In this document: positions 1 through 64,000 of the stretch, piece after piece | Numbering within the stretch: the first letter of the stretch is position 1 | Layout of the letters: every line of letters starts with the position of its first letter | Source: Lachnospiraceae bacterium | GTDB lineage: Bacteria; Bacillota; Clostridia; Lachnospirales; Lachnospiraceae | NCBI GenBank assembly: GCA_017416465.1 | Contig: JAFQCK010000098.1 | Span: forward strand, 39,329 to 103,328 | DNA: 64,000 nucleotides | Direction: 5' to 3' | Program-made: the position numbers and the translations under genes | Notes under the pieces: generated by a model | The model's database searches: none | What the model saw: only the letters and a program-made list of their open reading frames with translations | What the model was told of the DNA's origin: nothing

Positions 1-917
1 TTAACTCCAACATAATCAGATAAAGTCTTTGCAAGTGGTATCTCGTTACATTTAGGATAATCAAATCCAACACTAAAGGTTTTATCAAGATTACTTCTTG
101 CAACAATGTAACTTGAATCAACACCACCTGATAAGAAGCCACCAACCTCAGTATCACTGATTTTATGGGCCTCTATCGAATCTTTCATAACATCATTAAC
201 TTTTTTTACAGCTTCATCAAATGTTATACTGTCATCCTCTTTAAATTCAGGCGAGTAATATCTCTTGACTTCATATTTACCATCTTTCCATAACAGATAA
301 TGCGCAGGCATAAGTCTGTAAATACCTTTATAAAATGTCTCTTCAAGTACAGAATACTGAAATGAGAGATAACTTTCCAATGCCTCAGGATTAAATAACT
401 TCTTGACTGTCGGAAATTTAAGAATCGACTTTATCTCAGAACCAAATACAAATTCATTATCAGTACGAGTATAAAATAATGGCTTAATTCCAAATATATC
501 TCTTGCAATAAGCATCTCTTTTTCAGCTCTGTTCCATATCGCAAACGCATACATTCCACGAAGCTTTTGCAATAAATCTATTCCATATTCCTCATATCCA
601 TGAACTAATACTTCCGTATCTGCGTCAGTCTTAAAAATATGTCCCTTTTCAACTAAATCAGCCTTAATCTCCTGATAGTTATAAATTTCTCCATTAAATG
701 TCACAACAATAGAACCATCTTCATTCTCCATAGGTTGTTTTCCATTTGTAATACCAATGATACTTAATCTTCTAAATCCAAGTCCAGCCATATCATCTAC
801 AAATACACCTTCATCATCAGGTCCTCTATGGATAATTGTATTCATCATCTCAGTCAAATTCTCTTTATACTGAGTTCCCATACCTTCTTTTGCAATATAT
901 CCGGTAAATCCACACAT
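1..917 (-). CDS. asnB: Asparagine synthetase (glutamine-hydrolysing), 3' part cut by window start
   Basis: Amidates aspartate to asparagine using ATP and glutamine. The start is ATG at 917 with a GGAG-type ribosome binding site about 10 bases upstream. After Met comes Cys2 (MCGFTGY), the N-terminal nucleophile of class II glutamine amidotransferases, exposed after Met removal. Further class II motifs are HRGPDDEG and FNGEIYNY. The synthetase half begins near residue 200, and the ATP pyrophosphatase loop SGGVDSS is visible near residue 265. About 305 codons lie in the window; the family is usually 500-620 residues, so the C-terminal part lies beyond position 1. No stop interrupts the frame. 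Confidence 0.93.
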   Translation of the reverse strand, partial: MCGFTGYIAKEGMGTQYKENLTEMMNTIIHRGPDDEGVFVDDMAGLGFRRLSIIGITNGKQPMENEDGSIVVTFNGEIYNYQEIKADLVEKGHIFKTDADTEVLVHGYEEYGIDLLQKLRGMYAFAIWNRAEKEMLIARDIFGIKPLFYTRTDNEFVFGSEIKSILKFPTVKKLFNPEALESYLSFQYSVLEETFYKGIYRLMPAHYLLWKDGKYEVKRYYSPEFKEDDSITFDEAVKKVNDVMKDSIEAHKISDTEVGGFLSGGVDSSYIVARSNLDKTFSVGFDYPKCNEIPLAKTLSDYVGV

Positions 918-942
918 TCTTAGTCACTCCATTCATTACTTA

Positions 943-1170
943 CTAATTATTTATAAGTTGTAACAGTTTAGCTCCCGATAATTTGCAAAGCAGTACCTCT
1001 GTTACGTAAAAATCTTTGAAAATCATATCATAAATATCATCTTCGTTCAACCTTCTTGATATTATGAATTGTACAATTCCTAATACATTTTCATAATCTT
1101 TTTTGAATTTCTTTTTATACTCATAATTGTATATATTTTTAAATAAATTATTAGTAACTATATATTTTAT
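943..1170 (-). pseudogene. Open frame without a good start just upstream of asnB, possible gene remnant
   Basis: This 76-codon frame runs from a TAA at 1171-1173 to a TAG at 943-945, about 26 bases before asnB. Its translation is protein-like, with RRLNEDDIYDMIFKDFYV followed by TEVLLCKLSGAKLLQLINN. There is no ATG in its first half. Possible starts are TTG at 1050 (35 aa) or ATG at 1026 (27 aa), neither with a well-spaced ribosome binding site. I do not recognise the family. It may be the tail of a decayed gene, a small leader protein, or chance. Apart from this frame, the 305-base gap between asnB and the next gene shows only AT-rich sequence. Confidence 0.3.
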
Positions 1171-1222
1171 TTATATTAATCATTACTTAATATATATAAA
1201 CATCTAAAAAAGAGGTATTAAT

Positions 1223-2143
1223 TTGAAAACATTTACCTTTAAAACTTTCATTTTTTTCATATTATTTGTTTTACTTATATTTCCTTCTACAAGTGCATAT
1301 GGTGTACGCGTTGGTATTGATATTTTATTACGTTCCTTAATTCCTGCACTTTTACCATTTCTATTATTTTCGAATTATTTATTATTATCTGACACTTCTT
1401 ATGTTGTTAGTGATTTTTTTTATCCAATTTTTCATAAACTGTTCAAGACCGGAAAAACAGGTTCTTATGCAATTTTAATGGGATTTCTCTGCGGATATCC
1501 GCTTGGTACAAAAATACTTTGCGACTTATTAAAAAAAGAATGTATCTCTAAAGAAGAAGCCAATTATCTTTTTAAATTTATTAACAATCCAAGCCCTGCT
1601 TTTTTACAGGGATATATTCTCACACAATTTAATCTTACATTTTATCAAAGATTTATTCTTATAGTTATTACATATATCCCTTCAATAATAATAGGAATAT
1701 TCTTATCATATGATTATAAACAGACATATTATTTTTCCGGTAAATCTAAGTATGAAATTCCTTTAAGTAAAGTTATTGACGATACTGTTTCAAATGCTTT
1801 TTTAACTCTTACAAAAATTGCAGGATATTTAATTTTATTCTCAATAATATCCGTTTTTATTCAAAGTATTACTATAATCCCCAAGTTTCCAAAATGCATT
1901 ATCTTATGTATTTTAGAAGTTACTTCAGGAACACATTTTTTGTCTTCCTTAACAATTCATAGTAGTATAAAATTGTTACTTGCAATAGCCTTTTCAATAT
2001 TTGGAGGATTATCAATAATTTTTCAAATCAATAGTGTTACATCGGACAATTCGCTTAATATTCTTGAACTAATGAAATATAAAATTATTTCTGTACTATT
2101 ATTTAGCTTACTATATTTATTATTATATCAATATATTTTTTAG
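1223..2143 (+). CDS. YlbJ-like sporulation integral membrane protein
   Basis: A 306-residue polytopic membrane protein with about eight hydrophobic segments. The motif GYPLGTKILCDLLKKE near residue 90 and the following NNPSPAFLQGYI resemble the YlbJ / nucleoside-recognition (Gate) family, in which YlbJ is needed for spore cortex formation in Bacillus. The B. subtilis protein is about 400 residues, so this version is short. The start is TTG at 1223, supported by AGAGGT at 1212-1217. It is the only + strand gene in the first 35 kb and converges on the coiled-coil gene at 2224. Assignment is by motif; a paralogous transporter-like role cannot be excluded. Confidence 0.7.
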   Translation: MKTFTFKTFIFFILFVLLIFPSTSAYGVRVGIDILLRSLIPALLPFLLFSNYLLLSDTSYVVSDFFYPIFHKLFKTGKTGSYAILMGFLCGYPLGTKILCDLLKKECISKEEANYLFKFINNPSPAFLQGYILTQFNLTFYQRFILIVITYIPSIIIGIFLSYDYKQTYYFSGKSKYEIPLSKVIDDTVSNAFLTLTKIAGYLILFSIISVFIQSITIIPKFPKCIILCILEVTSGTHFLSSLTIHSSIKLLLAIAFSIFGGLSIIFQINSVTSDNSLNILELMKYKIISVLLFSLLYLLLYQYIF

Positions 2144-2149
2144 TTAATC

Positions 2150-2198
2150 ATAAAAATAAAACAGCATTCCGACATCTAATTCCGACTGCCGAAATGCC
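2150..2198 (-). terminator. Hairpin terminator after the coiled-coil gene, in a convergent gap
   Basis: Arms at 2164-2171 and 2190-2197 pair (GCATTCCG with CGAAATGC, one mismatch). On the minus strand the hairpin is followed by a U-rich run read from 2163 down to 2150. It lies between two converging genes and may serve both. Confidence 0.6.
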
Positions 2199-2223
2199 AT
2201 TTAATCTTATTGTAGTTTAATAA

Positions 2224-2865
2224 TTAATCTAAATTAACTGTATAATCTTCATATTCTGTATCAGGATTACCTGCAAACTCTTCCTCGTACTGAACTTCCT
2301 TTTCACCATCATCTGTAGTTTCTGTAGTTTCCTGTGGATATAATTCATTTCTATTAGCCATAACAACCTCAAGACTTGTATTTAAAGATTTCATAAGACT
2401 TTCATACTTGAGTGTTACATTTTCCATTGTATGTGTAATAATATTCTCAAGATTTGCTAATACATCATCAGTATACTGCATAGCACCCATTCTAATCTCA
2501 TTAGCATCATTTACAGCGCTATCAAGTATTTGCTGTGCCTGAACACTAGCCTCGTCCACTGTCGCCTGTGCTGCTTCATATGCCTGTTGCATAATCTCGT
2601 GTTCAGATACAAGCTCTTCTGTTTCAATTCTGGCATTCTCTACCATCTCTTCTGCCTGTGCCTGTGCAGCATTAAGAATAGCATCTCTATTGCTGATAAT
2701 TCTCTGATACTTCTTTATTTCTTCCGGAGCTTTCATTCTTAATTCTGATATGTACTCTTCTATCTGCTGTTTATTCACAATAATATTATTCCCTGATAAT
2801 TTCTGTCTCTTACAATTATCAAGAAACTCCTCAATTTCAACAATTATCTGTTCATATTTACTCAT
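2224..2865 (-). CDS. Coiled-coil protein with acidic tail, DivIVA / ATP-synthase-b-like
   Basis: A 213-residue soluble protein, almost all helical. Residues 1-50 hold the start of the helix, and residues 60-150 are a long Ala/Glu/Gln-rich coiled coil (INSNRD-type heptads, AAQAQAEEMVENAR). A low-complexity acidic tail follows (TTETTDDGEKEVQYEEE). No catalytic motif is seen. Such proteins are often auto-annotated as ATPase or V-type ATP synthase subunit purely because of the coiled coil; DivIVA-like cell-pole or division scaffolds have the same look. It is the last gene of the rsmD-coaD block, about 105 bases after coaD. Function unknown. Confidence 0.75.
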   Translation of the reverse strand: MSKYEQIIVEIEEFLDNCKRQKLSGNNIIVNKQQIEEYISELRMKAPEEIKKYQRIISNRDAILNAAQAQAEEMVENARIETEELVSEHEIMQQAYEAAQATVDEASVQAQQILDSAVNDANEIRMGAMQYTDDVLANLENIITHTMENVTLKYESLMKSLNTSLEVVMANRNELYPQETTETTDDGEKEVQYEEEFAGNPDTEYEDYTVNLD

Positions 2866-2971
2866 AATTTACACCATTCCTTTCAATCACTTTAATACTT
2901 CAATAAGTATCAAACAAGCGAAATTTAATTCTATACTTTTTAAGTTTATATCTATAAAATCAACATATTAT

Positions 2972-3469
2972 CTATGATTTTTTCATACTTATAATTTTAT
3001 CTTCTATCTTTTTAACAACATATTCGGGAACAAAATGTTCAACGTTACCACCATATCTGGCTACCTCTTTCACAGTACTTGAACTTAAATACGCATACTC
3101 AAGGCTTGTTGTCAAGAATATTGTATCAATAGAATTATCCATAATTCTGTTAGTCTGAGCCATCTGTAACTCGTATTCAAAATCAGTAACAGCTCTTAAA
3201 CCTCTTATAATGATTGATGCACCTGCTTTTTTTGCATAATCTACTAAAAGACCACTAAAAGAATCAATCTTAACATTTTTAATATCTTTAGTGACTTCAC
3301 GTAACATATTAACACGTTCTTCAACAGAAAACAACGGTGATTTTGTACCATTATTTAAAACTGCTACAATAAGAACGTCAACCATTTTTGCCGAACGTTC
3401 AATTATATCTAAATGTCCTTTTGTTACCGGATCAAAACTTCCCGGATAAATTGCAATTTTCATATCCAT
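2972..3469 (-). CDS. coaD: Phosphopantetheine adenylyltransferase
   Basis: Transfers AMP from ATP to 4'-phosphopantetheine, the penultimate step of coenzyme A synthesis. The 165-residue length is normal. The nucleotidyltransferase signature [12 protein letters not shown] is at residues 8-19, with the substrate motif [12 protein letters not shown] near residue 90 and the C-terminal [14 protein letters not shown] near residue 130. The start ATG at 3469 directly abuts the rsmD stop codon, so the two are translationally linked. A second ATG at 3463 gives the common [12 protein letters not shown] start. The rsmD-coaD pair is a standard Firmicutes arrangement. Confidence 0.96.
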
Positions 3470-4024
3470 CTACACTTTCTGAACAAATATATGTTTGTTA
3501 GTTTTATATATTTTTTCTTTAATTATCTTATATCCAATTTCTCGTATATATGAAAAATCGGTTTCTTTCGAAGCTTCAACTATTATAAGACTATATTCAT
3601 CAATTATATCCGAATCCTTTAATCTAATCAAAACCTCTTTCTCATACTCATTATTATATGGTGGGTCAATAAAAACAACATCATATAAATTTCCTTTATT
3701 ACTTAAAAGAGAAATAGCACTTAAAACACTACTCTCAATCACCTGTGCCTTATTAACTAAATTAGTAAAATCAAGGTTATGCTTAATACATTTTACTGCT
3801 TCTTTATTATTATCAACAAAAGTCGCAAAACTTGCTCCTCTGCTTAGTGCTTCAATGCCAATAGCACCGCTTCCACTAAATAAATCAAGAAACCTACAAT
3901 CTGATACATCATTTTGAATTATATTGAATAAAGTTTCCTTAATTCTATCAGTTGTCGGTCTTGTATATAAACCATCAATTGTCTTTAACTTTATACTTTT
4001 TGCACTTCCTGCAATTACTCTCAT
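3470..4024 (-). CDS. rsmD: 16S rRNA (guanine(966)-N(2))-methyltransferase
   Basis: Methylates G966 of 16S rRNA in the 30S subunit using S-adenosylmethionine. The N-terminal MRVIAGSAKS, the TRPTTDRIKETLFN segment near residue 25, the SAM-binding motif FLDLFSGSGAIGIEALSRGA and the catalytic FIDPPYN motif are all present. I place the start at 4024 rather than 4036. MRVIAGSA is the usual N-terminus, and the TGAGG ribosome binding site overlaps the upstream ATG, eight bases before the chosen one. Stop and coaD start are adjacent. Confidence 0.94.
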   Translation of the reverse strand: MRVIAGSAKSIKLKTIDGLYTRPTTDRIKETLFNIIQNDVSDCRFLDLFSGSGAIGIEALSRGASFATFVDNNKEAVKCIKHNLDFTNLVNKAQVIESSVLSAISLLSNKGNLYDVVFIDPPYNNEYEKEVLIRLKDSDIIDEYSLIIVEASKETDFSYIREIGYKIIKEKIYKTNKHIFVQKV

Positions 4025-4066
4025 ATAATGCCTCATTTCTGAGCAATTTATAAAATCACTGAAAAT

Positions 4067-4095
4067 AGGATTGTCATCAAGTTCATGACAATCCT
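4067..4095 (-). terminator. Hairpin across the cheR stop codon
   Basis: Perfect 11-base arms AGGATTGTCAT (4067-4077) and ATGACAATCCT (4085-4095). On the minus strand the stem is followed by ATTTT only, so termination before rsmD may be partial. The cheR stop codon (4083-4085) lies in the hairpin. Confidence 0.5.
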
Positions 4096-4874
4096 TCAGT
4101 ACTATTTTTTTTATAGAAAAATGACTTAATCGACGAATAATTCAATTCCCTATAATTAATAATCTGCTCCGTACTTCCAACAAATAACACTCCATTTTTA
4201 TTTAGAGATTTATTAAAATTGGTATAAATACGATTTTTAGCTTCATCAGTAAAATAAATAACTACATTTCTACACAGAATCAAATCAAATGGTTCCGGAT
4301 ACACATCTTTCAACAAATCATGTCTTTGAAATGTCACACATTTCTTTATCTCATCTGAAATCTGGTAGCTTTTTTCCCCAAGTTTAGTAAAATATTTATC
4401 TTTATACTTCTTTGGAAGTCCTGCCAAACTCTTTTCGCCATATACTCCAACCTTTGCTTTCTCTATTATCTGAAGATCTAAATCTGTTGCTAAAATAGAA
4501 AACTCAGATGTTGGAAGGTAATCTTTAATTAACATAGCAAGAGAATACGGTTCATCCCCTGTTGAACAAGCCGCACTCCAAACTTTTAATTTACCCTTAG
4601 CATTTTTAATAAGATTTGGTAATATCTCTGACTCTAAAATTCTCCACTGTTCCGGATTCCTATAAAACTCAGAAACATTAATTGTTATATAACTCATAAA
4701 TTCTTCAAAGAGATTTTTATCATTTGTTATAGCTTCAATAAATTCTTCGTATCCCTTGAGTCTGTGTTTTTGAATAAGAGCGTCAATTCTACGCTTCATT
4801 TGACGCTCTTTATAACAATCTAAATCTACATGAGTTAATTTATAGACAGGCGCTTTGAATTGTTCGTAATCCAT
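4083..4874 (-). CDS. cheR: CheR-type chemoreceptor glutamate methyltransferase
   Basis: Methylates glutamates of methyl-accepting chemotaxis proteins with S-adenosylmethionine. The N-terminal CheR helical domain (DCYKERQMKRRIDALIQKH) is followed by TINVSEFYRNPEQW. The SAM-binding segment VWSAACSTGDEPYSLAML comes next, then the LCRNVVIYFTDE motif near residue 200. Length (263 aa) is typical. No other chemotaxis gene is near, so this is an isolated copy downstream of rpsA. The start ATG at 4874 has a GGAGG about 8 bases upstream. Confidence 0.93.
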   Translation of the reverse strand: MDYEQFKAPVYKLTHVDLDCYKERQMKRRIDALIQKHRLKGYEEFIEAITNDKNLFEEFMSYITINVSEFYRNPEQWRILESEILPNLIKNAKGKLKVWSAACSTGDEPYSLAMLIKDYLPTSEFSILATDLDLQIIEKAKVGVYGEKSLAGLPKKYKDKYFTKLGEKSYQISDEIKKCVTFQRHDLLKDVYPEPFDLILCRNVVIYFTDEAKNRIYTNFNKSLNKNGVLFVGSTEQIINYRELNYSSIKSFFYKKNSTEGLS

Positions 4875-4920
4875 AGTTGGCCTCCTTACAAATAATTCAT
4901 TATATTTTTCTTATGTGAAA

Positions 4921-6039
4921 TTATTCAGAAACTTCTCCTGTAGCTGTTTCTTCTGCTGCTTCTACAGTTTCCTCTTTAGCTAATTCAGGCTCTAAAACCT
5001 TCATGCTAAGACTAATCTTTTTCTCTTCTTCGTTGAAATCTACAACCATTGCTTCAATTTCCTGTCCAACCTTTAATGCATCAGCCGGCTTTTCAACTCT
5101 AGTTCTTGAAATCTGAGAAACATGAAGTAATGCATCGATACCCGGCTCAAGTTCAACAAATGCACCAAAATCAGTCATTCTTGCAACTTTACCTTTGACA
5201 ACTGTATCCTTCTGGTAATTAATTGCTGCTTTTAACCATGGGTTTGTATCATCAAATTTAAGACTAAGTGCAATCTTGTTACCATTAATTTCTTTAATAA
5301 GACATTTGATAACTGTTCCAGTCTTGAAATTCTTCTGTGGATTCTCAACTCTTCCCCATGACATCTCTGAAATGTGAAGTAATCCATCCATTCCACCTAA
5401 ATCAACGAAAGCACCAAAGTTAGTAACATTCTTAATTGTTCCTTCTACTATGTCACCTTCTTTAATTGACTCAAGTAATGCTTTTCTCTTTTCTTCTTTA
5501 GCTGCTGCTAAAAGCATCTTTCTGTTACCAATAATTCTTCTTCCCTTAGGATTGAATTCTGTAACAACAAATTCAACTTCCTGACCATTATATTTTGTAA
5601 GGTCTTTTTCAAATACATCCGAAACAAGACTAGCAGGAATAAAGATTCTTGTTTCATCAACAACAACACTTAATCCACCTGCTCTTACTTCAATAACTTT
5701 TGCCTTAAGAACTTCCTTATTATTGAAAGCTTCTTCAATTCTCTTGCTCCCTTTTTCAGCTGCAAGTCTCTTGTAAGATAAAACAACCTGACCTTCGCCA
5801 TCGTTAACCTTAACAACCTTAGCTTCCATCTTGTCGCCAACTGATACACATGTTGTTAAATCAACGCCCGGTGTGTTTGTGTATTCATTACGACTAATAA
5901 TACCATCTGCTTTGTAACCTATATTTAAGACGATTTCGTCCTCTTTAACGCTGATTACTGTGCCCTCAACGACTTCTCCTGTACTTATTTGTTTCATTCC
6001 CTGCTCTTCAAATAACTGTTCAAAACTTAATTCTGACAT
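4921..6039 (-). CDS. rpsA: 30S ribosomal protein S1 (four S1 domains)
   Basis: RNA-binding S1-domain protein of 372 residues with four repeats starting near residues 20, 105, 195 and 280. Examples of the motif are GTIKNVTNFGAFVDLGGMDGLLHISEMSWG and VARMTDFGAFVELEPGIDALLHVSQISR, read in shorter parts. This is the short Firmicutes-type S1. The ATG at 6039 lies inside the 3' end of ispH, giving a 20-base overlap in a different frame. A strong GAGGAGG about 10 bases upstream is encoded within ispH. The tail is acidic (EETVEAAEETATGEVSE). Confidence 0.93.
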   Translation of the reverse strand: MSELSFEQLFEEQGMKQISTGEVVEGTVISVKEDEIVLNIGYKADGIISRNEYTNTPGVDLTTCVSVGDKMEAKVVKVNDGEGQVVLSYKRLAAEKGSKRIEEAFNNKEVLKAKVIEVRAGGLSVVVDETRIFIPASLVSDVFEKDLTKYNGQEVEFVVTEFNPKGRRIIGNRKMLLAAAKEEKRKALLESIKEGDIVEGTIKNVTNFGAFVDLGGMDGLLHISEMSWGRVENPQKNFKTGTVIKCLIKEINGNKIALSLKFDDTNPWLKAAINYQKDTVVKGKVARMTDFGAFVELEPGIDALLHVSQISRTRVEKPADALKVGQEIEAMVVDFNEEEKKISLSMKVLEPELAKEETVEAAEETATGEVSE

Positions 6040-6886
6040 TAGTATGAACCTCCTCGATAATATTATTTGGGGTCGATGCCCCTGCTGTAATACCTACGTA
6101 ACTATCTGCCTTAATGTTTCTTAAGTCCAAATCATCTATTGTTTGTATATAGTAAGTATGATTACATTCATTTTTACAAATCTCATATAGCTTCTGTGTA
6201 TTAGAGCTATGCTTGCCACCAATTACTATCATCTCATCAACTTTTGAAGCAATTTCTTTAGCTTCTGCCTGTCTTTCATGAGTTGCATTGCAAATAGTGT
6301 CTAAAACATTTATATCATAACCCTTTTTAGAAATAATTTCAACTAAATATTTAAATTTATTGTAATTAAATGTCGTTTGAGAAACTATACATATAGATTT
6401 TCCACCATTATAATCAAAATTATTAGCCTCTTCCTCATTTCCAATTATTGTAGTATCATCACCTGACCAACCTTTAATCCCCTGAACTTCCGGATGATTA
6501 GCATTACCTATAATAACAATATGCTTACCATTATTCTTTTCAGTTTGAACTATTTTATGAATTTTTTTTACAAAAGGACATGTTGCATCTTCTAAAATAA
6601 GATTATTTTCTTCTATAATATCATACACTTCCTTAGTTGTTCCATGTGAACGTATTATAATAATGCCTTCTTCAATCTTTTTTAATTCATCAATAGTATT
6701 TACAACCTGAACACCTTTTTTCTCAAGATCTTTTACAACTTCTTCATTATGAATAATAGGACCGAAAGTATATATTTTTTTATTTTCCGAATTCTTTTCA
6801 ATCTGTTCATACACCTTATCTACAGCACGTTTTACTCCAAAACAAAATCCGGCACTTTTTGCAACTATTACTTCCAATTTTTCCAC
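6020..6886 (-). CDS. ispH: 4-hydroxy-3-methylbut-2-enyl diphosphate reductase
   Basis: Last enzyme of the MEP isoprenoid pathway, a [4Fe-4S] protein making IPP and DMAPP. The three cluster cysteines lie in AGFCFGVKRA (near residue 15), EDATCPFVKKIH (near 100) and LDTICNATHERQ (near 195). Other family motifs are RSHGTTKE and GITAGASTPN near the C-terminus. The start is GTG at 6886 with AGAGG five bases upstream. In many Clostridia IspH is fused to ribosomal protein S1. Here the two are separate but overlap by 20 bases, which suggests translational coupling. Confidence 0.95.
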   Translation of the reverse strand: MEKLEVIVAKSAGFCFGVKRAVDKVYEQIEKNSENKKIYTFGPIIHNEEVVKDLEKKGVQVVNTIDELKKIEEGIIIIRSHGTTKEVYDIIEENNLILEDATCPFVKKIHKIVQTEKNNGKHIVIIGNANHPEVQGIKGWSGDDTTIIGNEEEANNFDYNGGKSICIVSQTTFNYNKFKYLVEIISKKGYDINVLDTICNATHERQAEAKEIASKVDEMIVIGGKHSSNTQKLYEICKNECNHTYYIQTIDDLDLRNIKADSYVGITAGASTPNNIIEEVHTNVRIKF

Positions 6887-6909
6887 CTAACCTCTATTAT
6901 TATATTTTG

Positions 6910-7051
6910 TAATTGTTCAGAGCCAAGCAGATTTGAATAAAAAGTATGTTGAATGCTGGCATTCATAAATACTTTTTATTTCAAATCTATTTGGCGGATA
7001 CGCCACAGCGAGTAAACACAAAGTGTTTTCGAGCTTGGCTCTGAACTGTTA
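6910..7051. repeat. Branched palindromic repeat, family 1, copy A
   Basis: A 142-base non-coding element between cmk and ispH. Termini 6910-6928 and 7033-7051 form a 19-base inverted repeat with two mismatches (ending CTGAACTGTTA). Inside are three hairpins. The first is a long AT-rich stem (6929-6988), the second is GGCG-GATA-CGCC (6993-7004), and the third is an imperfect stem around GTGTTTTCGAGC (7008-7034). Its right end touches the cmk stop codon at 7052. Copy B has the same order of parts in the opposite orientation. Confidence 0.85.
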
Positions 7052-7717
7052 TTATATATTTTTTACCATCATTATTATCTTATCTACAACCTCTTCAATT
7101 GTCATATCCGAAGAATCTATTATAGTTGCCCCTTCTGCAACCATCAATGGCGCAACTTCTCTATGACTGTCTCTGTAGTCTCTGTCTTCAATATCTTTTT
7201 TGATATCTTCGATATTAACCTCATATCCTTTTTCAATCTGTTCTTTATACCTTCTCATTGCTCTTGTTTCAACTGACGCTGTAAGATATATTTTCAACTC
7301 AGCATTAGGTAATACGTTTGAACCTATATCTCTTCCATCCATAATCACACAATTCTCTTTAGCAATATTTCTTTGAAGTTCTAAAAGCTTTGCTCTTACT
7401 TCTTTATATACCGAAATAGAAGATGTCATCTTACTTACTTCTTCTGTTCTGATATATGCATTAACATTTTCATCATTCAAAATAACTCTTTGTTCACAAT
7501 CAACATACTTTATTGAAACATTTGCACTTTTAATAGCCTCAACTATACCTTCCTTATCATCTGCTTGTAAACCATTTCTCAAACAATGTAATGCTATAGC
7601 TCTATACATAGCACCTGTGTCTACATATATAAACTCTAATTTTTTAGCAGCTAATTTAGCTATCGTACTTTTTCCCGCTCCTGCAGGTCCATCAATTGCA
7701 ATATTAATATTTTTCAT
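7052..7717 (-). CDS. cmk: Cytidylate kinase
   Basis: Phosphorylates CMP and dCMP with ATP. The P-loop IDGPAGAGKSTIAK is at residues 6-19, the CMP-binding segment VDTGAMYRAIA follows near residue 32, and MDGRDIGSNVLP is near residue 130. Length 221 residues fits. The start is ATG at 7717: AAAGGGA lies five bases upstream, and the longer reading back to 7771 would run into the preceding flavoprotein gene. The stop codon abuts repeat A. Confidence 0.95.
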   Translation of the reverse strand: MKNINIAIDGPAGAGKSTIAKLAAKKLEFIYVDTGAMYRAIALHCLRNGLQADDKEGIVEAIKSANVSIKYVDCEQRVILNDENVNAYIRTEEVSKMTSSISVYKEVRAKLLELQRNIAKENCVIMDGRDIGSNVLPNAELKIYLTASVETRAMRRYKEQIEKGYEVNIEDIKKDIEDRDYRDSHREVAPLMVAEGATIIDSSDMTIEEVVDKIIMMVKNI

Positions 7718-7728
7718 AAAATCCCTTT

Positions 7729-8982
7729 CTACATCGCTGCCGATTCTCCAGCTAATTTTCCGGTTGACCATGCTATTTGTAAATTATATCCTCCTGTATA
7801 TGCATCTACATCTATCATTTCTCCTGCTATATAAAGGTTTTTAACTATTTTAGATTCCATAGTAGTAGGATTTATTTCTTTAACATCTATTCCTCCGGAG
7901 GTTATTATAGCTTCATTAAATCCTCTTAGCGATGTTATTGTCATTGTAAATTCTTTTAAAGCCTTAATCAAACTCTGTCTTTCTTCCTTAGATATTGTAT
8001 TAACTTTTTTATAAGGGTCTATCTTACAATAATCTATTATAACAGAAATTAATTTTTTAGGTATTAATTTATCCAATGCATTTCTAAAATCTTTATTAAT
8101 ACACTCACTAAAATCTCTTAAAATTCTTTCATCTAATTGACTTTCATTAAGCGCAGGCTTTAAATCAATTTTTAAAATAATATTATTATTCTTTAGTTTC
8201 TTTCCAATAGTACTGCTTGCACTTAGAATAACCGGACCACTTACTCCAAAATGAGTAAATAACATTTCCCCAAATTCACTATATATTGGTTTTTTTCGAC
8301 CTTCTTCATAAAAATTAACAGATATATTTTTTAATGATAATCCCTGTAAATCTTTAGCAAATTCTTCTAAAACATTCATTGGTACAAGTGCCGGTCTTAA
8401 ATCAGTAATTGTATGACCATATTTTTCAATAATCTTCATACCTTTTCCATCTGACCCTGTAACCGGATAAGATATACCACCTGTTGCAATTATAACTTTA
8501 TCAAAATTTTGTTTTGAACCATCAGATAAAACTACACCTGAAACCTCATTATCTTTTACAATCAAATCATTTACATCTGTATTATATTCAATCTTTACCC
8601 CTTGATTTTTAAGACTCTTCTTAAGCGTATTAATTACATCTGATGAATGGTCTGAAAGTGGAAACACTCTATTTCCTCTTTCAACTTTTAGTTTTAATCC
8701 TTCATTTTCAAAAAAATTCATTACATCATCATTTGTATATGAATATAATGCACTGTATAAAAATTTTTTATTTGTTACAATATTCGCAAAAATATTTTCC
8801 ATATCAGATGAATTAGTAATATTACATCTTCCTTTTCCTGTTATAAATAATTTTTTTCCAACTTTATCATTTTTTTCAAATACAGTTACATCTGCATTAT
8901 TTATAGCACTATAATAAGCAGCCATCATTCCTGCCGGTCCTGCACCGATAACTGCAACCTTTTTTGTATTCATAACTGTCAC
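7729..8982 (-). CDS. BaiN/HI0933-family NAD(P)/FAD-dependent oxidoreductase
   Basis: A 417-residue flavoprotein. The FAD-binding Rossmann motif VAVIGAGPAGMMAAYYSA starts near residue 9. VGKKLFITGKGRCNITNSS near residue 42 is the HI0933 signature, and the closing GEMIDVDAYTGGYNLQIAWSTG is the second flavin motif. Members include BaiN, proposed to reduce bile acid intermediates, and RdsA-like proteins; the substrate here cannot be told. The start is GTG at 8982 with AAAGGA about six bases upstream, or ATG at 8973. It begins 9 bases after the RpiR stop and ends 11 bases before cmk. Confidence 0.88.
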   Translation of the reverse strand: MTVMNTKKVAVIGAGPAGMMAAYYSAINNADVTVFEKNDKVGKKLFITGKGRCNITNSSDMENIFANIVTNKKFLYSALYSYTNDDVMNFFENEGLKLKVERGNRVFPLSDHSSDVINTLKKSLKNQGVKIEYNTDVNDLIVKDNEVSGVVLSDGSKQNFDKVIIATGGISYPVTGSDGKGMKIIEKYGHTITDLRPALVPMNVLEEFAKDLQGLSLKNISVNFYEEGRKKPIYSEFGEMLFTHFGVSGPVILSASSTIGKKLKNNNIILKIDLKPALNESQLDERILRDFSECINKDFRNALDKLIPKKLISVIIDYCKIDPYKKVNTISKEERQSLIKALKEFTMTITSLRGFNEAIITSGGIDVKEINPTTMESKIVKNLYIAGEMIDVDAYTGGYNLQIAWSTGKLAGESAAM

Positions 8983-8991
8983 ATAATCCTT

Positions 8992-9897
8992 TCATTCTTC
9001 AATTAATGCCACTTCACTTTCAGCATAATTTATCTCATCATTAGAATAAATCTGATAATCTTCCCACAGATTTTCTAACATATCAAGCTTATTAGTTACT
9101 TCCTTTGGTTTCTTCATAAATAATGTTACTATAAGTGCATTAATAACACTTAATGGTGCTACCAAAGAATCAACTACCGTAGCCATCTCACTTCTTGCCA
9201 AAAGATTACAAGACGAATACAAATTAATAGGAGAGTTAACGTCATCTGTTACGGAAATAACCTTAGCATTCCTATTGTTAGCAAATTCCATTGCCTTAAG
9301 CGTTCTCATTGAATATCTTGGAAAGCTTATTCCAATCAACACATCTTTTTCATTAATATTTATCAATTGCTCAAATATCTCACTAGCATTATTAGTTCCA
9401 ACTAAGCATACATCTTCAAACATAAGATTTAAATAAAACCCTAAAAATTGCGCTAATGGTAAACAACTTCTTATACCTATTATGTATATTTTTCTGGCAT
9501 TCATTATACTTTCAACCGCTTCATCAAAAGCAGACTTAGACAAAGATTCCATTGTAAGCTTTATCTTGTTAGCATCAGAAAGCATTACAGAATTAAGCAC
9601 TTCTTCTTTTGTCATATCAGAAGATTCTATCTCAATTCTATCGACAAATTTAAGTTTCTCTTTCACCACATCTTCTAATGCTTTGTGAAATTCAGGAAAA
9701 CCACTATATCCAAGTAACGATGCAAATCTAACAGTAGTTGATTCACTTACTCCAACTGTTTTTCCAAGCTTTGCAGCTGTTAAAAACACTGCAGAATCAC
9801 TATTGGATGTTATGTATTTTGCAAGTTTTTTTTGCCCTTTACTCATAACTTCATAATGTTCTTTTATTCTGCTGATTAAATCTATTTTTTTATCCAT
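8992..9897 (-). CDS. RpiR/MurR-family transcriptional regulator
   Basis: N-terminal HTH_6 DNA-binding domain (residues 1-75, with KLGKTVGVSESTTVRFASLLGYSGFPEF) followed by a SIS sugar-isomerase-like ligand domain (residues 110-250, with IYIIGIRSCLPLAQFLG). RpiR regulators sense phosphosugars and control sugar or amino-sugar catabolism; the ligand here is unknown. I chose ATG at 9897. The promoter at 9947-9975 predicts a transcript start near 9940, which excludes the longer frame from 9939. It leads a unit with the flavoprotein and cmk. Confidence 0.87.
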   Translation of the reverse strand: MDKKIDLISRIKEHYEVMSKGQKKLAKYITSNSDSAVFLTAAKLGKTVGVSESTTVRFASLLGYSGFPEFHKALEDVVKEKLKFVDRIEIESSDMTKEEVLNSVMLSDANKIKLTMESLSKSAFDEAVESIMNARKIYIIGIRSCLPLAQFLGFYLNLMFEDVCLVGTNNASEIFEQLININEKDVLIGISFPRYSMRTLKAMEFANNRNAKVISVTDDVNSPINLYSSCNLLARSEMATVVDSLVAPLSVINALIVTLFMKKPKEVTNKLDMLENLWEDYQIYSNDEINYAESEVALIEE

Positions 9898-9946
9898 CTT
9901 ATATTTCGTCCTTACACCCTTTTCATATTCATTTTTCACTCATTCT

Positions 9947-9975
9947 ATAATCACATATTCACTCATTTTTGTCAA
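9947..9975 (-). promoter_or_regulatory. Sigma-A-type promoter for the RpiR gene
   Basis: -35 TTGACA (9970-9975), 17-base spacer, -10 GATTAT (9947-9952), read on the minus strand. The consensus -35 is strong and the -10 is weak. Confidence 0.6.
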
Positions 9976-10089
9976 GAAAAGATGGGAGGGATTGCTTTAT
10001 AAGTGACCAATTTTCAAAACTATTTATGTCCTTTATTTCATTCAAAAAATATAGTTTACATATAAAAAAGCAAATTTCCTATATAATAA

Positions 10090-10118
10090 GAAAAGTTACC
10101 CGTAAAGGATAACTTTTC
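10090..10118 (-). terminator. Terminator of the decarboxylase cluster
   Basis: Arms GAAAAGTTA (10090-10098) and TAACTTTTC (10110-10118) with two further C-G pairs inside. The minus strand continues with TTTTCTTATTATAT. It is the last of three hairpins after oadA. Confidence 0.7.
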
Positions 10119-10166
10119 TTTATAATCACACTATTTACTTCGGAAAATTCACTTTAGCGAATTCTT

Positions 10167-10190
10167 ATGTGAATACTTTAGTATTCACAT
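10167..10190 (-). repeat. Perfect palindromic hairpin directly after oadA
   Basis: 10-base arms ATGTGAATAC and GTATTCACAT with a four-base loop, two bases from the oadA stop. A second, weaker hairpin (AATTCGC...GTGAATT) lies at 10143-10164. Neither has a U tract, so they may protect the 3' end of the mRNA rather than terminate it. Confidence 0.6.
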
Positions 10191-10192
10191 TG

Positions 10193-11605
10193 TTAAGCAG
10201 GATATGTTCCGTTCTTTGTATCAGCTACACTTGTATCCACTTTTGTCTGCTGTGCTTCTCTATATTTGAAGAAGTCTGTTGCTACCTGTGGGAATAAAGC
10301 ATATGATAATACGTCTTCGTCCTGCTGTGAATACTGTGCAATTTCTTTCTTATAGTTTTCAAGCTGTGGCTCAATTAAATCAGCCGGTCTGCAAGTGATA
10401 GGTTCAACATCACCAATACACTTCTTCTGAACTTCTTTATCAAATGGTTTAACTGTCTTACCAAATTCACCACTTAATACTTTCTTAGATTCTTTTGTTA
10501 CCATCTTGTATCTCTCACCCTGTAATACATTTAATACAGCCTGAGTACCAACAATCTGTGATGATGGTGTAACAAGCGGTGGTTCACCAAAGTCTTTTCT
10601 AACCTTTGGAATTTCCTCAAGAACTTCATAATATTTATCTTCTGCATTAGCTTCTTTAAGCTGTGATACAAGGTTAGATAACATTCCACCAGGTACCTGA
10701 TAAAGTAATGTCTTAATATTAACACCCATAACCTTAGGATTAAGTAATCCACTCTTAAGAGCTTCTTCCTGAATAGGTCTGAAGTAGTCTGCGATTTCTG
10801 CTAAAACATTCTGGTCATAACCTGTATCGTATGGTGTTCCCTTAAATGTTTCAACCATAACTTCTGTAGCAGGCTGGCTTGTTCCCATTGAGAATGGAGA
10901 CATAGCTGTATCAATAACATCTACACCTGCTTCTACAGCCTTTAAGTAAGTCATTGATGCAACACCAGATGTGTAATGTGTATGAAGCTGGATTGGAAGC
11001 TTTGTACCTTCCTTTAAAGCCTGAACTAATTCTGTAGCCTGATATGGAAGTAAAAGTCCTGCCATATCTTTGATACAGATAGAATCTGCACCCATATCTT
11101 CAATCTTCTTAGCTGTCTCTTTCCAATAATCAAGAGTATACGCATCACCAAGAGTATATGATAATGCAATCTGTGCATGTCCGTTTTCTTTCTTTGAAGC
11201 ATTAACTGCTGTCTTTAAATTATCAAGGTCATTAAAACAGTCAAAAATTCTAATGATATCAATACCATTTGCAATTGATTTCTGAACGAAGTATTCAACA
11301 ACATCATCTGCATAATGGTTATATCCTAAGATGTTCTGACCTCTGAATAACATCTGTAATTTTGTATTCTTAAATCCGTCTCTTAATTTTCTAAGTCTTT
11401 CCCATGGGTCTTCTTTTAAAAATCTAAGTGATGCATCAAATGTAGCTCCACCCCAACATTCTACAGAATGATAACCAACTTTATCCATTTTATCGATAAT
11501 AGGCAACATCTGCTCTGTTGTCATTCTTGTGGCAATGAGTGACTGATGTGCATCTCTAAGAACTGTTTCTGTAATTTTAATTGGTTTCTTAACCTGTTCT
11601 GCCAT
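10193..11605 (-). CDS. oadA: Oxaloacetate decarboxylase alpha subunit / pyruvate carboxyltransferase domain
   Basis: Transfers the carboxyl group between oxaloacetate/pyruvate and protein-bound biotin. The DRE-TIM barrel carries LRDAHQSL near residue 17, MLFRGQNILGY, the HxH metal site in LPIQLHTHYTSG near residue 205, and CIKDMAGLL with the expected carbamylated Lys. The conserved C-terminal PYC/OADA domain follows (residues 310-450). At 470 residues it lacks the biotinyl domain of enterobacterial OadA; that function is supplied by the separate carrier at 12891. It is the last gene of a five-gene decarboxylase cluster. RBS AAGGAAA, start ATG 11605. Confidence 0.92.
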   Translation of the reverse strand: MAEQVKKPIKITETVLRDAHQSLIATRMTTEQMLPIIDKMDKVGYHSVECWGGATFDASLRFLKEDPWERLRKLRDGFKNTKLQMLFRGQNILGYNHYADDVVEYFVQKSIANGIDIIRIFDCFNDLDNLKTAVNASKKENGHAQIALSYTLGDAYTLDYWKETAKKIEDMGADSICIKDMAGLLLPYQATELVQALKEGTKLPIQLHTHYTSGVASMTYLKAVEAGVDVIDTAMSPFSMGTSQPATEVMVETFKGTPYDTGYDQNVLAEIADYFRPIQEEALKSGLLNPKVMGVNIKTLLYQVPGGMLSNLVSQLKEANAEDKYYEVLEEIPKVRKDFGEPPLVTPSSQIVGTQAVLNVLQGERYKMVTKESKKVLSGEFGKTVKPFDKEVQKKCIGDVEPITCRPADLIEPQLENYKKEIAQYSQQDEDVLSYALFPQVATDFFKYREAQQTKVDTSVADTKNGTYPA

Positions 11606-11698
11606 AATATATATTTCCTTTCCTGTATATTTGATTTTGATATAAAAAATCCCTATATATTGTGTGTTTTAAAAACACACATATTCAAAATATTTATC

Positions 11699-12853
11699 TT
11701 ATACACCAATTCCGAATATAGCCATAAATGTACCTGCTGCTACTGCAGTACCTATAACACCGGCAACATTTGGCCCCATAGCATGCATAAGAAGGAAGTT
11801 AGTAGGGTCTGCCTCTGCACCAACCTTTTGTGATACTCTGGCTGCCATAGGAACTGCCGATACACCTGCTGAACCAATAAGAGGATTAATCTTTCCTTTT
11901 GTAATAACACACATAAGCTTACCAATTAATACACCCATAGCTGTACCAAATGCAAACGCAACAAGACCAAGTACAACAATCTTAATAGTATTTAAATTAA
12001 GGAATGCTTCAGCACTTGTTGTAGCACCAACACTAGTACCAAGAAGGATAACTACGATGTACATAAGTGCATTTGATGCTGTTTCTGTAAGCTGTTTTAC
12101 AACTCCACATTCTCTGAATAAATTACCAAGCATAAGCATACCTACAAGCGGAGCTGTTGTTGGAAGAATCAAACATACAACAACTGTAATTACTATAGGG
12201 AATAAGATTTTCTCTAATTTAGAAACAGGCCTTAACTGTTCCATCTTAATCTTACGTTCTTTTTCTGTTGTTAAAAGTTTCATAATTGGTGGCTGAATAA
12301 TTGGAACTAATGACATATATGAATATGCTGCCACCGCAATAGGTCCCATTAATGAAGTCTGACCAAGTTTACCTGCAAGGAATATTGATGTAGGACCATC
12401 AGCACCACCGATAATTGAAATAGCTGCTGCCGCCTTATCATTGAATCCCATAAATATTGCAAGGAAGTAAGCAATATATATACCAAACTGTGCAGCTGCA
12501 CCTAAAAGGAAACATTTAGGGTTAGCAATTAAAGGACCAAAGTCCGTCATCGCACCAACTCCTAAGAAGATAAGAGAAGGTAAAATACTCCATTCATCTA
12601 ATAAGTAAAAATAATGTAATAAACCACCTACACCGTTTCCTGATTCTTCCGATGAAAGCATGATATCAGGATAAATATTAACCAAAAGCATACCAAATGC
12701 AATTGGAACAAGCAAAAGTGGTTCATACTCTTTAGCTATTGCAAGATACAAAAATACTAACGCCACTGCAATCATAACATAGTTACCCCATGTTAAATTA
12801 AAGAACGCTGTCTGATGCAATAGATTTCCGAGTGTATCAAGAATATAATCCAT
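11699..12853 (-). CDS. oadB: Na+-translocating decarboxylase beta subunit
   Basis: Membrane subunit that decarboxylates carboxybiotin and couples this to Na+ export. It has 384 residues with about ten transmembrane segments. The family motif SIIGGADGPTSIFLA near residue 150 holds the conserved Asp. The C-terminal PLIGSAGVSAVPMAARV and NFLLMHAMGPNVAGVIG segments are also characteristic of OadB/MmdB/GcdB. Sequence alone does not tell which decarboxylase it serves. It lies between the biotin carrier and oadA. Confidence 0.94.
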   Translation of the reverse strand: MDYILDTLGNLLHQTAFFNLTWGNYVMIAVALVFLYLAIAKEYEPLLLVPIAFGMLLVNIYPDIMLSSEESGNGVGGLLHYFYLLDEWSILPSLIFLGVGAMTDFGPLIANPKCFLLGAAAQFGIYIAYFLAIFMGFNDKAAAAISIIGGADGPTSIFLAGKLGQTSLMGPIAVAAYSYMSLVPIIQPPIMKLLTTEKERKIKMEQLRPVSKLEKILFPIVITVVVCLILPTTAPLVGMLMLGNLFRECGVVKQLTETASNALMYIVVILLGTSVGATTSAEAFLNLNTIKIVVLGLVAFAFGTAMGVLIGKLMCVITKGKINPLIGSAGVSAVPMAARVSQKVGAEADPTNFLLMHAMGPNVAGVIGTAVAAGTFMAIFGIGV

Positions 12854-12890
12854 TGTAAAGCCTCCTGTTCAATTTAATAGGTAACAATAA

Positions 12891-13259
12891 TTAGTTAAGT
12901 GTAGCTAAAACGTTTCCTGCTTCAACACTTGCACCTTCATTAATATTGATGCTTGCTACTGTTCCGTCCTGTGGAGCTACAATTTCATTTTCCATCTTCA
13001 TAGCTTCAAGAATCATAATTACATCACCTTTTTTAACTGCCTGTCCAACACTTGCTTTAACTGCAAGAATTTTACCAGGCATTGGTGCAGAAACTTTAAC
13101 TGAACCCTGTGCGCCTGTCTGTACCGGAGCCGCTTTCTTTGCAGTTACAACAGGCTTAGAAGCTACCGGTGCTGCTACTGGCGCAGAAGCTGCCCCACCT
13201 AATTCTTCAACTTCAACATCATATACATTTCCATTAACTGTAATTCTATAACTTTTCAT
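12891..13259 (-). CDS. Biotin carboxyl carrier protein (GcdC/MmdC-like)
   Basis: A 122-residue carrier that shuttles CO2 on biotin between carboxyltransferase and beta subunit. It has an N-terminal strand region (residues 1-20), an Ala/Pro/Val-rich flexible linker (20-50), and a biotinyl domain with LEAMKMENE. Lys88 is the expected biotinylated residue. Flexible Ala-Pro linkers are typical of sodium-pump carriers. It is encoded between the oadG-like gene and oadB. Confidence 0.93.
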   Translation of the reverse strand: MKSYRITVNGNVYDVEVEELGGAASAPVAAPVASKPVVTAKKAAPVQTGAQGSVKVSAPMPGKILAVKASVGQAVKKGDVIMILEAMKMENEIVAPQDGTVASININEGASVEAGNVLATLN

Positions 13260-13356
13260 TTTATAAACCTTTTTAGCAAATAAATTTGCATTTCCTTTCT
13301 TTTTAAAATTAGTCTTTATAACATAACCAACTATATTTCGTTAGTAAAAATTTGTT

Positions 13357-14166
13357 TTATATCCCTCTATTCCATTTTCTCTGTGGAACTCTCTTTATAG
13401 AACGAACTACAAATCCATCAGTTGTAGTCTGCTCCATTGCTGCAATTGCTGCTGTTATAACTGCAATAACTTCTAAATCATCAACTTCTTCTTCAATTTC
13501 TTCTTTTGTCTCAATCTGATTAATTGTAGTATCTATATGAGATTCAGTATTTCTATTCTTCTTATCTGCCAATGCTTTCTCAGCTTTATTAATATAGTTA
13601 AAAAGCGAAATAACAACACTCAAAAATGCTAAAACTACAACTACAACCCCCATACCTGTTACTGTATTAAGCCCTGCATTCTTCATCTTTTCAGCTAAAG
13701 AATATACACCTTCATATTTCATAGAAGTAATACTTAATTGTTCTTCAACAAGACCAAATACATATTCAATTTTAATATCTCTTTTCTTATACTGCGCTTT
13801 TGTAGAAATAACTACAGAATCTTCCGTAACAGTTATATCATATACAACTTCATCTTTATCATTTTTATAAAAGCCAACATATTCTCCAGCTTCTTCAGAA
13901 GCATTATAAATCTGTTCCAAGCCATTACGTAACACCGCCTGAACAGGATCTTTCTCATCATAAGTTTCCTTTGCAGTTTCTATCTCTTCCTTAGTCCACT
14001 CAGACACTAATTCAGTATTGCTTACAATAAGATTAATTAATTCCTCTTCTTTATATTCAAATGGAGCTTCTGTCTTTCCTTTTTCTTCTTTTTCTCCACA
14101 AGCTGTCATTACTAAAGCAAGGGTAAGAACGCAGATAAGTAATACCAGTTTTTTTAACTTCTTCAT
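13357..14166 (-). CDS. OadG-like decarboxylase gamma subunit with lipoprotein N-terminus
   Basis: About 269 residues. The N-terminus is a lipoprotein signal (KKLKKLVLLICVLTLALVMT then Cys), so the first domain (residues 25-150, acidic) should lie outside the membrane. A single transmembrane helix follows near residue 170 (GVVVVVLAFLSVVISLFNYI), then an acidic cytoplasmic linker (KEEIEEEVDDLE). The C-terminal VIAAITAAIAA-type helix and the FVVRSIKRVPQRKW tail resemble OadG/gamma subunits that hold the complex together. Classical OadG is under 100 residues, so the extracytoplasmic domain is an addition. Start ATG 14166, with AGAGG eight bases upstream, is preferred over GTG 14175. Confidence 0.78.
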   Translation of the reverse strand: MKKLKKLVLLICVLTLALVMTACGEKEEKGKTEAPFEYKEEELINLIVSNTELVSEWTKEEIETAKETYDEKDPVQAVLRNGLEQIYNASEEAGEYVGFYKNDKDEVVYDITVTEDSVVISTKAQYKKRDIKIEYVFGLVEEQLSITSMKYEGVYSLAEKMKNAGLNTVTGMGVVVVVLAFLSVVISLFNYINKAEKALADKKNRNTESHIDTTINQIETKEEIEEEVDDLEVIAVITAAIAAMEQTTTDGFVVRSIKRVPQRKWNRGI

Positions 14167-14181
14167 GCTATTCACCTCTCA

Positions 14182-15591
14182 CTATACTGTTCCATGTTTT
14201 TTAGCAGGACGTTCCTCTCTCTTTGTGAGTAACATTTCTACAGCACCTATGAGATACTTTCTTGTATCTTCAGGTTCAATAATAGTATCAACATATCCTC
14301 TTGCAGCTGCTGAATCAACACTTAACTGAAGTTTGTTATATTCGTCTGCTTTATTAGAAATCATTTCATTAGCATTGTCTGCCTTAGCAATCTCATCTGC
14401 ATAAATAATCTTAGCAGCTGATTCAGCATTCATCATACCAATCTTGGCATCACTCCATGCATAAACCATATCAGCACCTATAGACTTACTATTCATAACT
14501 ACATAAGCGCTTCCTATAGCATTAGCTGTTATAACATTAACCTTAGGTGTAGTTGCATTTGCAAATGCATATGTAAGTTTTGCTGTAGCTTTAGCAAGCT
14601 TCTTTTCTTCACACATTGTTGTGTCATAACCTGTAACATTTGTAAATGATACAACCGGGATACTAAATGCATCACAAAGGTTAACAAACTCAGCCGCCTT
14701 AACTGCACCCTTTGATGTAAGTAAATCTGCATTATTAGCTACAACACCAACTGTATTACCATTTAATTTAATAAGACCTGTTACCATATCAGTTGCATAA
14801 TCTTTCTTTGTCTCAAAGAAAATTCCATTATCTGCAACCATCTGAATCATAGTCTGTACGTCATCAACTGATGAATCTATACCAGTACAAGCTCTGTTTA
14901 AATCATCTGTGCAGTCTTCATAACCAAATGTATCTTCACAGTTAGCAGGAAGCATTCCTACAAGGTCTCTGATTTTTGCAAGAACATCTGCCTCTTCTCC
15001 TGTGTAATCAACATTACCTGCTTCTTCGCTCTGGAACTTAGCTGAAGCCGAATCACATTTTTCTGTATAATTACCATCTATAACATTTGGTGAATTAACG
15101 AATAACTTAGCACTATCTTCCATTAATACAAAATCTGATAACTGTGAAACAACTGCAAGTCCACCACCACAATTACCAAAAACTGCTGTAATCTGTGGAA
15201 TTACGCCTGATGCAAGTGACTGTTTTAAATAAATCTCTCCAAAAGCATTCAATGCATCTGTTGCTTCCTCAAGTCTTAAACCTGCACAATCTACAAGTCC
15301 AATTACAGGTGCACCCATCTTTAATGCCATATCATAGATATTAACAATTTTCTTCGCATGCATTTCTCCAATAGAACCACCAAGTACCGCTTTGTCCTGA
15401 CTATAAACATAAACCATCTCTCCGTTTATAAGTCCATAGCCTGTCACAACACCATCCGCAGGGGTTTCTTTTTCTGCCATGTTAAAATCTGTATTTCTTG
15501 CTCTTACAAGACTTCCGATTTCAACGAAACTATTATCATCAAGTAAATTTTCTATTCTCTCTCTTGATGACATCTTTGATGTACTACTCAT
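14182..15591 (-). CDS. mmdA: Acyl-CoA carboxyltransferase (methylmalonyl-CoA decarboxylase alpha type)
   Basis: A 469-residue carboxyltransferase of the propionyl/methylmalonyl/glutaconyl-CoA family with two crotonase-like halves. Visible motifs are SQDKAVLGGSIGEMHAKKI near residue 65, LVDCAGLRLEEATDAL near residue 100, VFGNCGGGLAVVSQLSD and SFTNVTGYDTT. It removes the carboxyl group of a malonyl-type CoA and passes it to biotin; the acyl group cannot be decided from sequence. It opens the five-gene cluster, with GGAGG before ATG 15591. A perfect palindrome sits in its upstream region. Confidence 0.88.
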   Translation of the reverse strand: MSSTSKMSSRERIENLLDDNSFVEIGSLVRARNTDFNMAEKETPADGVVTGYGLINGEMVYVYSQDKAVLGGSIGEMHAKKIVNIYDMALKMGAPVIGLVDCAGLRLEEATDALNAFGEIYLKQSLASGVIPQITAVFGNCGGGLAVVSQLSDFVLMEDSAKLFVNSPNVIDGNYTEKCDSASAKFQSEEAGNVDYTGEEADVLAKIRDLVGMLPANCEDTFGYEDCTDDLNRACTGIDSSVDDVQTMIQMVADNGIFFETKKDYATDMVTGLIKLNGNTVGVVANNADLLTSKGAVKAAEFVNLCDAFSIPVVSFTNVTGYDTTMCEEKKLAKATAKLTYAFANATTPKVNVITANAIGSAYVVMNSKSIGADMVYAWSDAKIGMMNAESAAKIIYADEIAKADNANEMISNKADEYNKLQLSVDSAAARGYVDTIIEPEDTRKYLIGAVEMLLTKREERPAKKHGTV

Positions 15592-15624
15592 CTTCTAAAC
15601 CTCCGTTTTTTATATATTAACGCT

Positions 15625-15640
15625 ATACAATATATTGTAT
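15625..15640. promoter_or_regulatory. Perfect 16-base palindrome upstream of mmdA, candidate operator
   Basis: ATACAATATATTGTAT lies 34 bases before the mmdA start. A TTTACA (-35-like, 15648-15653 on the minus strand) stands just upstream, so the palindrome would overlap the -10 region. Symmetric AT-rich sites like this are typical of dimeric repressors. The regulator is unknown. Confidence 0.45.
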
Positions 15641-15711
15641 TTCGCGTGTAAAGCAGTATGTATATTTTGATAAAATCCAAATCTCTGCCGATTATAATTG
15701 TATTACGTTAA

Positions 15712-15761
15712 CAAAAAAAAAGCAAGGATTATTTAGTTTCTTTACCAAATCTTATCCTTGC
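15712..15761 (-). terminator. Terminator of the DD-carboxypeptidase gene
   Basis: Arms GCAAGGAT (15722-15729) and ATCCTTGC (15754-15761); the minus strand continues with a run of nine U. Confidence 0.85.
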
Positions 15762-15777
15762 ATAAATCCATTATTAT

Positions 15778-16962
15778 TTAAAACATCCAAAAATCTAAAA
15801 TTTTATTTAAACAATATTTAAAATCTCTCTTTTTCACATAGTCACTTACACAAATATTTAATTTCTGATACTCCTCATTATTTATTTTTATTATGACTTT
15901 TCCTATTATTTGATTTTTATAAACCGGTGCTTCTACATAGTCAGGAAATATATATTCATAATCTATTATATCATTATCGGATATAAGACTACTGATATTA
16001 CCATCTATATATGTGTCAACCTTCTTTTCTATCCCATCTTTTATTATTAGAGTTTTATAATTGTCAATCGAATTAAAAAGCGTTCTGTAATTATAGTTAT
16101 TAAACCCATAATCCATTAATTTTATAGTATCTTTCCACTTAAAACTTTTATCAGGCGGCCAACCACTTGCGAGAACTACTGAAATCAAAGTCTTATTATT
16201 TTTTTTAGCAGCTCCAACAAAACAATATCCTGCTTTTCCGGTAAATCCGGTTTTTACTCCAATAGCACCTTTATACATTGTTAAAAAAGCGTCTTTGTTT
16301 GAAATATTATAGTTCGCTTTTCCATTGATTTCAGAAAAATTATGATTTGCACAATTTATTATCTTAATAAATTTCTCATTTTTTAAAGCGAATGAAGTAA
16401 TTAAAGCCAAATCATATGCTGTTGTATAATGATTAATATCATCCAGTCCATTTGCAGTAACAAAATTAGTTTCAAAAGCTCCCATTTCTTTTGCTTTTTC
16501 ATTCATCAATTTCGCAAAATTTTCTTCACTACCTGCTATAGTTTCTGCTATTGCTACAGCTGTATCATTATGAGATTCAAGCATTAAAGAATATAACATA
16601 TCCTCCATATAAAATTCTGAGCCTTCACTTGCACCAAGTTTTACTTTCGGTTTTGAAGCTGCATACTTAGAAAATACAACCTTATCATTAGGGTTAGATT
16701 TTTCAAGAGCTATTAAACAAGTCATTATTTTTGTTGTACTGGCCATAGGCATTTGTTCATAACCATTTTTTTCAAAAAGCACTCTTTTACTTTCTGCATC
16801 AATTAATATAGCAGACTTTGCATATAAATCGTTCTCTTTAATTAATATCGTTTTATTTTCGTCTGCATATATATATACATTCGACACAACAAACGTAATA
16901 ACAAAAATAATCACAACAAAAAAGTTATTTGCTTTAAAATTAAAACTATTTTTTTTAACCAT
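15778..16962 (-). CDS. D-alanyl-D-alanine carboxypeptidase (S11 family)
   Basis: Trims the terminal D-Ala from peptidoglycan stem peptides outside the membrane. An N-terminal hydrophobic segment (FFVVIIFVITFVVSNVYIYA) serves as signal or anchor. The three penicillin-binding motifs are present: SxxK in PMASTTKIMT (near residue 75), SxN in ESHNDTAVAIAE (near 130) and KTG in GVKTGFTGKAGYC (near 230). A C-terminal beta domain follows and the protein ends with a hydrophobic stretch. At 394 residues it is a normal DacB/DacF-like enzyme. It is transcribed alone, with its own terminator. A second paralogue lies at 28756. Confidence 0.93.
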   Translation of the reverse strand: MVKKNSFNFKANNFFVVIIFVITFVVSNVYIYADENKTILIKENDLYAKSAILIDAESKRVLFEKNGYEQMPMASTTKIMTCLIALEKSNPNDKVVFSKYAASKPKVKLGASEGSEFYMEDMLYSLMLESHNDTAVAIAETIAGSEENFAKLMNEKAKEMGAFETNFVTANGLDDINHYTTAYDLALITSFALKNEKFIKIINCANHNFSEINGKANYNISNKDAFLTMYKGAIGVKTGFTGKAGYCFVGAAKKNNKTLISVVLASGWPPDKSFKWKDTIKLMDYGFNNYNYRTLFNSIDNYKTLIIKDGIEKKVDTYIDGNISSLISDNDIIDYEYIFPDYVEAPVYKNQIIGKVIIKINNEEYQKLNICVSDYVKKRDFKYCLNKILDFWMF

Positions 16963-17020
16963 ACATTTTTCTCATACTTTTTAATATATTTTATTGTTTA
17001 ACACTAAAATATATAACCAA

Positions 17021-17075
17021 ACAAAAAAACAAACCATAACAAAATATATCCGTATATATACATCTGTTATGGTTT
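17021..17075 (-). terminator. Terminator of trpS
   Basis: 11-base arms AAACCATAACA (17031-17041) and TGTTATGGTTT (17065-17075). On the minus strand a T-rich run (TTTGTTTTTTTG) follows. Confidence 0.75.
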
Positions 17076-17100
17076 AAAAAGTTTTTCAAAATCTAATTTT

Positions 17101-18186
17101 CTACACAGAATATTTCTTAATTTGCTCTTCAATAAATTCTCTAGTATCAAAATAATTTATTTTCATTGCTGCTTTAACATCATCTAATGTCTTAGCCGCA
17201 ACAGCTTCTGCTTCTTCACTACCTTTTTTAAGCACTTCATATACATAAGAGATATCTTTTTGGTATTCCAATCTTCTGTTTCTAATTGGCTCTAATTCTG
17301 ACTGAATAACATTGTTAAGGAATTTCTTAACCTTAACATCACCAAGACCACCTCTCTTATAATGCTCTTTTAATTCATCAAGACAAGAATAATCAGGTAA
17401 ATATTCTTCAAAATGCTCTTTTTTACTAAATGCATCAAGATAAGTAAATACTGTATTTCCTTCAATCTTACCAGGGTCTTCAATTCTTATATGGTCAGGG
17501 TCAGTATACATACTCATTACTTTCTTTCTGATGTCTTCCGAGCTTTCTGATAAATAAATACAGTTTCCAAGAGATTTGCTCATCTTAGCTTTTCCATCTA
17601 TACCCGGAAGTCTAAGACATGCTTTATTATCCGGTAATAATATTTCAGGTTCAATAAGTGTATCACCATATACTGAATTAAATTTTCTAACAATTTCTTT
17701 TGTCTGTTCAAGCATAGGTAACTGGTCTTCCCCAACCGGAACTGTAGTTGCCTTAAATGCTGTTATATCAGCCGCCTGGCTTATAGGATATGTAAAAAAT
17801 CCTACAGGTATACTCGCTTCAAAATTTCTCATTTGTATCTCTGACTTAACAGTAGGATTACGTTGTAATCTTGAAACTGTTACTAAATTCATATAATAAA
17901 ATGATAATTCTGTAAGTTCAGGTATCTGTGACTGAATAAATAATGTTGATTTTTCAGGGTCAAGACCACAAGCAAGATAATCAAGCGCTACCTCCATAAT
18001 ATTCTCTCTTACCTTTTCAGGATTATCTGCATTATCAGTTAATGCCTGAGCATCTGCTATCATAATAAAAATCTTATCAAATTCTCCTGAGTTTTGTAAT
18101 TCAACTCTTCTTTTTAATGAACCAACATAATGTCCTACATGTAATTTTCCTGTAGGTCTGTCACCTGTTAAAATAATCTTGCTCAT
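17101..18186 (-). CDS. trpS: Tryptophanyl-tRNA synthetase
   Basis: Charges tRNA-Trp. Class I synthetase with the HIGH-type motif [11 protein letters not shown] near residue 15 and the KMSKS motif in [13 protein letters not shown] near residue 195. Length is 361 residues, somewhat longer than the B. subtilis enzyme. Start ATG 18186 gives [14 protein letters not shown] and has AAAGGA about nine bases upstream; the longer frame to 18204 has no site. It follows the DUF2156 gene by 33 bases. No T-box is visible in front of it. Confidence 0.95.
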
Positions 18187-18219
18187 CTTCTCTTTTCCTT
18201 TCAAACTTTCCTAGTCTAA

Positions 18220-19119
18220 TTATATCTTACAAACAATTCCTTTTTTTACATAAAATTCAGGATTATATGATTCTTTGGCTTTTCTTAGACCTTCTATTCC
18301 CAAATCTTCTTCTCTGTTTACATATTTGTAGTCATCAAGCTCATTCATAACAAACTGTTGATTTATCATCGGGTATGCTCCTTGAACATTTGAAAAAGCT
18401 TTTTCAAAATGCACTACAAAAGTATCCTTATTCAACTTTTCACCTATTGTGACTGCAACCACCCTATTATTTGCACGAATAAGTCCACCTTTAAGATTAA
18501 GTTCTCTAAAATACTTTAATGCATTCAATACAACCTGCATTTCATTATTTTTATCTTTAATCTCTGAACATCCATTTTCCATACACCAAATATTTACCAT
18601 TTCAGCACATTCATCAATATTATCGTTCGTTATAGGCTCATAACTCCATCTTTCATAATTCTTTTTAAACTTATTAATATGATTTTTCTTTCCATGATAC
18701 TTTCTTCCCGATAAGTTTATAAGATTTTCCTTTAAATATACATAATCAAAATAATCTCTGTTATATTCCACCTTATATTTTCCCGGAAAAATCTTTTCAA
18801 GAATTTCAAACATTTCTTCTTCTATAATCGCAAATTTTAATTCAGATTCATTATCTTCAACAAAATTTTCTATATTATCAATAGCTTTTTTTATTGATTT
18901 CGACGTAATTGGAAAAGTATAATAATATTCTCCATTATTCAAATACCTGATATACAATACCTCTTCATCATAAAATATTTCAATATTATTAATCTCTGAC
19001 CATAAAAAAATATTTGCTACCGAATAATCACATGCATTAACATTACTATTATAGAAAAATTCCCTTAATGTATCAACATCATCAATTGTAGGCTTCCTAA
19101 ATTTGATTTCACTACTCAT
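18220..19119 (-). CDS. DUF2156 protein (phosphatidylglycerol lysyltransferase C-terminal domain-like)
   Basis: About 299 residues without membrane segments. The fold family is the GNAT-like domain found at the C-terminus of MprF. Visible are DYSVANIFLWSEINNIEI near residue 35 and SGRKYHGKKNHINKFKKNY near residue 140. GGLIRANNRVVAVTIGEKLN, VVHFEKAF and the closing EDLGIEGLRKAKESYNPEF complete the pattern. Free-standing members are common in Clostridia and their acyl acceptor is not established. Start 19119 is preferred because GGAG precedes that ATG by eight bases. Confidence 0.82.
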   Translation of the reverse strand: MSSEIKFRKPTIDDVDTLREFFYNSNVNACDYSVANIFLWSEINNIEIFYDEEVLYIRYLNNGEYYYTFPITSKSIKKAIDNIENFVEDNESELKFAIIEEEMFEILEKIFPGKYKVEYNRDYFDYVYLKENLINLSGRKYHGKKNHINKFKKNYERWSYEPITNDNIDECAEMVNIWCMENGCSEIKDKNNEMQVVLNALKYFRELNLKGGLIRANNRVVAVTIGEKLNKDTFVVHFEKAFSNVQGAYPMINQQFVMNELDDYKYVNREEDLGIEGLRKAKESYNPEFYVKKGIVCKI

Positions 19120-19179
19120 ATATATCTCCATTTAACCTATTAATCTTTACTTTTCGCAAACTCAAATTTTTGAATGCAA

Positions 19180-19935
19180 TTACAGAACCTTTGATAAAAA
19201 TGTTTTTAGTCTTTCACTCTTTGGATTTCCAAAAAATTCATTAGGCTCATTTTCTTCCATTATTATTCCCTCATCTATGAATAATACCCTATTCGCTACT
19301 TCCTTTGCAAATCCCATTTCGTGGGTAACTATTACCATTGTCATTCCTTCTTTTGCAAGATTTTTCATAACCTGTAATACCTCTCCAACCATTTCAGGAT
19401 CCAATGCCGATGTTGGTTCGTCAAAAAGCATTACATCCGGTTCCATACACAATGCTCTTACAATTGCAATTCTTTGTTTCTGACCACCTGATAACTTTGC
19501 CGGATATGAATTTGCCTTATCTTCAAGACCTACCTGTTTCAACAATTCAAGAGCTTTAGCTTCAGCTTCTTCCTTTGATTTCTTCAATAGTTTCATTGGT
19601 GCTATTGTTAAATTTCTCAAAATTGTCATATGTGGAAATAAATTAAACTGTTGAAAAACCATTCCCATCTTCTGTCTATGTACATTAATATTTACCTTTG
19701 GATCAGTAATATTTGTACCTTCAAAATCTATAGAACCTTCCGTTGGTTCTTCTAAAAGATTTAATGTTCTTAAAAACGTCGATTTACCGGAACCTGATGG
19801 TCCAACGATAACTACAACATCACCTTTATTTATCTTTGTAGTAATTCCATTTAATACATTAACTTTTCCGAATTTTTTCTTAAGATTTTTTACTTCTATC
19901 AATACATCATTATCTGATTTTTTATTAGTGGTCAC
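19180..19935 (-). CDS. Polar amino-acid ABC transporter, ATP-binding protein
   Basis: Cytoplasmic ATPase of a glutamine/cystine-type importer. Walker [10 protein letters not shown] near residue 42, Q-loop in [12 protein letters not shown], signature [15 protein letters not shown], Walker [15 protein letters not shown] and the switch His in [10 protein letters not shown] are all present. The start is GTG at 19935, nine bases after AAAGGAGGT. It overlaps the permease stop by 11 bases, so the two are coupled. Confidence 0.94.
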
Positions 19936-20614
19936 TGCTACGCAACCTCCTTTCAAGTATAGATATTAAAAATGTCAATACAACAACTATTACTAAATAA
20001 ATAAGCGCTACAGCAACTAAAGGAAAGAGTGCTTCAAACGTTCTGCTTCTGATAATATCTCCCCCTCTGGTTAAATCTTGTACACCAATATAGCCTGCTA
20101 TTGAAGTTTCTTTTAATAAAACTATAAATTCATTAGAAAGTGCCGGTAACACATTCTTAAATGCTTGTGGGAGTACAATATATATCATGGATTGAAAATA
20201 ATTAAATCCAAGACTTCTTCCTGCTTCTAACTGTCCATTGTCAACAGACATAATTCCTGATCTTACAATTTCCGCAACATATGCTCCCGAATTAATTCCA
20301 AATGCCATCACAGCAACAAATATTTTACTAACATCAGGTGCTGTAAATATTACATAATAAGCAATAAGTAACTGAACAAGAATAGGTGTTCCTCGTATAA
20401 CTGTAATATATAATTTAGCAAATATATTTAAAATCTTACACTTTCCTGTTTTATCATGTGTGGCTCTAATAATCGCAATAATAAAACCAATAACAATACC
20501 AATAAGTACTGATAAAAAAGATATTTTAAGTGTTACCAGCAAACCATCTAATAACAACTCATATCTATCATCTTCTATAAAGTTCTGTATAAATTTTCTT
20601 TTAAATTCTTCCAT
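19925..20614 (-). CDS. Polar amino-acid ABC transporter, permease
   Basis: HisM/GlnP-type membrane subunit of about 229 residues with five hydrophobic segments. The EAA loop ([21 protein letters not shown]) couples to the ATPase, and [13 protein letters not shown] is the conserved RGTP motif of polar amino-acid permeases. ATG at 20614 has GGAAAG six bases upstream; TTG at 20629 is the alternative. It is the middle gene of the transporter operon. Confidence 0.93.
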
Positions 20615-20634
20615 ATTATTTCTTTCCAATCTAA

Positions 20635-21429
20635 CTATTTTTTTCTTACAATAATTACCTGTTTACTTGTTGTATATGAGTCCGAAAAATCAATATTTTT
20701 AAGTCTTTCCTCTGTAACAGTCATTCCTGCTATCCCCATATCCGCCTTGCCTGCAGAAACAGCCGTTATAATTGAATCAAATGCAATATTATCAATCTCA
20801 AGTTCCATTCCAAGCTTGTCTGCTATTGCTTTTGCCAAATCGACATCAATACCTGTTATTTTTCCTTTTTCAATAAACTCGTATGGCGCAAATTCTGCAT
20901 TTGTCGCCATTTTTAACACTCCATTAGACCTATCAGTATCTTTTGGAGACTTGTAAGGATTATCTCCTGCATTTTCACCTACATAATTATTTATTATCCT
21001 TTCAAGAGTTCCATCTTCTCTTAACTCTTTAATAGCACCATTAATCTTATCAACTAATTCTGTATTTCCTTTTTTTATACAGATTGCATAATCTTCTGAC
21101 ACAAACTCTTCTTCAAGAATTTTTAAATCCGAGTTAATCTTAACAAATTCTTTAGCAGGCTGTTCATCAATTATTACACAATCAACTTTACCTAATTTTA
21201 AAGACATAACCGCATCAGCTCCTTTGTTATATCTTTCAAGCGTAGCTCCTTCTATATCGGATGCAAACAAATCTCCGGTCGTTCCAAGTTGAACACCAAT
21301 GATTTTATTATTCAAATCATCAACTGTATGAATCTTATTATCCGGGGGATTTGTCCCACAAGAACAAGCCAAAATTGATATAATAGTCAATAATCCAAAT
21401 ATAATTTTCTTTTTATTTACTCTTTTCAT
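20635..21429 (-). CDS. Polar amino-acid ABC transporter, substrate-binding lipoprotein
   Basis: Family 3 solute-binding protein of about 264 residues, exported and lipid-anchored (signal IIFGLLTIISILACSC; two adjacent candidate lipobox cysteines). The SBP_bac_3 signature lies in the second half, NAEFAPYEFIEKGKITGIDVDLAKAI, here split in two. The order is unusual: the sequence that normally opens the mature domain comes near residue 175, and an SBP-like lobe (VQLGTTGDLFA) comes first. It looks circularly permuted. Substrate not predictable beyond a polar amino acid. Confidence 0.88.
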   Translation of the reverse strand: MKRVNKKKIIFGLLTIISILACSCGTNPPDNKIHTVDDLNNKIIGVQLGTTGDLFASDIEGATLERYNKGADAVMSLKLGKVDCVIIDEQPAKEFVKINSDLKILEEEFVSEDYAICIKKGNTELVDKINGAIKELREDGTLERIINNYVGENAGDNPYKSPKDTDRSNGVLKMATNAEFAPYEFIEKGKITGIDVDLAKAIADKLGMELEIDNIAFDSIITAVSAGKADMGIAGMTVTEERLKNIDFSDSYTTSKQVIIVRKK

Positions 21430-21478
21430 CACTATTTTTTCAATATTTTTTCCTTTCTGTAATATTTATATCTTTAAA

Positions 21479-23047
21479 TTAATATAACCCTTTTTTCTTA
21501 CACAAATATATTGGTCCAAAATATGATATTGCTGCTATAATCATAGCAAAAATCAGCGCTACAAAATTACTGTTTGTTATCATAATTAAGAAATTATACG
21601 TCAATACTACAAATATTCCCATAATAAATGCACATATACTCGGAATCAAAAATGTTTGTATTATTTCCTGAGTATATCCTACATATCGATTAAGGGCTAC
21701 AAGATTAAGAATCATTACAACTACAGGAAACGTCGTACTTCCTATAACAATAGCATAAATCCCGAGATTTGTAAATTTAAGTAGAACAAACACTAAAACA
21801 ATATGAATAGCAAGCGATATACTGGAATGAATAACAGGTAATTTCATTTTATCTATCCCTTGTAATGCTGAGCTTGTAACAGTTGAGATTGTATAAAAAA
21901 TCACTGCTATTCCACCTATTCTGAGCATCATACCACCTTCTATACTATCATATTTAGCAAAAAGTAACTGTACTATAGGTCTTCCAAGAATAACCAATCC
22001 AACAAACGAAGGTATAGCAATCATCATATTGGTTTTAATTGTAGCAGATATCTTTTCACTTATCTCCTCATATTTATACTGTGCTTTAGAAGCAACTATA
22101 CTTGGTAACATTGAAGTTGACATCGCTGATGCCACTCCCATTACTACCCCAGTCAATATTACATAACTGGAATTATAATTACCTATTGCTCTTGTTATCT
22201 CTTCTGAAGTAACTCCAATATCAAGCATTATCTTACCATACATTATATCATCAATCATAGCACTGATTTGATAAAAGGTTTGTCCCAATATTATCGGAAT
22301 CATTGTCATTATAATCACTTTAAAAATTTCAAAATATCTTTCATCTGTGCTATAAATATCTTTTTTAGCTTTTCTATTCAACACAGGTCTATACATAACA
22401 AAAATAAATACCAATAAAACAAGTGCAGCTAACGCACCAAATGCGGTACCCATTGTACCGCCTGCAGCACCGTAACCATTGACTTTTGCTGAATCACTAA
22501 AACTTTTAATAAGAACATATCCTGCCACAATACTTACTATTGCATTAACAATTTGTTCAATTAACTGTGACATTGCTGTAGGTATGGTTGTTCCCATTCC
22601 TTGATAAAATCCTCTAAGAACACCTAACATAGATACAATAAAAATTGTAGGTGCTAAAACTTTTAACGGTAATGCAATTCCATGATATCCCGAATAAAAA
22701 TTCTTTTCAATGAATTCTGCACCAAAAAAAGTAATCGATGCAGCCAAACCACCAGTACAAGTGGCTACAATTAAGGATGATTTAAAAATCTTTTTAGCAT
22801 CTTTATACTGCTTTTTTACCATTCTATCCGAAACAAGTTTAGAAACTGCCATAGGCAAACCATATGAAGATAATACAAGCATGATATTATATACATTATA
22901 AGCCGCACTATAAATACCATAAGCTTCATCACCAATAATATTCAACATCGGTATTCTATATACTAGCCCAATTATTCTTACAAGAATTCCTGCAACAGCT
23001 AAAATCCCGCCATGCATAATAATTTTCTTAACACCATTATTTTGCAT
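21479..23047 (-). CDS. SpoVB/MurJ-type polysaccharide or lipid flippase
   Basis: About 522 residues with 12-14 transmembrane segments of the MOP exporter superfamily. The N-terminal GILAVAGILVRIIGLVYRIPMLNIIG and the SSYGLPMAVSKLVSDR segment resemble SpoVB and Wzx-like flippases, which move lipid-linked precursors across the membrane. Start ATG 23047 follows GAGG by eight bases; the frame back to 23074 lacks a site. It lies 49 bases upstream of the amino-acid transporter genes but is probably functionally unrelated. SpoVB proper versus another paralogue cannot be settled here. Confidence 0.88.
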   Translation of the reverse strand: MQNNGVKKIIMHGGILAVAGILVRIIGLVYRIPMLNIIGDEAYGIYSAAYNVYNIMLVLSSYGLPMAVSKLVSDRMVKKQYKDAKKIFKSSLIVATCTGGLAASITFFGAEFIEKNFYSGYHGIALPLKVLAPTIFIVSMLGVLRGFYQGMGTTIPTAMSQLIEQIVNAIVSIVAGYVLIKSFSDSAKVNGYGAAGGTMGTAFGALAALVLLVFIFVMYRPVLNRKAKKDIYSTDERYFEIFKVIIMTMIPIILGQTFYQISAMIDDIMYGKIMLDIGVTSEEITRAIGNYNSSYVILTGVVMGVASAMSTSMLPSIVASKAQYKYEEISEKISATIKTNMMIAIPSFVGLVILGRPIVQLLFAKYDSIEGGMMLRIGGIAVIFYTISTVTSSALQGIDKMKLPVIHSSISLAIHIVLVFVLLKFTNLGIYAIVIGSTTFPVVVMILNLVALNRYVGYTQEIIQTFLIPSICAFIMGIFVVLTYNFLIMITNSNFVALIFAMIIAAISYFGPIYLCKKKGLY

Positions 23048-23141
23048 AATAATCCTCATTTCATTTACAATCATTTCAACCTAACTTTACCATTATATTA
23101 CAAAATCAGATTATATTCCATACAATTTTTAATAAATGCTA

Positions 23142-23176
23142 CAAAAAAATGCCCTGACAAAATGTCAGGACATTTA
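23142..23176 (-). terminator. Terminator of the malEFG cluster
   Basis: Stem CCTGACA (23153-23159) with TGTCAGG (23164-23170), extended by AAATG/CATTT. A U tract (seven U) follows on the minus strand. Confidence 0.8.
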
Positions 23177-23191
23177 AGTTCATATAAAATA

Positions 23192-24031
23192 TTATTCTTT
23201 TACGGCACCTGCACCAAGACCTGTAACCATTGCTTTTTGTGAAATAATGAACATTACTACGAAAGGAATACTTACAAGTAAAGCTCCGGCAGCAAATGTT
23301 GTAAACTGGTCAACTGTACCTGCACCCTGTGCAACGTACTTCATAAGTCCGATAGCTAATGTGAATTTATCATCTGATAAAATCATCTTAGGGAAGATGT
23401 AATCCATCCATGGACCATTAAATGATGTAATTGCAAGGAAGATAACCATTGGTTTTGCCATAGGAAGAATTACCTTCCAGAAAATTGTTAAGTGGCTTGC
23501 ACCATCAATACGTGCTGCTTCGTCAAGTGACTTTGGAATAGTATCAAGATAAGACTTGATAAGCCATGTATTATAAGGAATATTACCTGCTGCATATACA
23601 AGTATAAGACCCCATAATTCATTATAAGCACCAATACGCATTGTGATAACGTACATAGCTTTCATACCTACGAATGAAGGGAAAATCTGAAGGATGAGCA
23701 TAGCCATCATCATCTGTTTCTTCATCATAAATTTAAATCTTGAAAATACATAAGCTGCAAGTGTACAACAAATAACTGTTAAAATCATTACACAAATAGC
23801 TATAACTAATGTATTCATTACCCAATCAACAAAGTTATCTTCAAATAAGATATAGTACTGATTCAACGAAAATCCATCAGCAAACGGCATTAACTCCGCA
23901 CCAGCATATGTTCTCATTGGTGAGAAAGCAACACTGACTGTATATACCATAGGATAGAGAACCATTGCACAACAAAGTACAAGGAATATTGTTGCAAATA
24001 CCTTAAATAATTTCTGAGTTGTATTATTCAT
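23192..24031 (-). CDS. malG: Maltodextrin ABC transporter permease MalG-type
   Basis: Inner-membrane permease of 279 residues with six transmembrane segments. The EAA motif SLDEAARIDGASHLTIFWKVILPMAKP, read in two parts, sits near residue 175. MSPMRTYAG-type sequence after the first helix (AFSPMRTYAGAEL) is typical for MalG. The stop/start overlap with malF is one base (TAATG). No ATPase gene is near, so a shared MsmX-type ATPase from elsewhere is likely. Confidence 0.93.
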   Translation of the reverse strand: MNNTTQKLFKVFATIFLVLCCAMVLYPMVYTVSVAFSPMRTYAGAELMPFADGFSLNQYYILFEDNFVDWVMNTLVIAICVMILTVICCTLAAYVFSRFKFMMKKQMMMAMLILQIFPSFVGMKAMYVITMRIGAYNELWGLILVYAAGNIPYNTWLIKSYLDTIPKSLDEAARIDGASHLTIFWKVILPMAKPMVIFLAITSFNGPWMDYIFPKMILSDDKFTLAIGLMKYVAQGAGTVDQFTTFAAGALLVSIPFVVMFIISQKAMVTGLGAGAVKE

Positions 24032-25344
24032 TATAATTCTCCCTCCTTGTAAGATTTTGTATTTCTGAAGTTCCAGATAGCAAATGGAGCCATTACTAAG
24101 AATACTAACATAGCAAGTACGGCAGCCATACCGTATTCACCATTACCAACAGTAAGCTTATAGATCCATGTTACAAGAATATCTGTACTTCCCGCCTGTG
24201 TGGTCGTTGAATCCGCCACTCCCGGTGAACCTCCTGTAAGGAAGTAAATAGCACCGAAGTTATTGATATTATGAGTAAATGACAAAATAATAAGTGGAGC
24301 TGTCTGATAAATAACAAGTGGTAAAGTAATACTTGTAAATACCTGTAATTTATTAGCACCATCAATCATAGCAGCCTCATAAACATCCTGTGAAATAGCT
24401 GTCATCTGACCTGTAATAAGAAGCATAAAGTAAGGTACACCTACCCACATGTTAATAAGAATACATATAACCTTAACTCTTGTTACATGTTCAGGGTCAG
24501 TCATCCATGATACGTCTTGGTCAATAATTCCAAGTGCTCTAAGCAACTTATTAACCGGTCCATAGATATATAATAACTTAGACCAAATCTGAACTGTCAA
24601 AATAGAAGGAACTGCATATGGTAAAATAAGTATAGCTCTTAAAACCGGTGTGATTTTTAATTTAGCTTCGTATAATAAAACTGCTAAAACCATACCACCC
24701 ATATAACATGTGAATGTTGAAAGCACACCCCAAAGAACTGTCCAGATAGCAACACGTCCGAAAGCTCCAAACCATGTAGCATCACCACCGAACATCTCAA
24801 AGTAGTTGTCAAGTCCAACCCAACCAACTCTTGTACCAGGTGTAGGATTAACATTCTCTGTCCAGTTTGTAAAACCTGTAAGAATAGAGAACACAAGTGG
24901 TACAATAACAAATACTACAATAAGTACGAGTGCAGGAGCTAAACCAAAGAATGGAAAAGCTGCACCACCAACACCCTGCATTGACTCTTTATTAGTCTTA
25001 ACTCTACCGTCAAGACAGAAATCCTGATAAGAAGATAAAGCACTTCTTACAGATACTATATATAAAACAACAAAGAATGCAATTATTGCAATTGCTAAAA
25101 GTCCATCAATCATTCTAGTATACGCTGGTGTAATACCCTTATACCAACGTGAAAGTTCAATCATATCTTTTAACATATTGAGTAACTTTGGTGACATGAA
25201 CAACATAAACACCTCAACTACTGCAAATAATATACCTTTAAGATACTGTTTTAAATAAATAATATGACCTAATCCCATGAATATACAAGATGCTAAAAGG
25301 ACTTGTTTTTTTGAAGAACCATCAGTTTTAAGCGATGTTCCCAT
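24031..25344 (-). CDS. malF: Maltodextrin ABC transporter permease MalF-type with extra N-terminal membrane region
   Basis: About 437 residues. Residues 130-437 are a standard MalF core with the EAA loop VYEAAMIDGANKLQVFTSITLP near residue 325. The first ~110 residues add extra membrane segments. They start KKQVLLASCIFMGLGHIIYL and KQYLKGILFAVVEVFMLFM, a pattern like the TM2-type G-x-x-YL-K-Q-YLKG motif of small membrane proteins. Start ATG 25344 follows AGGTGAG closely and is preferred over GTG 25353. It lies between malE and malG. Confidence 0.92.
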   Translation of the reverse strand: MGTSLKTDGSSKKQVLLASCIFMGLGHIIYLKQYLKGILFAVVEVFMLFMSPKLLNMLKDMIELSRWYKGITPAYTRMIDGLLAIAIIAFFVVLYIVSVRSALSSYQDFCLDGRVKTNKESMQGVGGAAFPFFGLAPALVLIVVFVIVPLVFSILTGFTNWTENVNPTPGTRVGWVGLDNYFEMFGGDATWFGAFGRVAIWTVLWGVLSTFTCYMGGMVLAVLLYEAKLKITPVLRAILILPYAVPSILTVQIWSKLLYIYGPVNKLLRALGIIDQDVSWMTDPEHVTRVKVICILINMWVGVPYFMLLITGQMTAISQDVYEAAMIDGANKLQVFTSITLPLVIYQTAPLIILSFTHNINNFGAIYFLTGGSPGVADSTTTQAGSTDILVTWIYKLTVGNGEYGMAAVLAMLVFLVMAPFAIWNFRNTKSYKEGEL

Positions 25345-25431
25345 TAAACTCACCTAACTTTCATTTTTTTTATATTATGAGTTCTTACCAAATGCTTTAG
25401 CAAGAACTCATAAAAGTCATATTAAATATAA

Positions 25432-26733
25432 TTATTTTGTAGCTGTATCATTAGCCTTATCTAATTCAGACTTGATATCTGTAGCTTCACCATTCCAGAT
25501 GTTACCATATGCTGTACCGTATGCTGACCAGAATAATGATGTCTGTGGCATACTTGGCATTGGATAAGAATATTTAATCTGTTCCTGAATAGCTCCTAAA
25601 TGTTCTGTGATATCTGCATCATCAATCTTATCTAAGATACCATCTCTTGCTGGTAATGTAGATGTAAGCTCACAACGTACCTGCTGCATCTCTTCTGTCA
25701 TTAACCATAATGCAAATGCTGCTGCTTCATTCTTGTGCTCAGAGTATGCTGATACGAACATACATCTAACACCCATGAAGTTTGTAGGTGGCTGTGTAGA
25801 ACCTGTAAGTGACGGAATTGTTGTGATACCGAAATCAACTCCTGCTTCCTGGAATGCCGGAATGTTCCATGCACCAGAGATATTCATTGCTAACTTACCA
25901 GCACTGAATAAAGCGTCATTAGATGTATAAGAAATATCACCTGATTTTAATCCGATAGCTTCTGATAAAGCAACGAAGTCAGCCATCTGAGCTACTGCTT
26001 CATCACTGTTCATATAAGTATTCTTAATATCGTTACCTTTTTCACCATATAATTTGTTTGTTGGTGAAGATGTAAACATTACACTGTAATATGCGTTACC
26101 TGAATCGAATAAGAATGCTTTTTCATCATGTGATGAATTGTAATCTTTAATAAATGTAGCCAAATCAGCCATTGTTGTTGGAATTTCTTCCTTTTTGATT
26201 AATTTCTTATTGTAGAATAATGCATATGTCTCTACTGATACAGGATATCCGTATACTACTGAATTACCATCTGCTGTGTTAAGTGTTGCACCTGCAAATG
26301 CAGACTCTGTACAAGAAGCTTTTACTTTGTCAATCATCTCAGCCGGAACCGGTTCAATGTAACCACCCTTAGCCATAACACCTGAGTTATTGTGTGCTGT
26401 TGCAAAAAGGTCAGCACCTGTTCCTGCAGGACCGTCCATAGCAATCTTAGAGTTGGCATCTGTAGATTCTACGTTTACATAGTTAATCTTGATATTAGGA
26501 TATTTCTCTTCGAATTTCTTTCCTGCTGTCCTAATAAACTCATCAGGTCCCTGTGCTGATTCCCAAACAGTAAGTGTAATCTTGTCCTTTGTTAATTCAA
26601 CGCCCGGGTCAAAGTTAATCTTACTAGCATCGAAGTCTGTTGCTTCTCTACCAGAAGATGTATTACCACAACCTGTGAAAGCTGTTGCTGTCATTGCTAA
26701 AATCAATGCAGCTGATAAAATTTTCTTTCTCAT
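25432..26733 (-). CDS. malE: Maltodextrin-binding lipoprotein MalE-type
   Basis: Family 1 extracellular solute-binding protein of 433 residues. Lipoprotein signal: ILSAALILAMTATAFTGC, with Cys21 as the lipidation site. The mature protein starts with a Ser/Gly-rich linker, then ITLTVWESAQGPDEFIRTAG, the typical first strand-helix of sugar-binding proteins. The TGADLFATAHNNSG segment near residue 105 and the C-terminal MPSMPQTSLFWSAYG match the MalE group. Its promoter lies about 280 bases upstream. Confidence 0.92.
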   Translation of the reverse strand: MRKKILSAALILAMTATAFTGCGNTSSGREATDFDASKINFDPGVELTKDKITLTVWESAQGPDEFIRTAGKKFEEKYPNIKINYVNVESTDANSKIAMDGPAGTGADLFATAHNNSGVMAKGGYIEPVPAEMIDKVKASCTESAFAGATLNTADGNSVVYGYPVSVETYALFYNKKLIKKEEIPTTMADLATFIKDYNSSHDEKAFLFDSGNAYYSVMFTSSPTNKLYGEKGNDIKNTYMNSDEAVAQMADFVALSEAIGLKSGDISYTSNDALFSAGKLAMNISGAWNIPAFQEAGVDFGITTIPSLTGSTQPPTNFMGVRCMFVSAYSEHKNEAAAFALWLMTEEMQQVRCELTSTLPARDGILDKIDDADITEHLGAIQEQIKYSYPMPSMPQTSLFWSAYGTAYGNIWNGEATDIKSELDKANDTATK

Positions 26734-27018
26734 ATTTTTCTACCTTTCCGAACACTTAAGTTCTATAAAATTAGATTTTTGCTGCGAACAGTACCTTTTC
26801 GTTCATATAATAGTCTATTCGCAGACCGTTACATAACACCTGACAGATAACCACTTTTTAGTAACTTTTAACAAAGCCTGATTAACTGTCCAGTCAAATA
26901 TATCTGTTCTTATGAACATATCCATATAATCATATTATTTTATCAAAAATCACAAAAAAAATATAATGATTATACAAACATATGCACAAAAAAGACATAC
27001 TTTTCACTGTTCTTTGTT
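26734..27018 (-). promoter_or_regulatory. Long 5' leader of malE
   Basis: With transcription starting near 27012, the malE mRNA has a leader of about 279 bases. I see no known riboswitch. A 7-base stem CTGCGAA/TTCGCAG (26817-26823 and 26780-26786 on the minus strand) encloses about 30 bases near the gene. The rest is AT-rich and without ORFs of note. Together with the terminator and promoter, this accounts for most of the 514-base gap; 27110-27247 shows nothing but AT-rich sequence with TGCATA boxes. Confidence 0.4.
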
Positions 27019-27047
27019 AGTATATCATTCACAATTACTATTGTCAA
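27019..27047 (-). promoter_or_regulatory. malE: Promoter of malE
   Basis: Minus strand -35 TTGACA (27042-27047), 17-base spacer, -10 TATACT (27019-27024). A TATGCA box at 27053-27058 sits just upstream of the -35. Confidence 0.8.
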
Positions 27048-27060
27048 TATTTTATGCAAT

Positions 27061-27109
27061 AAAAAAAGGAAGTTTTTTGTGCAAAATGCATAAAAAACTT
27101 CTTTTTTTT
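27061..27109. terminator. Bidirectional terminator between scpB and malE
   Basis: Arms GAAGTTTTTT (27069-27078) and AAAAAACTTC (27092-27101) with A and T tracts on both outer sides. It would end the scp transcript before the mal promoter. Confidence 0.75.
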
Positions 27110-27247
27110 ATAGAGTGAAAAAAATATTTTTATCAAATATGTGCATATTTACTATTCGCATAAAATTTTCATCAAAAACACAACTCTTTTTTTTATGCAT
27201 AATATCTATATTTGTATTTTTTCAAATTTTTTCTATAATTTTAATCT

Positions 27248-27817
27248 TTATACTTCTAATTTAAGTTGAATCTCTTCTTCTGCCTCTACCTTAAATTCTT
27301 CATCTTTTTCAGGATTTATCTCCGGCAAATCCTCTATAGAAGATATTCCGAATTGCCTTAAAAATTCTTCAGTTGTACCAAATAACAATGGTCTTCCGGG
27401 AGCATCAAGTCTTCCAACCTCACACACCAAGTTATATTCCACAAGTTTATTAACTGCATGGTCACACTTTACACCTCTGATCTTTTCTATTTCAGTTCTT
27501 GTAACCGGTTGTTTGTAAGCAATAATTGACAATGTTTCCAGCAATACTTCTGTCAAAACCTGTTTTTTAGGTTGAGATGCAACTTTTATTAAGTATTCAT
27601 ACATATCTTTCTTTGTACACATCTGATAACAATTCTCAAGCTCACAGATTCTTATACCTCTGTCTTCCATCTCATATCTGTCCATCATATTAGCAATAAT
27701 CTTTTTTGTAGTCTTCACATCATGTCCAATTGCCATAGAAATCTTTTCAACCTCTACAGAATCTCCCATTGTAAAAAGTATTGCTTCTATTATAGCTTCT
27801 ATTTTTTGAATTTCCAT
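27248..27817 (-). CDS. scpB: Segregation and condensation protein B
   Basis: Winged-helix kleisin partner of the SMC-ScpAB condensin. 190 residues. It starts EIQKIEAIIEAILFTMGD, carries LSIIAYKQPVTRTEIEKIRG near residue 95 and ends in an acidic tail. The start is ATG 27817 with GGAGGA five bases upstream. A longer reading from 27853 would begin inside the inserted repeat and is rejected. The gene is separated from scpA by a hairpin element that carries a duplicated ribosome binding site. Confidence 0.95.
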   Translation of the reverse strand: MEIQKIEAIIEAILFTMGDSVEVEKISMAIGHDVKTTKKIIANMMDRYEMEDRGIRICELENCYQMCTKKDMYEYLIKVASQPKKQVLTEVLLETLSIIAYKQPVTRTEIEKIRGVKCDHAVNKLVEYNLVCEVGRLDAPGRPLLFGTTEEFLRQFGISSIEDLPEINPEKDEEFKVEAEEEIQLKLEV

Positions 27818-27820
27818 TTT

Positions 27821-27963
27821 TATCCTCCATGCCGGAGCTTTTAGCGAAGGCACTGCGTGGCAAATATCAAATTTGCCACTGCAATCACAAGAATTTGTGC
27901 TCCGTCACAAATTCTTGTGTTAAAAATAAGGTCATCAGACTTATTTTTTGCACTATCCTCCAT
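27821..27963. mobile_element. Hairpin-rich insertion with 10-base direct repeats between scpA and scpB
   Basis: A 123-base segment (27831-27953) is flanked by identical TATCCTCCAT at 27821-27830 and 27954-27963. It holds three perfect hairpins: 9-base arms at 27857-27865/27871-27879, 14-base arms at 27886-27899/27906-27919, and 9-base arms at 27922-27930/27940-27948. Removing one repeat and the insert leaves scpA stop, 5 bases, one ATGGAGGATA, then the scpB start, an ordinary operon junction. The flanking repeat is therefore best read as a target-site duplication. No terminal inverted repeat or coding capacity is seen, so it would be a non-autonomous element. Confidence 0.75.
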
Positions 27964-27968
27964 ACATC

Positions 27969-28709
27969 TTACGCTGCATCAATTATTATGTCATCAAAAA
28001 TATTATTTTGCACTATATTAATTTTTCCTGTTTTCATAAGTTCCAATATCGCAAGAAATGTAACTATTATCTGCATTTTTGAGTGTTGTCCCGAAAGCAT
28101 CTTCTTAAAACTGCAATGCCTGTTTTCTGATATATAATCCATTACCTGCACAATCTTTTCTTCTATATTAACTTCTTCTTTTTCTATTTTTCCAAACTTA
28201 CTTCTAATCGGATCAATTTTATCCGCTTGTCTTTTAATTACTTCTGCAAATATATCATTTAGTTTTTTTAATGTAATTCCATCAAGCAACTTTCCCAAAT
28301 CAACAGGTGGTTCATATTTTTTAACCTCGTCCGGTATTGTAGGTTTCTTATACATACTTTTTTCAGCATCAATCTGCCTGTCTTTCAATTCATAAGACAT
28401 ATACTTATATCTTTTGTATTCCAAAAGTTTCTCTACAAGTTCGGCTCTTGGGTCTTCTTCTTCATCAACAACCTCAGGATCTTTAGGTAACAGCATCTTA
28501 GCCTTTATATCCAGTAAAGTTGCTGCCATTACTAAAAACTCACTTACCAGATTTAAATCCTGCTTATCCATCTGTTTTACATATTCCATATATTGTTCAG
28601 TTATCTCAACAATAGGAATATCATATATATTAACTTTATTCTTATCAATCAGATGTAACAACAAATCCAACGGACCTTCAAACACCTGTAATCTGAATTC
28701 TAAATTCAT
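27969..28709 (-). CDS. scpA: Segregation and condensation protein A
   Basis: Kleisin subunit of the SMC condensin complex, 246 residues. The N-terminal FRLQVFEGPLDLLLHLIDKN at residues 4-23 and EFLVMAATLLDIKAKMLLP near residue 60 are diagnostic. The C-terminal winged-helix region (FLAILELMKTGKINIVQNN) binds the SMC head. It precedes scpB as in most Firmicutes. The start is ATG 28709. Confidence 0.95.
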   Translation of the reverse strand: MNLEFRLQVFEGPLDLLLHLIDKNKVNIYDIPIVEITEQYMEYVKQMDKQDLNLVSEFLVMAATLLDIKAKMLLPKDPEVVDEEEDPRAELVEKLLEYKRYKYMSYELKDRQIDAEKSMYKKPTIPDEVKKYEPPVDLGKLLDGITLKKLNDIFAEVIKRQADKIDPIRSKFGKIEKEEVNIEEKIVQVMDYISENRHCSFKKMLSGQHSKMQIIVTFLAILELMKTGKINIVQNNIFDDIIIDAA

Positions 28710-28755
28710 TAACTTTTACCTATGTATGCCTTTCATATAGATTTTATATTAATTT

Positions 28756-29958
28756 TTACACCATATATTTATACCACATTTTTTTAATATAGTCCATATA
28801 GCTTAATTTTTCAACGGTTTCTTTCGCCTTTATTTCAAGCTCCCCTATAATCTTTTCTCCTATTTTATATGTAACTTTACCTACTTCTTCTCCTTTTTTA
28901 ATCGGAGCATTAATTTTATAATATTCTACCACCTTGTTTATATCACCCTCTTTTTCGTTCGCATTGCAAATATAATTAAATTCTTTTTCAATTTCTATCT
29001 TAACATTTTCCTTTTTACCATTTTTAACTTTTAAACTATTTTTTATATCTTCATTATTATCCTTATATAAAGACACGTTCAAAAAACCATATTCAAGCAA
29101 TTTTAATGCCTCTGAAAATCTTACTTTATAGTCAGGTGCTCCCATAATAACAGCAATTAGCTCAACATCATTTTTTTTAGCTGTCGCACTTAAACAATAT
29201 TTTGCAAGCGATGTACTTCCTGTTTTTAAGCCTGTTGCCCATTCATATTGTTTAATTAATTTATTAGTATTTGCAAGAGTAAATTCCTTTTCTCCTTTAT
29301 CCGTTTTATGAACAATATTCTCCATCCAAATTTTGGTGTATTCAAATATCTCAGGATACTTTGTAATTAGTTCTCTACTCATTATTGCTACATCTCTTGC
29401 AGATGTATGATGTTCCATAGTATCATTCAATCCACAGCAATCTTTAAACACTGTATTAGTCATATTAAGTCCTTTTGCTCTCTCATTCATCATCTGAACA
29501 AAAGCTTCTTCGCTTCCTGCAATATATTCTGCCATACATACGCTTGCATCATTTCCCGAAGCAACCACAATACATTTTATAAGAGTTTCAACAGTCTGTT
29601 GCTCCCCTGTCTCTAAAAAAACCTGTGAACCACCCATAGATTTTGCATATTCACTTGTAGTAACTACATCTTCTAAAGAAATTTTCTGTGCCTCAATACT
29701 ATCAAATATCAAAATCAGTGTCATAATTTTTGTAATACTTGCTGGCGACACTACCTTATCAGCATCTTTCTCATACAAAACCTTACCTGTACTTGCTTCA
29801 ATAAGTAAAACTGAATCCGAATTAAACTCCATGCTAATCGCTTCATTATTAGCCACATTAATAATCTTTTTTGTATCACAATAATATTTACCGGAAAATA
29901 TTCCTAACATCATTATTACTGATATACAAAAGGTAATTAATTTTGTAATTTTCTTCAT
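28756..29958 (-). CDS. dacF: D-alanyl-D-alanine carboxypeptidase DacF-type
   Basis: S11 serine peptidase of 400 residues that trims peptidoglycan peptides. It has a signal segment (LITFCISVIMMLGIFSGKYY), SxxK in SPASITKIMTLILIF near residue 75, SxN in VASGNDASVCMAEYI near 135 and KTG in TGLKTGSTSLAKYC near 245. A C-terminal amphipathic helix follows (YMDYIKKMWYKYMV). The genomic link to scpA/scpB is common in Clostridia and fits the DacF group. The ribosome binding site (GAGG) lies within the hairpin just upstream. Confidence 0.92.
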   Translation of the reverse strand: MKKITKLITFCISVIMMLGIFSGKYYCDTKKIINVANNEAISMEFNSDSVLLIEASTGKVLYEKDADKVVSPASITKIMTLILIFDSIEAQKISLEDVVTTSEYAKSMGGSQVFLETGEQQTVETLIKCIVVASGNDASVCMAEYIAGSEEAFVQMMNERAKGLNMTNTVFKDCCGLNDTMEHHTSARDVAIMSRELITKYPEIFEYTKIWMENIVHKTDKGEKEFTLANTNKLIKQYEWATGLKTGSTSLAKYCLSATAKKNDVELIAVIMGAPDYKVRFSEALKLLEYGFLNVSLYKDNNEDIKNSLKVKNGKKENVKIEIEKEFNYICNANEKEGDINKVVEYYKINAPIKKGEEVGKVTYKIGEKIIGELEIKAKETVEKLSYMDYIKKMWYKYMV

Positions 29959-29960
29959 AA

Positions 29961-30005
29961 AAAACGCCTCATATTTATACTATTAATATAATATATGAAG
30001 CGTTT
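29961..30005 (-). terminator. Terminator of the LTA-synthase-like gene overlapping the dacF start region
   Basis: 13-base arms 29962-29974 and 29993-30005; the one non-Watson-Crick position is a U-G pair in the minus-strand RNA. The six U that follow run straight into the dacF ATG, and the 3' arm contains the GAGG of dacF. Confidence 0.65.
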
Positions 30006-30038
30006 CTTTATATATTCAAATTTATATCAGCTAAATTA

Positions 30039-32063
30039 TTATTCCTCTGTTCCGTAATACAAGCTTTCTTTAGTTGAACTTAAAACATAACCACTATCCT
30101 TATCAACCTGGCTTACTACAAACGAATCTAATGTTGATAGTTTATCATACTTAACCCTTAATGTGGATTTATCAATAAATTCAGTATCATAAATATCATT
30201 ATTAATATAAACCACACTATATTTTGTAAAGTTCTCTCCTATAATGTCCACATATTTTTTATCATTTTCTATAACTTCACGAATTTCATCAATCTTAATT
30301 TCATCAATCCCCATCTGAATCTGTGTTTTATTATACGGACTAACTCCACCATAAGCCAACTGATCACCAAATAAAATATCATACTCAAGATTTTGTAAAC
30401 CACTCAAATATTCTTCATCATCCTTATATTGCTGATGAAAATTATTAATCACACCTGCTGTCATATCCAAAGCCCCAAGAATCTTTGGCGAAAGCTGATA
30501 AGTTTCAATATCTTCATCTTCCATTTTTAAATCAAAATTATTCCATACAATATATTCTGTCTGATATATAGAACCATTAAGCATATCATCATCTGAAAAA
30601 CCAAGTCCCGGCAAATGGTCTCCATACATAACAAGAATAGTTTCTTCACCTAATTCTTCAAGAGCAGTTGTTAACTCTTCTAAAAACAAATCCATCTCAT
30701 GAATCTGGTTTGAATAATATTCGATAGCATTTTTTCTTCCTTCATCCGCTACCCCTGAAAGAATAGTAACTTCCGGATTCTCAATAACCTTAGAAGTCGG
30801 ATAACTTCCATGTCCCTGTACAGATATTGTGTAAATATAATCAGGATCATCATTCATCTTCAAACACTTAATAATTTCTTCTGTTAAATATTTATCTTTT
30901 GCCCAATTTTCATAAGTATATTCTTCAACATCCATATATTCTATAGAAGTAAATGTATCAAAACCAAGGTTAGAAAATACAGTTTTTCTTGTATAAAATG
31001 TAGCATCATTATTATGAATAGCATGTGTAACATATCCATATTCTTTCAAATCATATACTACACTTTCACACGTCTGGTCTTTTAAAATAGATTTATACGG
31101 CATCTCTCCGGGACCAAAATCATCAAGATTCATGCTTGTCATAATCTCAAACTCTGTATTACAGGTTCCATATCCAATATTAAATACATTCAAATATCCT
31201 GACGGAAATTCTTCCTTTAACTTATTAAAATACGGAATAGGATCAGTTGAAAACTCAATACCTGTTACCTGATTAATATCAAAAAATGATTCAAGCTGAA
31301 GGAAAATAATATTCGGAGTTCTTGTAACCTCCTTATCTTCTTCTTTTCCCGGAAATACATTCTCTCCATCGTCTATCTTATTCAAAATTTCATCAATTGT
31401 ATCCTGAGAGTAATTAGAAGGTTTCTTTACTCCTGTATTAAACATCCCTGAACCAAAACAATATATAAATCCATACTGATTATACGCATTAGTAAGATTT
31501 GTAAATTTCTTAGCAAGAAATCCTGTCTCCATTGCAACATTAAGACTTCCTATACATATTAAAAATGCAACTCCTATTATTATAAGATTCTTCCAATAGT
31601 TAATCTTATATCCTACAACCGGGCCTTTTATAAACAACATAACTATGATAAATATAGCTAATGCAATTAAAATCATTGTAAGAAAAATTAAAAACGGTGT
31701 AAAATACTGGTCAATTATATTAGCTGCTGCATCCATTAGCTTTAAATCAGCTGCATTAAACGGTGTTACTCTTACTGTAAGTAAAACTCTGTTAACAATT
31801 CCGAAAAACAACCATACTGCCGATACAAAAGTTAAATAAAAGCTCCTTTTCTTAACTAATAACCCAATTGATAATGTCGCCAAAATTATCATCATATTAC
31901 AGAAAAACGGCACAAAGCTTGTAAAAAGAAATTTAAATCCACCTATTACAGAACCTCTGTTTAACATCTCTATTACCAATTCCAATAAAAATGGTAATAC
32001 AATGAACCAAAAAATATTTTTCCTATATATCTGATTATTAAAAAAAGCTTTTAACTTACTCAT
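30039..32063 (-). CDS. LTA-synthase-family phosphoglycerol transferase / sulfatase-domain membrane protein
   Basis: 674 residues. Five N-terminal transmembrane helices (residues 15-180) are followed by an extracytoplasmic alkaline-phosphatase-like domain (245-560). NIIFLQLESFF near residue 250 supplies the metal-binding Glu. GYGTCNTEFEIMTSM near residue 300 should hold the catalytic Thr, and LVMYGDHLPGLG near 510 the metal-binding DH. These are the LtaS signatures: transfer of glycerol phosphate from phosphatidylglycerol to a polymer. A C-terminal tail of about 100 residues is extra. Whether this organism makes type I LTA is not shown here. Confidence 0.88.
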   Translation of the reverse strand: MSKLKAFFNNQIYRKNIFWFIVLPFLLELVIEMLNRGSVIGGFKFLFTSFVPFFCNMMIILATLSIGLLVKKRSFYLTFVSAVWLFFGIVNRVLLTVRVTPFNAADLKLMDAAANIIDQYFTPFLIFLTMILIALAIFIIVMLFIKGPVVGYKINYWKNLIIIGVAFLICIGSLNVAMETGFLAKKFTNLTNAYNQYGFIYCFGSGMFNTGVKKPSNYSQDTIDEILNKIDDGENVFPGKEEDKEVTRTPNIIFLQLESFFDINQVTGIEFSTDPIPYFNKLKEEFPSGYLNVFNIGYGTCNTEFEIMTSMNLDDFGPGEMPYKSILKDQTCESVVYDLKEYGYVTHAIHNNDATFYTRKTVFSNLGFDTFTSIEYMDVEEYTYENWAKDKYLTEEIIKCLKMNDDPDYIYTISVQGHGSYPTSKVIENPEVTILSGVADEGRKNAIEYYSNQIHEMDLFLEELTTALEELGEETILVMYGDHLPGLGFSDDDMLNGSIYQTEYIVWNNFDLKMEDEDIETYQLSPKILGALDMTAGVINNFHQQYKDDEEYLSGLQNLEYDILFGDQLAYGGVSPYNKTQIQMGIDEIKIDEIREVIENDKKYVDIIGENFTKYSVVYINNDIYDTEFIDKSTLRVKYDKLSTLDSFVVSQVDKDSGYVLSSTKESLYYGTEE

Positions 32064-32197
32064 AATATTTTTCCAATCGTGTCAAACGATTTCCCTTTCT
32101 GATTATGCAATCTAATATCTGCTAAATTAACAATGAACAAACTCGCTACTAATCCATTCCAACAAAATCATACATAAATTTTTAATAAACACACAAC

Positions 32198-32226
32198 AGT
32201 TTAGCCCAATTATTTTTTAATGTCAA
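32198..32226 (-). promoter_or_regulatory. Promoter of the LTA-synthase-like gene
   Basis: Minus strand -35 TTGACA (32221-32226), 17-base spacer, -10 TAAACT (32198-32203). It stands about 135 bases before the ATG. Confidence 0.6.
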
Positions 32227-32267
32227 CACTAATAATTTATTTCACAAAATAAACACAATTCTTATTA

Positions 32268-33593
32268 TTAATACTTAATCGTTCCATTTTTTGAAACTAT
32301 CCATTTAATTAGTTGTTGTGGATTAACAGGAGTTTTCGAAAATTCAAATGCTGATTCAATTATTTCTTTAGCCTGAATTACCTTATTTTCATCATTTGCA
32401 TATATTTTTGCATAAACTTCATTTATTCCTACTCTATCTCCAACTTTTTTAGTAAGAATAATTCCTACACTTGAATCTATTATACTTTCTTTTCTTTCTC
32501 TTCCTCCACCTAACACAAGTGAAGCTTTACCAATACTGCTTGTATGAATAGACTTAACAAAAAGCTCTTCATTTGAACAAACTTCCAGTTCAATAGATGC
32601 CTGTTTAAATAATGTATAATCTTCAATAACCTTAGGGTCTCCACCCTGTGCTTCTATAAATTCTCTAAACTTATTAATTGCACTTCCATCTTCTATTGTC
32701 TTATATAACAAATCAATAGCTTCTTCTATATTATCAGTTTTTCCGGCTGCAATAATCATATATGCACCAAGAACCACCGAAAGTTCAAGTAAATCTTTAG
32801 GACCGTTTCCTTTAAGAGTTTCTATAACTTCAACAACCTCCAAAGCATTACCAACCGCATACCCCAATGGTTCATCCATATTAGTGATAAGAGCAACCGT
32901 TTGTTTCCCTGCACTTTCACCTATATTTACCATAGCTCTCGCAAGCTCTAAAGAATCATTTTCGGTCTTCATAAAAGCCCCACTGCCTGTCTTTACATCA
33001 AGTATTATAGCATCTGCACCTGAGGCTAGCTTTTTACTCATTATACTACTTGCTATTAATGACATATTATCAACCGTAGCAGTTACATCTCTAAGAGCAT
33101 ATAATTTTTTATCAGCAGGTGCTAGATTTGCAGTCTGTCCTACAAGTGCTATTTTTATGTCATTTACATTATCAATAAACTTATCTGTCGGGAGCACTGT
33201 ATTAAATCCCGGAATACTTTCAAGCTTATCAATCGTTCCTCCTGTATGACCTAAACCTCTACCGGACATTTTTGCAACCGGAACACCCAGCGCTGCAACC
33301 ATTGGTCCCAACACCAATGAAGTCTTATCCCCCACTCCTCCTGTAGAATGTTTATCAGCCTTAATTCCATTTATCTTTGATAAATCCAAAAGGTCTCCAC
33401 TATTTGCCATAGCCATAGTCAAATCAAAAGTTTCTCTTTCATTCATCTTAGAAAAATAAATAGCCATAAGCAAGGCTGAAATCTGATAGTCGGGAATCTC
33501 ACCTTTTGTATAACCTTCTACAAAAAAATCTATCTCTTCCTTAGTTAATTCCATTCCATCCCTTTTTTTCTGTATAATATCATATATTCTCAT
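32268..33593 (-). CDS. pdp: Pyrimidine-nucleoside phosphorylase
   Basis: Phosphorolysis of thymidine, deoxyuridine and uridine. 441 residues. The thymidine/pyrimidine phosphorylase signature SGRGLGHTGGTIDKLES is near residue 110. ADKHSTGGVGDKTSLVL near residue 80 binds phosphate, and ALRDVTATVDNMSLIASSI holds substrate residues. Start ATG 33593 has GGAG six bases upstream. It forms a deoxyribonucleoside catabolism unit with deoB directly upstream. It could also be named deoA; I cannot separate thymidine from general pyrimidine specificity by eye. Confidence 0.93.
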   Translation of the reverse strand: MRIYDIIQKKRDGMELTKEEIDFFVEGYTKGEIPDYQISALLMAIYFSKMNERETFDLTMAMANSGDLLDLSKINGIKADKHSTGGVGDKTSLVLGPMVAALGVPVAKMSGRGLGHTGGTIDKLESIPGFNTVLPTDKFIDNVNDIKIALVGQTANLAPADKKLYALRDVTATVDNMSLIASSIMSKKLASGADAIILDVKTGSGAFMKTENDSLELARAMVNIGESAGKQTVALITNMDEPLGYAVGNALEVVEVIETLKGNGPKDLLELSVVLGAYMIIAAGKTDNIEEAIDLLYKTIEDGSAINKFREFIEAQGGDPKVIEDYTLFKQASIELEVCSNEELFVKSIHTSSIGKASLVLGGGRERKESIIDSSVGIILTKKVGDRVGINEVYAKIYANDENKVIQAKEIIESAFEFSKTPVNPQQLIKWIVSKNGTIKY

Positions 33594-33680
33594 GCCGGTC
33601 TCCATTCCTTTTAATTGATGTTAGAGCAAAATTCATATTTTTCTCACAATCATACCAAACACTATCTTTTAGCTTCGGTA

Positions 33681-34871
33681 TCAAACTATTTTATCCAAAA
33701 ATGATGTTCCAATTTCTAATTTTTCAATTTCAAATATTTCTGCAATAGTCTGCCCTGTATCAGCAAAAGTTGTTAATGTTCCAAGATTCACATTATTTTT
33801 AATAGATTTTCCATAGATAAGAAGAGGAACATATTCCCTTGTATGGTCTGTTCCTTTTGTTGTAGGATCACAACCATGGTCAGCATTAATAAATAACAAG
33901 TCACTTTCTTTCATAGACTCTAAAATATCTTTCAATGCAATATCAAATTCTTCAAGTCCTTTTGCATAACCTTCATAATCATTTCTGTGTCCCCATTTTG
34001 AGTCAAATTCTACAAGATTAGTAAATATAAGTCCTGATTCAATCTCATTCATATAATCAAGAGTCTTTTTCACTCCATCTAAATTATCTTTTGTATGTAT
34101 CGCAGTTGTTATTCCCTGATTTGCAAAAATATCTTCAATTTTTCCTACTGCTGCTACATTCAATCCTGCTCTTTTCATTTTTGACAATAAATTATTCTTA
34201 TCAGGAAGTCTTGAAAAATCTCTTCTGTTAGACGTCCTTATAAAACCTTCTTCACTGTTTTTTCCAACAAAAGGCCTCGCAATTACTCTTCCAACTTCAT
34301 CTTTTCCTTTTAATATTGCTCTTGCTTTTACACACATTTCATATAATTCTTCAGGTGAATATACGTCTTCATGGCAAGCAATCTGGAATACACTGTCTGC
34401 AGAAGTATATATAATCGGCTTCTTAGATACAATATGCTCATCACCATATTCTTTTATAATCTCTGTCCCGGATGCAACAATGTTACCAAGAACTCCGGGT
34501 ACCCCCGTAGCGTTAACAAATTCATCAATAATCTCTTTTGGAAATCCAATAGGATAGGTAGGAAATTTTTCTTTTGAATATATTCCGGTCATCTCCCAAT
34601 GTCCTATTGTAGTATCTTTTCCATTTGATAACTCTGCCATTCTTGCATAGCAACCTATCGGATTATCTGCTTTATCAATATTCTTCATTCCATCAATATT
34701 ACCTAATCCTAGACTTACCATATTGGGAATATGAAGTCCTCCCACTCTTTCTGCAACGTGCCCTATAGTATTAGTCCCAACATCATCAAATAACGATGCA
34801 TCCGGAAGCTCACCCATTCCAACACTGTCTAATATTATCCATATAACTCTTTTTATTTTTTCTTTTTCCAT
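33681..34871 (-). CDS. deoB: Phosphopentomutase
   Basis: Interconverts (deoxy)ribose 1-phosphate and 5-phosphate. 396 residues, alkaline phosphatase superfamily. IILDSVGMGELPDAS near residue 12 gives a metal-binding Asp, FDDVGTNTIGHVAE follows, and FINADHGCDPTTKGTDHTREYVPL (read in parts) near residue 330 supplies the second metal site. Length is typical. Together with pdp it feeds nucleoside sugars into the pentose phosphate route. Confidence 0.96.
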   Translation of the reverse strand: MEKEKIKRVIWIILDSVGMGELPDASLFDDVGTNTIGHVAERVGGLHIPNMVSLGLGNIDGMKNIDKADNPIGCYARMAELSNGKDTTIGHWEMTGIYSKEKFPTYPIGFPKEIIDEFVNATGVPGVLGNIVASGTEIIKEYGDEHIVSKKPIIYTSADSVFQIACHEDVYSPEELYEMCVKARAILKGKDEVGRVIARPFVGKNSEEGFIRTSNRRDFSRLPDKNNLLSKMKRAGLNVAAVGKIEDIFANQGITTAIHTKDNLDGVKKTLDYMNEIESGLIFTNLVEFDSKWGHRNDYEGYAKGLEEFDIALKDILESMKESDLLFINADHGCDPTTKGTDHTREYVPLLIYGKSIKNNVNLGTLTTFADTGQTIAEIFEIEKLEIGTSFLDKIV

Positions 34872-34968
34872 ATCAATTCTTCCTCCATTTCTAACACTAG
34901 GATACCAAACTCAGCTTTTCGTATCCTATGTTGTATTATAAATATTTATTCACGATTCTTATATATAG

Positions 34969-34997
34969 ATTATAATCATTTTTTCAAATTCTATCAA
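34969..34997 (-). promoter_or_regulatory. deoB: Promoter of deoB
   Basis: Minus strand -35 TTGATA (34992-34997), 17-base spacer, -10 TATAAT (34969-34974). A hairpin with arms AGGATAC/GTATCCT (34899-34905, 34921-34927) lies in the resulting ~90-base leader. Confidence 0.8.
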
Positions 34998-35051
34998 CAA
35001 ATACTTTATAGGTAATGTAAGACTCAAATATATTATCATCTTATTTTTTTC

Positions 35052-35080
35052 TTGTTTTTTTAATATCTTTGTACTATAAT
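35052..35080 (+). promoter_or_regulatory. Promoter of the DAHP synthase gene
   Basis: -35 TTGTTT (35052-35057), 17-base spacer, -10 TATAAT (35075-35080). No attenuator or T-box is seen in the ~70-base leader. Confidence 0.6.
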
Positions 35081-35154
35081 ATTTTTCGTGTTTTTAATAC
35101 AAATATCACAACTTCAAATTTTTATATTTGTAAGATTTAAGGAGGAAACGTATT

Positions 35155-36186
35155 ATGAGTTTTGAATTTTTAAAAAAGATGCCAACTCCTGCTGACATTA
35201 AAAATGAATTTCCATTGCCTGAAAACCTTGTGAAATTAAAAGCCGACAGAGATGACATGATTAAAAAAGTTTTTACAGGTGAATCTGATAAATTTTTATT
35301 AGTAATCGGACCTTGTTCAGCCGATAACGAAGATGCCGTAACTGATTATGTATCAAGACTTTCAAAGGTTCAGGAAAAAGTTGATGATAAAATAATCATC
35401 ATTCCAAGAATTTATACAAACAAGCCTCGTACTACAGGTATGGGATATAAGGGTATGTTACATCAGCCCGACCCAGAAAAGAAACCTGATTTACTTGCAG
35501 GTCTTACAGCAATCAGAAAGATGCACATTCGTGTTATGAACGAAACAGGACTCACTTCTGCCGATGAGATGCTTTATCCTGAAAATTATACATATTTTTC
35601 AGATATTCTTTCTTATGTTGCTATCGGTGCACGTTCAGTGGAAGACCAGCAACACAGACTTACAGTAAGCGGAATGGATATTCCTGCCGGTATGAAAAAC
35701 CCAACAAGCGGTGACTTTTCAGTTATGCTTAACTCTGTAATTGCTGCACAGGCAAAACATACTTTCTTATATAATGGTTGGGAAGTTAAGACTAGTGGTA
35801 ATGAATTTACACATACAATTCTTCGTGGAGCTGTTAATAAGCACGGACAGAATATTCCTAACTACCACTATGAAGATTTAATCAGATTATATGATATGTA
35901 CCAGGAGCTTGAACTTAAAAATCCTGCTGTAATCGTTGACTGTAATCATTCAAATTCTTCTAAGAAATACATAGAACAGATTAGAATTTCCAAAGAAGTT
36001 CTTCATAGTACAAGACATTCTGAAGATATCAAGAAATTCGTTAAAGGCCTTATGATTGAAAGCTATATCGAACCGGGTGCACAGAAAGTTGGCGAAGGTA
36101 TTTACGGAAAATCAATTACTGACCCATGTATCGGTTGGGACCAGACTAAAAAGCTTATCTATGATATTGCTGATTTGTTACCATAA
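35155..36186 (+). CDS. 3-deoxy-7-phosphoheptulonate synthase (AroG type)
   Basis: Condenses PEP and erythrose 4-phosphate, the first step of aromatic amino-acid synthesis. 343 residues of the type I-alpha group. LLVIGPCSADN near residue 47, PRTTGMGYKGMLHQPDP near residue 88, ARSVEDQQHR near residue 160 and VDCNHSNSSKK near residue 263 are active-site segments. Start ATG 35155 has AAGGAGG eight bases upstream. It stands as a single-gene unit. The aromatic branch enzyme tyrA is 17 kb away. Confidence 0.95.
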   Translation: MSFEFLKKMPTPADIKNEFPLPENLVKLKADRDDMIKKVFTGESDKFLLVIGPCSADNEDAVTDYVSRLSKVQEKVDDKIIIIPRIYTNKPRTTGMGYKGMLHQPDPEKKPDLLAGLTAIRKMHIRVMNETGLTSADEMLYPENYTYFSDILSYVAIGARSVEDQQHRLTVSGMDIPAGMKNPTSGDFSVMLNSVIAAQAKHTFLYNGWEVKTSGNEFTHTILRGAVNKHGQNIPNYHYEDLIRLYDMYQELELKNPAVIVDCNHSNSSKKYIEQIRISKEVLHSTRHSEDIKKFVKGLMIESYIEPGAQKVGEGIYGKSITDPCIGWDQTKKLIYDIADLLP

Positions 36187-36202
36187 AACAAACTAAGTAA
36201 CA

Positions 36203-36250
36203 AAAATCTTTCTCACTAATTAAGTTTAGCGAGAAAGATTTTTTTAATTT
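36203..36250 (+). terminator. Terminator of the DAHP synthase gene
   Basis: Arms AAAATCTTTCTC and GAGAAAGATTTT around a short loop, followed by TTTAATTT. Confidence 0.88.
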
Positions 36251-36281
36251 CTATAATCCACGACATTTTTCCATATATTTT

Positions 36282-36899
36282 TTAATTCATATGTTTATAA
36301 TAATACACCACTAACTGTGTCCTATCTCTAACCCCCAACTTTTCCAATATATTACTCAAATAATTTCTCACCGTACCTTCTGACAAAAACAATTCACTAG
36401 CAATTTCCTTATTATTAAGTCCTTCGGCCACCAACTTTATAATGTCATATTCTTTATCGGTAATATTTTTCTTTTCATAATCAACTTTAACTTCTTTATT
36501 AATTGAAGGAATTTTACTGATAATTTCTCCACCGAAAACACTCTGACCTGTATGTACTGCATTAATAGCCGGAACTATCCCTTCATAATCCTGTTTAAGA
36601 ATATAACCTTTAGCTCCACATTTTAATGCTTCTACAACATATTCATCATCTGAAAATGTTGTAAGAAATAATATCTTCGCATCCGGAAATTCTTTAACAA
36701 TCTCTCTCGCTGCTTCAATTCCCGTCATTCCTTCCATTCTTATATCAGAAAGAAGAACATCCGGCTTATTACTTCTATATAATTCAATTGCTTCCTGTCC
36801 ATTTTTTCCTGTCGCACATACCTCAATTCCATTTGCTTCTATAATCGTCTTTAAAGACATAAGTACAATACTGTCATCATCAACAACTACTACTCTCAT
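36282..36899 (-). CDS. NarL/LuxR-family response regulator
   Basis: 205 residues. The receiver domain (1-120) has acidic DDD at 7-9, phosphoacceptor Asp52 in LLSDIRMEGM and Lys near residue 100 in GYILKQD. The C-terminal LuxR-type HTH (140-205) carries EGLNNKEIASELFLSEGTVRNYLSNILEKLG. It pairs with the histidine kinase encoded 68 bases upstream. Likely targets are the divergent exporter genes at 38278-41533. Confidence 0.94.
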   Translation of the reverse strand: MRVVVVDDDSIVLMSLKTIIEANGIEVCATGKNGQEAIELYRSNKPDVLLSDIRMEGMTGIEAAREIVKEFPDAKILFLTTFSDDEYVVEALKCGAKGYILKQDYEGIVPAINAVHTGQSVFGGEIISKIPSINKEVKVDYEKKNITDKEYDIIKLVAEGLNNKEIASELFLSEGTVRNYLSNILEKLGVRDRTQLVVYYYKHMN

Positions 36900-36967
36900 T
36901 ATTTCAATATCCTTTCTTTACAATATATAACAGATTTTTCCAAACCACTATATATCCAATATCAAAT

Positions 36968-38065
36968 TCATGTTATCTCCTTTGGTATCAAAATATATAT
37001 TCTAAACCCATTATCTGTAGAAATATTAATAATTCCGGACATTTTTCTAACTCGTTCTTCCATGTTAGATACTCCAATGCCTGCATTAACATTTCTTATA
37101 TCTTTTTTTACGTTACCATTGTCTTCAATCAACATCTGATAATAATTATCCAATTCACGCATTACCACATCCACTTTATTAGCATTTGAATGTTTTATAA
37201 TATTCGTAACTGCCTCTTTTAAGATAGTAAGAAATGCATATTTAATCTCTTTATCAGCTTCCATTGAGATATCACATTCAAAATTAACTTCATATCCTGA
37301 TAATTCCTTCAAAATACTATCTGCTGCATTTTTTAAATCAAAGCTTTCCTTATGCAAGTCATGAACACTTTCTCTAATGTTATTCATTGCATCATCAAGC
37401 GTATCTTTTAACTGTTCTAAAAGCATCCCTACTGTCTTTTCTTTATTAACTGCTCTGATTGCTCCGAGTTGTAAAATAGACCTTGAAATCAAATGTCCCA
37501 CATTATCATGAATATCTCTTGCAATTCTATTTCGTTCACTAAGTGTTGCGATGTGAATTTCTTTATCCATATTTTTAATTAAAAATCTATTTTCATCAGA
37601 TAGAGCCTGTGCTCTTTCAACACTGTCATCTCTTAACTTTTTAATTGCATCAGAATCAGATTCTATTTTTCTGCTTTTAATTGCCATACAAATAGTGAAA
37701 ACAATTGAAAAAAACAAGATATATCTTAATTCACTATTAATGTTTTTACCACAATATAATAATATTAAAATATCCAACCCATACAAAAAATACTTATTTT
37801 TCTTCTTATTATACATATAAATATGATGATAAACTGCTATTGGAACGTAAATCACAAGCTTATTAAATATAATAAGTACCCCTATAAAAATTCCAATTAA
37901 AACCAATTCCATAACCAAACTTTCATAATCTTCAAGAATCTGAAATATTCCCACCAACAATATTCCTGCAAGAAGATATGGCACAATTTTTTCATTTAAA
38001 TTACTCATAAAAATTGCAATCGCACCAAAACAATAAATTAATATCTTATCTAAAAAGGAAGTCAT
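36968..38065 (-). CDS. Sensor histidine kinase (HisKA_3 / DesK-like)
   Basis: 365 residues. Four to six membrane segments occupy residues 8-130 and a coiled linker follows. The HisKA_3 dimerisation domain has phospho-His186 in RNRIARDIHDNVGH. The HATPase domain shows KEAVTNIIKHSNANKV, GNVKKDIRNVNAGIGVSNMEERV in parts. It has no obvious extracellular sensor domain, so the membrane part itself probably senses the cue, as in intramembrane-sensing kinases. It forms a two-component system with the regulator at 36282. Confidence 0.93.
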   Translation of the reverse strand: MTSFLDKILIYCFGAIAIFMSNLNEKIVPYLLAGILLVGIFQILEDYESLVMELVLIGIFIGVLIIFNKLVIYVPIAVYHHIYMYNKKKNKYFLYGLDILILLYCGKNINSELRYILFFSIVFTICMAIKSRKIESDSDAIKKLRDDSVERAQALSDENRFLIKNMDKEIHIATLSERNRIARDIHDNVGHLISRSILQLGAIRAVNKEKTVGMLLEQLKDTLDDAMNNIRESVHDLHKESFDLKNAADSILKELSGYEVNFECDISMEADKEIKYAFLTILKEAVTNIIKHSNANKVDVVMRELDNYYQMLIEDNGNVKKDIRNVNAGIGVSNMEERVRKMSGIINISTDNGFRIYILIPKEIT

Positions 38066-38177
38066 CTTTAATCTCCTAATATTTTAAATACATCTATATG
38101 TAACAGTTCATCTATAGTCATTTAGAACTAATACCAACCCTTTTTAACTGATACTTTCATATTTTACCACAACAATA

Positions 38178-38189
38178 TGACATTTGTCA
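38178..38189. promoter_or_regulatory. Inverted repeat TGACATTTGTCA, candidate response-regulator site
   Basis: Perfect TGACA-TT-TGTCA lies between the divergent kinase and exporter genes, about 40 bases upstream of a weak -10 TATACT (38234-38239) for the exporter. NarL-family regulators bind such short inverted repeats. Confidence 0.5.
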
Positions 38190-38277
38190 CAATGCTTTTA
38201 TGAAAATATTCACTTACATATTTAAGAAAGATGCATTATACTCCTATCATAAGATAAAACGAAAGGAAATATAAACT

Positions 38278-39219
38278 ATGAATAATTCAATAATAACAGT
38301 AGAAAATCTGGTAAAAAGATACAAAGAACTTATTGCTTTAGATCATTTCAATATCGATATTAAAGAAGGTGAAATATTTGGACTTTTAGGACCTAACGGT
38401 TCCGGTAAAACAACTCTTATGAACTGTATACTTTCACTTTTAGAATATGACAAAGGAACAGTTAAAGTATTTGGTCAGGAAATGAAACCAAACAGCTATG
38501 ATTTAAAACGTAATATCGGTGTAGTAATGCAGAATGTTGCAGTATTTGATGAACTTACCGTATATGAAAATATTGACTACTTCTGTGGACTTTACATAAA
38601 AGATAAAGCAAAGAGAAAACAGTACGTTGAAGATGCAATAAACTTCGTAGACCTTGATAATTTCAGAACTTTTTATCCTAAAAAACTTTCAGGCGGTTTA
38701 CTTAGAAGACTTAACATTGCTTGTGGTATTGCTCACAAACCAAAGCTTATTTTCTTAGATGAGCCAACAGTTGCTGTTGACCCTCAAAGTCGTAATAACA
38801 TTCTTGAAGGAATTGTTAAGTTAAATGATGCCGGTGCTACAATCATTTATACTTCCCATTACATGGAAGAGGTTGAACAAATATGTACCAGAATTTCAAT
38901 TATGGATAAAGGTAAAAGTATTGCTATCGGAACTAAAGAAGAACTTAAGAAAATGATTAAAAATAATGAAACTATCAGCATAGAAATTCTTAACTTAGAT
39001 GATAAGACACACAATGACATCAAATCACTTCCACATATTTACAAAACAGATTACGATGGAAAAATACTTAAATTATATTACAGTGAAGGAAAGCATAACT
39101 TAATCAGAGTATTAGACTATTTAAAAAATAAAGAAATTGCATTCGGTAGAGTTTATTCAGAGTTACCAACTCTTAACGATGTTTTCCTTGAAATAACAGG
39201 TAAAGAACTTAGAGATTAA
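38278..39219 (+). CDS. ABC-2 exporter ATP-binding protein
   Basis: 313 residues. Walker A GLLGPNGSGKTT near residue 38, Q-loop VVMQNVAVFDEL, signature LSGGLLRRLNIACG, Walker B LIFLDEPTVAVDP and H-loop YTSHYMEE. The extra ~85-residue C-terminal domain is typical of drug, bacteriocin or lipid exporters of the NatA/DrrA group. First gene of a three-gene unit with two permeases; GAAAGG precedes ATG 38278. Confidence 0.93.
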   Translation: MNNSIITVENLVKRYKELIALDHFNIDIKEGEIFGLLGPNGSGKTTLMNCILSLLEYDKGTVKVFGQEMKPNSYDLKRNIGVVMQNVAVFDELTVYENIDYFCGLYIKDKAKRKQYVEDAINFVDLDNFRTFYPKKLSGGLLRRLNIACGIAHKPKLIFLDEPTVAVDPQSRNNILEGIVKLNDAGATIIYTSHYMEEVEQICTRISIMDKGKSIAIGTKEELKKMIKNNETISIEILNLDDKTHNDIKSLPHIYKTDYDGKILKLYYSEGKHNLIRVLDYLKNKEIAFGRVYSELPTLNDVFLEITGKELRD

Positions 39220-39240
39220 TATTTTAAAAGGAGGCAAATT

Positions 39241-40404
39241 ATGTTTTGGCATTTATTTAAATATAAAATTAAACACCTTATTCGCTCAAAAGATGAGACC
39301 TTTTGGATTATAATATTTCCATTAATTCTTGGAACATGTTTTAATGCAGCATTTAGAAATATTACAAGTTCCGAAGAAAGTTTTCATACAATAGATGTAG
39401 CTATAGTTTTAGAACAAAGCACAAATACTGATATGATTAAAAGTACATTTGATGCAATGAGCGAATCTTCCGAAGACGAAGAAGCTCTACTATCGATTAA
39501 ATATACAGACACTGAAGAAGCTGAAGCTTTACTTAAGAATAAAAAAATAACAGGTATTATTAAGTTTGAAGATAACACCCCTTCTCTTACAATCAGAGAA
39601 GAAGGAATAAATGAAAGTATTCTTAAAGAAGTGTTAGATAAATATATCCAAACTTCAAACGTAATAACTTCTATCGCTATTTCAAATAATGGCAATATCA
39701 GTGAAACCGAACTTAACAATATTCTTTCAGGACTTACTTCTGAAGCTAACCATATTAAAACCAAAAAGCTTACTGATGGTAATACTGATTATATAACAGA
39801 TTACTTCTATTCATTAATAGCAATGACTTCTTTATTCGGCAGTCTTTTAGGAGTTACTTGTGCAAAACAAATGAAAGCAAATCTTTCAGCATTAGGAATG
39901 AGAAAAAATCTTGCACCTGTTAACAGATTAACAATTATATTATCTGATTTCTTCGCTTCATATACAGTTCTTGTAGTAGGTGATTTACTTTTAATTGCTT
40001 ACCTTGAATTAATCTTAAAAGTTAATTTAGGCGGAAAACTTGGTCTTGTAATTCTTACATCATTAGTTGGTTCATTAATAGGTTTAAGTAGCGGTATATT
40101 TATAGGTTCAATTCCAAAATTAAGTGAAAATATGAAAATAGCAATCAATCTTTCCGGTTCATTATTCTCTAGTTTTTTAAGTGGTTTAATGGTAAGCGGT
40201 ATAAAATATCAAATTGAAAAAATATTGCCTATTGTAAACAGACTCAACCCTGCAACATTAATAACTGACGCACTTTATTCATTAAATATATATGACACTT
40301 ACGATAAATTTAGTGTCTGCATGATAACTCTTGTAATCTACAGCATTATATTCTGTACATTAAGTTATCTTATGACAAGGAGGGAACAATATGCATGTCT
40401 TTAA
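39241..40404 (+). CDS. ABC-2 exporter permease, first subunit
   Basis: 387 residues with the ABC-2 pattern: one N-terminal helix (near 20-40), a large outside domain (40-190, acidic) and five helices in the C-terminal half. ISGSLFSSFLSGLMVSG-type sequence lies near residue 305. It overlaps the next permease by 14 bases, so the two are probably made together and form a heterodimer. The substrate is unknown; antibiotic or lipid-like molecules are common for this group. Confidence 0.9.
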   Translation: MFWHLFKYKIKHLIRSKDETFWIIIFPLILGTCFNAAFRNITSSEESFHTIDVAIVLEQSTNTDMIKSTFDAMSESSEDEEALLSIKYTDTEEAEALLKNKKITGIIKFEDNTPSLTIREEGINESILKEVLDKYIQTSNVITSIAISNNGNISETELNNILSGLTSEANHIKTKKLTDGNTDYITDYFYSLIAMTSLFGSLLGVTCAKQMKANLSALGMRKNLAPVNRLTIILSDFFASYTVLVVGDLLLIAYLELILKVNLGGKLGLVILTSLVGSLIGLSSGIFIGSIPKLSENMKIAINLSGSLFSSFLSGLMVSGIKYQIEKILPIVNRLNPATLITDALYSLNIYDTYDKFSVCMITLVIYSIIFCTLSYLMTRREQYACL

Positions 40405-41533
40405 GACGTTTTTTAAGATTTCAAAGAAATACTTAGCATCTTTCTTTATGTACACCGGTATTTTCTTAGCAATTGCATTAACAATGATGTCTCAAAACAA
40501 AGAAACTACTGTTAAAGAATTTAAAAGTACGAAATTAAAAATTTCTGTGTTTGATAATGATAACACTTCTTTAAGCAAAGGATTATATAAATATCTTGAT
40601 TCAAAACACAAAATGATAAAAATTGATGAAAACCTTGATTCTTATAGGGATGCATTGTACTCAAGAACTGTAGACTATGTTTTAATAATACCTGAAGGGT
40701 TTGAAGATTCAGTAAATAATGGTGAACGCAACAGCTTAGAAACATATAAATCACCTGCCTCTGTTGCTTCACAATTTGCAGATATGCAGATAAACAATTT
40801 TGTATCTATTTATTCTGCATATAAAAACTCCGGACTTAATGACGAAGATGCATACACAAAAACTATAGATACACTTTCAAAAGAGACTGACACTACTGTT
40901 AATAATAAAACAAACGAAAAAACAATACCTGATGTACATTATTTTTACAACTATATTCCATATATATTTATATCGATTATTTTAATGACTGTTACACCAA
41001 TACTTATGGTATTTAACAAAACAGAAGTTAAAAAGAGAAATCTATGCAGTTGCAATACAGCAGTTAGCTATAATATCTCACTAGCACTTGGTGCATTAGC
41101 ATTTTCTTTAGCAGTATTTGCAATCTACGCAGTTACATCTGTTATATTATATAAAGATTCAATGTTGTCAGTAGAGGGTGGACTTAGATTATTAAATGCA
41201 TTTACTTATACTTTAATAAGTCTTTCACTCAGTTACTTAATTGCGCAACTTACAAATAATGAAAACTTAACATCAGTGTTTGCTAATATTATTGGATTAG
41301 GCTCAAGTTTCTTATGTGGCGTATTTGTTCCTAGAGAATATTTAGGTGATTCAGTTGTTACAATTGGAAAATTCTTCCCTGCACATTGGTATATCAACGT
41401 TGAAGAAGCTATTCTTGATTATTCGGGAACAATGAGTAATAAGCTTATTACAGGATATGGTGTACAGTTATTATATGCTATTGCAATATTTGTTCTTGGA
41501 GTTGTTACTTATAGACTTAAGAAAGCGAAATAA
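40391..41533 (+). CDS. ABC-2 exporter permease, second subunit
   Basis: 380 residues with the same topology as its neighbour: N-terminal helix (MYTGIFLAIALTMMSQ), extracytoplasmic domain (40-185) and five C-terminal helices. The GLGSSFLCGVFVPREYLG motif near residue 305 is typical of YhgE/ABC2_membrane_3 permeases. The start ATG 40391 lies within the previous gene, preceded by AAGGAGGG. Last gene of the exporter unit. Confidence 0.9.
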   Translation: MHVFKTFFKISKKYLASFFMYTGIFLAIALTMMSQNKETTVKEFKSTKLKISVFDNDNTSLSKGLYKYLDSKHKMIKIDENLDSYRDALYSRTVDYVLIIPEGFEDSVNNGERNSLETYKSPASVASQFADMQINNFVSIYSAYKNSGLNDEDAYTKTIDTLSKETDTTVNNKTNEKTIPDVHYFYNYIPYIFISIILMTVTPILMVFNKTEVKKRNLCSCNTAVSYNISLALGALAFSLAVFAIYAVTSVILYKDSMLSVEGGLRLLNAFTYTLISLSLSYLIAQLTNNENLTSVFANIIGLGSSFLCGVFVPREYLGDSVVTIGKFFPAHWYINVEEAILDYSGTMSNKLITGYGVQLLYAIAIFVLGVVTYRLKKAK

Positions 41534-41558
41534 AATATCACATCCCTCAAAAAAAGAC

Positions 41559-41587
41559 TTGAAAAAAACAACTTAAAATGATAATAT
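41559..41587 (+). promoter_or_regulatory. Promoter of the candidate small RNA
   Basis: -35 TTGAAA (41559-41564), 17-base spacer, -10 TAATAT (41582-41587); GATAAT at 41580-41585 is an alternative -10. It lies 26 bases after the permease stop. Confidence 0.55.
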
Positions 41588-41593
41588 ATTTAT

Positions 41594-41692
41594 AAGGAAA
41601 GTACCCACTCCAAAGTGGATGCTCCTAGTTGATGCTAAATGTCCTTACAGACATCGCCTCTCCTGTTGGCCGACAGGAGAGGCTTATTTTTT
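41594..41692 (+). ncRNA. Candidate small RNA of about 100 bases
   Basis: A promoter at 41559-41587 and a strong terminator (11-base stem GCCTCTCCTGT/ACAGGAGAGGC at 41656-41683, then TTATTTTTT) frame a short non-coding transcript. Two smaller hairpins lie before it: CCACT/AGTGG and ATGTC/GACAT. A GATGCT repeat separates them. No start codon with a ribosome site opens a frame inside. It ends five bases from the xerD stop on the opposite strand, so it is convergent with xerD and not its leader. I do not recognise an RNA family. Confidence 0.55.
41656..41692 (+). terminator. Strong intrinsic terminator
   Basis: 11 base pairs, mostly G-C, six-base loop, U tract on the + strand only. It therefore does not serve xerD. 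Confidence 0.85.
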
Positions 41693-41696
41693 ATGT

Positions 41697-42581
41697 CTAC
41701 TTCCTAGGATGTGCCTTTGCATACTCCTCACTTATCTTCGAACTTTTCATATTAGCATACATCTGCGTAGTAGTTACCACAGAATGTCCCATCATCTCCT
41801 GAACTGCATGAAGGTTAGCACCATTCTCCACAAGATGAAGTGCAAATGAATGTCTTATTGTATGAGGTGTAATTTCATCTTCTATCCCAGCTTGCTCACC
41901 ATAGCTCTTAATAATTTTCCAAAATCCCTGTCGGCTCATCGATTTGCCTGAACAATTAAGGAATAATAATTCACTTTCATTCCCTTTAAGTAATTGTTCT
42001 CGAGATTTTTCCATATATGTATTCACTGCTCGCTTCGCTGTAAGCCCAAAAGGAATGATTCTCTCTTTATTCTTATCCTTACACGTTATATAACCTAAAT
42101 TGAGATTAATATCGGAGATTTTTAAATTAATAAGCTCAGAAACCCTCATTCCTGTTGCATATAATAATTCAAGCATCGCTTTATCCCTAATCTCTTTAGG
42201 CGTATCACCTGATGGCTGCGCTAAAAGCAAGTCCACCTTAGATACTGATAACACACTGGGATTCTTCTTCTCAATTACAGGTCCTTTCAAAAGCATCGTT
42301 GGATCTTCGTCAATTTCATGCTTCTGCATTAAATATTGAAAATACGATTTAATTGAAGCAATATATCTTGATATAGTTGAAGATGCACACCCGGTTTTTT
42401 CAAGCCATAATATATACGAATTCATAGATGTTGCCGTAATCTTATCTACCGAAGTAATACCCTGTTCCTTGAAATAATTTGCCATCTTAAGTAAGTCACG
42501 TCTATATGAAACAGCAGTATTTTCCGAAACATTTTTCATATCCCGTAAAAAAGAAATAAACTGCTCTATAGTTTTTTCCAT
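41697..42581 (-). CDS. xerD: Site-specific tyrosine recombinase XerD
   Basis: Resolves chromosome dimers at dif together with XerC. About 294 residues. The N-terminal core-binding domain (1-100) carries VSENTAVSYRRDLLKM. The catalytic Arg lies in YATGMRVSELINLK, the HxxR box in TPHTIRHSFALHLVENG, and the nucleophile Tyr in HSVVTTTQMYAN. The start ATG 42581 follows AGGTGG by about 12 bases; GTG 42596 is possible. No integrated element surrounds it, which favours a housekeeping role. Confidence 0.93.
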   Translation of the reverse strand: MEKTIEQFISFLRDMKNVSENTAVSYRRDLLKMANYFKEQGITSVDKITATSMNSYILWLEKTGCASSTISRYIASIKSYFQYLMQKHEIDEDPTMLLKGPVIEKKNPSVLSVSKVDLLLAQPSGDTPKEIRDKAMLELLYATGMRVSELINLKISDINLNLGYITCKDKNKERIIPFGLTAKRAVNTYMEKSREQLLKGNESELLFLNCSGKSMSRQGFWKIIKSYGEQAGIEDEITPHTIRHSFALHLVENGANLHAVQEMMGHSVVTTTQMYANMKSSKISEEYAKAHPRK

Positions 42582-42662
42582 TTTAGTAAAACCCACCTTT
42601 TCCCATACATTAAAATTAATTTAATTATATAGTTTTTCTATCCTAAAATCAAATATATTTTT

Positions 42663-43208
42663 TTAAAATATCTTATTAACTACTATTGGATTTATAATAG
42701 CTTCACAAAATACAACACATAATAGAATTATAAATATCTTACCTAAACTTTTAAACACTTTACTATTAAAAGTGTAATTAAACATTTCCCCTTTTAATAC
42801 CTGACATATAATAATTGCTTGAAATATTATCTGTGGAAATAATAATAATGGAAAGAATAATAATGCTAATTTTCCTTTTAAAACACTAATTACACACATC
42901 AATAAACTTATTTTAATTCCATAAAACGCAAGAAATCCATTATAAAACAGATTTTTATATCTCGTTAACCCAAAAAATAACAATAACAATATTTCCTTAA
43001 ACCTATATAAAAACACATGCTTAAAATATTCTATTCCCATCAATTCCTTAACACTTACCCTATTATAAACATAGTCATAGTAAATATAAATATTATTTTT
43101 TTCAGTCATATCAAGACAATTAAAAATAACTGTTCCTATCATTATTCCAAATATATAACTTAAAAAGAAATTTAAATTCTTTCTTTCACTAAAAAAAGCA
43201 TATTTCAT
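42663..43208 (-). CDS. Stage II sporulation protein M-like membrane protein
   Basis: 181 residues with five hydrophobic segments, very AT-rich codons. The segment FGLTRYKNLFYNGFLAFYGIKISLL and the preceding YRFKEILLLL fit the SpoIIM family, part of the DMP peptidoglycan hydrolase complex driving engulfment. The family is poorly conserved, so the call rests on length, topology and the neighbourhood of xerD, which is common in Clostridia. GGAGGAATATAA precedes ATG 43208. Confidence 0.7.
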   Translation of the reverse strand: MKYAFFSERKNLNFFLSYIFGIMIGTVIFNCLDMTEKNNIYIYYDYVYNRVSVKELMGIEYFKHVFLYRFKEILLLLFFGLTRYKNLFYNGFLAFYGIKISLLMCVISVLKGKLALLFFPLLLFPQIIFQAIIICQVLKGEMFNYTFNSKVFKSLGKIFIILLCVVFCEAIINPIVVNKIF

Positions 43209-43250
43209 TTATATTCCTCCTTCTTAATAATGCATAAGAAAAATTTTTCA

Positions 43251-43383
43251 ACTGTAAAGAGCAAGCTCGAAAACACATAGTGCTTTCGAGCTGTGGCGTA
43301 TCCGCCATATAGATTTTATAAAACATTCTTTTTTATACAAGTATAAAAGCCTGTTTTATAAAATCTGCATTGCTCTGTACAGT
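43251..43383. repeat. Branched palindromic repeat, family 1, copy B
   Basis: A 133-base element between nudix and spoIIM. Terminal inverted repeat 43251-43264/43370-43383 (13 of 14). Inside, in order: hairpin GCTCGAAA...TTTCGAGC (43265-43291), hairpin GGCG-TATC-CGCC (43295-43306), and a perfect 14-base stem 43311-43324/43353-43366. Copy A reads the same order on its minus strand. The GGCGTATCCGCC core is identical, while arms differ in sequence but still pair. Confidence 0.85.
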
Positions 43384-43472
43384 TTCATATAAATGATTAT
43401 ATGCTTTTTAATACAAGATATATGACTAATCATATATCCAAAATACCATTTAAATTATATTGTTCGCTCCAA

Positions 43473-44003
43473 TTAATAAAATGAATAATATGCAAGAATA
43501 GCTGAAACTGTTTTTGAATCTTGCATCTCACCACTTCTGATTAATGTAAACAACTCATCTTTATCAAATTCTCTAATCTCTATCTCTTCATCTCTGTCAA
43601 GATTTTGCTTTGTCTTTACCAGATTCTTAGCCACAAATACATCTATTCTTTCATTACAAAAAGCAACTGTTGTTCTTAAAGAGATAAGAAATTCCAAATC
43701 ATCAGATTTATATCCGGTTTCTTCTTCCAATTCTCTTTTTGCAGCCTCAAGCATCGGCTCATCTTCACCTTCAAGACCTCCTGCCGGAATCTCATAAGTA
43801 AATCTGTCAAGAGAATTTCTCCACTGTTTAACTAAAATAATCTTTCCATCGTCTGTAACAGGAATAGCCGCTGCCGCTCCCTTATGACCAATAAAATCCC
43901 ATTCAACAATATTTCCATTCGATACCTTTATAGTATCCTTGTACATATTAATTATACTGCCTTCATATACGAGATTTCTTTCAAGTCTTTCAAACTTTTC
44001 CAT
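43473..44003 (-). CDS. NUDIX hydrolase (ADP-ribose pyrophosphatase type)
   Basis: 176 residues. The Nudix box reads GGLEGEDEPMLEAAKRELEE followed by ETGY, complete with the REExEE-like metal-binding glutamates. The N-terminal YEGSIINMYKDTIKVSNG and IPVTDDGKIILVKQWR match ADP-ribose pyrophosphatases (NudF-like). It hydrolyses nucleoside diphosphate derivatives, probably ADP-ribose. It follows proC by 102 bases containing a long palindrome. Confidence 0.92.
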   Translation of the reverse strand: MEKFERLERNLVYEGSIINMYKDTIKVSNGNIVEWDFIGHKGAAAAIPVTDDGKIILVKQWRNSLDRFTYEIPAGGLEGEDEPMLEAAKRELEEETGYKSDDLEFLISLRTTVAFCNERIDVFVAKNLVKTKQNLDRDEEIEIREFDKDELFTLIRSGEMQDSKTVSAILAYYSFY

Positions 44004-44048
44004 TATACTTACCTACTTTCAAAATCTATTATAATTACTATATTTAAC

Positions 44049-44093
44049 AATGGCAATTATAAATTTATAATATCAAAATTTATAATTGCCATT
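44049..44093. repeat. Perfect 18-base palindromic hairpin between proC and nudix
   Basis: Arms 44049-44066 and 44076-44093 pair without mismatch around a 9-base loop (AATGGCAATTATAAATTT). No U tract follows on either strand, so this is not a clear terminator. Confidence 0.75.
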
Positions 44094-44105
44094 ATCTATT
44101 TAATA

Positions 44106-44900
44106 TTAACTAAATGAATTTGCCTTTTTATAACATTCATCTGTAGCCTTTATTATTGCATTTCTAAAGCCATACTCTTCTAAAGCCGACACTCCTGCTA
44201 TAGTTGTTCCACCAGGAGAACATACATTATCCTTTAATTTACCCGGATGTTCTTTTGTTTCTAATACCATTTTTGCAGAACCCATAACAGTCTGAGCTAC
44301 CATTTCATAAGCCATATCTCTAGGAATTCCGTACTTAACAGCTGAATCCGCCAACGCTTCAATAAACATATATACATATGCCGGAGAACTTCCACTTGCA
44401 CATGTTACGGCACTTAAAAGTTTCTCTTCAACCTTTTTGTATTTTCCAAATGATGAAAAAATATTATCAATAACATCTTTTTCATTAAAATCAAATTCTT
44501 TATCTTCGTAGCAGATACCTGTCATTCCACAACCTACTAATGCCGGTGTGTTTGGCATAGCTCTTACAATTCTCTTATCAGCACCTAATTTATTTTTTAA
44601 ATAATCTATTGTGATTCCCGGTGCAATAGATATGATTACATGGTCAGGACGAACAATATTTTCAATATTTTTTAAGACTTTCTCATAATATTGTGGTTTT
44701 ACCGCAAGAATTAAATACTTTGCAACATTAGCACATTCCGCATTAGATTCAGCAAATAATACACCTGTTTCTTTACTTACAGCCATACATCTTTCTCTGC
44801 TTGCATCCGAAAAAACAATATCTTCAGGTCTTGCATGATTAAGAATACCCTTAAGCATTGCATAACCCATATTTCCCATTCCTATAAATCCAATCTTCAT
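44106..44900 (-). CDS. proC: Pyrroline-5-carboxylate reductase
   Basis: Last step of proline synthesis, reducing P5C with NAD(P)H. 264 residues. The N-terminal Rossmann motif IGFIGMGNMGYAMLKG is at residues 2-17, LAVKPQYYEKVL near residue 70, MPNTPALVGCGMTG near 115 and the C-terminal LKDNVCSPGGTTIAGVSALE is the family signature. Located in the aminotransferase-pgsA-rimO block. Confidence 0.95.
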   Translation of the reverse strand: MKIGFIGMGNMGYAMLKGILNHARPEDIVFSDASRERCMAVSKETGVLFAESNAECANVAKYLILAVKPQYYEKVLKNIENIVRPDHVIISIAPGITIDYLKNKLGADKRIVRAMPNTPALVGCGMTGICYEDKEFDFNEKDVIDNIFSSFGKYKKVEEKLLSAVTCASGSSPAYVYMFIEALADSAVKYGIPRDMAYEMVAQTVMGSAKMVLETKEHPGKLKDNVCSPGGTTIAGVSALEEYGFRNAIIKATDECYKKANSFS

Positions 44901-44916
44901 ATCCTACCGGTCCTTT

Positions 44917-46203
44917 CTACGCGTTCTCTAAAAGTTTATTAACACTTACAAGTTTTACACATAAGATAAATAATTCTGTTGCCTGTTTCATCTCTTCTTC
45001 TGTTGGGTAAGATGGTGCAATTCTGATATTACTGTCTTTAGGGTCATTCTTATAAGGATATGTAGCTCCTGCTCCTGTGAGAGTTACTCCTGCTTCCTTA
45101 CATTTTGCTACAATTGCTTTTGCACAACCTTCCATACTTTCAAATGATACGAAATATCCACCTTTTGGTTTAACCCATGAACCAATTTCTAAACCTTTTA
45201 ATTCTTTTTCAAAAGTATCTGTAACAGCTTCAAATTTTGGTCTTAAAAGTGCGGCATGTTTCTTCATATGTTCCAACACACCATTAATATCTTTAAAATA
45301 TCTTGCATGCGCAAGCTGGTTCATCTTATCAAAACCAATTGTCTGGATTGTAAGTTTTTTCTTAATCTCAGCAATATTTTCACCTGATGCTGCCATTGCT
45401 GAAATTCCTGCTCCTGCAAATGTTACCTTAGATGTTGAACAGAATTCATATACCATATTTTCATTGCCATTTTTCTTACATTCAGCAAAGATTTCTAAAA
45501 GTACATCTTTATCATCTTCATATAAATCATGAATAGCATAAGCATTATCCCAAAATACTCTAAAATCTTTTGCTGCAGGTTTAAGTGCAGCAATTCTTTT
45601 TACCACTTCATCAGAATATGTTATACCTTGTGGATTAGAATATTTAGGCACACACCACATACCTTTAACAGACTCATCATCCTTAACAAGATTTTCTATC
45701 ATATCCATATCAGGACCATCATTATTCATTGGAATTGTAATCATCTCAATTCCAAATAATTCTGTAATTGCAAAATGTCTGTCATACCCCGGTGCAGGAC
45801 ATAAAAACTTAACCTTATCAAGTTTACTCCATGGAGTACTACCCAATACACCAAAAATCATTGCATTTGACATGACTGTATACATCAAATTAAGACTAGC
45901 ATTTCCACCAATAATTACATTATCAGAAGGTACTCCCATAATATCAGCCATAATCTGCTTCATCTCAGGTATTCCATCTAATACACCATAGTTTCTTGCA
46001 TCAAATCCATTTTCTGCCTGCATATTTGAAGTAGAATTTAAAACATCTAATAAATCATTAGATAAATCAAGCTGTAATGCTGAAGGTTTTCCTCTTGACA
46101 TATCAAGTTTTAAACCTTTTGACGCTGCATCTGCATATTCTTTCTCTAGTTTTTCCTTTAATTCAAGTAATTCTTCTTTTGTTAATTCTTTATAAGATTT
46201 CAT
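44917..46203 (-). CDS. Class I/II PLP-dependent aminotransferase (aspartate aminotransferase type Ic)
   Basis: 428 residues. The PLP Lys is expected in FCSTSKVTFAGAG near residue 255. GGNASLNLMYTVMSN near residue 100, NPQGITYSDEVVKRI near 190 and DNAYAIHDL near 220 fit the Asp aminotransferase subgroup with long N-terminus (starting ELTKEELLELKEKLEKEY). Likely reaction is aspartate/2-oxoglutarate transamination. Seventeen bases separate it from proC, suggesting co-transcription. Confidence 0.88.
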   Translation of the reverse strand: MKSYKELTKEELLELKEKLEKEYADAASKGLKLDMSRGKPSALQLDLSNDLLDVLNSTSNMQAENGFDARNYGVLDGIPEMKQIMADIMGVPSDNVIIGGNASLNLMYTVMSNAMIFGVLGSTPWSKLDKVKFLCPAPGYDRHFAITELFGIEMITIPMNNDGPDMDMIENLVKDDESVKGMWCVPKYSNPQGITYSDEVVKRIAALKPAAKDFRVFWDNAYAIHDLYEDDKDVLLEIFAECKKNGNENMVYEFCSTSKVTFAGAGISAMAASGENIAEIKKKLTIQTIGFDKMNQLAHARYFKDINGVLEHMKKHAALLRPKFEAVTDTFEKELKGLEIGSWVKPKGGYFVSFESMEGCAKAIVAKCKEAGVTLTGAGATYPYKNDPKDSNIRIAPSYPTEEEMKQATELFILCVKLVSVNKLLENA

Positions 46204-46236
46204 AAAAATTTCCTTTCTTATATTGATTCTCTTATA

Positions 46237-46782
46237 CTATTTTGAACTTCCGTCACTAAGTACTTTTTTATTCTTTACTAAATAGTCTATTAATGAAATA
46301 ATTGTAAGTGCAAGTGCAGCATATACAAATATATATTCAACAATCGAATACCACTTATAATCAAGATTAATAATGAGTACAATAATCATTAACATCTGCA
46401 AAGTGGTCTTTACTTTTCCCCACCAGCTTGCTGCAATAACAATACCGTTATCAGATGCTACTGTTCTAAGTCCGCTAACAATAAATTCTCTACTAATAAT
46501 TACTATTACAATCCATGCATGTAATTTATCACCAATAAGACAAATCAACGCAGCACATACTAATAATTTATCAGCAAGAGGATCCATAAACTTTCCAAAA
46601 TTCGTTACCAGATTATATTTTCTAGCAATCTTTCCATCTAACAAATCAGTAAGACTTGCAATAATAAAAATCGATACCGCAATATATTTATCATATTCTC
46701 CTGTTATATCAAGCAACATAAATACAACAAAAAAAGGTATCAAAAACACTCTAAATAAAGTTAATTTATTAGGTAAATTCAT
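46237..46782 (-). CDS. pgsA: CDP-diacylglycerol-glycerol-3-phosphate 3-phosphatidyltransferase
   Basis: Makes phosphatidylglycerol phosphate. 181 residues, membrane protein with about five segments. The CDP-alcohol phosphotransferase signature is DLLDGKIARKYNLVTNFGKF then MDPLAD, with all four conserved acids. The N-terminal NLPNKLTLFRVFLIPFFV is typical. It sits after rimO, the usual Clostridia order. AAAGGATGAG precedes ATG 46782. Confidence 0.95.
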   Translation of the reverse strand: MNLPNKLTLFRVFLIPFFVVFMLLDITGEYDKYIAVSIFIIASLTDLLDGKIARKYNLVTNFGKFMDPLADKLLVCAALICLIGDKLHAWIVIVIISREFIVSGLRTVASDNGIVIAASWWGKVKTTLQMLMIIVLIINLDYKWYSIVEYIFVYAALALTIISLIDYLVKNKKVLSDGSSK

Positions 46783-46805
46783 AGTATCTCATCCTTTCAT
46801 AATAA

Positions 46806-48140
46806 TCAAAAAATTTCACCAATAAGGTCGTATTCTACTGAACCTGTAACTTTTACTTTTACAAAATCTCCTGTCATAAGTTCTTCATCTGTAGTAATAA
46901 AAATATTACCATCTACATTTGGTGCATCCATATATGTTCTCCCTATATATGCATTTTCATCTGCAATTTTTCCTTCGATGATTACCATAAATGTCTTTCC
47001 AATATAAGACTCACCTTTTTCAAAAGCTATTTCCTGTTGAAGCTCCATAACTTCATTTCTACGTTTTTCTTTTACTTCTTCATCAATCTGTCCATCCATA
47101 ACAGCTGCCTTTGTATCTTCCTCCGGTGAATAAGTAAATACTCCTAAACGCTCAAATTCCATCTCATCAACAAAATCAAGCAATTCTTCATGTTCTTCAT
47201 CTGTCTCTGTAGGAAAACCTGAAATTAGAGTTGTTCTTATCACAATATCAGGAATCTCTTTTCTAAGTTTCGCTATTCTTTCTTTAAGCTCAGACTGATT
47301 AGTACGTCTTCCCATTTTCTTCAAAATTCTGTCACTCGCATGTTGAATAGGCATATCAATATATTTACAAATCTTTTTCTCTTTTTTAATTACTTCTATT
47401 AATTCATCAGTAATCTCCTCCGGATAACAATATAATACTCTTATCCACACAAGACCTGTAATTTTACATAATTCTTCAAGTAATTGGGGAAGTCTTTTTT
47501 CTCCGTATAAATCAATTCCATAAAGTGTAGTTTCCTGTGCCACTAAAATAAGTTCTTTGACACCTTTTTCTACAAGAGCTTTTGCAGAATTAATTATCTC
47601 TTCCATCGGAACACTTCTATATCTTCCTCTTATTTTCGGGATTATACAATAAGTACAGGCTTTATTACAACCTTCTGCAATCTTCAAATGTGCATAATAT
47701 CCACCTGTTGTAATAATCCTGTTTTTCTCTTCCACTATTAATCTTTCAAGAGAACAATACTTTTCATATTTCTCTCCTGATAAAACTTTTTCAACTGCTT
47801 CTACAATGCTGTCATATGAACTCGTTCCTAAAACAGCATCAACTTCCGGTATCTCTTTTAATATTTCATCTCTATACCTTTCGGCAAGACAACCTGTGAC
47901 GATTAACGCCTTACATTTTCCTTCAGTTCTATACGCTGCCATCTCGATTATTGTATTAATACTTTCTTCTTTTGCATCATTTACAAAACAACAGGTATTA
48001 ACTACAATAATATCTGCTTCGCTTTCATCATCCGTAAAAGAATAATTCTTTTCGCGAAGCAGACCTAACATTTCTTCCGAATCAACAAGATTCTTATCAC
48101 AACCCAAGGAAATAAATAGTATTTTTACACTATTATCCAT
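46806..48140 (-). CDS. rimO: Ribosomal protein S12 methylthiotransferase
   Basis: Radical SAM enzyme that methylthiolates an Asp of ribosomal protein S12. 444 residues: UPF0004 domain with the cysteines in SLGCDKNLVDSEEML, NTCCFVNDAKEES and VTGCLAERY. The radical SAM motif is CNKACTYCIIPKIRGRYRS near residue 160. A C-terminal TRAM domain ends at YDLIGEIF. Three bases separate it from rpoZ. Confidence 0.95.
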   Translation of the reverse strand: MDNSVKILFISLGCDKNLVDSEEMLGLLREKNYSFTDDESEADIIVVNTCCFVNDAKEESINTIIEMAAYRTEGKCKALIVTGCLAERYRDEILKEIPEVDAVLGTSSYDSIVEAVEKVLSGEKYEKYCSLERLIVEEKNRIITTGGYYAHLKIAEGCNKACTYCIIPKIRGRYRSVPMEEIINSAKALVEKGVKELILVAQETTLYGIDLYGEKRLPQLLEELCKITGLVWIRVLYCYPEEITDELIEVIKKEKKICKYIDMPIQHASDRILKKMGRRTNQSELKERIAKLRKEIPDIVIRTTLISGFPTETDEEHEELLDFVDEMEFERLGVFTYSPEEDTKAAVMDGQIDEEVKEKRRNEVMELQQEIAFEKGESYIGKTFMVIIEGKIADENAYIGRTYMDAPNVDGNIFITTDEELMTGDFVKVKVTGSVEYDLIGEIF

Positions 48141-48143
48141 GAA

Positions 48144-48386
48144 TTAAACTTCCTCTTCTTCATCACCTGTAATATGAATTTTAGCTTTGTACAGCTCATC
48201 AACTGCAACAGATAAAGGTTTCTTACCTGCATCATCAACAAGTGGATTCGCGCCTGAAACTATCTGTCTTGCTCTCTTTGATGTAGCCATAACAATTGAA
48301 TAACGGCTTTGTACAACCGGCTGTTCTCCCGGTTCAACCTCACTATTAACAACTTCCATTAAATCTGTATAAGATGGGTGTAACAT
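48144..48386 (-). CDS. rpoZ: RNA polymerase omega subunit
   Basis: 80 residues. The family pattern is YSIVMATSKRARQIVSGANPL near residue 30, then KPLSVAVDELYKAKI. The ATG at 48386 comes one base after the gmk stop, with GAAGGAG inside the end of gmk. Gene order gmk-rpoZ is conserved in Firmicutes. Confidence 0.93.
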   Translation of the reverse strand: MLHPSYTDLMEVVNSEVEPGEQPVVQSRYSIVMATSKRARQIVSGANPLVDDAGKKPLSVAVDELYKAKIHITGDEEEEV

Positions 48387-48387
48387 A

Positions 48388-49020
48388 TTATTCTCCTTCC
48401 GAAAAAGCCTTAACGCCTTCTCTAATATCTTCTATAAATTTTTTATTTCTAAATGACTGACAATGACATTCATCAATAATCTGATGAAGCTTATCAACAC
48501 TTTTTTCTAAATTATCATTCACAAGAATGAAATCATATTCTTCAATTCCCTGCGATTCTTCTACTGCTCTTCTTAATCTTGCTTCAATTACTTCCATTGT
48601 TTCAGTATTTCTACCTATAAGTCTTTCCTTTAAGGTTTCAGCAGTAGGTGGCATAATAAATATAGTAAGTGCTTCAGGCATAATCTTCTTAACCTGCCTC
48701 ATGCCCTGTATTTCTATCTCTAAAAGTACATCCTTACCACTCTCAAGCATATCTTCTACATATTGCTTTGGTGTTCCATAATAATTATTAACATATTTTG
48801 CATATTCTAATAATTCATTATTATCAATTTTATTCTCAAAATCTTCTATAGATAGAAAGAAATAGCTTTTTCCTTCCTCTTCTCCCGGACGCATATCACG
48901 AGTAGTCGCTGAAACTGATAATGCATAATTATCATATTTATCCATTAATTCTTTTACAAGTGTTCCTTTTCCTACTCCCGAAAAGCCTGAAATAATAGTT
49001 AAAATACCTCTTTTATTCAT
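48388..49020 (-). CDS. gmk: Guanylate kinase
   Basis: Phosphorylates GMP to GDP. 210 residues, P-loop SGFSGVGKGTLVKEL near residue 9, the GMP-binding SVSATTRDMRPGEEEGKSY near residue 37 and LLEIEIQGMRQVK near residue 100. Start ATG 49020 with AAAGGA eight bases upstream; it overlaps the remA stop by eight bases. The frame further up to 49068 lies within remA and is rejected. Confidence 0.95.
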   Translation of the reverse strand: MNKRGILTIISGFSGVGKGTLVKELMDKYDNYALSVSATTRDMRPGEEEGKSYFFLSIEDFENKIDNNELLEYAKYVNNYYGTPKQYVEDMLESGKDVLLEIEIQGMRQVKKIMPEALTIFIMPPTAETLKERLIGRNTETMEVIEARLRRAVEESQGIEEYDFILVNDNLEKSVDKLHQIIDECHCQSFRNKKFIEDIREGVKAFSEGE

Positions 49021-49291
49021 CTTCTTCGTCCTTTCCTTTGTATGAACTGTCATTAAATCTTGACACAAAAGTTTCTACAACCAAAGCTGATAAACCGACA
49101 TAACCGTCTTCCATAATAATAACGGACTTTGTCTTTCTTCCTTGTGTCATATCAATCGCTTTCCCCATATCTTTAGCATTTTGCACAAGTCTTTTAATAG
49201 GTGCAGCATCAATACTTGCAACTGAAATAACTTTATCTGAATTAACTGAGTTACCATATCCGGCATTAATTAATCTTTGCAAATTCATCAT
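49013..49291 (-). CDS. remA: RemA-like regulatory protein (DUF370)
   Basis: 92 residues. The sequence INAGYGNSVNSDKVISVAS then APIKRLVQNAKDMGKAIDMT and GRKTKSVIIMEDGYVGLSAL is that of RemA, a DNA-binding activator of biofilm matrix genes in B. subtilis that oligomerises into rings. The yicC-remA-gmk-rpoZ order is the standard genome context. The acidic tail (KGKDEEDE) overlaps gmk. Confidence 0.92.
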   Translation of the reverse strand: MMNLQRLINAGYGNSVNSDKVISVASIDAAPIKRLVQNAKDMGKAIDMTQGRKTKSVIIMEDGYVGLSALVVETFVSRFNDSSYKGKDEEDE

Positions 49292-49352
49292 CCTATTCTA
49301 TAAATTTTTAATTGATAAGTCAATAGATTTTTTGAGAATGCTACTATTCTTT

Positions 49353-49406
49353 GTAACAGTTCAGCCCAATCTATTCGAAAAGTCGCACTAACGTGCTTCC
49401 CCGTTA
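49353..49406. repeat. Half copy (D) of the family 1 palindromic repeat at the yicC 3' end
   Basis: GTAACAGTTCAGCCC begins at 49353 and matches the terminus of copy C. It continues with TTCGAAAAGTCGCAC, also found in copy C, and a small hairpin GCAC-TAAC-GTGC. The other terminus is missing. The yicC stop codon is at its far edge (49404-49406). Confidence 0.65.
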
Positions 49407-50282
49407 CTCTATGTTTTGAATCTGCTCTCTTACCTTTTCGATAATGGTCTTTAATTCAATTCCCACATCTGTTATTTCAATATCAGATGACTTAGATAAA
49501 ATTGTATTGGCTTCTCTATTCATCTCCTGCGCAACAAAGTCTAACTTTCTTCCAACAGCTCCACCTTTTAATAAGGTATTCTTCATTCCATCTATGTGAC
49601 TCTTTAGCCTTACAATTTCTTCATCTACGCATATCTTATCAGCAAATAATGTTACTTCCATAATAATTCTATTCTCATCAATCTGCTGATTTTCTAAAAG
49701 TTCATTAATCTTCTCTGTAATCTTTTTCTTATATTCTTCAATTATCTGTGGTGAACGTTCTTCAATAAAACTTACATACTCTGCCATCTGATTAAGCTTA
49801 TCAATCAAATCATTCTTAAGATTCTCACCTTCTGTAATTCTGGTATTAACAAAGTTCTTAGCAGCCTCTTCAAATACTTCTGTTAATAACTTCTCCATCT
49901 GCTCTTCATCAATAGTAGAATCCTTCATAACAAATATATCCTGACATTTTATAAGGGCAGACGTTGTAATATCATTTTCAATCTTTAACTCTCTTCCCAT
50001 TTGCTCGATATATTTTGCATATTCCATAGCTAAAGCACCATCATACGAAAGCACTTTTCCGTTATCAGATTCATCTTCATATGTAACAAATATATCAACT
50101 TTACCACGCTCAATATATTTTTTCAAAAGATTTCTTAAAAATGTATCATAGAAACTTAACTTCTTAGGTGTCTTAATATTCACATCAAGATATCTGTGAT
50201 TTACAGATTTCATCTCTATTGTTATTTTTTTATTATCAGCAGACATTTCACTTCTGCCGAAACCGGTCATACTTTTTATCAC
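49404..50282 (-). CDS. yicC: YicC-family endoribonuclease-like protein
   Basis: 292 residues. It opens IKSMTGFGRSEMSADNKK and continues SVNHRYLDVNIKTPK, both diagnostic for YicC. The C-terminal half (DUF1732) carries GGAVGRKLDFVAQEMNREANT near residue 250. E. coli YicC promotes decay of an sRNA and has RNase activity; YloC is the Bacillus homologue. The start is GTG 50282, ten bases after AAAGGA; the longer frame to 50315 lacks a site. First gene of the remA-gmk-rpoZ block. Confidence 0.93.
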   Translation of the reverse strand: MIKSMTGFGRSEMSADNKKITIEMKSVNHRYLDVNIKTPKKLSFYDTFLRNLLKKYIERGKVDIFVTYEDESDNGKVLSYDGALAMEYAKYIEQMGRELKIENDITTSALIKCQDIFVMKDSTIDEEQMEKLLTEVFEEAAKNFVNTRITEGENLKNDLIDKLNQMAEYVSFIEERSPQIIEEYKKKITEKINELLENQQIDENRIIMEVTLFADKICVDEEIVRLKSHIDGMKNTLLKGGAVGRKLDFVAQEMNREANTILSKSSDIEITDVGIELKTIIEKVREQIQNIE

Positions 50283-50420
50283 TTTTGATTTATCCTTTCT
50301 AATATTTACAAACACTTAACTAATACATTTTATCATATTTAAAGAATTTTGTATATTATGTTTTTAGCAATATATAACACAAAAAACTACAAATCATTTC
50401 ACCATTACTCTTATATATTC

Positions 50421-50449
50421 TTGCATTTAATTTAAATTCATATTATTAT
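50421..50449 (+). promoter_or_regulatory. rqcH: Promoter of rqcH
   Basis: -35 TTGCAT (50421-50426), 17-base spacer, -10 TATTAT (50444-50449), about 38 bases before the start codon. Confidence 0.55.
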
Positions 50450-50487
50450 ATTTCTAGTAAAAATTCGTTTTTGAACGGAGGATTAAT

Positions 50488-52248
50488 ATGGCATTTGACG
50501 GATTAACTATATCATGTATTACACATAATTTATCAGATAAACTTGTTAACGGACGTCTTGTAAAGATTGCTCAACCTGAAAATGATGAGCTTATCCTTAC
50601 AATAAAGAACAATAAAGAGCAATATAGGGTTTTGATTTCTGCAAATCCTTCACTCCCTCTTATATACATTAGCAATACGAACAAGCCCTCACCTCTTACA
50701 GCACCCGGGTTTTGTATGCTACTTAGAAAGCACATCAATAATGGAAGAATTTTATCAATCACTCAACCCAGTCTTGAAAGAATTATAAATTTTGAAATTG
50801 AACATTTAAATGAAATGGGTGATTTATGCCGTAAATACTTAATTGTCGAATTAATGGGCAAACACAGTAATATTATCTTTTGTGATGAAAATAACAAGAT
50901 AATTGATAGTATAAAACATATAAGTTTTCAGATGAGCTCTGTTCGAGAAGTTCTTCCGGGAAGAGAATATTTTGTACCTCAGACTATGAATAAGTTAAAT
51001 CCTTTAGATATCACTTTTGAAGATTTTAAAGATATTATTTTATCTAAAAACATCCCTTTATCTAAAGCACTTTATTCATCATTAACAGGAATTAGTCCTG
51101 TTGTCAGCGAGGATATACTTCTAACTGCAGGTTTTGACTCAAATTATCCTACAAATGATTTATCAGAGGGTGAGTTATACCACTTGTACAAAATATTTAC
51201 TAATTATATTGATAATATTAAAAACAGGAACTTCTGTCCTATTATATACTATAATTCTTCAAAAGAACCAGTTGACTATAGTGTTGTAAAATCAAATGTT
51301 TATTCAGATTGTTTGGCATCTCCTCAAGAAAATATAAACATTCTTCTTGAGAAATTTTATGCTGAAAAAAATCTGTTTTCAAGAATGAGACAACGCTCTA
51401 CTGATCTTAGACAAATTGTAAGCTCTGCATTATCTAAATCAATCAAAAAATTAGATTTACAGGAAAAGCAGTTAAAAGATACTGATAAAAGAGAAAAATA
51501 TAAAGTCTATGGTGAACTGATTACAACTTATGGTTATAGCCTATCTGCTGAAGATAAGGTTTTAAAATGTATAAATTATTATGATAATAATGAAGTTTCA
51601 ATTCCAATAGACAACACATTCACTCCAATTGAAAATGCAAAAAAATATTTTGATAAATATAGCAAATTAAAAAGAACTTATGAAGCGCTTAGTGAAATTA
51701 TTCCTGAAACAAGGAATGAAGTTAAACATTTAGAATCAATTAGTAATTCGTTGGACATTGCAACAAACGAGGATGATTTAAAAGAAATTAAAGAAGAATT
51801 AATTCAATTTGGATATATTAAAAGGAAATCTTCTGACAAGAAATCCAAATTTGTAAGTAAGCCTATGCACCTTCAATTGGATAATGGATTTGAAATCTAT
51901 ATAGGAAAAAACAACTTCCAAAATGATGAAATAACATTTAAAATTGCAACAGGTAATGACTGGTGGTTTCATTCTAAAACATTTCCAGGGTCACACGTTA
52001 TTGTAAAATGCAATAATAATGAACTTCCTGATGAAATGTATGAAATTGCAGGAAGTTTAGCTGCTTTTTATTCAAAAGGAAAAGAACAGGAAAAAGTAGA
52101 AATTGATTACACTCAAAAAAAGAATTTAAAACGTGTGGCCGGTGCTGCACCGGGATTTGTTATATATCATACAAATTATTCAATGATGAGCAATCCTAAG
52201 TCACTTGACGAAATCAAAGAATTATTAAAACTAACAACTACTTTATAA
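50488..52248 (+). CDS. rqcH: NFACT-family ribosome quality control protein RqcH
   Basis: 586 residues. It adds alanine tails to stalled nascent chains on 50S subunits. The N-terminal NFACT-N domain begins AFDGLTISCITHNLSDKLV and contains GFCMLLRKHINNGRI. A coiled coil occupies residues 300-430. The C-terminal NFACT-R domain has NDWWFHSKTFPGSHVIVK, and the DWWFH motif matches the family. Often labelled fibronectin-binding protein. Start ATG 50488 with GGAGG. Confidence 0.94.
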   Translation: MAFDGLTISCITHNLSDKLVNGRLVKIAQPENDELILTIKNNKEQYRVLISANPSLPLIYISNTNKPSPLTAPGFCMLLRKHINNGRILSITQPSLERIINFEIEHLNEMGDLCRKYLIVELMGKHSNIIFCDENNKIIDSIKHISFQMSSVREVLPGREYFVPQTMNKLNPLDITFEDFKDIILSKNIPLSKALYSSLTGISPVVSEDILLTAGFDSNYPTNDLSEGELYHLYKIFTNYIDNIKNRNFCPIIYYNSSKEPVDYSVVKSNVYSDCLASPQENINILLEKFYAEKNLFSRMRQRSTDLRQIVSSALSKSIKKLDLQEKQLKDTDKREKYKVYGELITTYGYSLSAEDKVLKCINYYDNNEVSIPIDNTFTPIENAKKYFDKYSKLKRTYEALSEIIPETRNEVKHLESISNSLDIATNEDDLKEIKEELIQFGYIKRKSSDKKSKFVSKPMHLQLDNGFEIYIGKNNFQNDEITFKIATGNDWWFHSKTFPGSHVIVKCNNNELPDEMYEIAGSLAAFYSKGKEQEKVEIDYTQKKNLKRVAGAAPGFVIYHTNYSMMSNPKSLDEIKELLKLTTTL

Positions 52249-52272
52249 AATCTAATGAAAGGAAATTTATTA

Positions 52273-53373
52273 ATGAAAGAGCTTAAAATCGGATTTATTG
52301 GACTAGGACTAATAGGTGGCTCTATTGCCAAAAAGTTAAAACAGGTATGTCCAGACATTTTTATAGTTGCATACAATAGAAGTGAACAATCCAGAATTGA
52401 TGCATTAAATGATAAAATTGCAAATATTGCCACTGATACAATTGATGATAATTTTAAAGATTGTAACTATATCTTTTTATGTACCCCTGTGGAGCAGAAT
52501 ATTAAATATCTTAGTATCCTAAGAGATATAATATCTCCAGAATGTATTATAACAGATGTTGGCAGTGTAAAAGGAAATATTCACAAAGAAATAGAATCTC
52601 TTTCTATGACAAAAAATTTCATAGGTGGTCACCCTATGGCAGGTTCTGAAAAAACAGGATATAGAAATGCTTCTACTACTTTGCTTGAAAATGCATATTA
52701 TGCAATAACTCCAACCAAAGATACTGATAAAGAGAAATTGAATGAATTTTATAAGCTTATCGAAACCTTAAAAGCTATACCGGTTATTTTAGATTGTGAT
52801 GAACACGATTATGCTGTTGCAGCAATAAGTCATGTTCCACATTTAATTGCAGCAAGTCTTGTAAATTTAGTTAAAGATAATGATTCAGATAAAGAGACAA
52901 TGAAACTTTTAGCAGCCGGTGGTTTTAAAGATATTACAAGAATTGCTTCTTCTTCTCCTATAATGTGGCAACAAATATGTAGTACAAACAAAGAAAATAT
53001 TACAAATTTAATTGATAAATATATTAAAGCTTTAGAACAAGTAAAAGAAAATGTATTAGAAGAAGGCTCAAAAGGAGTTTTTGACTTATTTGAAAAAAGT
53101 AAAGAGTATAGAAATTCATTTTCAGACAAATCTCATGGCCCAATCAAAAAAGGATATAAAATATATTGTGACATTGTTGACGAATCGGGTTCAATTTCAA
53201 AAATTGCAACATTACTCGCACTTAGTAATATAAACATCATGAATATTGGAATTGTTCATAATCGTGAATTTGATGAGGGGGTTCTAAAAATTGAATTTTA
53301 TGATCAGAATTCCATGGAAGACGCGATTGAAATACTCAGTAAATTTAAGTACCAAATATATGTACATAATTAA
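52273..53373 (+). CDS. tyrA: Prephenate dehydrogenase with ACT domain
   Basis: Oxidative decarboxylation of prephenate to 4-hydroxyphenylpyruvate in tyrosine synthesis. 366 residues. The Rossmann motif IGFIGLGLIGGSIAKKL is at residues 6-22. DVGSVKGNIHKEIE and FIGGHPMAGSEKTGYRNA follow, with VAAISHVPHLIAASLVN near residue 180. A C-terminal ACT domain (296-366) suggests feedback control by tyrosine. ATG 52273 follows AAAGGA by nine bases; the ATG at 52255 is too close to its neighbour and lacks a site. 24 bases after rqcH. Confidence 0.93.
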   Translation: MKELKIGFIGLGLIGGSIAKKLKQVCPDIFIVAYNRSEQSRIDALNDKIANIATDTIDDNFKDCNYIFLCTPVEQNIKYLSILRDIISPECIITDVGSVKGNIHKEIESLSMTKNFIGGHPMAGSEKTGYRNASTTLLENAYYAITPTKDTDKEKLNEFYKLIETLKAIPVILDCDEHDYAVAAISHVPHLIAASLVNLVKDNDSDKETMKLLAAGGFKDITRIASSSPIMWQQICSTNKENITNLIDKYIKALEQVKENVLEEGSKGVFDLFEKSKEYRNSFSDKSHGPIKKGYKIYCDIVDESGSISKIATLLALSNINIMNIGIVHNREFDEGVLKIEFYDQNSMEDAIEILSKFKYQIYVHN

Positions 53374-53400
53374 AAAAAGGACTCTAAAGTCCTTTTTTTA
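53371..53400. terminator. Bidirectional terminator between tyrA and pilZ
   Basis: 12-base arms AAAAAAAGGACT (53372-53383) and AGTCCTTTTTTT (53388-53399) with a CTAA loop. Confidence 0.88.
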
Positions 53401-53757
53401 TTAGTTTTCCATTTCACTTACCATTTCATAAATCTGAATCTTTAACTGGTCTGCAGGCATAATTCCAATAAATCTACAACCATATAATGTTTCATCCCCA
53501 TACTTTTCCATTCTTACTACTTCAATTACTGTCTGAAACTTTTCTTTTGTCCATAACAATACTGTAGTATTGTAATAAGTATTCATCTGAAGAGTTTCCT
53601 TCGTTGTAAAAGCCAATCCATCTTTTGATATATTCACTACAGAAACATCAAACGCTTCTGCAGTTACTTTGTCGGCCACATCTTTACTTCTTACTGAGTT
53701 CAATTCAATTCTGACATTGATGTCCATTCGGTTTGATCTTCTTCTTTCTTGTGTCAT
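53401..53757 (-). CDS. PilZ-domain protein, candidate c-di-GMP receptor
   Basis: 118 residues, a single PilZ domain. The ligand motifs are present: RxxxR within ERRRSNR at residues 4-10 and (D/N)xSxxG as VVNISKDGLAF near residue 47. It should therefore be able to bind cyclic di-GMP. No GGDEF or EAL protein lies in the window. The output partner is unknown. Gene stands alone between tyrA and queA. Confidence 0.88.
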   Translation of the reverse strand: MTQERRRSNRMDINVRIELNSVRSKDVADKVTAEAFDVSVVNISKDGLAFTTKETLQMNTYYNTTVLLWTKEKFQTVIEVVRMEKYGDETLYGCRFIGIMPADQLKIQIYEMVSEMEN

Positions 53758-53804
53758 ACTAACCTTCTCCTTAAATTTATTTTTTTATAATTAATTTAGT
53801 ACTT

Positions 53805-54830
53805 CTATTTTATAAACATAGCGTCGCCAAAACTAAAAAATCTGTATTTTTCTTCAACGGCTATATTATATGCATTAAGTATCTCATCTCTCCCTGCTAA
53901 AGCAGACACCAACATAAGTAATGTTGATTCCGGTAAATGAAAATTGGTAATCAAAGCATCAACAATCTTAAACTTATATCCGGGATATATGAATATATCT
54001 GTTTCTTTACTTACAGATTCAACAATCCCTTCTTCATTAGTAGCTGATTCAAGCGTCCTGCAACTGGTCGTCCCAACCGATATTATCCTTCCACCATTAC
54101 TCTTTGCTCTATTAATCTTATCAGCCTCTTCTTTCTCAACATAGATATATTCAGAGTGCATATGATGTTCTAAAATGTTATCAACCTTTACCGGTCTAAA
54201 GGTTCCAAGACCTACATGTAATGTAACTTTTGCGATATGAACACCTTTATCTTCAATTTTCTTTAAAAGTTCATTAGTAAAATGTAATCCTGCTGTAGGA
54301 GCTGCAGCCGAACCTTCATTCTTGGCATACACAGTCTGGTATCTGTTTTTATCCTGTAATTTGTGAGTAATATATGGTGGCAACGGCATCTCACCTAATT
54401 TATCAAGAATTTCTTCGAAAATACCAGCGTATTCAAAACGTATAAGTCTGTTACCATCTTCTATAACATCTATTATCTCACCCGTTAATAACCCATCTCC
54501 AAATGAAATTCTTGAGCCTATTCTTGCTTTCTTACCAGGTTTAACAAGTACCTCCCAAATTGAATCTTCCTTTCTTTTCAAAAGTAAAACTTCAATCCCA
54601 GCATCAGTACCAATCTTCTTCCCAAACAATCTTGCAGGAATAACCTTAGTATCATTAATTACAAGACAATCTCCCGGATTGAGATAATCTATAATATCAC
54701 TAAAAACCTTATGTTCAACTTCTCCGGTGTTTTTATCCAATATCATTAACTTAGATGCTGCTCTATTCTCAAGTGGATCTTGAGCAATCTGCTCTTCCGG
54801 AAGAAAATAACTAAAATCAGACAGTTTCAT
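53805..54830 (-). CDS. queA: S-adenosylmethionine:tRNA ribosyltransferase-isomerase
   Basis: Makes epoxyqueuosine in tRNA from preQ1. 341 residues. It starts [18 protein letters not shown]. It continues with [19 protein letters not shown] and [13 protein letters not shown] near residue 170. [24 protein letters not shown] (read in parts) and [12 protein letters not shown] near residue 245 are family segments. Start ATG 54830 with AAGGA nine bases upstream. No preQ1 riboswitch is seen ahead of it and the other que genes are elsewhere. Confidence 0.95.
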
Positions 54831-54889
54831 CTCTATTTTCCTTTTTAAATTATTGTTAAAGTGTCTATAAACGCACAATTCATAAAGTA

Positions 54890-54918
54890 ATTATAGCATT
54901 TATTTACAATTCTGTCCA
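54890..54918 (-). promoter_or_regulatory. queA: Promoter of queA
   Basis: Minus strand -35 TGGACA (54913-54918), 17-base spacer, -10 TATAAT (54890-54895). Confidence 0.75.
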
Positions 54919-54965
54919 CACGCATTCTTTTCTATTTACATATTAACTTTTTCATTTTTATTAAT

Positions 54966-56276
54966 TTATTTATTTTTATGATTTACATATCTTTCAACAT
55001 ATTCTTCTAACGTTTCAATATTTTCCTTATGCATTGTTTCTGAAATCTCAGTTCCAACATAAGTTATATGCCAAGGCTCATACATATATCCTGTTACATC
55101 TGTCTGATTCTCTTTATATCTCACAATAAAACCATACTTATGACAATTTGCATATACCCATTTTGCTTCCTCACTACCTTCAAATGCATTAATATTTCCT
55201 TTGATATGGCTTATATCTAATGCTCGTCCTGTATGATGCTCACTATATCCAGGTCTTGCGCTATATGTATCAACATCCTCTCTGCTATCAGCTTTTAAAT
55301 AGTTATTATATAAATTTTTCTGATATTCAACACTTCTGTAAGCAGAAACAACATAAATATTCATATTGAGTTTCTTCATATCTGACTTCATTTTCTTATA
55401 CGCTTTAGAAGTTTCCTTTGTAGATTGATAAGTTTCTTCAATCGTTATCAATTTAACAGGTTCAAAATCCTCTGCCACCCTATTGAATTTATTAATCAAT
55501 AGTGGGTCATCCGTATTTTTATCTGCCAAATTCACATATTCACTGTCATAAAAATACTGGTCAAGATTAGAATTAACTCTCCATACTACTTCTTCATCTT
55601 CCATATCAGGATATATCTTTGCATATGCTTCATATCTTTCGTAGTTATCTTTTTCTGCAAAATAAATTTTTGAATATTTATTCACTTCTGTTTTTTCAAA
55701 CTTTTCATCAAACTTTTCTACGTAATTATTTCCTGATACTTTTTCAATAATCTCGACACTGAAAAATAAAACAAGTAAAGAAACAACTAATATCTCTGCT
55801 TCCATAGAAAGAAACACTACACGTTTCTTTAATTTTTTAATTATTAGACTTTTTCTTAAATCTTTAAATGTAATTCTAATAAATTTACTAACAACAAATC
55901 CTATTAATACTCCAAACAAAGTGAACACTATAAATACCGGCATAAATTCCCCTAAATTTAAACCTTGCAAAATCACTATACAAATATCAAACAATCCAAC
56001 AAATAAAACGTTTATAACAAAATACCTAAATCTTCTGTATATTAATGGCATAATTATTCCTATTGGAATAAATATTAATGTTACAACAAAAAACTCACTA
56101 AGTTTATCAACTACTCTCGCTTGCAAATAATCAATCACAAAAATCATATAAATTGAAAATAAGACTGAAGCAATTGTGTGTTTTCTATTGTACCTAATAC
56201 CTCGTTCATAACATTTCATAAACAAAATCAAATGAACTGCCGTAATTGCCAATATACCCAAAATATAGTAAAGCAT
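54966..56276 (-). CDS. VanY-family D-Ala-D-Ala carboxypeptidase with VanZ-like membrane domain
   Basis: 436 residues. Residues 1-185 hold about six transmembrane segments with a VanZ-like stretch (LIFIPIGIIMPLIYRRFRYF). A linker (190-290) leads to an extracytoplasmic M15B peptidase. There, SEHHTGRALDISH supplies zinc ligands His and Asp, and EPWHITYVG supplies the catalytic Glu and third His. The enzyme removes terminal D-Ala from peptidoglycan precursors. VanY and VanZ are separate proteins in vancomycin resistance clusters. No vanHAX genes are near, so a cell-wall housekeeping role is more likely. It ends next to the queA promoter. Confidence 0.82.
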   Translation of the reverse strand: MLYYILGILAITAVHLILFMKCYERGIRYNRKHTIASVLFSIYMIFVIDYLQARVVDKLSEFFVVTLIFIPIGIIMPLIYRRFRYFVINVLFVGLFDICIVILQGLNLGEFMPVFIVFTLFGVLIGFVVSKFIRITFKDLRKSLIIKKLKKRVVFLSMEAEILVVSLLVLFFSVEIIEKVSGNNYVEKFDEKFEKTEVNKYSKIYFAEKDNYERYEAYAKIYPDMEDEEVVWRVNSNLDQYFYDSEYVNLADKNTDDPLLINKFNRVAEDFEPVKLITIEETYQSTKETSKAYKKMKSDMKKLNMNIYVVSAYRSVEYQKNLYNNYLKADSREDVDTYSARPGYSEHHTGRALDISHIKGNINAFEGSEEAKWVYANCHKYGFIVRYKENQTDVTGYMYEPWHITYVGTEISETMHKENIETLEEYVERYVNHKNK

Positions 56277-56280
56277 TTTA

Positions 56281-57387
56281 TCACCTGTGTTTCTTTCCTT
56301 TTATACTAAAGTTTCCATATTTATCAATTTTTAGTATTGTTGCCCCTTTATGCTCAGACAAATTCTTTGCATATAAAAGACAATCTATTGCCTGTCCATA
56401 AGTAAACCTGACACCTTTATATTCAACAGAAAAATCATTCAAATGGTCATGACCGCAAAATAGTCCCTTAGTACTTTCCAACTCTAATACCTTTGAAAAC
56501 AACTTACTTTCAAATTTTGATGGACTTATATCCTCATCCTTACTACCATAAAAATATCTACTTGAACCTCTCGCATCTACTGCAGATTTCCACGCATCTT
56601 TGTATTCTTTAATAGGTATATGAAAATATAAATATGAAGGAATTTTTCTACCTTCTGCTTTGTTGAATTTCTTTGTTACTTTTTCATACCATTTAACCTG
56701 ATCATCATGAATATAATCATAGGTTCGCTTTTTATTCGCTTTAATATATTCATTAGAATCGAGCATAAATACAACTGAATTCAGCTTCTTATCTGCATTT
56801 TTAAGCTTAACATAGTAATTAGAAAATCCTGTAATAGTTTCATTATCTTTAGTTTTTACCAAAAGACTATGTTCTCTTGTTAACAAAAAATCTCTTAATT
56901 CTCTTCGCGTATGCGTAGACTTTTCTGCAGTATCATGATTACCAAATGTAATTGCATATGGTATACCGATATTTTCTAACATATCTGTTAGAATCCTGTA
57001 TGAATTGAGATTATTTCTTGATAACGCAATATGCGCCTTTGGACACGCTAAATCACCTGTCAAAACTATCATATCCGGCCTGGTACTTTTAATAAGACGT
57101 GATACAATTCCAAGAGCCTGCATATCTTCATGTCTTGATAAATATCCACCACCCAGATGGATATCTGTTAATTGCAATATCTTAAACGGTTGATTATCAG
57201 TCTTAATAATGGAATAATATCCATCTTCTTCTAACACCATCTTTGAATTAGTACTTATTTTTTCAGCTTTATTAACATAGGAATCCAAAAAATGACTTCC
57301 TTGTCTTATACTACGAACAACAGAATGTGCAATTTTTGCAACAGTACCAATTCCGGCTAATATTAAAATTGTATTTCTTTTATTCAT
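56281..57387 (-). CDS. Metallophosphoesterase (calcineurin-like), membrane-anchored
   Basis: 368 residues. An N-terminal hydrophobic stretch (ILILAGIGTVAKIAHSVV) could be an anchor. Metal motifs appear in order: ILQLTDIHLGG (DxH), VLTGDLACP (GDx), YAITFGNHDTAEK (GNHD), a His in YFHIPIKEY and LFCGHDHLNDF (GHxH). All ligands of a binuclear phosphoesterase are present. The substrate is unknown. Start ATG 57387 is chosen on the anchor; the longer frame to 57450 overlaps the neighbour. It starts four bases from the VanY gene end, suggesting an operon. Confidence 0.88.
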   Translation of the reverse strand: MNKRNTILILAGIGTVAKIAHSVVRSIRQGSHFLDSYVNKAEKISTNSKMVLEEDGYYSIIKTDNQPFKILQLTDIHLGGGYLSRHEDMQALGIVSRLIKSTRPDMIVLTGDLACPKAHIALSRNNLNSYRILTDMLENIGIPYAITFGNHDTAEKSTHTRRELRDFLLTREHSLLVKTKDNETITGFSNYYVKLKNADKKLNSVVFMLDSNEYIKANKKRTYDYIHDDQVKWYEKVTKKFNKAEGRKIPSYLYFHIPIKEYKDAWKSAVDARGSSRYFYGSKDEDISPSKFESKLFSKVLELESTKGLFCGHDHLNDFSVEYKGVRFTYGQAIDCLLYAKNLSEHKGATILKIDKYGNFSIKGKKHR

Positions 57388-57433
57388 AATAACTAATTTG
57401 CCTTTCTTACTAAGGTATAAATATACATTACAC

Positions 57434-57949
57434 CTATTTATCTTTATCAACTAATACTTTTTCAATTTCACAAACATACATAGTATGCCAATCATTGTTT
57501 GGATACCATTTTCCTGCAATATCTTTGTCTAATAAAAACTCTTCACTCATATCCTGAGCATATAATTTTTTAGTGATTAACACTATCTCGGCTTCATCAA
57601 AATACGGTGCACCATCTTCAAAACTTACATTTAATTCAGACTTTTTAATCTTATCTTCATCTCTTCCCGAAGTTGTTCCCATGTACGATAACATCTTTCT
57701 GTGTTCTTCCTTAAAGAAAGATAACGACAACTTATCCGATGCATCAATAAATTCTTTCGTATATCTTTGCGGTCTGATAAATACATATGCTACAGGTTTA
57801 CCCCACATAATACCAAGACCACCCCATGAAGCAGTCATTGTATTAACTTCACTTTCTGACTTTGCAGCAGTAACCAACATCCATTGTTTTCCAATCATAT
57901 CAAAAACATTTTTATCAATTTCATTTACATTAACTTCTTCAAATTTCAT
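57434..57949 (-). CDS. Flavin reductase-like FMN-binding protein
   Basis: 171 residues. The pattern WMLVTAAKSESEVNTMTASWGG and PVAYVFIRPQRYTKEFID is typical of flavin reductase / FMN-binding split barrel proteins related to NADH:FMN oxidoreductases. It likely binds FMN and reduces small electron acceptors; partner unknown. An extended -10 (TGTTATAAT, TATAAT at 57991-57996 on the minus strand) lies 42 bases upstream. Confidence 0.85.
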   Translation of the reverse strand: MKFEEVNVNEIDKNVFDMIGKQWMLVTAAKSESEVNTMTASWGGLGIMWGKPVAYVFIRPQRYTKEFIDASDKLSLSFFKEEHRKMLSYMGTTSGRDEDKIKKSELNVSFEDGAPYFDEAEIVLITKKLYAQDMSEEFLLDKDIAGKWYPNNDWHTMYVCEIEKVLVDKDK

Positions 57950-58031
57950 AACTTCTTTCCTTTCAAAGAAAAATTTACATACCTAATGCCATTATAACAT
58001 ATTTTATAGAAAGGAGTAATAAAATATTCCT

Positions 58032-58070
58032 AAAATAATAAAAGTGTGCCAAGCACACTTTTATTATTTT
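58032..58070. terminator. Perfect 18-base hairpin terminator overlapping the HigA stop
   Basis: Arms 58032-58049 and 58053-58070 pair fully (AAAATAATAAAAGTGTGC) with a three-base loop; U-rich outer flanks on both strands. The HigA stop codon is inside the arm (58064-58066). Confidence 0.8.
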
Positions 58071-58342
58071 GGTATGAACTCAATCTTAAGAACCATATCC
58101 ATACCGTCAGCTAATCTTTTTAAAAGATTAAGTGATGGATTTCTTGTTCCATTCTCTAATTTACTTATATCGGCCTGATTAATTCCCGTTCTCTCTGCTA
58201 ATTGCTTCTGTGTAAGATTCCTGGAAATTCTTGCTTCAACAATGGCTCTGATAACATCAAATTCCGGCTGCATATTATCATATTCTTTCTTTAATTCTTC
58301 GTCTTTTAGCTGTTCCTCTAAAAAATCGTCAAATTTTCTCAT
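58064..58342 (-). CDS. HigA-like XRE-family antitoxin, orphan
   Basis: 92 residues. The helix-turn-helix domain (35-90) reads ISRNLTQKQLAERTGINQAD then ISKLENGTRNPSLNLLKRLA, typical of HigA antitoxins paired with Gp49/HigB-type RelE-fold toxins. The N-terminal MRKFDDFLEEQLKDEELKKE is the usual antitoxin start. A longer in-frame ATG exists at 58435, but the predicted transcript start (near 58443) leaves it almost no leader. The cognate toxin gene upstream is reduced to a fragment. The promoter carries an operator-like palindrome, so autoregulation is likely to persist. Confidence 0.85.
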   Translation of the reverse strand: MRKFDDFLEEQLKDEELKKEYDNMQPEFDVIRAIVEARISRNLTQKQLAERTGINQADISKLENGTRNPSLNLLKRLADGMDMVLKIEFIPK

Positions 58343-58436
58343 TATTCTCATACCTTTCGATATAATCTTTTCTATATGCTTTCGCTTTTTAAATCTCTTT
58401 TTTTGGCGTTTTCTGAGTTTTTTTAATAAATCCATT
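58329..58436 (-). pseudogene. Remnant of a HigB/Gp49-type toxin gene
   Basis: In a different frame from the antitoxin, codons from 58433 read GFIKKTQKTPKKEI, then TAA (58389-58391), then KAKAYRKDYIERYENNE and a final TGA at 58329-58331. This matches the C-terminal end of HigB toxins (GFxKKTQKTPxxEIxKA...YxxDY). The first ~75 residues are missing and the stop codon replaces what is normally a Glu codon. The tail overlaps the antitoxin start, as in intact higBA operons. Confidence 0.75.
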
Positions 58437-58449
58437 TGTCCTCAAATTT

Positions 58450-58478
58450 ATTATATGGCATATATACCATATTGTCAA
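58450..58478 (-). promoter_or_regulatory. Consensus promoter with internal operator palindrome for higA
   Basis: Minus strand -35 TTGACA (58473-58478), 17-base spacer, -10 TATAAT (58450-58455), both perfect. The spacer carries TATGGCATATATACCATA (58454-58471), a near-perfect palindrome placed where a HigA-type repressor would block RNA polymerase. Confidence 0.85.
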
Positions 58479-58535
58479 TTAAATGTTCATAATAACATAA
58501 TGTAAAATTCTAAACATAAATTCAAAATTATATTA

Positions 58536-58564
58536 TTAAAACAGGCAGCCCTTCAGGACTGCCC
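58536..58564 (-). terminator. Terminator of pheST
   Basis: Stem GGCAG(C)CC (58544-58551) with GG(A)CTGCC (58556-58563), followed on the minus strand by TGTTTTAATAA. Confidence 0.75.
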
Positions 58565-58601
58565 ATTCATAAAATTTAGATAACATAAACTTATATATAT
58601 A

Positions 58602-60965
58602 TTACATCTGTTTTAAGTTAATTCCATCTTTCTTTAATGTTTCAACAATAGAATCAACCACTTCCATAACCTCTTCACGAGTTAAAGTTCTATCATTCTG
58701 TGAGAATATCAAACGAACTGTAATTGATTTACCGTTCTCATCTTCATAAGTATCTGTAACAAATACCTTTTTAATTAATTGAGAATTAGCTGATTCAATA
58801 GCTTTTCCAATCTTTTCATATTTATCAGCAACAAACGATAAATCAACTTCCATTGAAGGATATTTTGAAGGTTCTTCGTATGAAATTCCTGCATCAATAA
58901 TTCCTGCAAGGTCATTAATATCAATTTCTGCATAAACAATAGCTGCTTTTTTATCTATTTTCTTTGATACTACAGGATGTGCAACACCAATCTCACCAAT
59001 AGCTATTCCATCACAAAGAATCTTATTCAAATTCTTTGGATGCTGATAAGAATGTGTAGCTTCCATTTTTTCAAAAGATAACCCTTTATGACGAATATCT
59101 TCTACGATAACTGCCATCATATCTCTTAATTCAAAGTATAATTTTTCCAATGATTTTGTCTTACTGAATAATGTAATAGCAAGTTTTTTATATTCCTTAC
59201 ACATATTATTTTCATCAACACCATCAATAACATGTCCGATTTCGAATACACCAAAATCCGGTGCAAATCCTGTATTACTCTTAACCTGACAAAACTGTGT
59301 AGGAACAATAGTTTTTCGAATTGTTTCGATGTTAGGGTTTGTAGAATTTAATAACTTAATATTTTCTTCTACTTCTATACCTAATTTCTTAAATTCATCT
59401 GTATATGCCCATACATAAGAGTGTAACTCATGCAATGAAAATCTCTTAACCAAGATATCCTTAATCTTTTCTTCAACAGTCTTTTCAGCTGCTACTCTTA
59501 CAGGATAAAATGGTGCAACTGTTGTATGAACATCAAAGTTATCATAACCATAAATACGTGTTATTTCCTCGATGATATCTGCTTTAATTGTAACGTCCTT
59601 AGTTGCTCTCCAGCTTGGAACTTCAACTTTGAACTTATCATCATTTAATTCAACTTTAAATCCTAATGCTGTTAAAGTATTTACTATTGTATCATTTGAA
59701 ATCTCAATACCTGTATAACGGTCAACGAAGTTTTTCTCAAATTCCAATGTTACTTCAGGATATCGATATGCATACTCATCTGTAAGCGAAGAAATAACTT
59801 CTGCATTTTCATCAATATCTGTTAACAATTTTACAAATCTTTCAATTGCTGTTACAGTCATTTCAGGGTCTAAGCTCTTTTCGTAACGAGCTGAGGCATC
59901 TGTACGATGTGCCAAACGAACTGTAGACTTACGAACAGATGAAGCGTCAAATGTCGCTGACTCTAATGTAAGTGCTGTAGTATCCTCAACAATTTCAGAA
60001 TCAAGACCACCCATAATTCCGGCAATTGCAACAGGAACATTATCATTGCAAATCATAAGTGTATTTTCATCAATATTTCTTTCAACACCATCTAAAGTTT
60101 CAAACACAAATGGCTTATCAAATTTCTTAATACGAATCTTTTCAACTTTTCTTGAATCGAAAGCATGCATTGGCTGACCCATTTCTAACATAATATAGTT
60201 AGTTAAATCGGCAAGAAGATTAATACCTCTCATACCACAATAATATAAACGGATTCTCATATTAACAGGACTTACATTTTTCTTAATGTTATCAACCTGT
60301 AAACATGAATATCTGTAACATAATGGGTCTTCAATTTTCATATCAATCTTAGGAAGATTGTCATATTTTGAAAGGTCTGCTCTTTCAAGCTCTTTCAAAG
60401 GACGACCTGCTAATGTCGCAAATTCACGAGCAATACCGTAGTGTCCCCATAAATCCGGTCTGTTTGTAAGAGATTTATTATCTACCTCAAAAATAATATC
60501 ATCAATATCATAAATCTCTTTTAAATCTGTACCGTTTGCAACTTCTTCCACGATATCCATAATTCCTGAGTTATCATCACTGATACCAATTTCTTTTTCT
60601 GAACAGCACATTCCATGTGATGTATAACCTGCTAATGCTCTTGGTTCAATTGTAATGTCACCAATTTTTGCACCAAGCTTAGCAAATGCTGTCTTCATAC
60701 CTACTCTTACATTTGGTGCTCCACACACTACATCTACTAATTCAGCTTCACCACAATCAACTTTTAATAAATGTAATTTTTTAGATTCAGGATGATCCTC
60801 AATCGATTTAATTTCAGCGACAACTATCCCTGAAATGTCACTTCCTTTATAAAAAATCTCATTTTCCACTTCTGCTGTAGATAATGAAAACTGGTGTATT
60901 AACGCATCTTTATCTAATCCTGATAAATCAACAAAATCAGAAATCCAATTTAATGAAATAAACAT
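58602..60965 (-). CDS. pheT: Phenylalanyl-tRNA synthetase beta subunit
   Basis: 787 residues, the regulatory and editing subunit. N-terminal domain with SLNWISDFVDLSGLDKD. The tRNA-binding EMAP-like domain (40-150) has VVCGAPNVRVGMKTAFA. B3/B4 editing is seen in NKSLTNRPDLWGHYGIARE. The B5 and catalytic-like domain includes YRYPEVTLEFEKNF. The C-terminal anticodon-binding FDX domain includes YPSMEVDLSFVADKYEKIG. 17 bases after pheS; same T-box control. Confidence 0.96.
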   Translation of the reverse strand: MFISLNWISDFVDLSGLDKDALIHQFSLSTAEVENEIFYKGSDISGIVVAEIKSIEDHPESKKLHLLKVDCGEAELVDVVCGAPNVRVGMKTAFAKLGAKIGDITIEPRALAGYTSHGMCCSEKEIGISDDNSGIMDIVEEVANGTDLKEIYDIDDIIFEVDNKSLTNRPDLWGHYGIAREFATLAGRPLKELERADLSKYDNLPKIDMKIEDPLCYRYSCLQVDNIKKNVSPVNMRIRLYYCGMRGINLLADLTNYIMLEMGQPMHAFDSRKVEKIRIKKFDKPFVFETLDGVERNIDENTLMICNDNVPVAIAGIMGGLDSEIVEDTTALTLESATFDASSVRKSTVRLAHRTDASARYEKSLDPEMTVTAIERFVKLLTDIDENAEVISSLTDEYAYRYPEVTLEFEKNFVDRYTGIEISNDTIVNTLTALGFKVELNDDKFKVEVPSWRATKDVTIKADIIEEITRIYGYDNFDVHTTVAPFYPVRVAAEKTVEEKIKDILVKRFSLHELHSYVWAYTDEFKKLGIEVEENIKLLNSTNPNIETIRKTIVPTQFCQVKSNTGFAPDFGVFEIGHVIDGVDENNMCKEYKKLAITLFSKTKSLEKLYFELRDMMAVIVEDIRHKGLSFEKMEATHSYQHPKNLNKILCDGIAIGEIGVAHPVVSKKIDKKAAIVYAEIDINDLAGIIDAGISYEEPSKYPSMEVDLSFVADKYEKIGKAIESANSQLIKKVFVTDTYEDENGKSITVRLIFSQNDRTLTREEVMEVVDSIVETLKKDGINLKQM

Positions 60966-60982
60966 ATCTTCTTTCTCCTTTC

Positions 60983-62035
60983 CTATTCATCATCTGTAAA
61001 CTGGCACATACTTTCTAAACTGCCTGAATTCAAATCACGAATATCTTTAATACCATATTTCATCATTGCAAGTCTTGTAAGACCTAAACCGAATGCAAAA
61101 CCTGTATATTCTTCAGGGTCAATTCCACCTGCTTTTAACACCTCCGGATGAATCATTCCACAAGGACATAATTCTAACCAACCACTATGTTTACATGATG
61201 GACAACCTTCACCACCACAGATTTCACAGTTAATATCAAGCTCAAATCCAGGCTCCACAAATGGGAAGAATCCCGGACGTAATCTAACTTTGATATCTCT
61301 GTTAAATACTTCTGAAAGCATTGTTTTCATAAAGTAAATAAGATTTGAAATTGAGATGTTTTTATCAACCATTACACCTTCCATCTGGAAAAATGTATTC
61401 TCATGACAAGCATCAGTTGCTTCGTTACGGAAACATCTTCCAGGAAATATTGCCTTAATTGGAACACCCTTTTCTACTAAATCTTTTTTATATTTTTTAT
61501 ATATCGCATTCTGAGCAGCTGATGTATGTGATTTAAGAAGCTGTCCATTTTCCAAATAATAAGTATCCTGCATATCTCTTGCCGGATGGAATTTAGGAAT
61601 GTTCAAAGCTTCAAAACACTCATAATCTGTAACAACTTCGCTATAATCCTCTACATTGAATCCCATTGATTTAAATATCTTTTCACACTGGCGCTGAACC
61701 AATGTAATCGGATGATAAGAACCTCTGTCTAAAACCGGTGGAATTGAAATATCAATTTCCGGTGCAGAATTAATTTCTCTCTCTAATTCTAAACGAGCAA
61801 ATTCTTCCTTCTTATCTGCAATCTTATCTGTAACTTCATTTTTTAATACATTTACTTCCTGACCGAGCGCTCTTCTCTCTTCATCAGAAAGTTTTCCCAT
61901 GTCCTTCATAACTGCAGTAATGCTACCTTTTTTACCCAAATAAGCAACACGCATATTCTCAAGTTCAGTAACATCTTTTACATTCTGAAGCTCTGTTTCA
62001 AATTTCTCTCTTAATTCAGAAACTTTTTGACTCAT
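60983..62035 (-). CDS. pheS: Phenylalanyl-tRNA synthetase alpha subunit
   Basis: 350 residues. N-terminal coiled coil (1-85). Class II synthetase core with motif 2 FRNEATDACHENTFFQMEG near residue 205 and motif 3 GLGLTRLAMMKYGIKDIRDL near residue 320. An extra CxxC-rich insert (CEICGGEGCPSCKHSGWLE) near residue 275 looks like a zinc-binding element and is seen in many Firmicutes and related PheS. ATG 62035 with GGAGG five bases upstream. Expression is controlled by the T-box leader. Confidence 0.96.
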   Translation of the reverse strand: MSQKVSELREKFETELQNVKDVTELENMRVAYLGKKGSITAVMKDMGKLSDEERRALGQEVNVLKNEVTDKIADKKEEFARLELEREINSAPEIDISIPPVLDRGSYHPITLVQRQCEKIFKSMGFNVEDYSEVVTDYECFEALNIPKFHPARDMQDTYYLENGQLLKSHTSAAQNAIYKKYKKDLVEKGVPIKAIFPGRCFRNEATDACHENTFFQMEGVMVDKNISISNLIYFMKTMLSEVFNRDIKVRLRPGFFPFVEPGFELDINCEICGGEGCPSCKHSGWLELCPCGMIHPEVLKAGGIDPEEYTGFAFGLGLTRLAMMKYGIKDIRDLNSGSLESMCQFTDDE

Positions 62036-62065
62036 GTTAATCCTCCATAAATTTAAAATATTGTA

Positions 62066-62355
62066 TAATTAAAAAAGTCCCATATTTTCTGGAACTACTT
62101 CCAAAAAATATGAGACGAATATAATCCGCGGTACCACTCAATTTGTGACAAAATCACCACTCATTTGCTTTAATGCAGCAACTACATCCTGCTTTTCACA
62201 GGAAGCTTCTGAGTCGAACTTCGAATAACATAACTTCTACGGTTTCTCAACTTAGCACCGCTCTCTGTATGAACCTATACGTTATCTACTGTGCAATCAT
62301 AATCTTATGTAAACATTAATAATTGCTCTCATTCATAGCCTTTATATATACAACT
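62066..62355 (-). promoter_or_regulatory. T-box leader of pheST
   Basis: The consensus T-box sequence (GAGTGGTACCGCGG on the minus strand, 62126-62139) is present. A terminator follows with 16-base arms 62077-62092 and 62101-62116 and a U tract. Upstream, an AGTAGA loop-E-like element and a long stem I region are visible. Two UUC triplets (62223-62225 and 62216-62218) in the stem I area are candidate Phe specifiers. Uncharged tRNA-Phe would stabilise the antiterminator and switch on pheST. The leader is about 290 bases. Confidence 0.92.
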
Positions 62356-62361
62356 CTTGGT

Positions 62362-62390
62362 ATTATAGCATAGGAAATTTTTGATTACAA
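62362..62390 (-). promoter_or_regulatory. Promoter of the pheST T-box operon
   Basis: Minus strand -35 TTGTAA (62385-62390), 17-base spacer, -10 TATAAT (62362-62367). Confidence 0.75.
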
Positions 62391-62420
62391 GAATAAATTT
62401 TTCTTTTATTATAATATTAT

Positions 62421-62581
62421 TAACAGTTCAGCCATAACTTGTATTATAAGCAAATCATACTTGTATGAATTTGCTTATAATACAAGTTATGTGCTTAGCG
62501 CCCTAAAATGAGCAAAGTTAGCTACGAAGTAGCGAAAAAGCACATAAGTGCGACTTTTCGAATTTTAGGGCTGAACTGTTA
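62421..62581. repeat. Branched palindromic repeat, family 1, copy C
   Basis: 161 bases. Terminal inverted repeat TAACAGTTCAGCC (62421-62433) with GGCTGAACTGTTA (62569-62581), perfect. It holds a perfect 22-base stem (62434-62455/62469-62490), a small AGCTAC/GTAGC hairpin, and a CGAAAA...TTTTCG stem. The latter resembles the hairpin of copies A and B. The long AT-rich arm lies next to the left terminus, and the GGCG core of A and B is absent, so C is a relative rather than an identical type. Its right end encodes the last residues and stop of the neighbouring gene. Confidence 0.8.
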
Positions 62582-63176
62582 CTAATATCTTTTCATTTGC
62601 ATGAGAATAATAAATAAGTTTAGGATTATAGCTCATCACAAGTTCCCAATCGGCCTTCAACTTGACATTTTCTTCATATGCACCCAAATATTCAACAGGT
62701 TCTAAATCGCCTACAATACATACTCCATTATCCAATACCAATGATATACTATCCTCGCTATGACTCATTGTAGAAAGAATTTCTCCTGATATACCCATAT
62801 TTTTTAAAAATTCCCTACTCTCTTTGCAGTTAATAACTATTGCATCTTCTTCATCTATTGGTTCATAATTAAATCGCTTATCTCTGCTAAAAATCACATC
62901 AGAATAATGAATATTTGAACATTGTGTATCAATCACAAGAAGTTTTACTCCTTGCTTCATTAATTCACTAACCAAGCCAATATGGTCGGGATGATAATGT
63001 GTAGCTAAAATATACGAAAGGTCACTTACTTTTATATCGTATTGTTTTATCGCTCCATAAAACGCCGGCAAAGTTCCTGCATAATCAGTATCAACAAGCA
63101 AATATCCACTTTCTCCTCGAACCAAAAATGTGTTTGTATTACCATATTTTAATTTTTTTACCATAAATATATTCAC
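62565..63176 (-). CDS. Metallo-beta-lactamase-fold hydrolase
   Basis: 203 residues. The metal motif HxHxDH is ATHYHPDHIGL near residue 60; further ligands are His in TMSHSEDSISL near 135, Asp in VCIVGDLEP near 155 and a C-terminal His in YYSHANEKI. Likely a small thioesterase or lactonase-type hydrolase; the substrate is unknown. The final five codons and the stop lie inside repeat C, so the natural C-terminus was probably altered by the insertion. Confidence 0.88.
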   Translation of the reverse strand: MNIFMVKKLKYGNTNTFLVRGESGYLLVDTDYAGTLPAFYGAIKQYDIKVSDLSYILATHYHPDHIGLVSELMKQGVKLLVIDTQCSNIHYSDVIFSRDKRFNYEPIDEEDAIVINCKESREFLKNMGISGEILSTMSHSEDSISLVLDNGVCIVGDLEPVEYLGAYEENVKLKADWELVMSYNPKLIYYSHANEKILVTVQP

Positions 63177-63210
63177 CTTTATATAGTAATCTCTTAATAT
63201 TATTCAAGAC

Positions 63211-63582
63211 TCAATTATCATCAACTCGTCCTAGTGCCATATCCGCTTCACATTGAAGCATAGTAGTTATAGGTCCCATATACTGTTTGGCTCTTTCAAG
63301 AATCATCTTCTCATTTCCCAATATTTCTAAACAACAAACCGAAAAAACATCAGAAAGTTTATCATCCGCACACGCAGCAATCATTTCAAAATATGCGAAC
63401 ACAGATTTTAATTCATAAAACTCAACATTCCTTTTTAGTAATTCAACTACCTTAGGCATAATAATATCTTCAATAATGATAGTATCACATTCTTCATAAT
63501 CACTTTTTATTTTCTCAATCTCCGTTGTAATTTCCGGAAAAAATTTAATCATTTCATTAATAAAATCCGCTATTGTAAACAT
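63211..63582 (-). CDS. Small all-helical acidic protein of unknown function
   Basis: 123 residues, predicted helical and acidic. Features: FFPEITTEIEKIKSDYEE at the start, VFAYFEMIAACADDKLSDVF near residue 62 and ILGNEKMILERAKQYMGP near 88. The pattern looks like short immunity-type or DUF7674-like helical proteins, but I cannot confirm that. It sits between the metallo-beta-lactamase-fold gene and the MazF-like gene, 34 bases upstream of the former. Confidence 0.7.
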   Translation of the reverse strand: MFTIADFINEMIKFFPEITTEIEKIKSDYEECDTIIIEDIIMPKVVELLKRNVEFYELKSVFAYFEMIAACADDKLSDVFSVCCLEILGNEKMILERAKQYMGPITTMLQCEADMALGRVDDN

Positions 63583-63689
63583 CTAAATTCACCACCAAAT
63601 TCAAATCTTCGCGTGCTTTCAACTCTCTCCACTTAGTATTATTCATCATTAAAATCTCACTTCGCTGCAAACTTCAATTTATTCTCTTA

Positions 63690-63998
63690 TCAAATGTATT
63701 CAAAAATCCCCTGAATAGCATCAGATACATTAATCATTTCTGCAATTGGCAAACTATCCACTTTCTTATATCCTCTGACAGACATATCCAACAATGCAAG
63801 TTTTTCACACTGTATATAACCTTGATTTTCTTCCGTCGCCATCCATATATGAAGTGGACCTGGAATGGAATTAGTTATAATTGGACATCCTATTATTTCA
63901 CCACTGGAATTAAAGAAATCCTTACTAACTACTAATATAGGATGTTTTATTTTTTCAATTTTAAGAATATCTCCTTGATGCAATAATTCCATTACCAT
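63690..63998 (-). CDS. MazF/PemK-like toxin, start near or beyond window end
   Basis: About 102 residues visible. LHQGDILKIEKIKHPILVVS near the N-terminus, then NSSGEIIGCPIITNS and YIQCEKLALLDMSVRGYKK reproduce the MazF fold: GDI start, hydrophobic PxLVxS strand, CPI strand and the LD-K region. MazF-type toxins cleave mRNA at specific short sequences. ATG occurs at 63998 and 63992; a start beyond 64000 is possible. An antitoxin would be expected upstream, outside the window. Confidence 0.75.
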   Translation of the reverse strand: MVMELLHQGDILKIEKIKHPILVVSKDFFNSSGEIIGCPIITNSIPGPLHIWMATEENQGYIQCEKLALLDMSVRGYKKVDSLPIAEMINVSDAIQGIFEYI

Positions 63999-64000
63999 AC

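Follow-up and report, generated by a model that had tools for sequence, protein, structure and literature searches.

A probably mobile family of folded elements situated at Shine–Dalgarno sequences in Lachnospiraceae

We found that a folded insert between scpA and scpB, in the 64,000-nucleotide stretch of Lachnospiraceae DNA analysed here (the window), belongs to a family of sequences that is probably a non-autonomous mobile element of the Lachnospiraceae, settling at Shine–Dalgarno (SD) sequences in sense orientation. The family is multicopy, and its members mostly share position and orientation and have a conserved fold. The SD-like repeats at the two ends of a copy resemble each other in a copy-specific manner, and individual copies are present in one species and absent from a close relative. 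Copy number, the scatter of sites and these presence/absence differences point to mobility. We found the family neither in Rfam nor in the literature searched.

In the window, identical 10-mers (TATCCTCCAT) at positions 27821–27830 and 27954–27963, 133 bases apart from start to start, enclose an insert of 123 bases (27831–27953), exactly as a preliminary description of this DNA had stated. The genes on either side, which it had named scpA and scpB, were confirmed by Pfam: scpA, the upstream gene, lies at 27969–28709 (PF02616, 7e-37) and scpB, the downstream gene, at 27248–27817 (PF04079, 5e-57), both on the minus strand. Read in the sense of the scp operon, which is that of the minus strand, the order is scpA, ATGGAGGATA (27954–27963), the folded insert, a second ATGGAGGATA (27821–27830) and scpB. 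The upstream (left) repeat, found by repeat search, is SD-like and corresponds to the left SD in the alignment of copies. The right repeat, seen in the sequence and by repeat search, is the SD before scpB and is presumably the one in use, as the right SD would be in the family generally.

Inverted-repeat searches and alignments placed three hairpins within the insert, all on the minus strand: hairpin 1 (27917–27953), with a UGAU loop, 2 bp, a 3' bulge and a long A/U stem; hairpin 2 (27886–27919; conserved core 27889–27916); and hairpin 3 (27852–27885). Three perfect hairpins had been claimed. Two are perfect in the window copy, namely the 14-bp stem of hairpin 2 (arms 27886–27899 and 27906–27919) and a 9-bp stem (arms 27857–27865 and 27871–27879), each 100% paired, whereas the third is imperfect, its 14-bp stem (arms 27917–27930 and 27940–27953) being 86% paired with a bulge that is kept there in most homologues. 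Three short minus-strand segments were located by alignment, their positions counted by hand. The hairpin-2 loop ACGGAG (27900–27905) is the 5' strand of a pseudoknot, and GCTCCG (27833–27838), directly before the right SD, is its 3' strand; CCTTC (27846–27850) is complementary to the left SD and could form a further, less well-supported helix, P1.

For the 166-base stretch, the folding energy of the minus (sense) strand was −57.9 kcal/mol (z = −6.2; none of 200 shuffles was as good), and z was about −6 on either strand. The 10-base repeat alone is weak evidence, because the window holds 41 identical 10-mer pairs 100–200 bases apart, three of them with at least four G+C, the TATCCTCCAT pair among these. 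What sets this pair above chance is that its two members enclose a hairpin insert and that related copies exist at other places.

The scpA–scpB junction is element-free in relatives. The gap between the genes measures 0–90 nt in each of the eight same-genus genomes, compared with 151 nt in the window. By tblastn it is below 100 nt in 78 of the 79 named loci that have both genes and 245 nt in one. These come from a set of 80 named loci, one of which has no scpB on its contig and five of which come from genomes that also belong to the genus set. A covariance model of the element (E 0.001, default filters) had no match at the junction in the 80 loci; it had two matches in them in all, both away from the junction. 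The same insert did not recur at this site in relatives: the junction was free of the element in each of the eight same-genus genomes, and likewise in 79 of the 79 named loci that carry both genes. The empty, compact junction that the preliminary description had predicted exists, but the single ATGGAGGATA predicted to mark it was present in none of the eight same-genus junctions. Its reading of a hairpin element inserted between scpA and scpB is supported; the target duplication that it proposed has no before-and-after pair at scpA–scpB and is instead suggested by copy-specific repeat matching and by other loci, as described below.

Searching the genome of the window (G000) with the window copy returned 19–20 matches, the window copy included. 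Among eight other genomes of the same genus, one (G003) gave five matches and the other seven gave none at that threshold. In the window genome and in relatives there are further copies flanked left and right by SD-like repeats. We aligned 19 full copies (14 from G000 and five from G003), cut by hand at the SD and, except for L003, at the start codon. The copies in this alignment, A1, share an SD-like left end, hairpins 1, 2 and 3, a pre-SD segment and a right SD. The covariance model built from them (R1) matched 53 of 397 genomes of the family Lachnospiraceae (E 1e-4, strict filters, seven candidates scored per genome). Of 391 genomes sampled across the class, three matched, all of them Lachnospiraceae. 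Three species of another genus had 18, 13 and 51 covariance-model matches. The element is about 120–135 nt long, or up to about 155 nt with an extra hairpin. Sites matching a hairpin-1 pattern were commonest in G003 among four genomes probed, with up to 98 sites there, a count that includes opposite arms of one hairpin, compared with 4 for a reversed control pattern. G003 is the metagenome-assembled genome RUG015 (100% identity over 3735 bases), which belongs to what we take to be a rumen series.

Rfam gave no gathering-level match in the window, and across 13 element loci its only matches were one tRNA and one RT-5 RNA, neither of them on the element; two other matches fell far below gathering scores. 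At one locus a copy (L002 1494–1767) lies between an RT-5 RNA (Rfam RF03026) and a reverse transcriptase gene (PF00078). We found no description of the family in a literature search by title and abstract and in passages of PMC3049150, PMC8040213 and PMC11109978, whose supplements may hold an unnamed listing.

The fold is strongly conserved. When the pseudoknot was counted, 89.3% of the cells in A1 were paired, and 136 cells carried double changes compared with 48.3 in shuffled alignments, a count that none of 500 shuffles reached. In 81 distinct copies from the other genus, in an alignment fitted to the model and with the pseudoknot excluded, 92.0% of cells were paired and double-change cells numbered 336 compared with 87.5 after shuffling; relatedness of the sequences inflates such counts. 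Sliding the stem partners by 1–3 columns lowered pairing to 34–48% in both alignments. The pseudoknot, which joins the hairpin-2 loop to the segment directly before the right SD, covaries, its pairs varying in sequence from GCAGG/CCTGC to GAGCG/CGCTC, GGAGC/GCTCC and GAACG/CGTTC. The helix between loop and tail averaged 9.0 bp when each loop was matched to its own tail and 7.3 bp when tails were permuted (p = 2e-4; 78 copies, kept from 89 rows once duplicates and those whose loop or tail was short had been removed). Helix P1, which would pair the left SD with the internal CCTTC or CCTCC, was weaker, with 71.9% of cells paired in A1 and 69.6% in the 81 copies. Sequestration of the SD by a hairpin with the pre-SD segment was unsupported (71.1% paired compared with 75.5% in shuffled sequences, 19 copies).

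Most copies were placed at the starts of genes. We analysed placement in 78 copies: 15 of 20 from G000, five from G003, and 58 of the 82 covariance-model matches in the three species of the other genus, a selection that excludes most weak or decayed matches among the 82. The element ended between −6 and +12 nt from the start of an open reading frame of at least 60 amino acids in 64 of them and within 120 nt of such a start in five, while nine showed no reading-frame start in the available stretch. A same-strand reading frame of at least 80 amino acids ended no more than 400 nt upstream in 65 of the 78. When hairpin 1 served as the sole probe, 27 of the 29 sites in the G003 loci retrieved were followed by a start in the same direction together with an SD-like stretch, under a loose rule that admits some internal starts, and the gene start was on the opposite side at the other two. 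Under a stricter rule, which places the right end of the element 6–30 nt before the start, 24 of the 29 passed. The misses were first tandem units, shortened units and one site whose start position reads ACG. At L285 697, the first unit of a tandem passed the stricter rule though its gene comes after the second unit. The tandems in G003 have the order SD–element–SD–element–SD–start, with a spacing of about 145 nt if both units are complete (L282 1596–1900, L285 697–990, L274 and L021).

Judged from their start peptides and sequences, the genes downstream of the copies appear unrelated; scpB and a reverse transcriptase are named by Pfam, and we take others to be dnaX, dnaE, fliW, fliD and a glucokinase-like gene. 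No site was shared between 21 G000 loci and 32 G003 loci, in a comparison that used part of the G003 copies with short flanks (E 1e-10) and could have missed some. These observations bear on the possibility that the family is a class of cis-regulatory RNA, controlling translation or shielding the mRNA from a 5' exonuclease with its pseudoknot, which is kept for the sake of the downstream genes and has spread mainly by selection and recombination. Such a role would explain the sense orientation, the location at the SD, and a strongly conserved fold whose pseudoknot abuts the SD. One orthologous pair of copies (L094 and L089), identical inside the element with differing flanks, is also compatible with functional constraint. 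We nevertheless consider a classical regulator unlikely, because the gene set is unrelated and the distribution patchy: the downstream genes form no consistent class, the G000 and G003 loci compared had no site in common, and the pre-SD hairpin that would sequester the SD was unsupported in the 19 copies.

The position of a GTG in hairpin 1 raises another reading, in which the family would encode a short leader peptide (MKNKSDD..) coupled to the gene. Of 88 copies, 76 have a GTG or ATG at this position. The frame is open to the gene start in 27 of the 88, compared with 3 and 8 for the other frames. The ends of this frame are scattered, however, from 1 to over 50 codons, and the window copy has GCA in place of a start codon. 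Peptides read by hand had no Pfam family, and the only NCBIfam match scored 12.9 bits against a cut-off of 125. In copies that have lost the start codon (L066 and L077, for example), the stems are still paired. We rejected the leader peptide on account of its scattered frame ends and of the starts lost while stems remain paired, and regard it as highly improbable.

We compared the SD-like repeats at the two ends of the element at 88 sites, each with recognised ends and a start codon, some of the G398 and G404 sites being orthologous pairs. The run shared between left and right was 7.70 nt, compared with 6.07 nt when partners were shuffled within a genome (p = 5e-5). At least 8 nt were shared at 48 of the 88 sites, compared with 21.5% of mismatched pairs, and fewer at the other 40. 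Taken by genome, the matching gave p = 5e-5 in each of G003 and G102, 0.002 in G398, and 0.03 in each of G000 and G404. Uncommon variants of the repeat, such as AAACGAGGAT, AAAAGAGGAT and AATGGAGTTT, each occur on both sides of a single copy. The copy-specific excess averages 1.6 nt, a modest value explained by the SD-like character of the element's own 3' end. Much of the left–right similarity is family sequence because the right-end SD is nearly constant. Indeed, part of the right-hand SD looks as if it were carried by the element, whose 3' end is ..GGAATGGAG or ..AGAAATGAGG in most copies, so the case for target duplication rests on copy-specific matching and on comparisons at other loci. 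Copy-specific similarity and the single SD of some empty sites would suit a target site duplication, yet the repeats are often non-identical and the 3' end is SD-like. The flanking repeat is a putative target duplication.

Filled and empty versions of the same site were found between close species. At a gene beginning MAGPSGIPG, G398 has a copy and a shorter relative with three SD repeats, and G404 has no element and one SD. At another gene, which we take to be thioredoxin-like, the element is present in G398 and missing from G404, which has a single altered SD. Two copies are found in G404 and missing from G398, at the MAEKVREF and L092 sites. The MAEKVREF site is the clearest pair: the empty allele has a single GGAGAATA, and the filled allele has this sequence to the left and to the right of the full element. 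Further left, the filled allele also has a shorter unit, at whose outermost left edge the repeat is missing. At L092, the element is replaced by unexplained sequence in G398, and the two repeats in G404 differ. At L088, the empty allele bears an apparent element end. One G003 copy has an element-free counterpart in the window genome, with a single, different SD. We infer that these presence/absence differences are insertions rather than losses, although loss or turnover rivals insertion because of the outer edge at MAEKVREF, the L092 sequence and the element end at L088, and turnover is likely beside insertion.

Some changes are of another kind. At three sites, a full element in one species corresponds to a shorter one in the other at the same SD, and hairpin 1 is the same or nearly so at two of them. 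Such swaps at the same SD imply exchange in place, not a jump, and exchange between copies clearly also happens. Among the copies common to G398 and G404, two are intact or nearly so and one is decayed. The shorter elements form a second type of about 80–90 nt with hairpin 1, small hairpins and the same SD ends (L236 at about 16125–16206, L245 at about 1006–1119, and L260), which at orthologous sites stands either beside the full element or in its place.

We found no terminal inverted repeats: the window copy has internal hairpins only, and in other copies the two ends (GTGTGAAAAAT.. and ..GCGGAAT) look non-complementary on inspection. The element could still be derived from a REP-like sequence or a MITE and be mobilised by a known transposase in the genome, for instance one of the Y1 (IS200–IS605) type, given that it is short, folded and multicopy and that its own genome holds five matches to Y1 transposases, not all of them intact or complete. 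Against this, G003, which is 99% complete and carries many copies, has no Y1 match (PF01797), and the inverted repeats at the window copy are internal only. Insertion by Y1 enzymes is not expected to give copy-specific flanking repeats. A derivative of this kind thus seems distinctly improbable. No autonomous partner sharing the ends of the element was found among the hairpin-1 sites examined, the transposase search being for Y1.

Several known repeats resemble the element in part. Rickettsia palindromic elements are palindromic mobile repeats tolerated at sensitive sites, inside open reading frames and in frame; the present element differs in lying between SD and start codon rather than in frame within genes. 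BOX of Streptococcus pneumoniae, as described in PMC3049150, has terminal inverted repeats that resemble the ends of ISSpn2; the number of its boxB modules varies, and it can disrupt genes. The present element is like BOX in being short, modular, folded and multicopy, with a variable number of modules, and in that a parasitic nature has been proposed for BOX; it is set apart from that description by having no terminal inverted repeats, by its pseudoknot and by its location at the SD before a start codon. By the definition of MITEs in the same paper, it shares with them short length, base pairing and flanks resembling target duplications, and differs in lacking terminal inverted repeats and in lying in sense orientation at SDs. 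The mobile or repeat candidates of PMC11109978 are described there as frequently lacking a consistent orientation and as being associated with transposases. They too are structured motifs with many copies per genome, whereas the present element is consistently oriented and has no known partner.

A sequence that lands between the SD and the start codon of a gene should in principle silence it. Here the order in sense orientation is target SD, hairpin 1, hairpin 2, hairpin 3, the segment that pairs in the pseudoknot, SD and start codon. In the mechanism that we propose for this probably mobile family, insertion would create SD-like repeats of about 8–12 nt at both ends, so that the downstream gene would keep an SD at normal spacing, and later copies could enter the same SD and produce tandems. 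Most likely, spread would occur through a trans-acting enzyme that copies a folded strand into SD-like DNA, and copies could afterwards exchange by recombination.

A bolder version of this proposal, which we put forward tentatively and think unlikely to hold in full, is a mobile RNA that recognises translation starts. Its CCTTC or CCTCC would pair with the target SD while the pseudoknot presents the next SD, and it would be copied into SDs together with a replacement SD, perhaps as RNA by a reverse transcriptase in the manner of a bacterial SINE, with initiation sites as a dedicated safe harbour. A family that recurs before genes such as scpB, dnaX and dnaE with the SD preserved would be a clear example of a mobile element that has made the initiation of translation its safe harbour. 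Many unrelated mRNAs also acquire from it a large leader with a pseudoknot, so its effect on translation and mRNA stability is directly testable, and it might explain some of the tiny open reading frames predicted before Lachnospiraceae genes.

Outside the bacterial genomes, two exact-pattern scans of viral contigs gave no hits (some variants could not meet the first, overly strict pattern, and each of the two requires one foot sequence), and a search of plasmids with a G398 copy found none. The G398 copy matched three unannotated faecal contigs labelled 'UNVERIFIED Bacteriophage sp.' (L271, L272 and L273), which may be bacterial DNA. Partial matches before start codons occur in the window genome (L031, L035, L037 and L038). 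Within the window, a possible shortened relative of the element lies at 4022–4115 on the minus strand (22.7 bits, E 0.0019, filters off), before the start codon of a presumably RsmD-like gene (MRVIAGSAK..), and its 3' end, GCTCAGAAATGAGG, is as in other copies.
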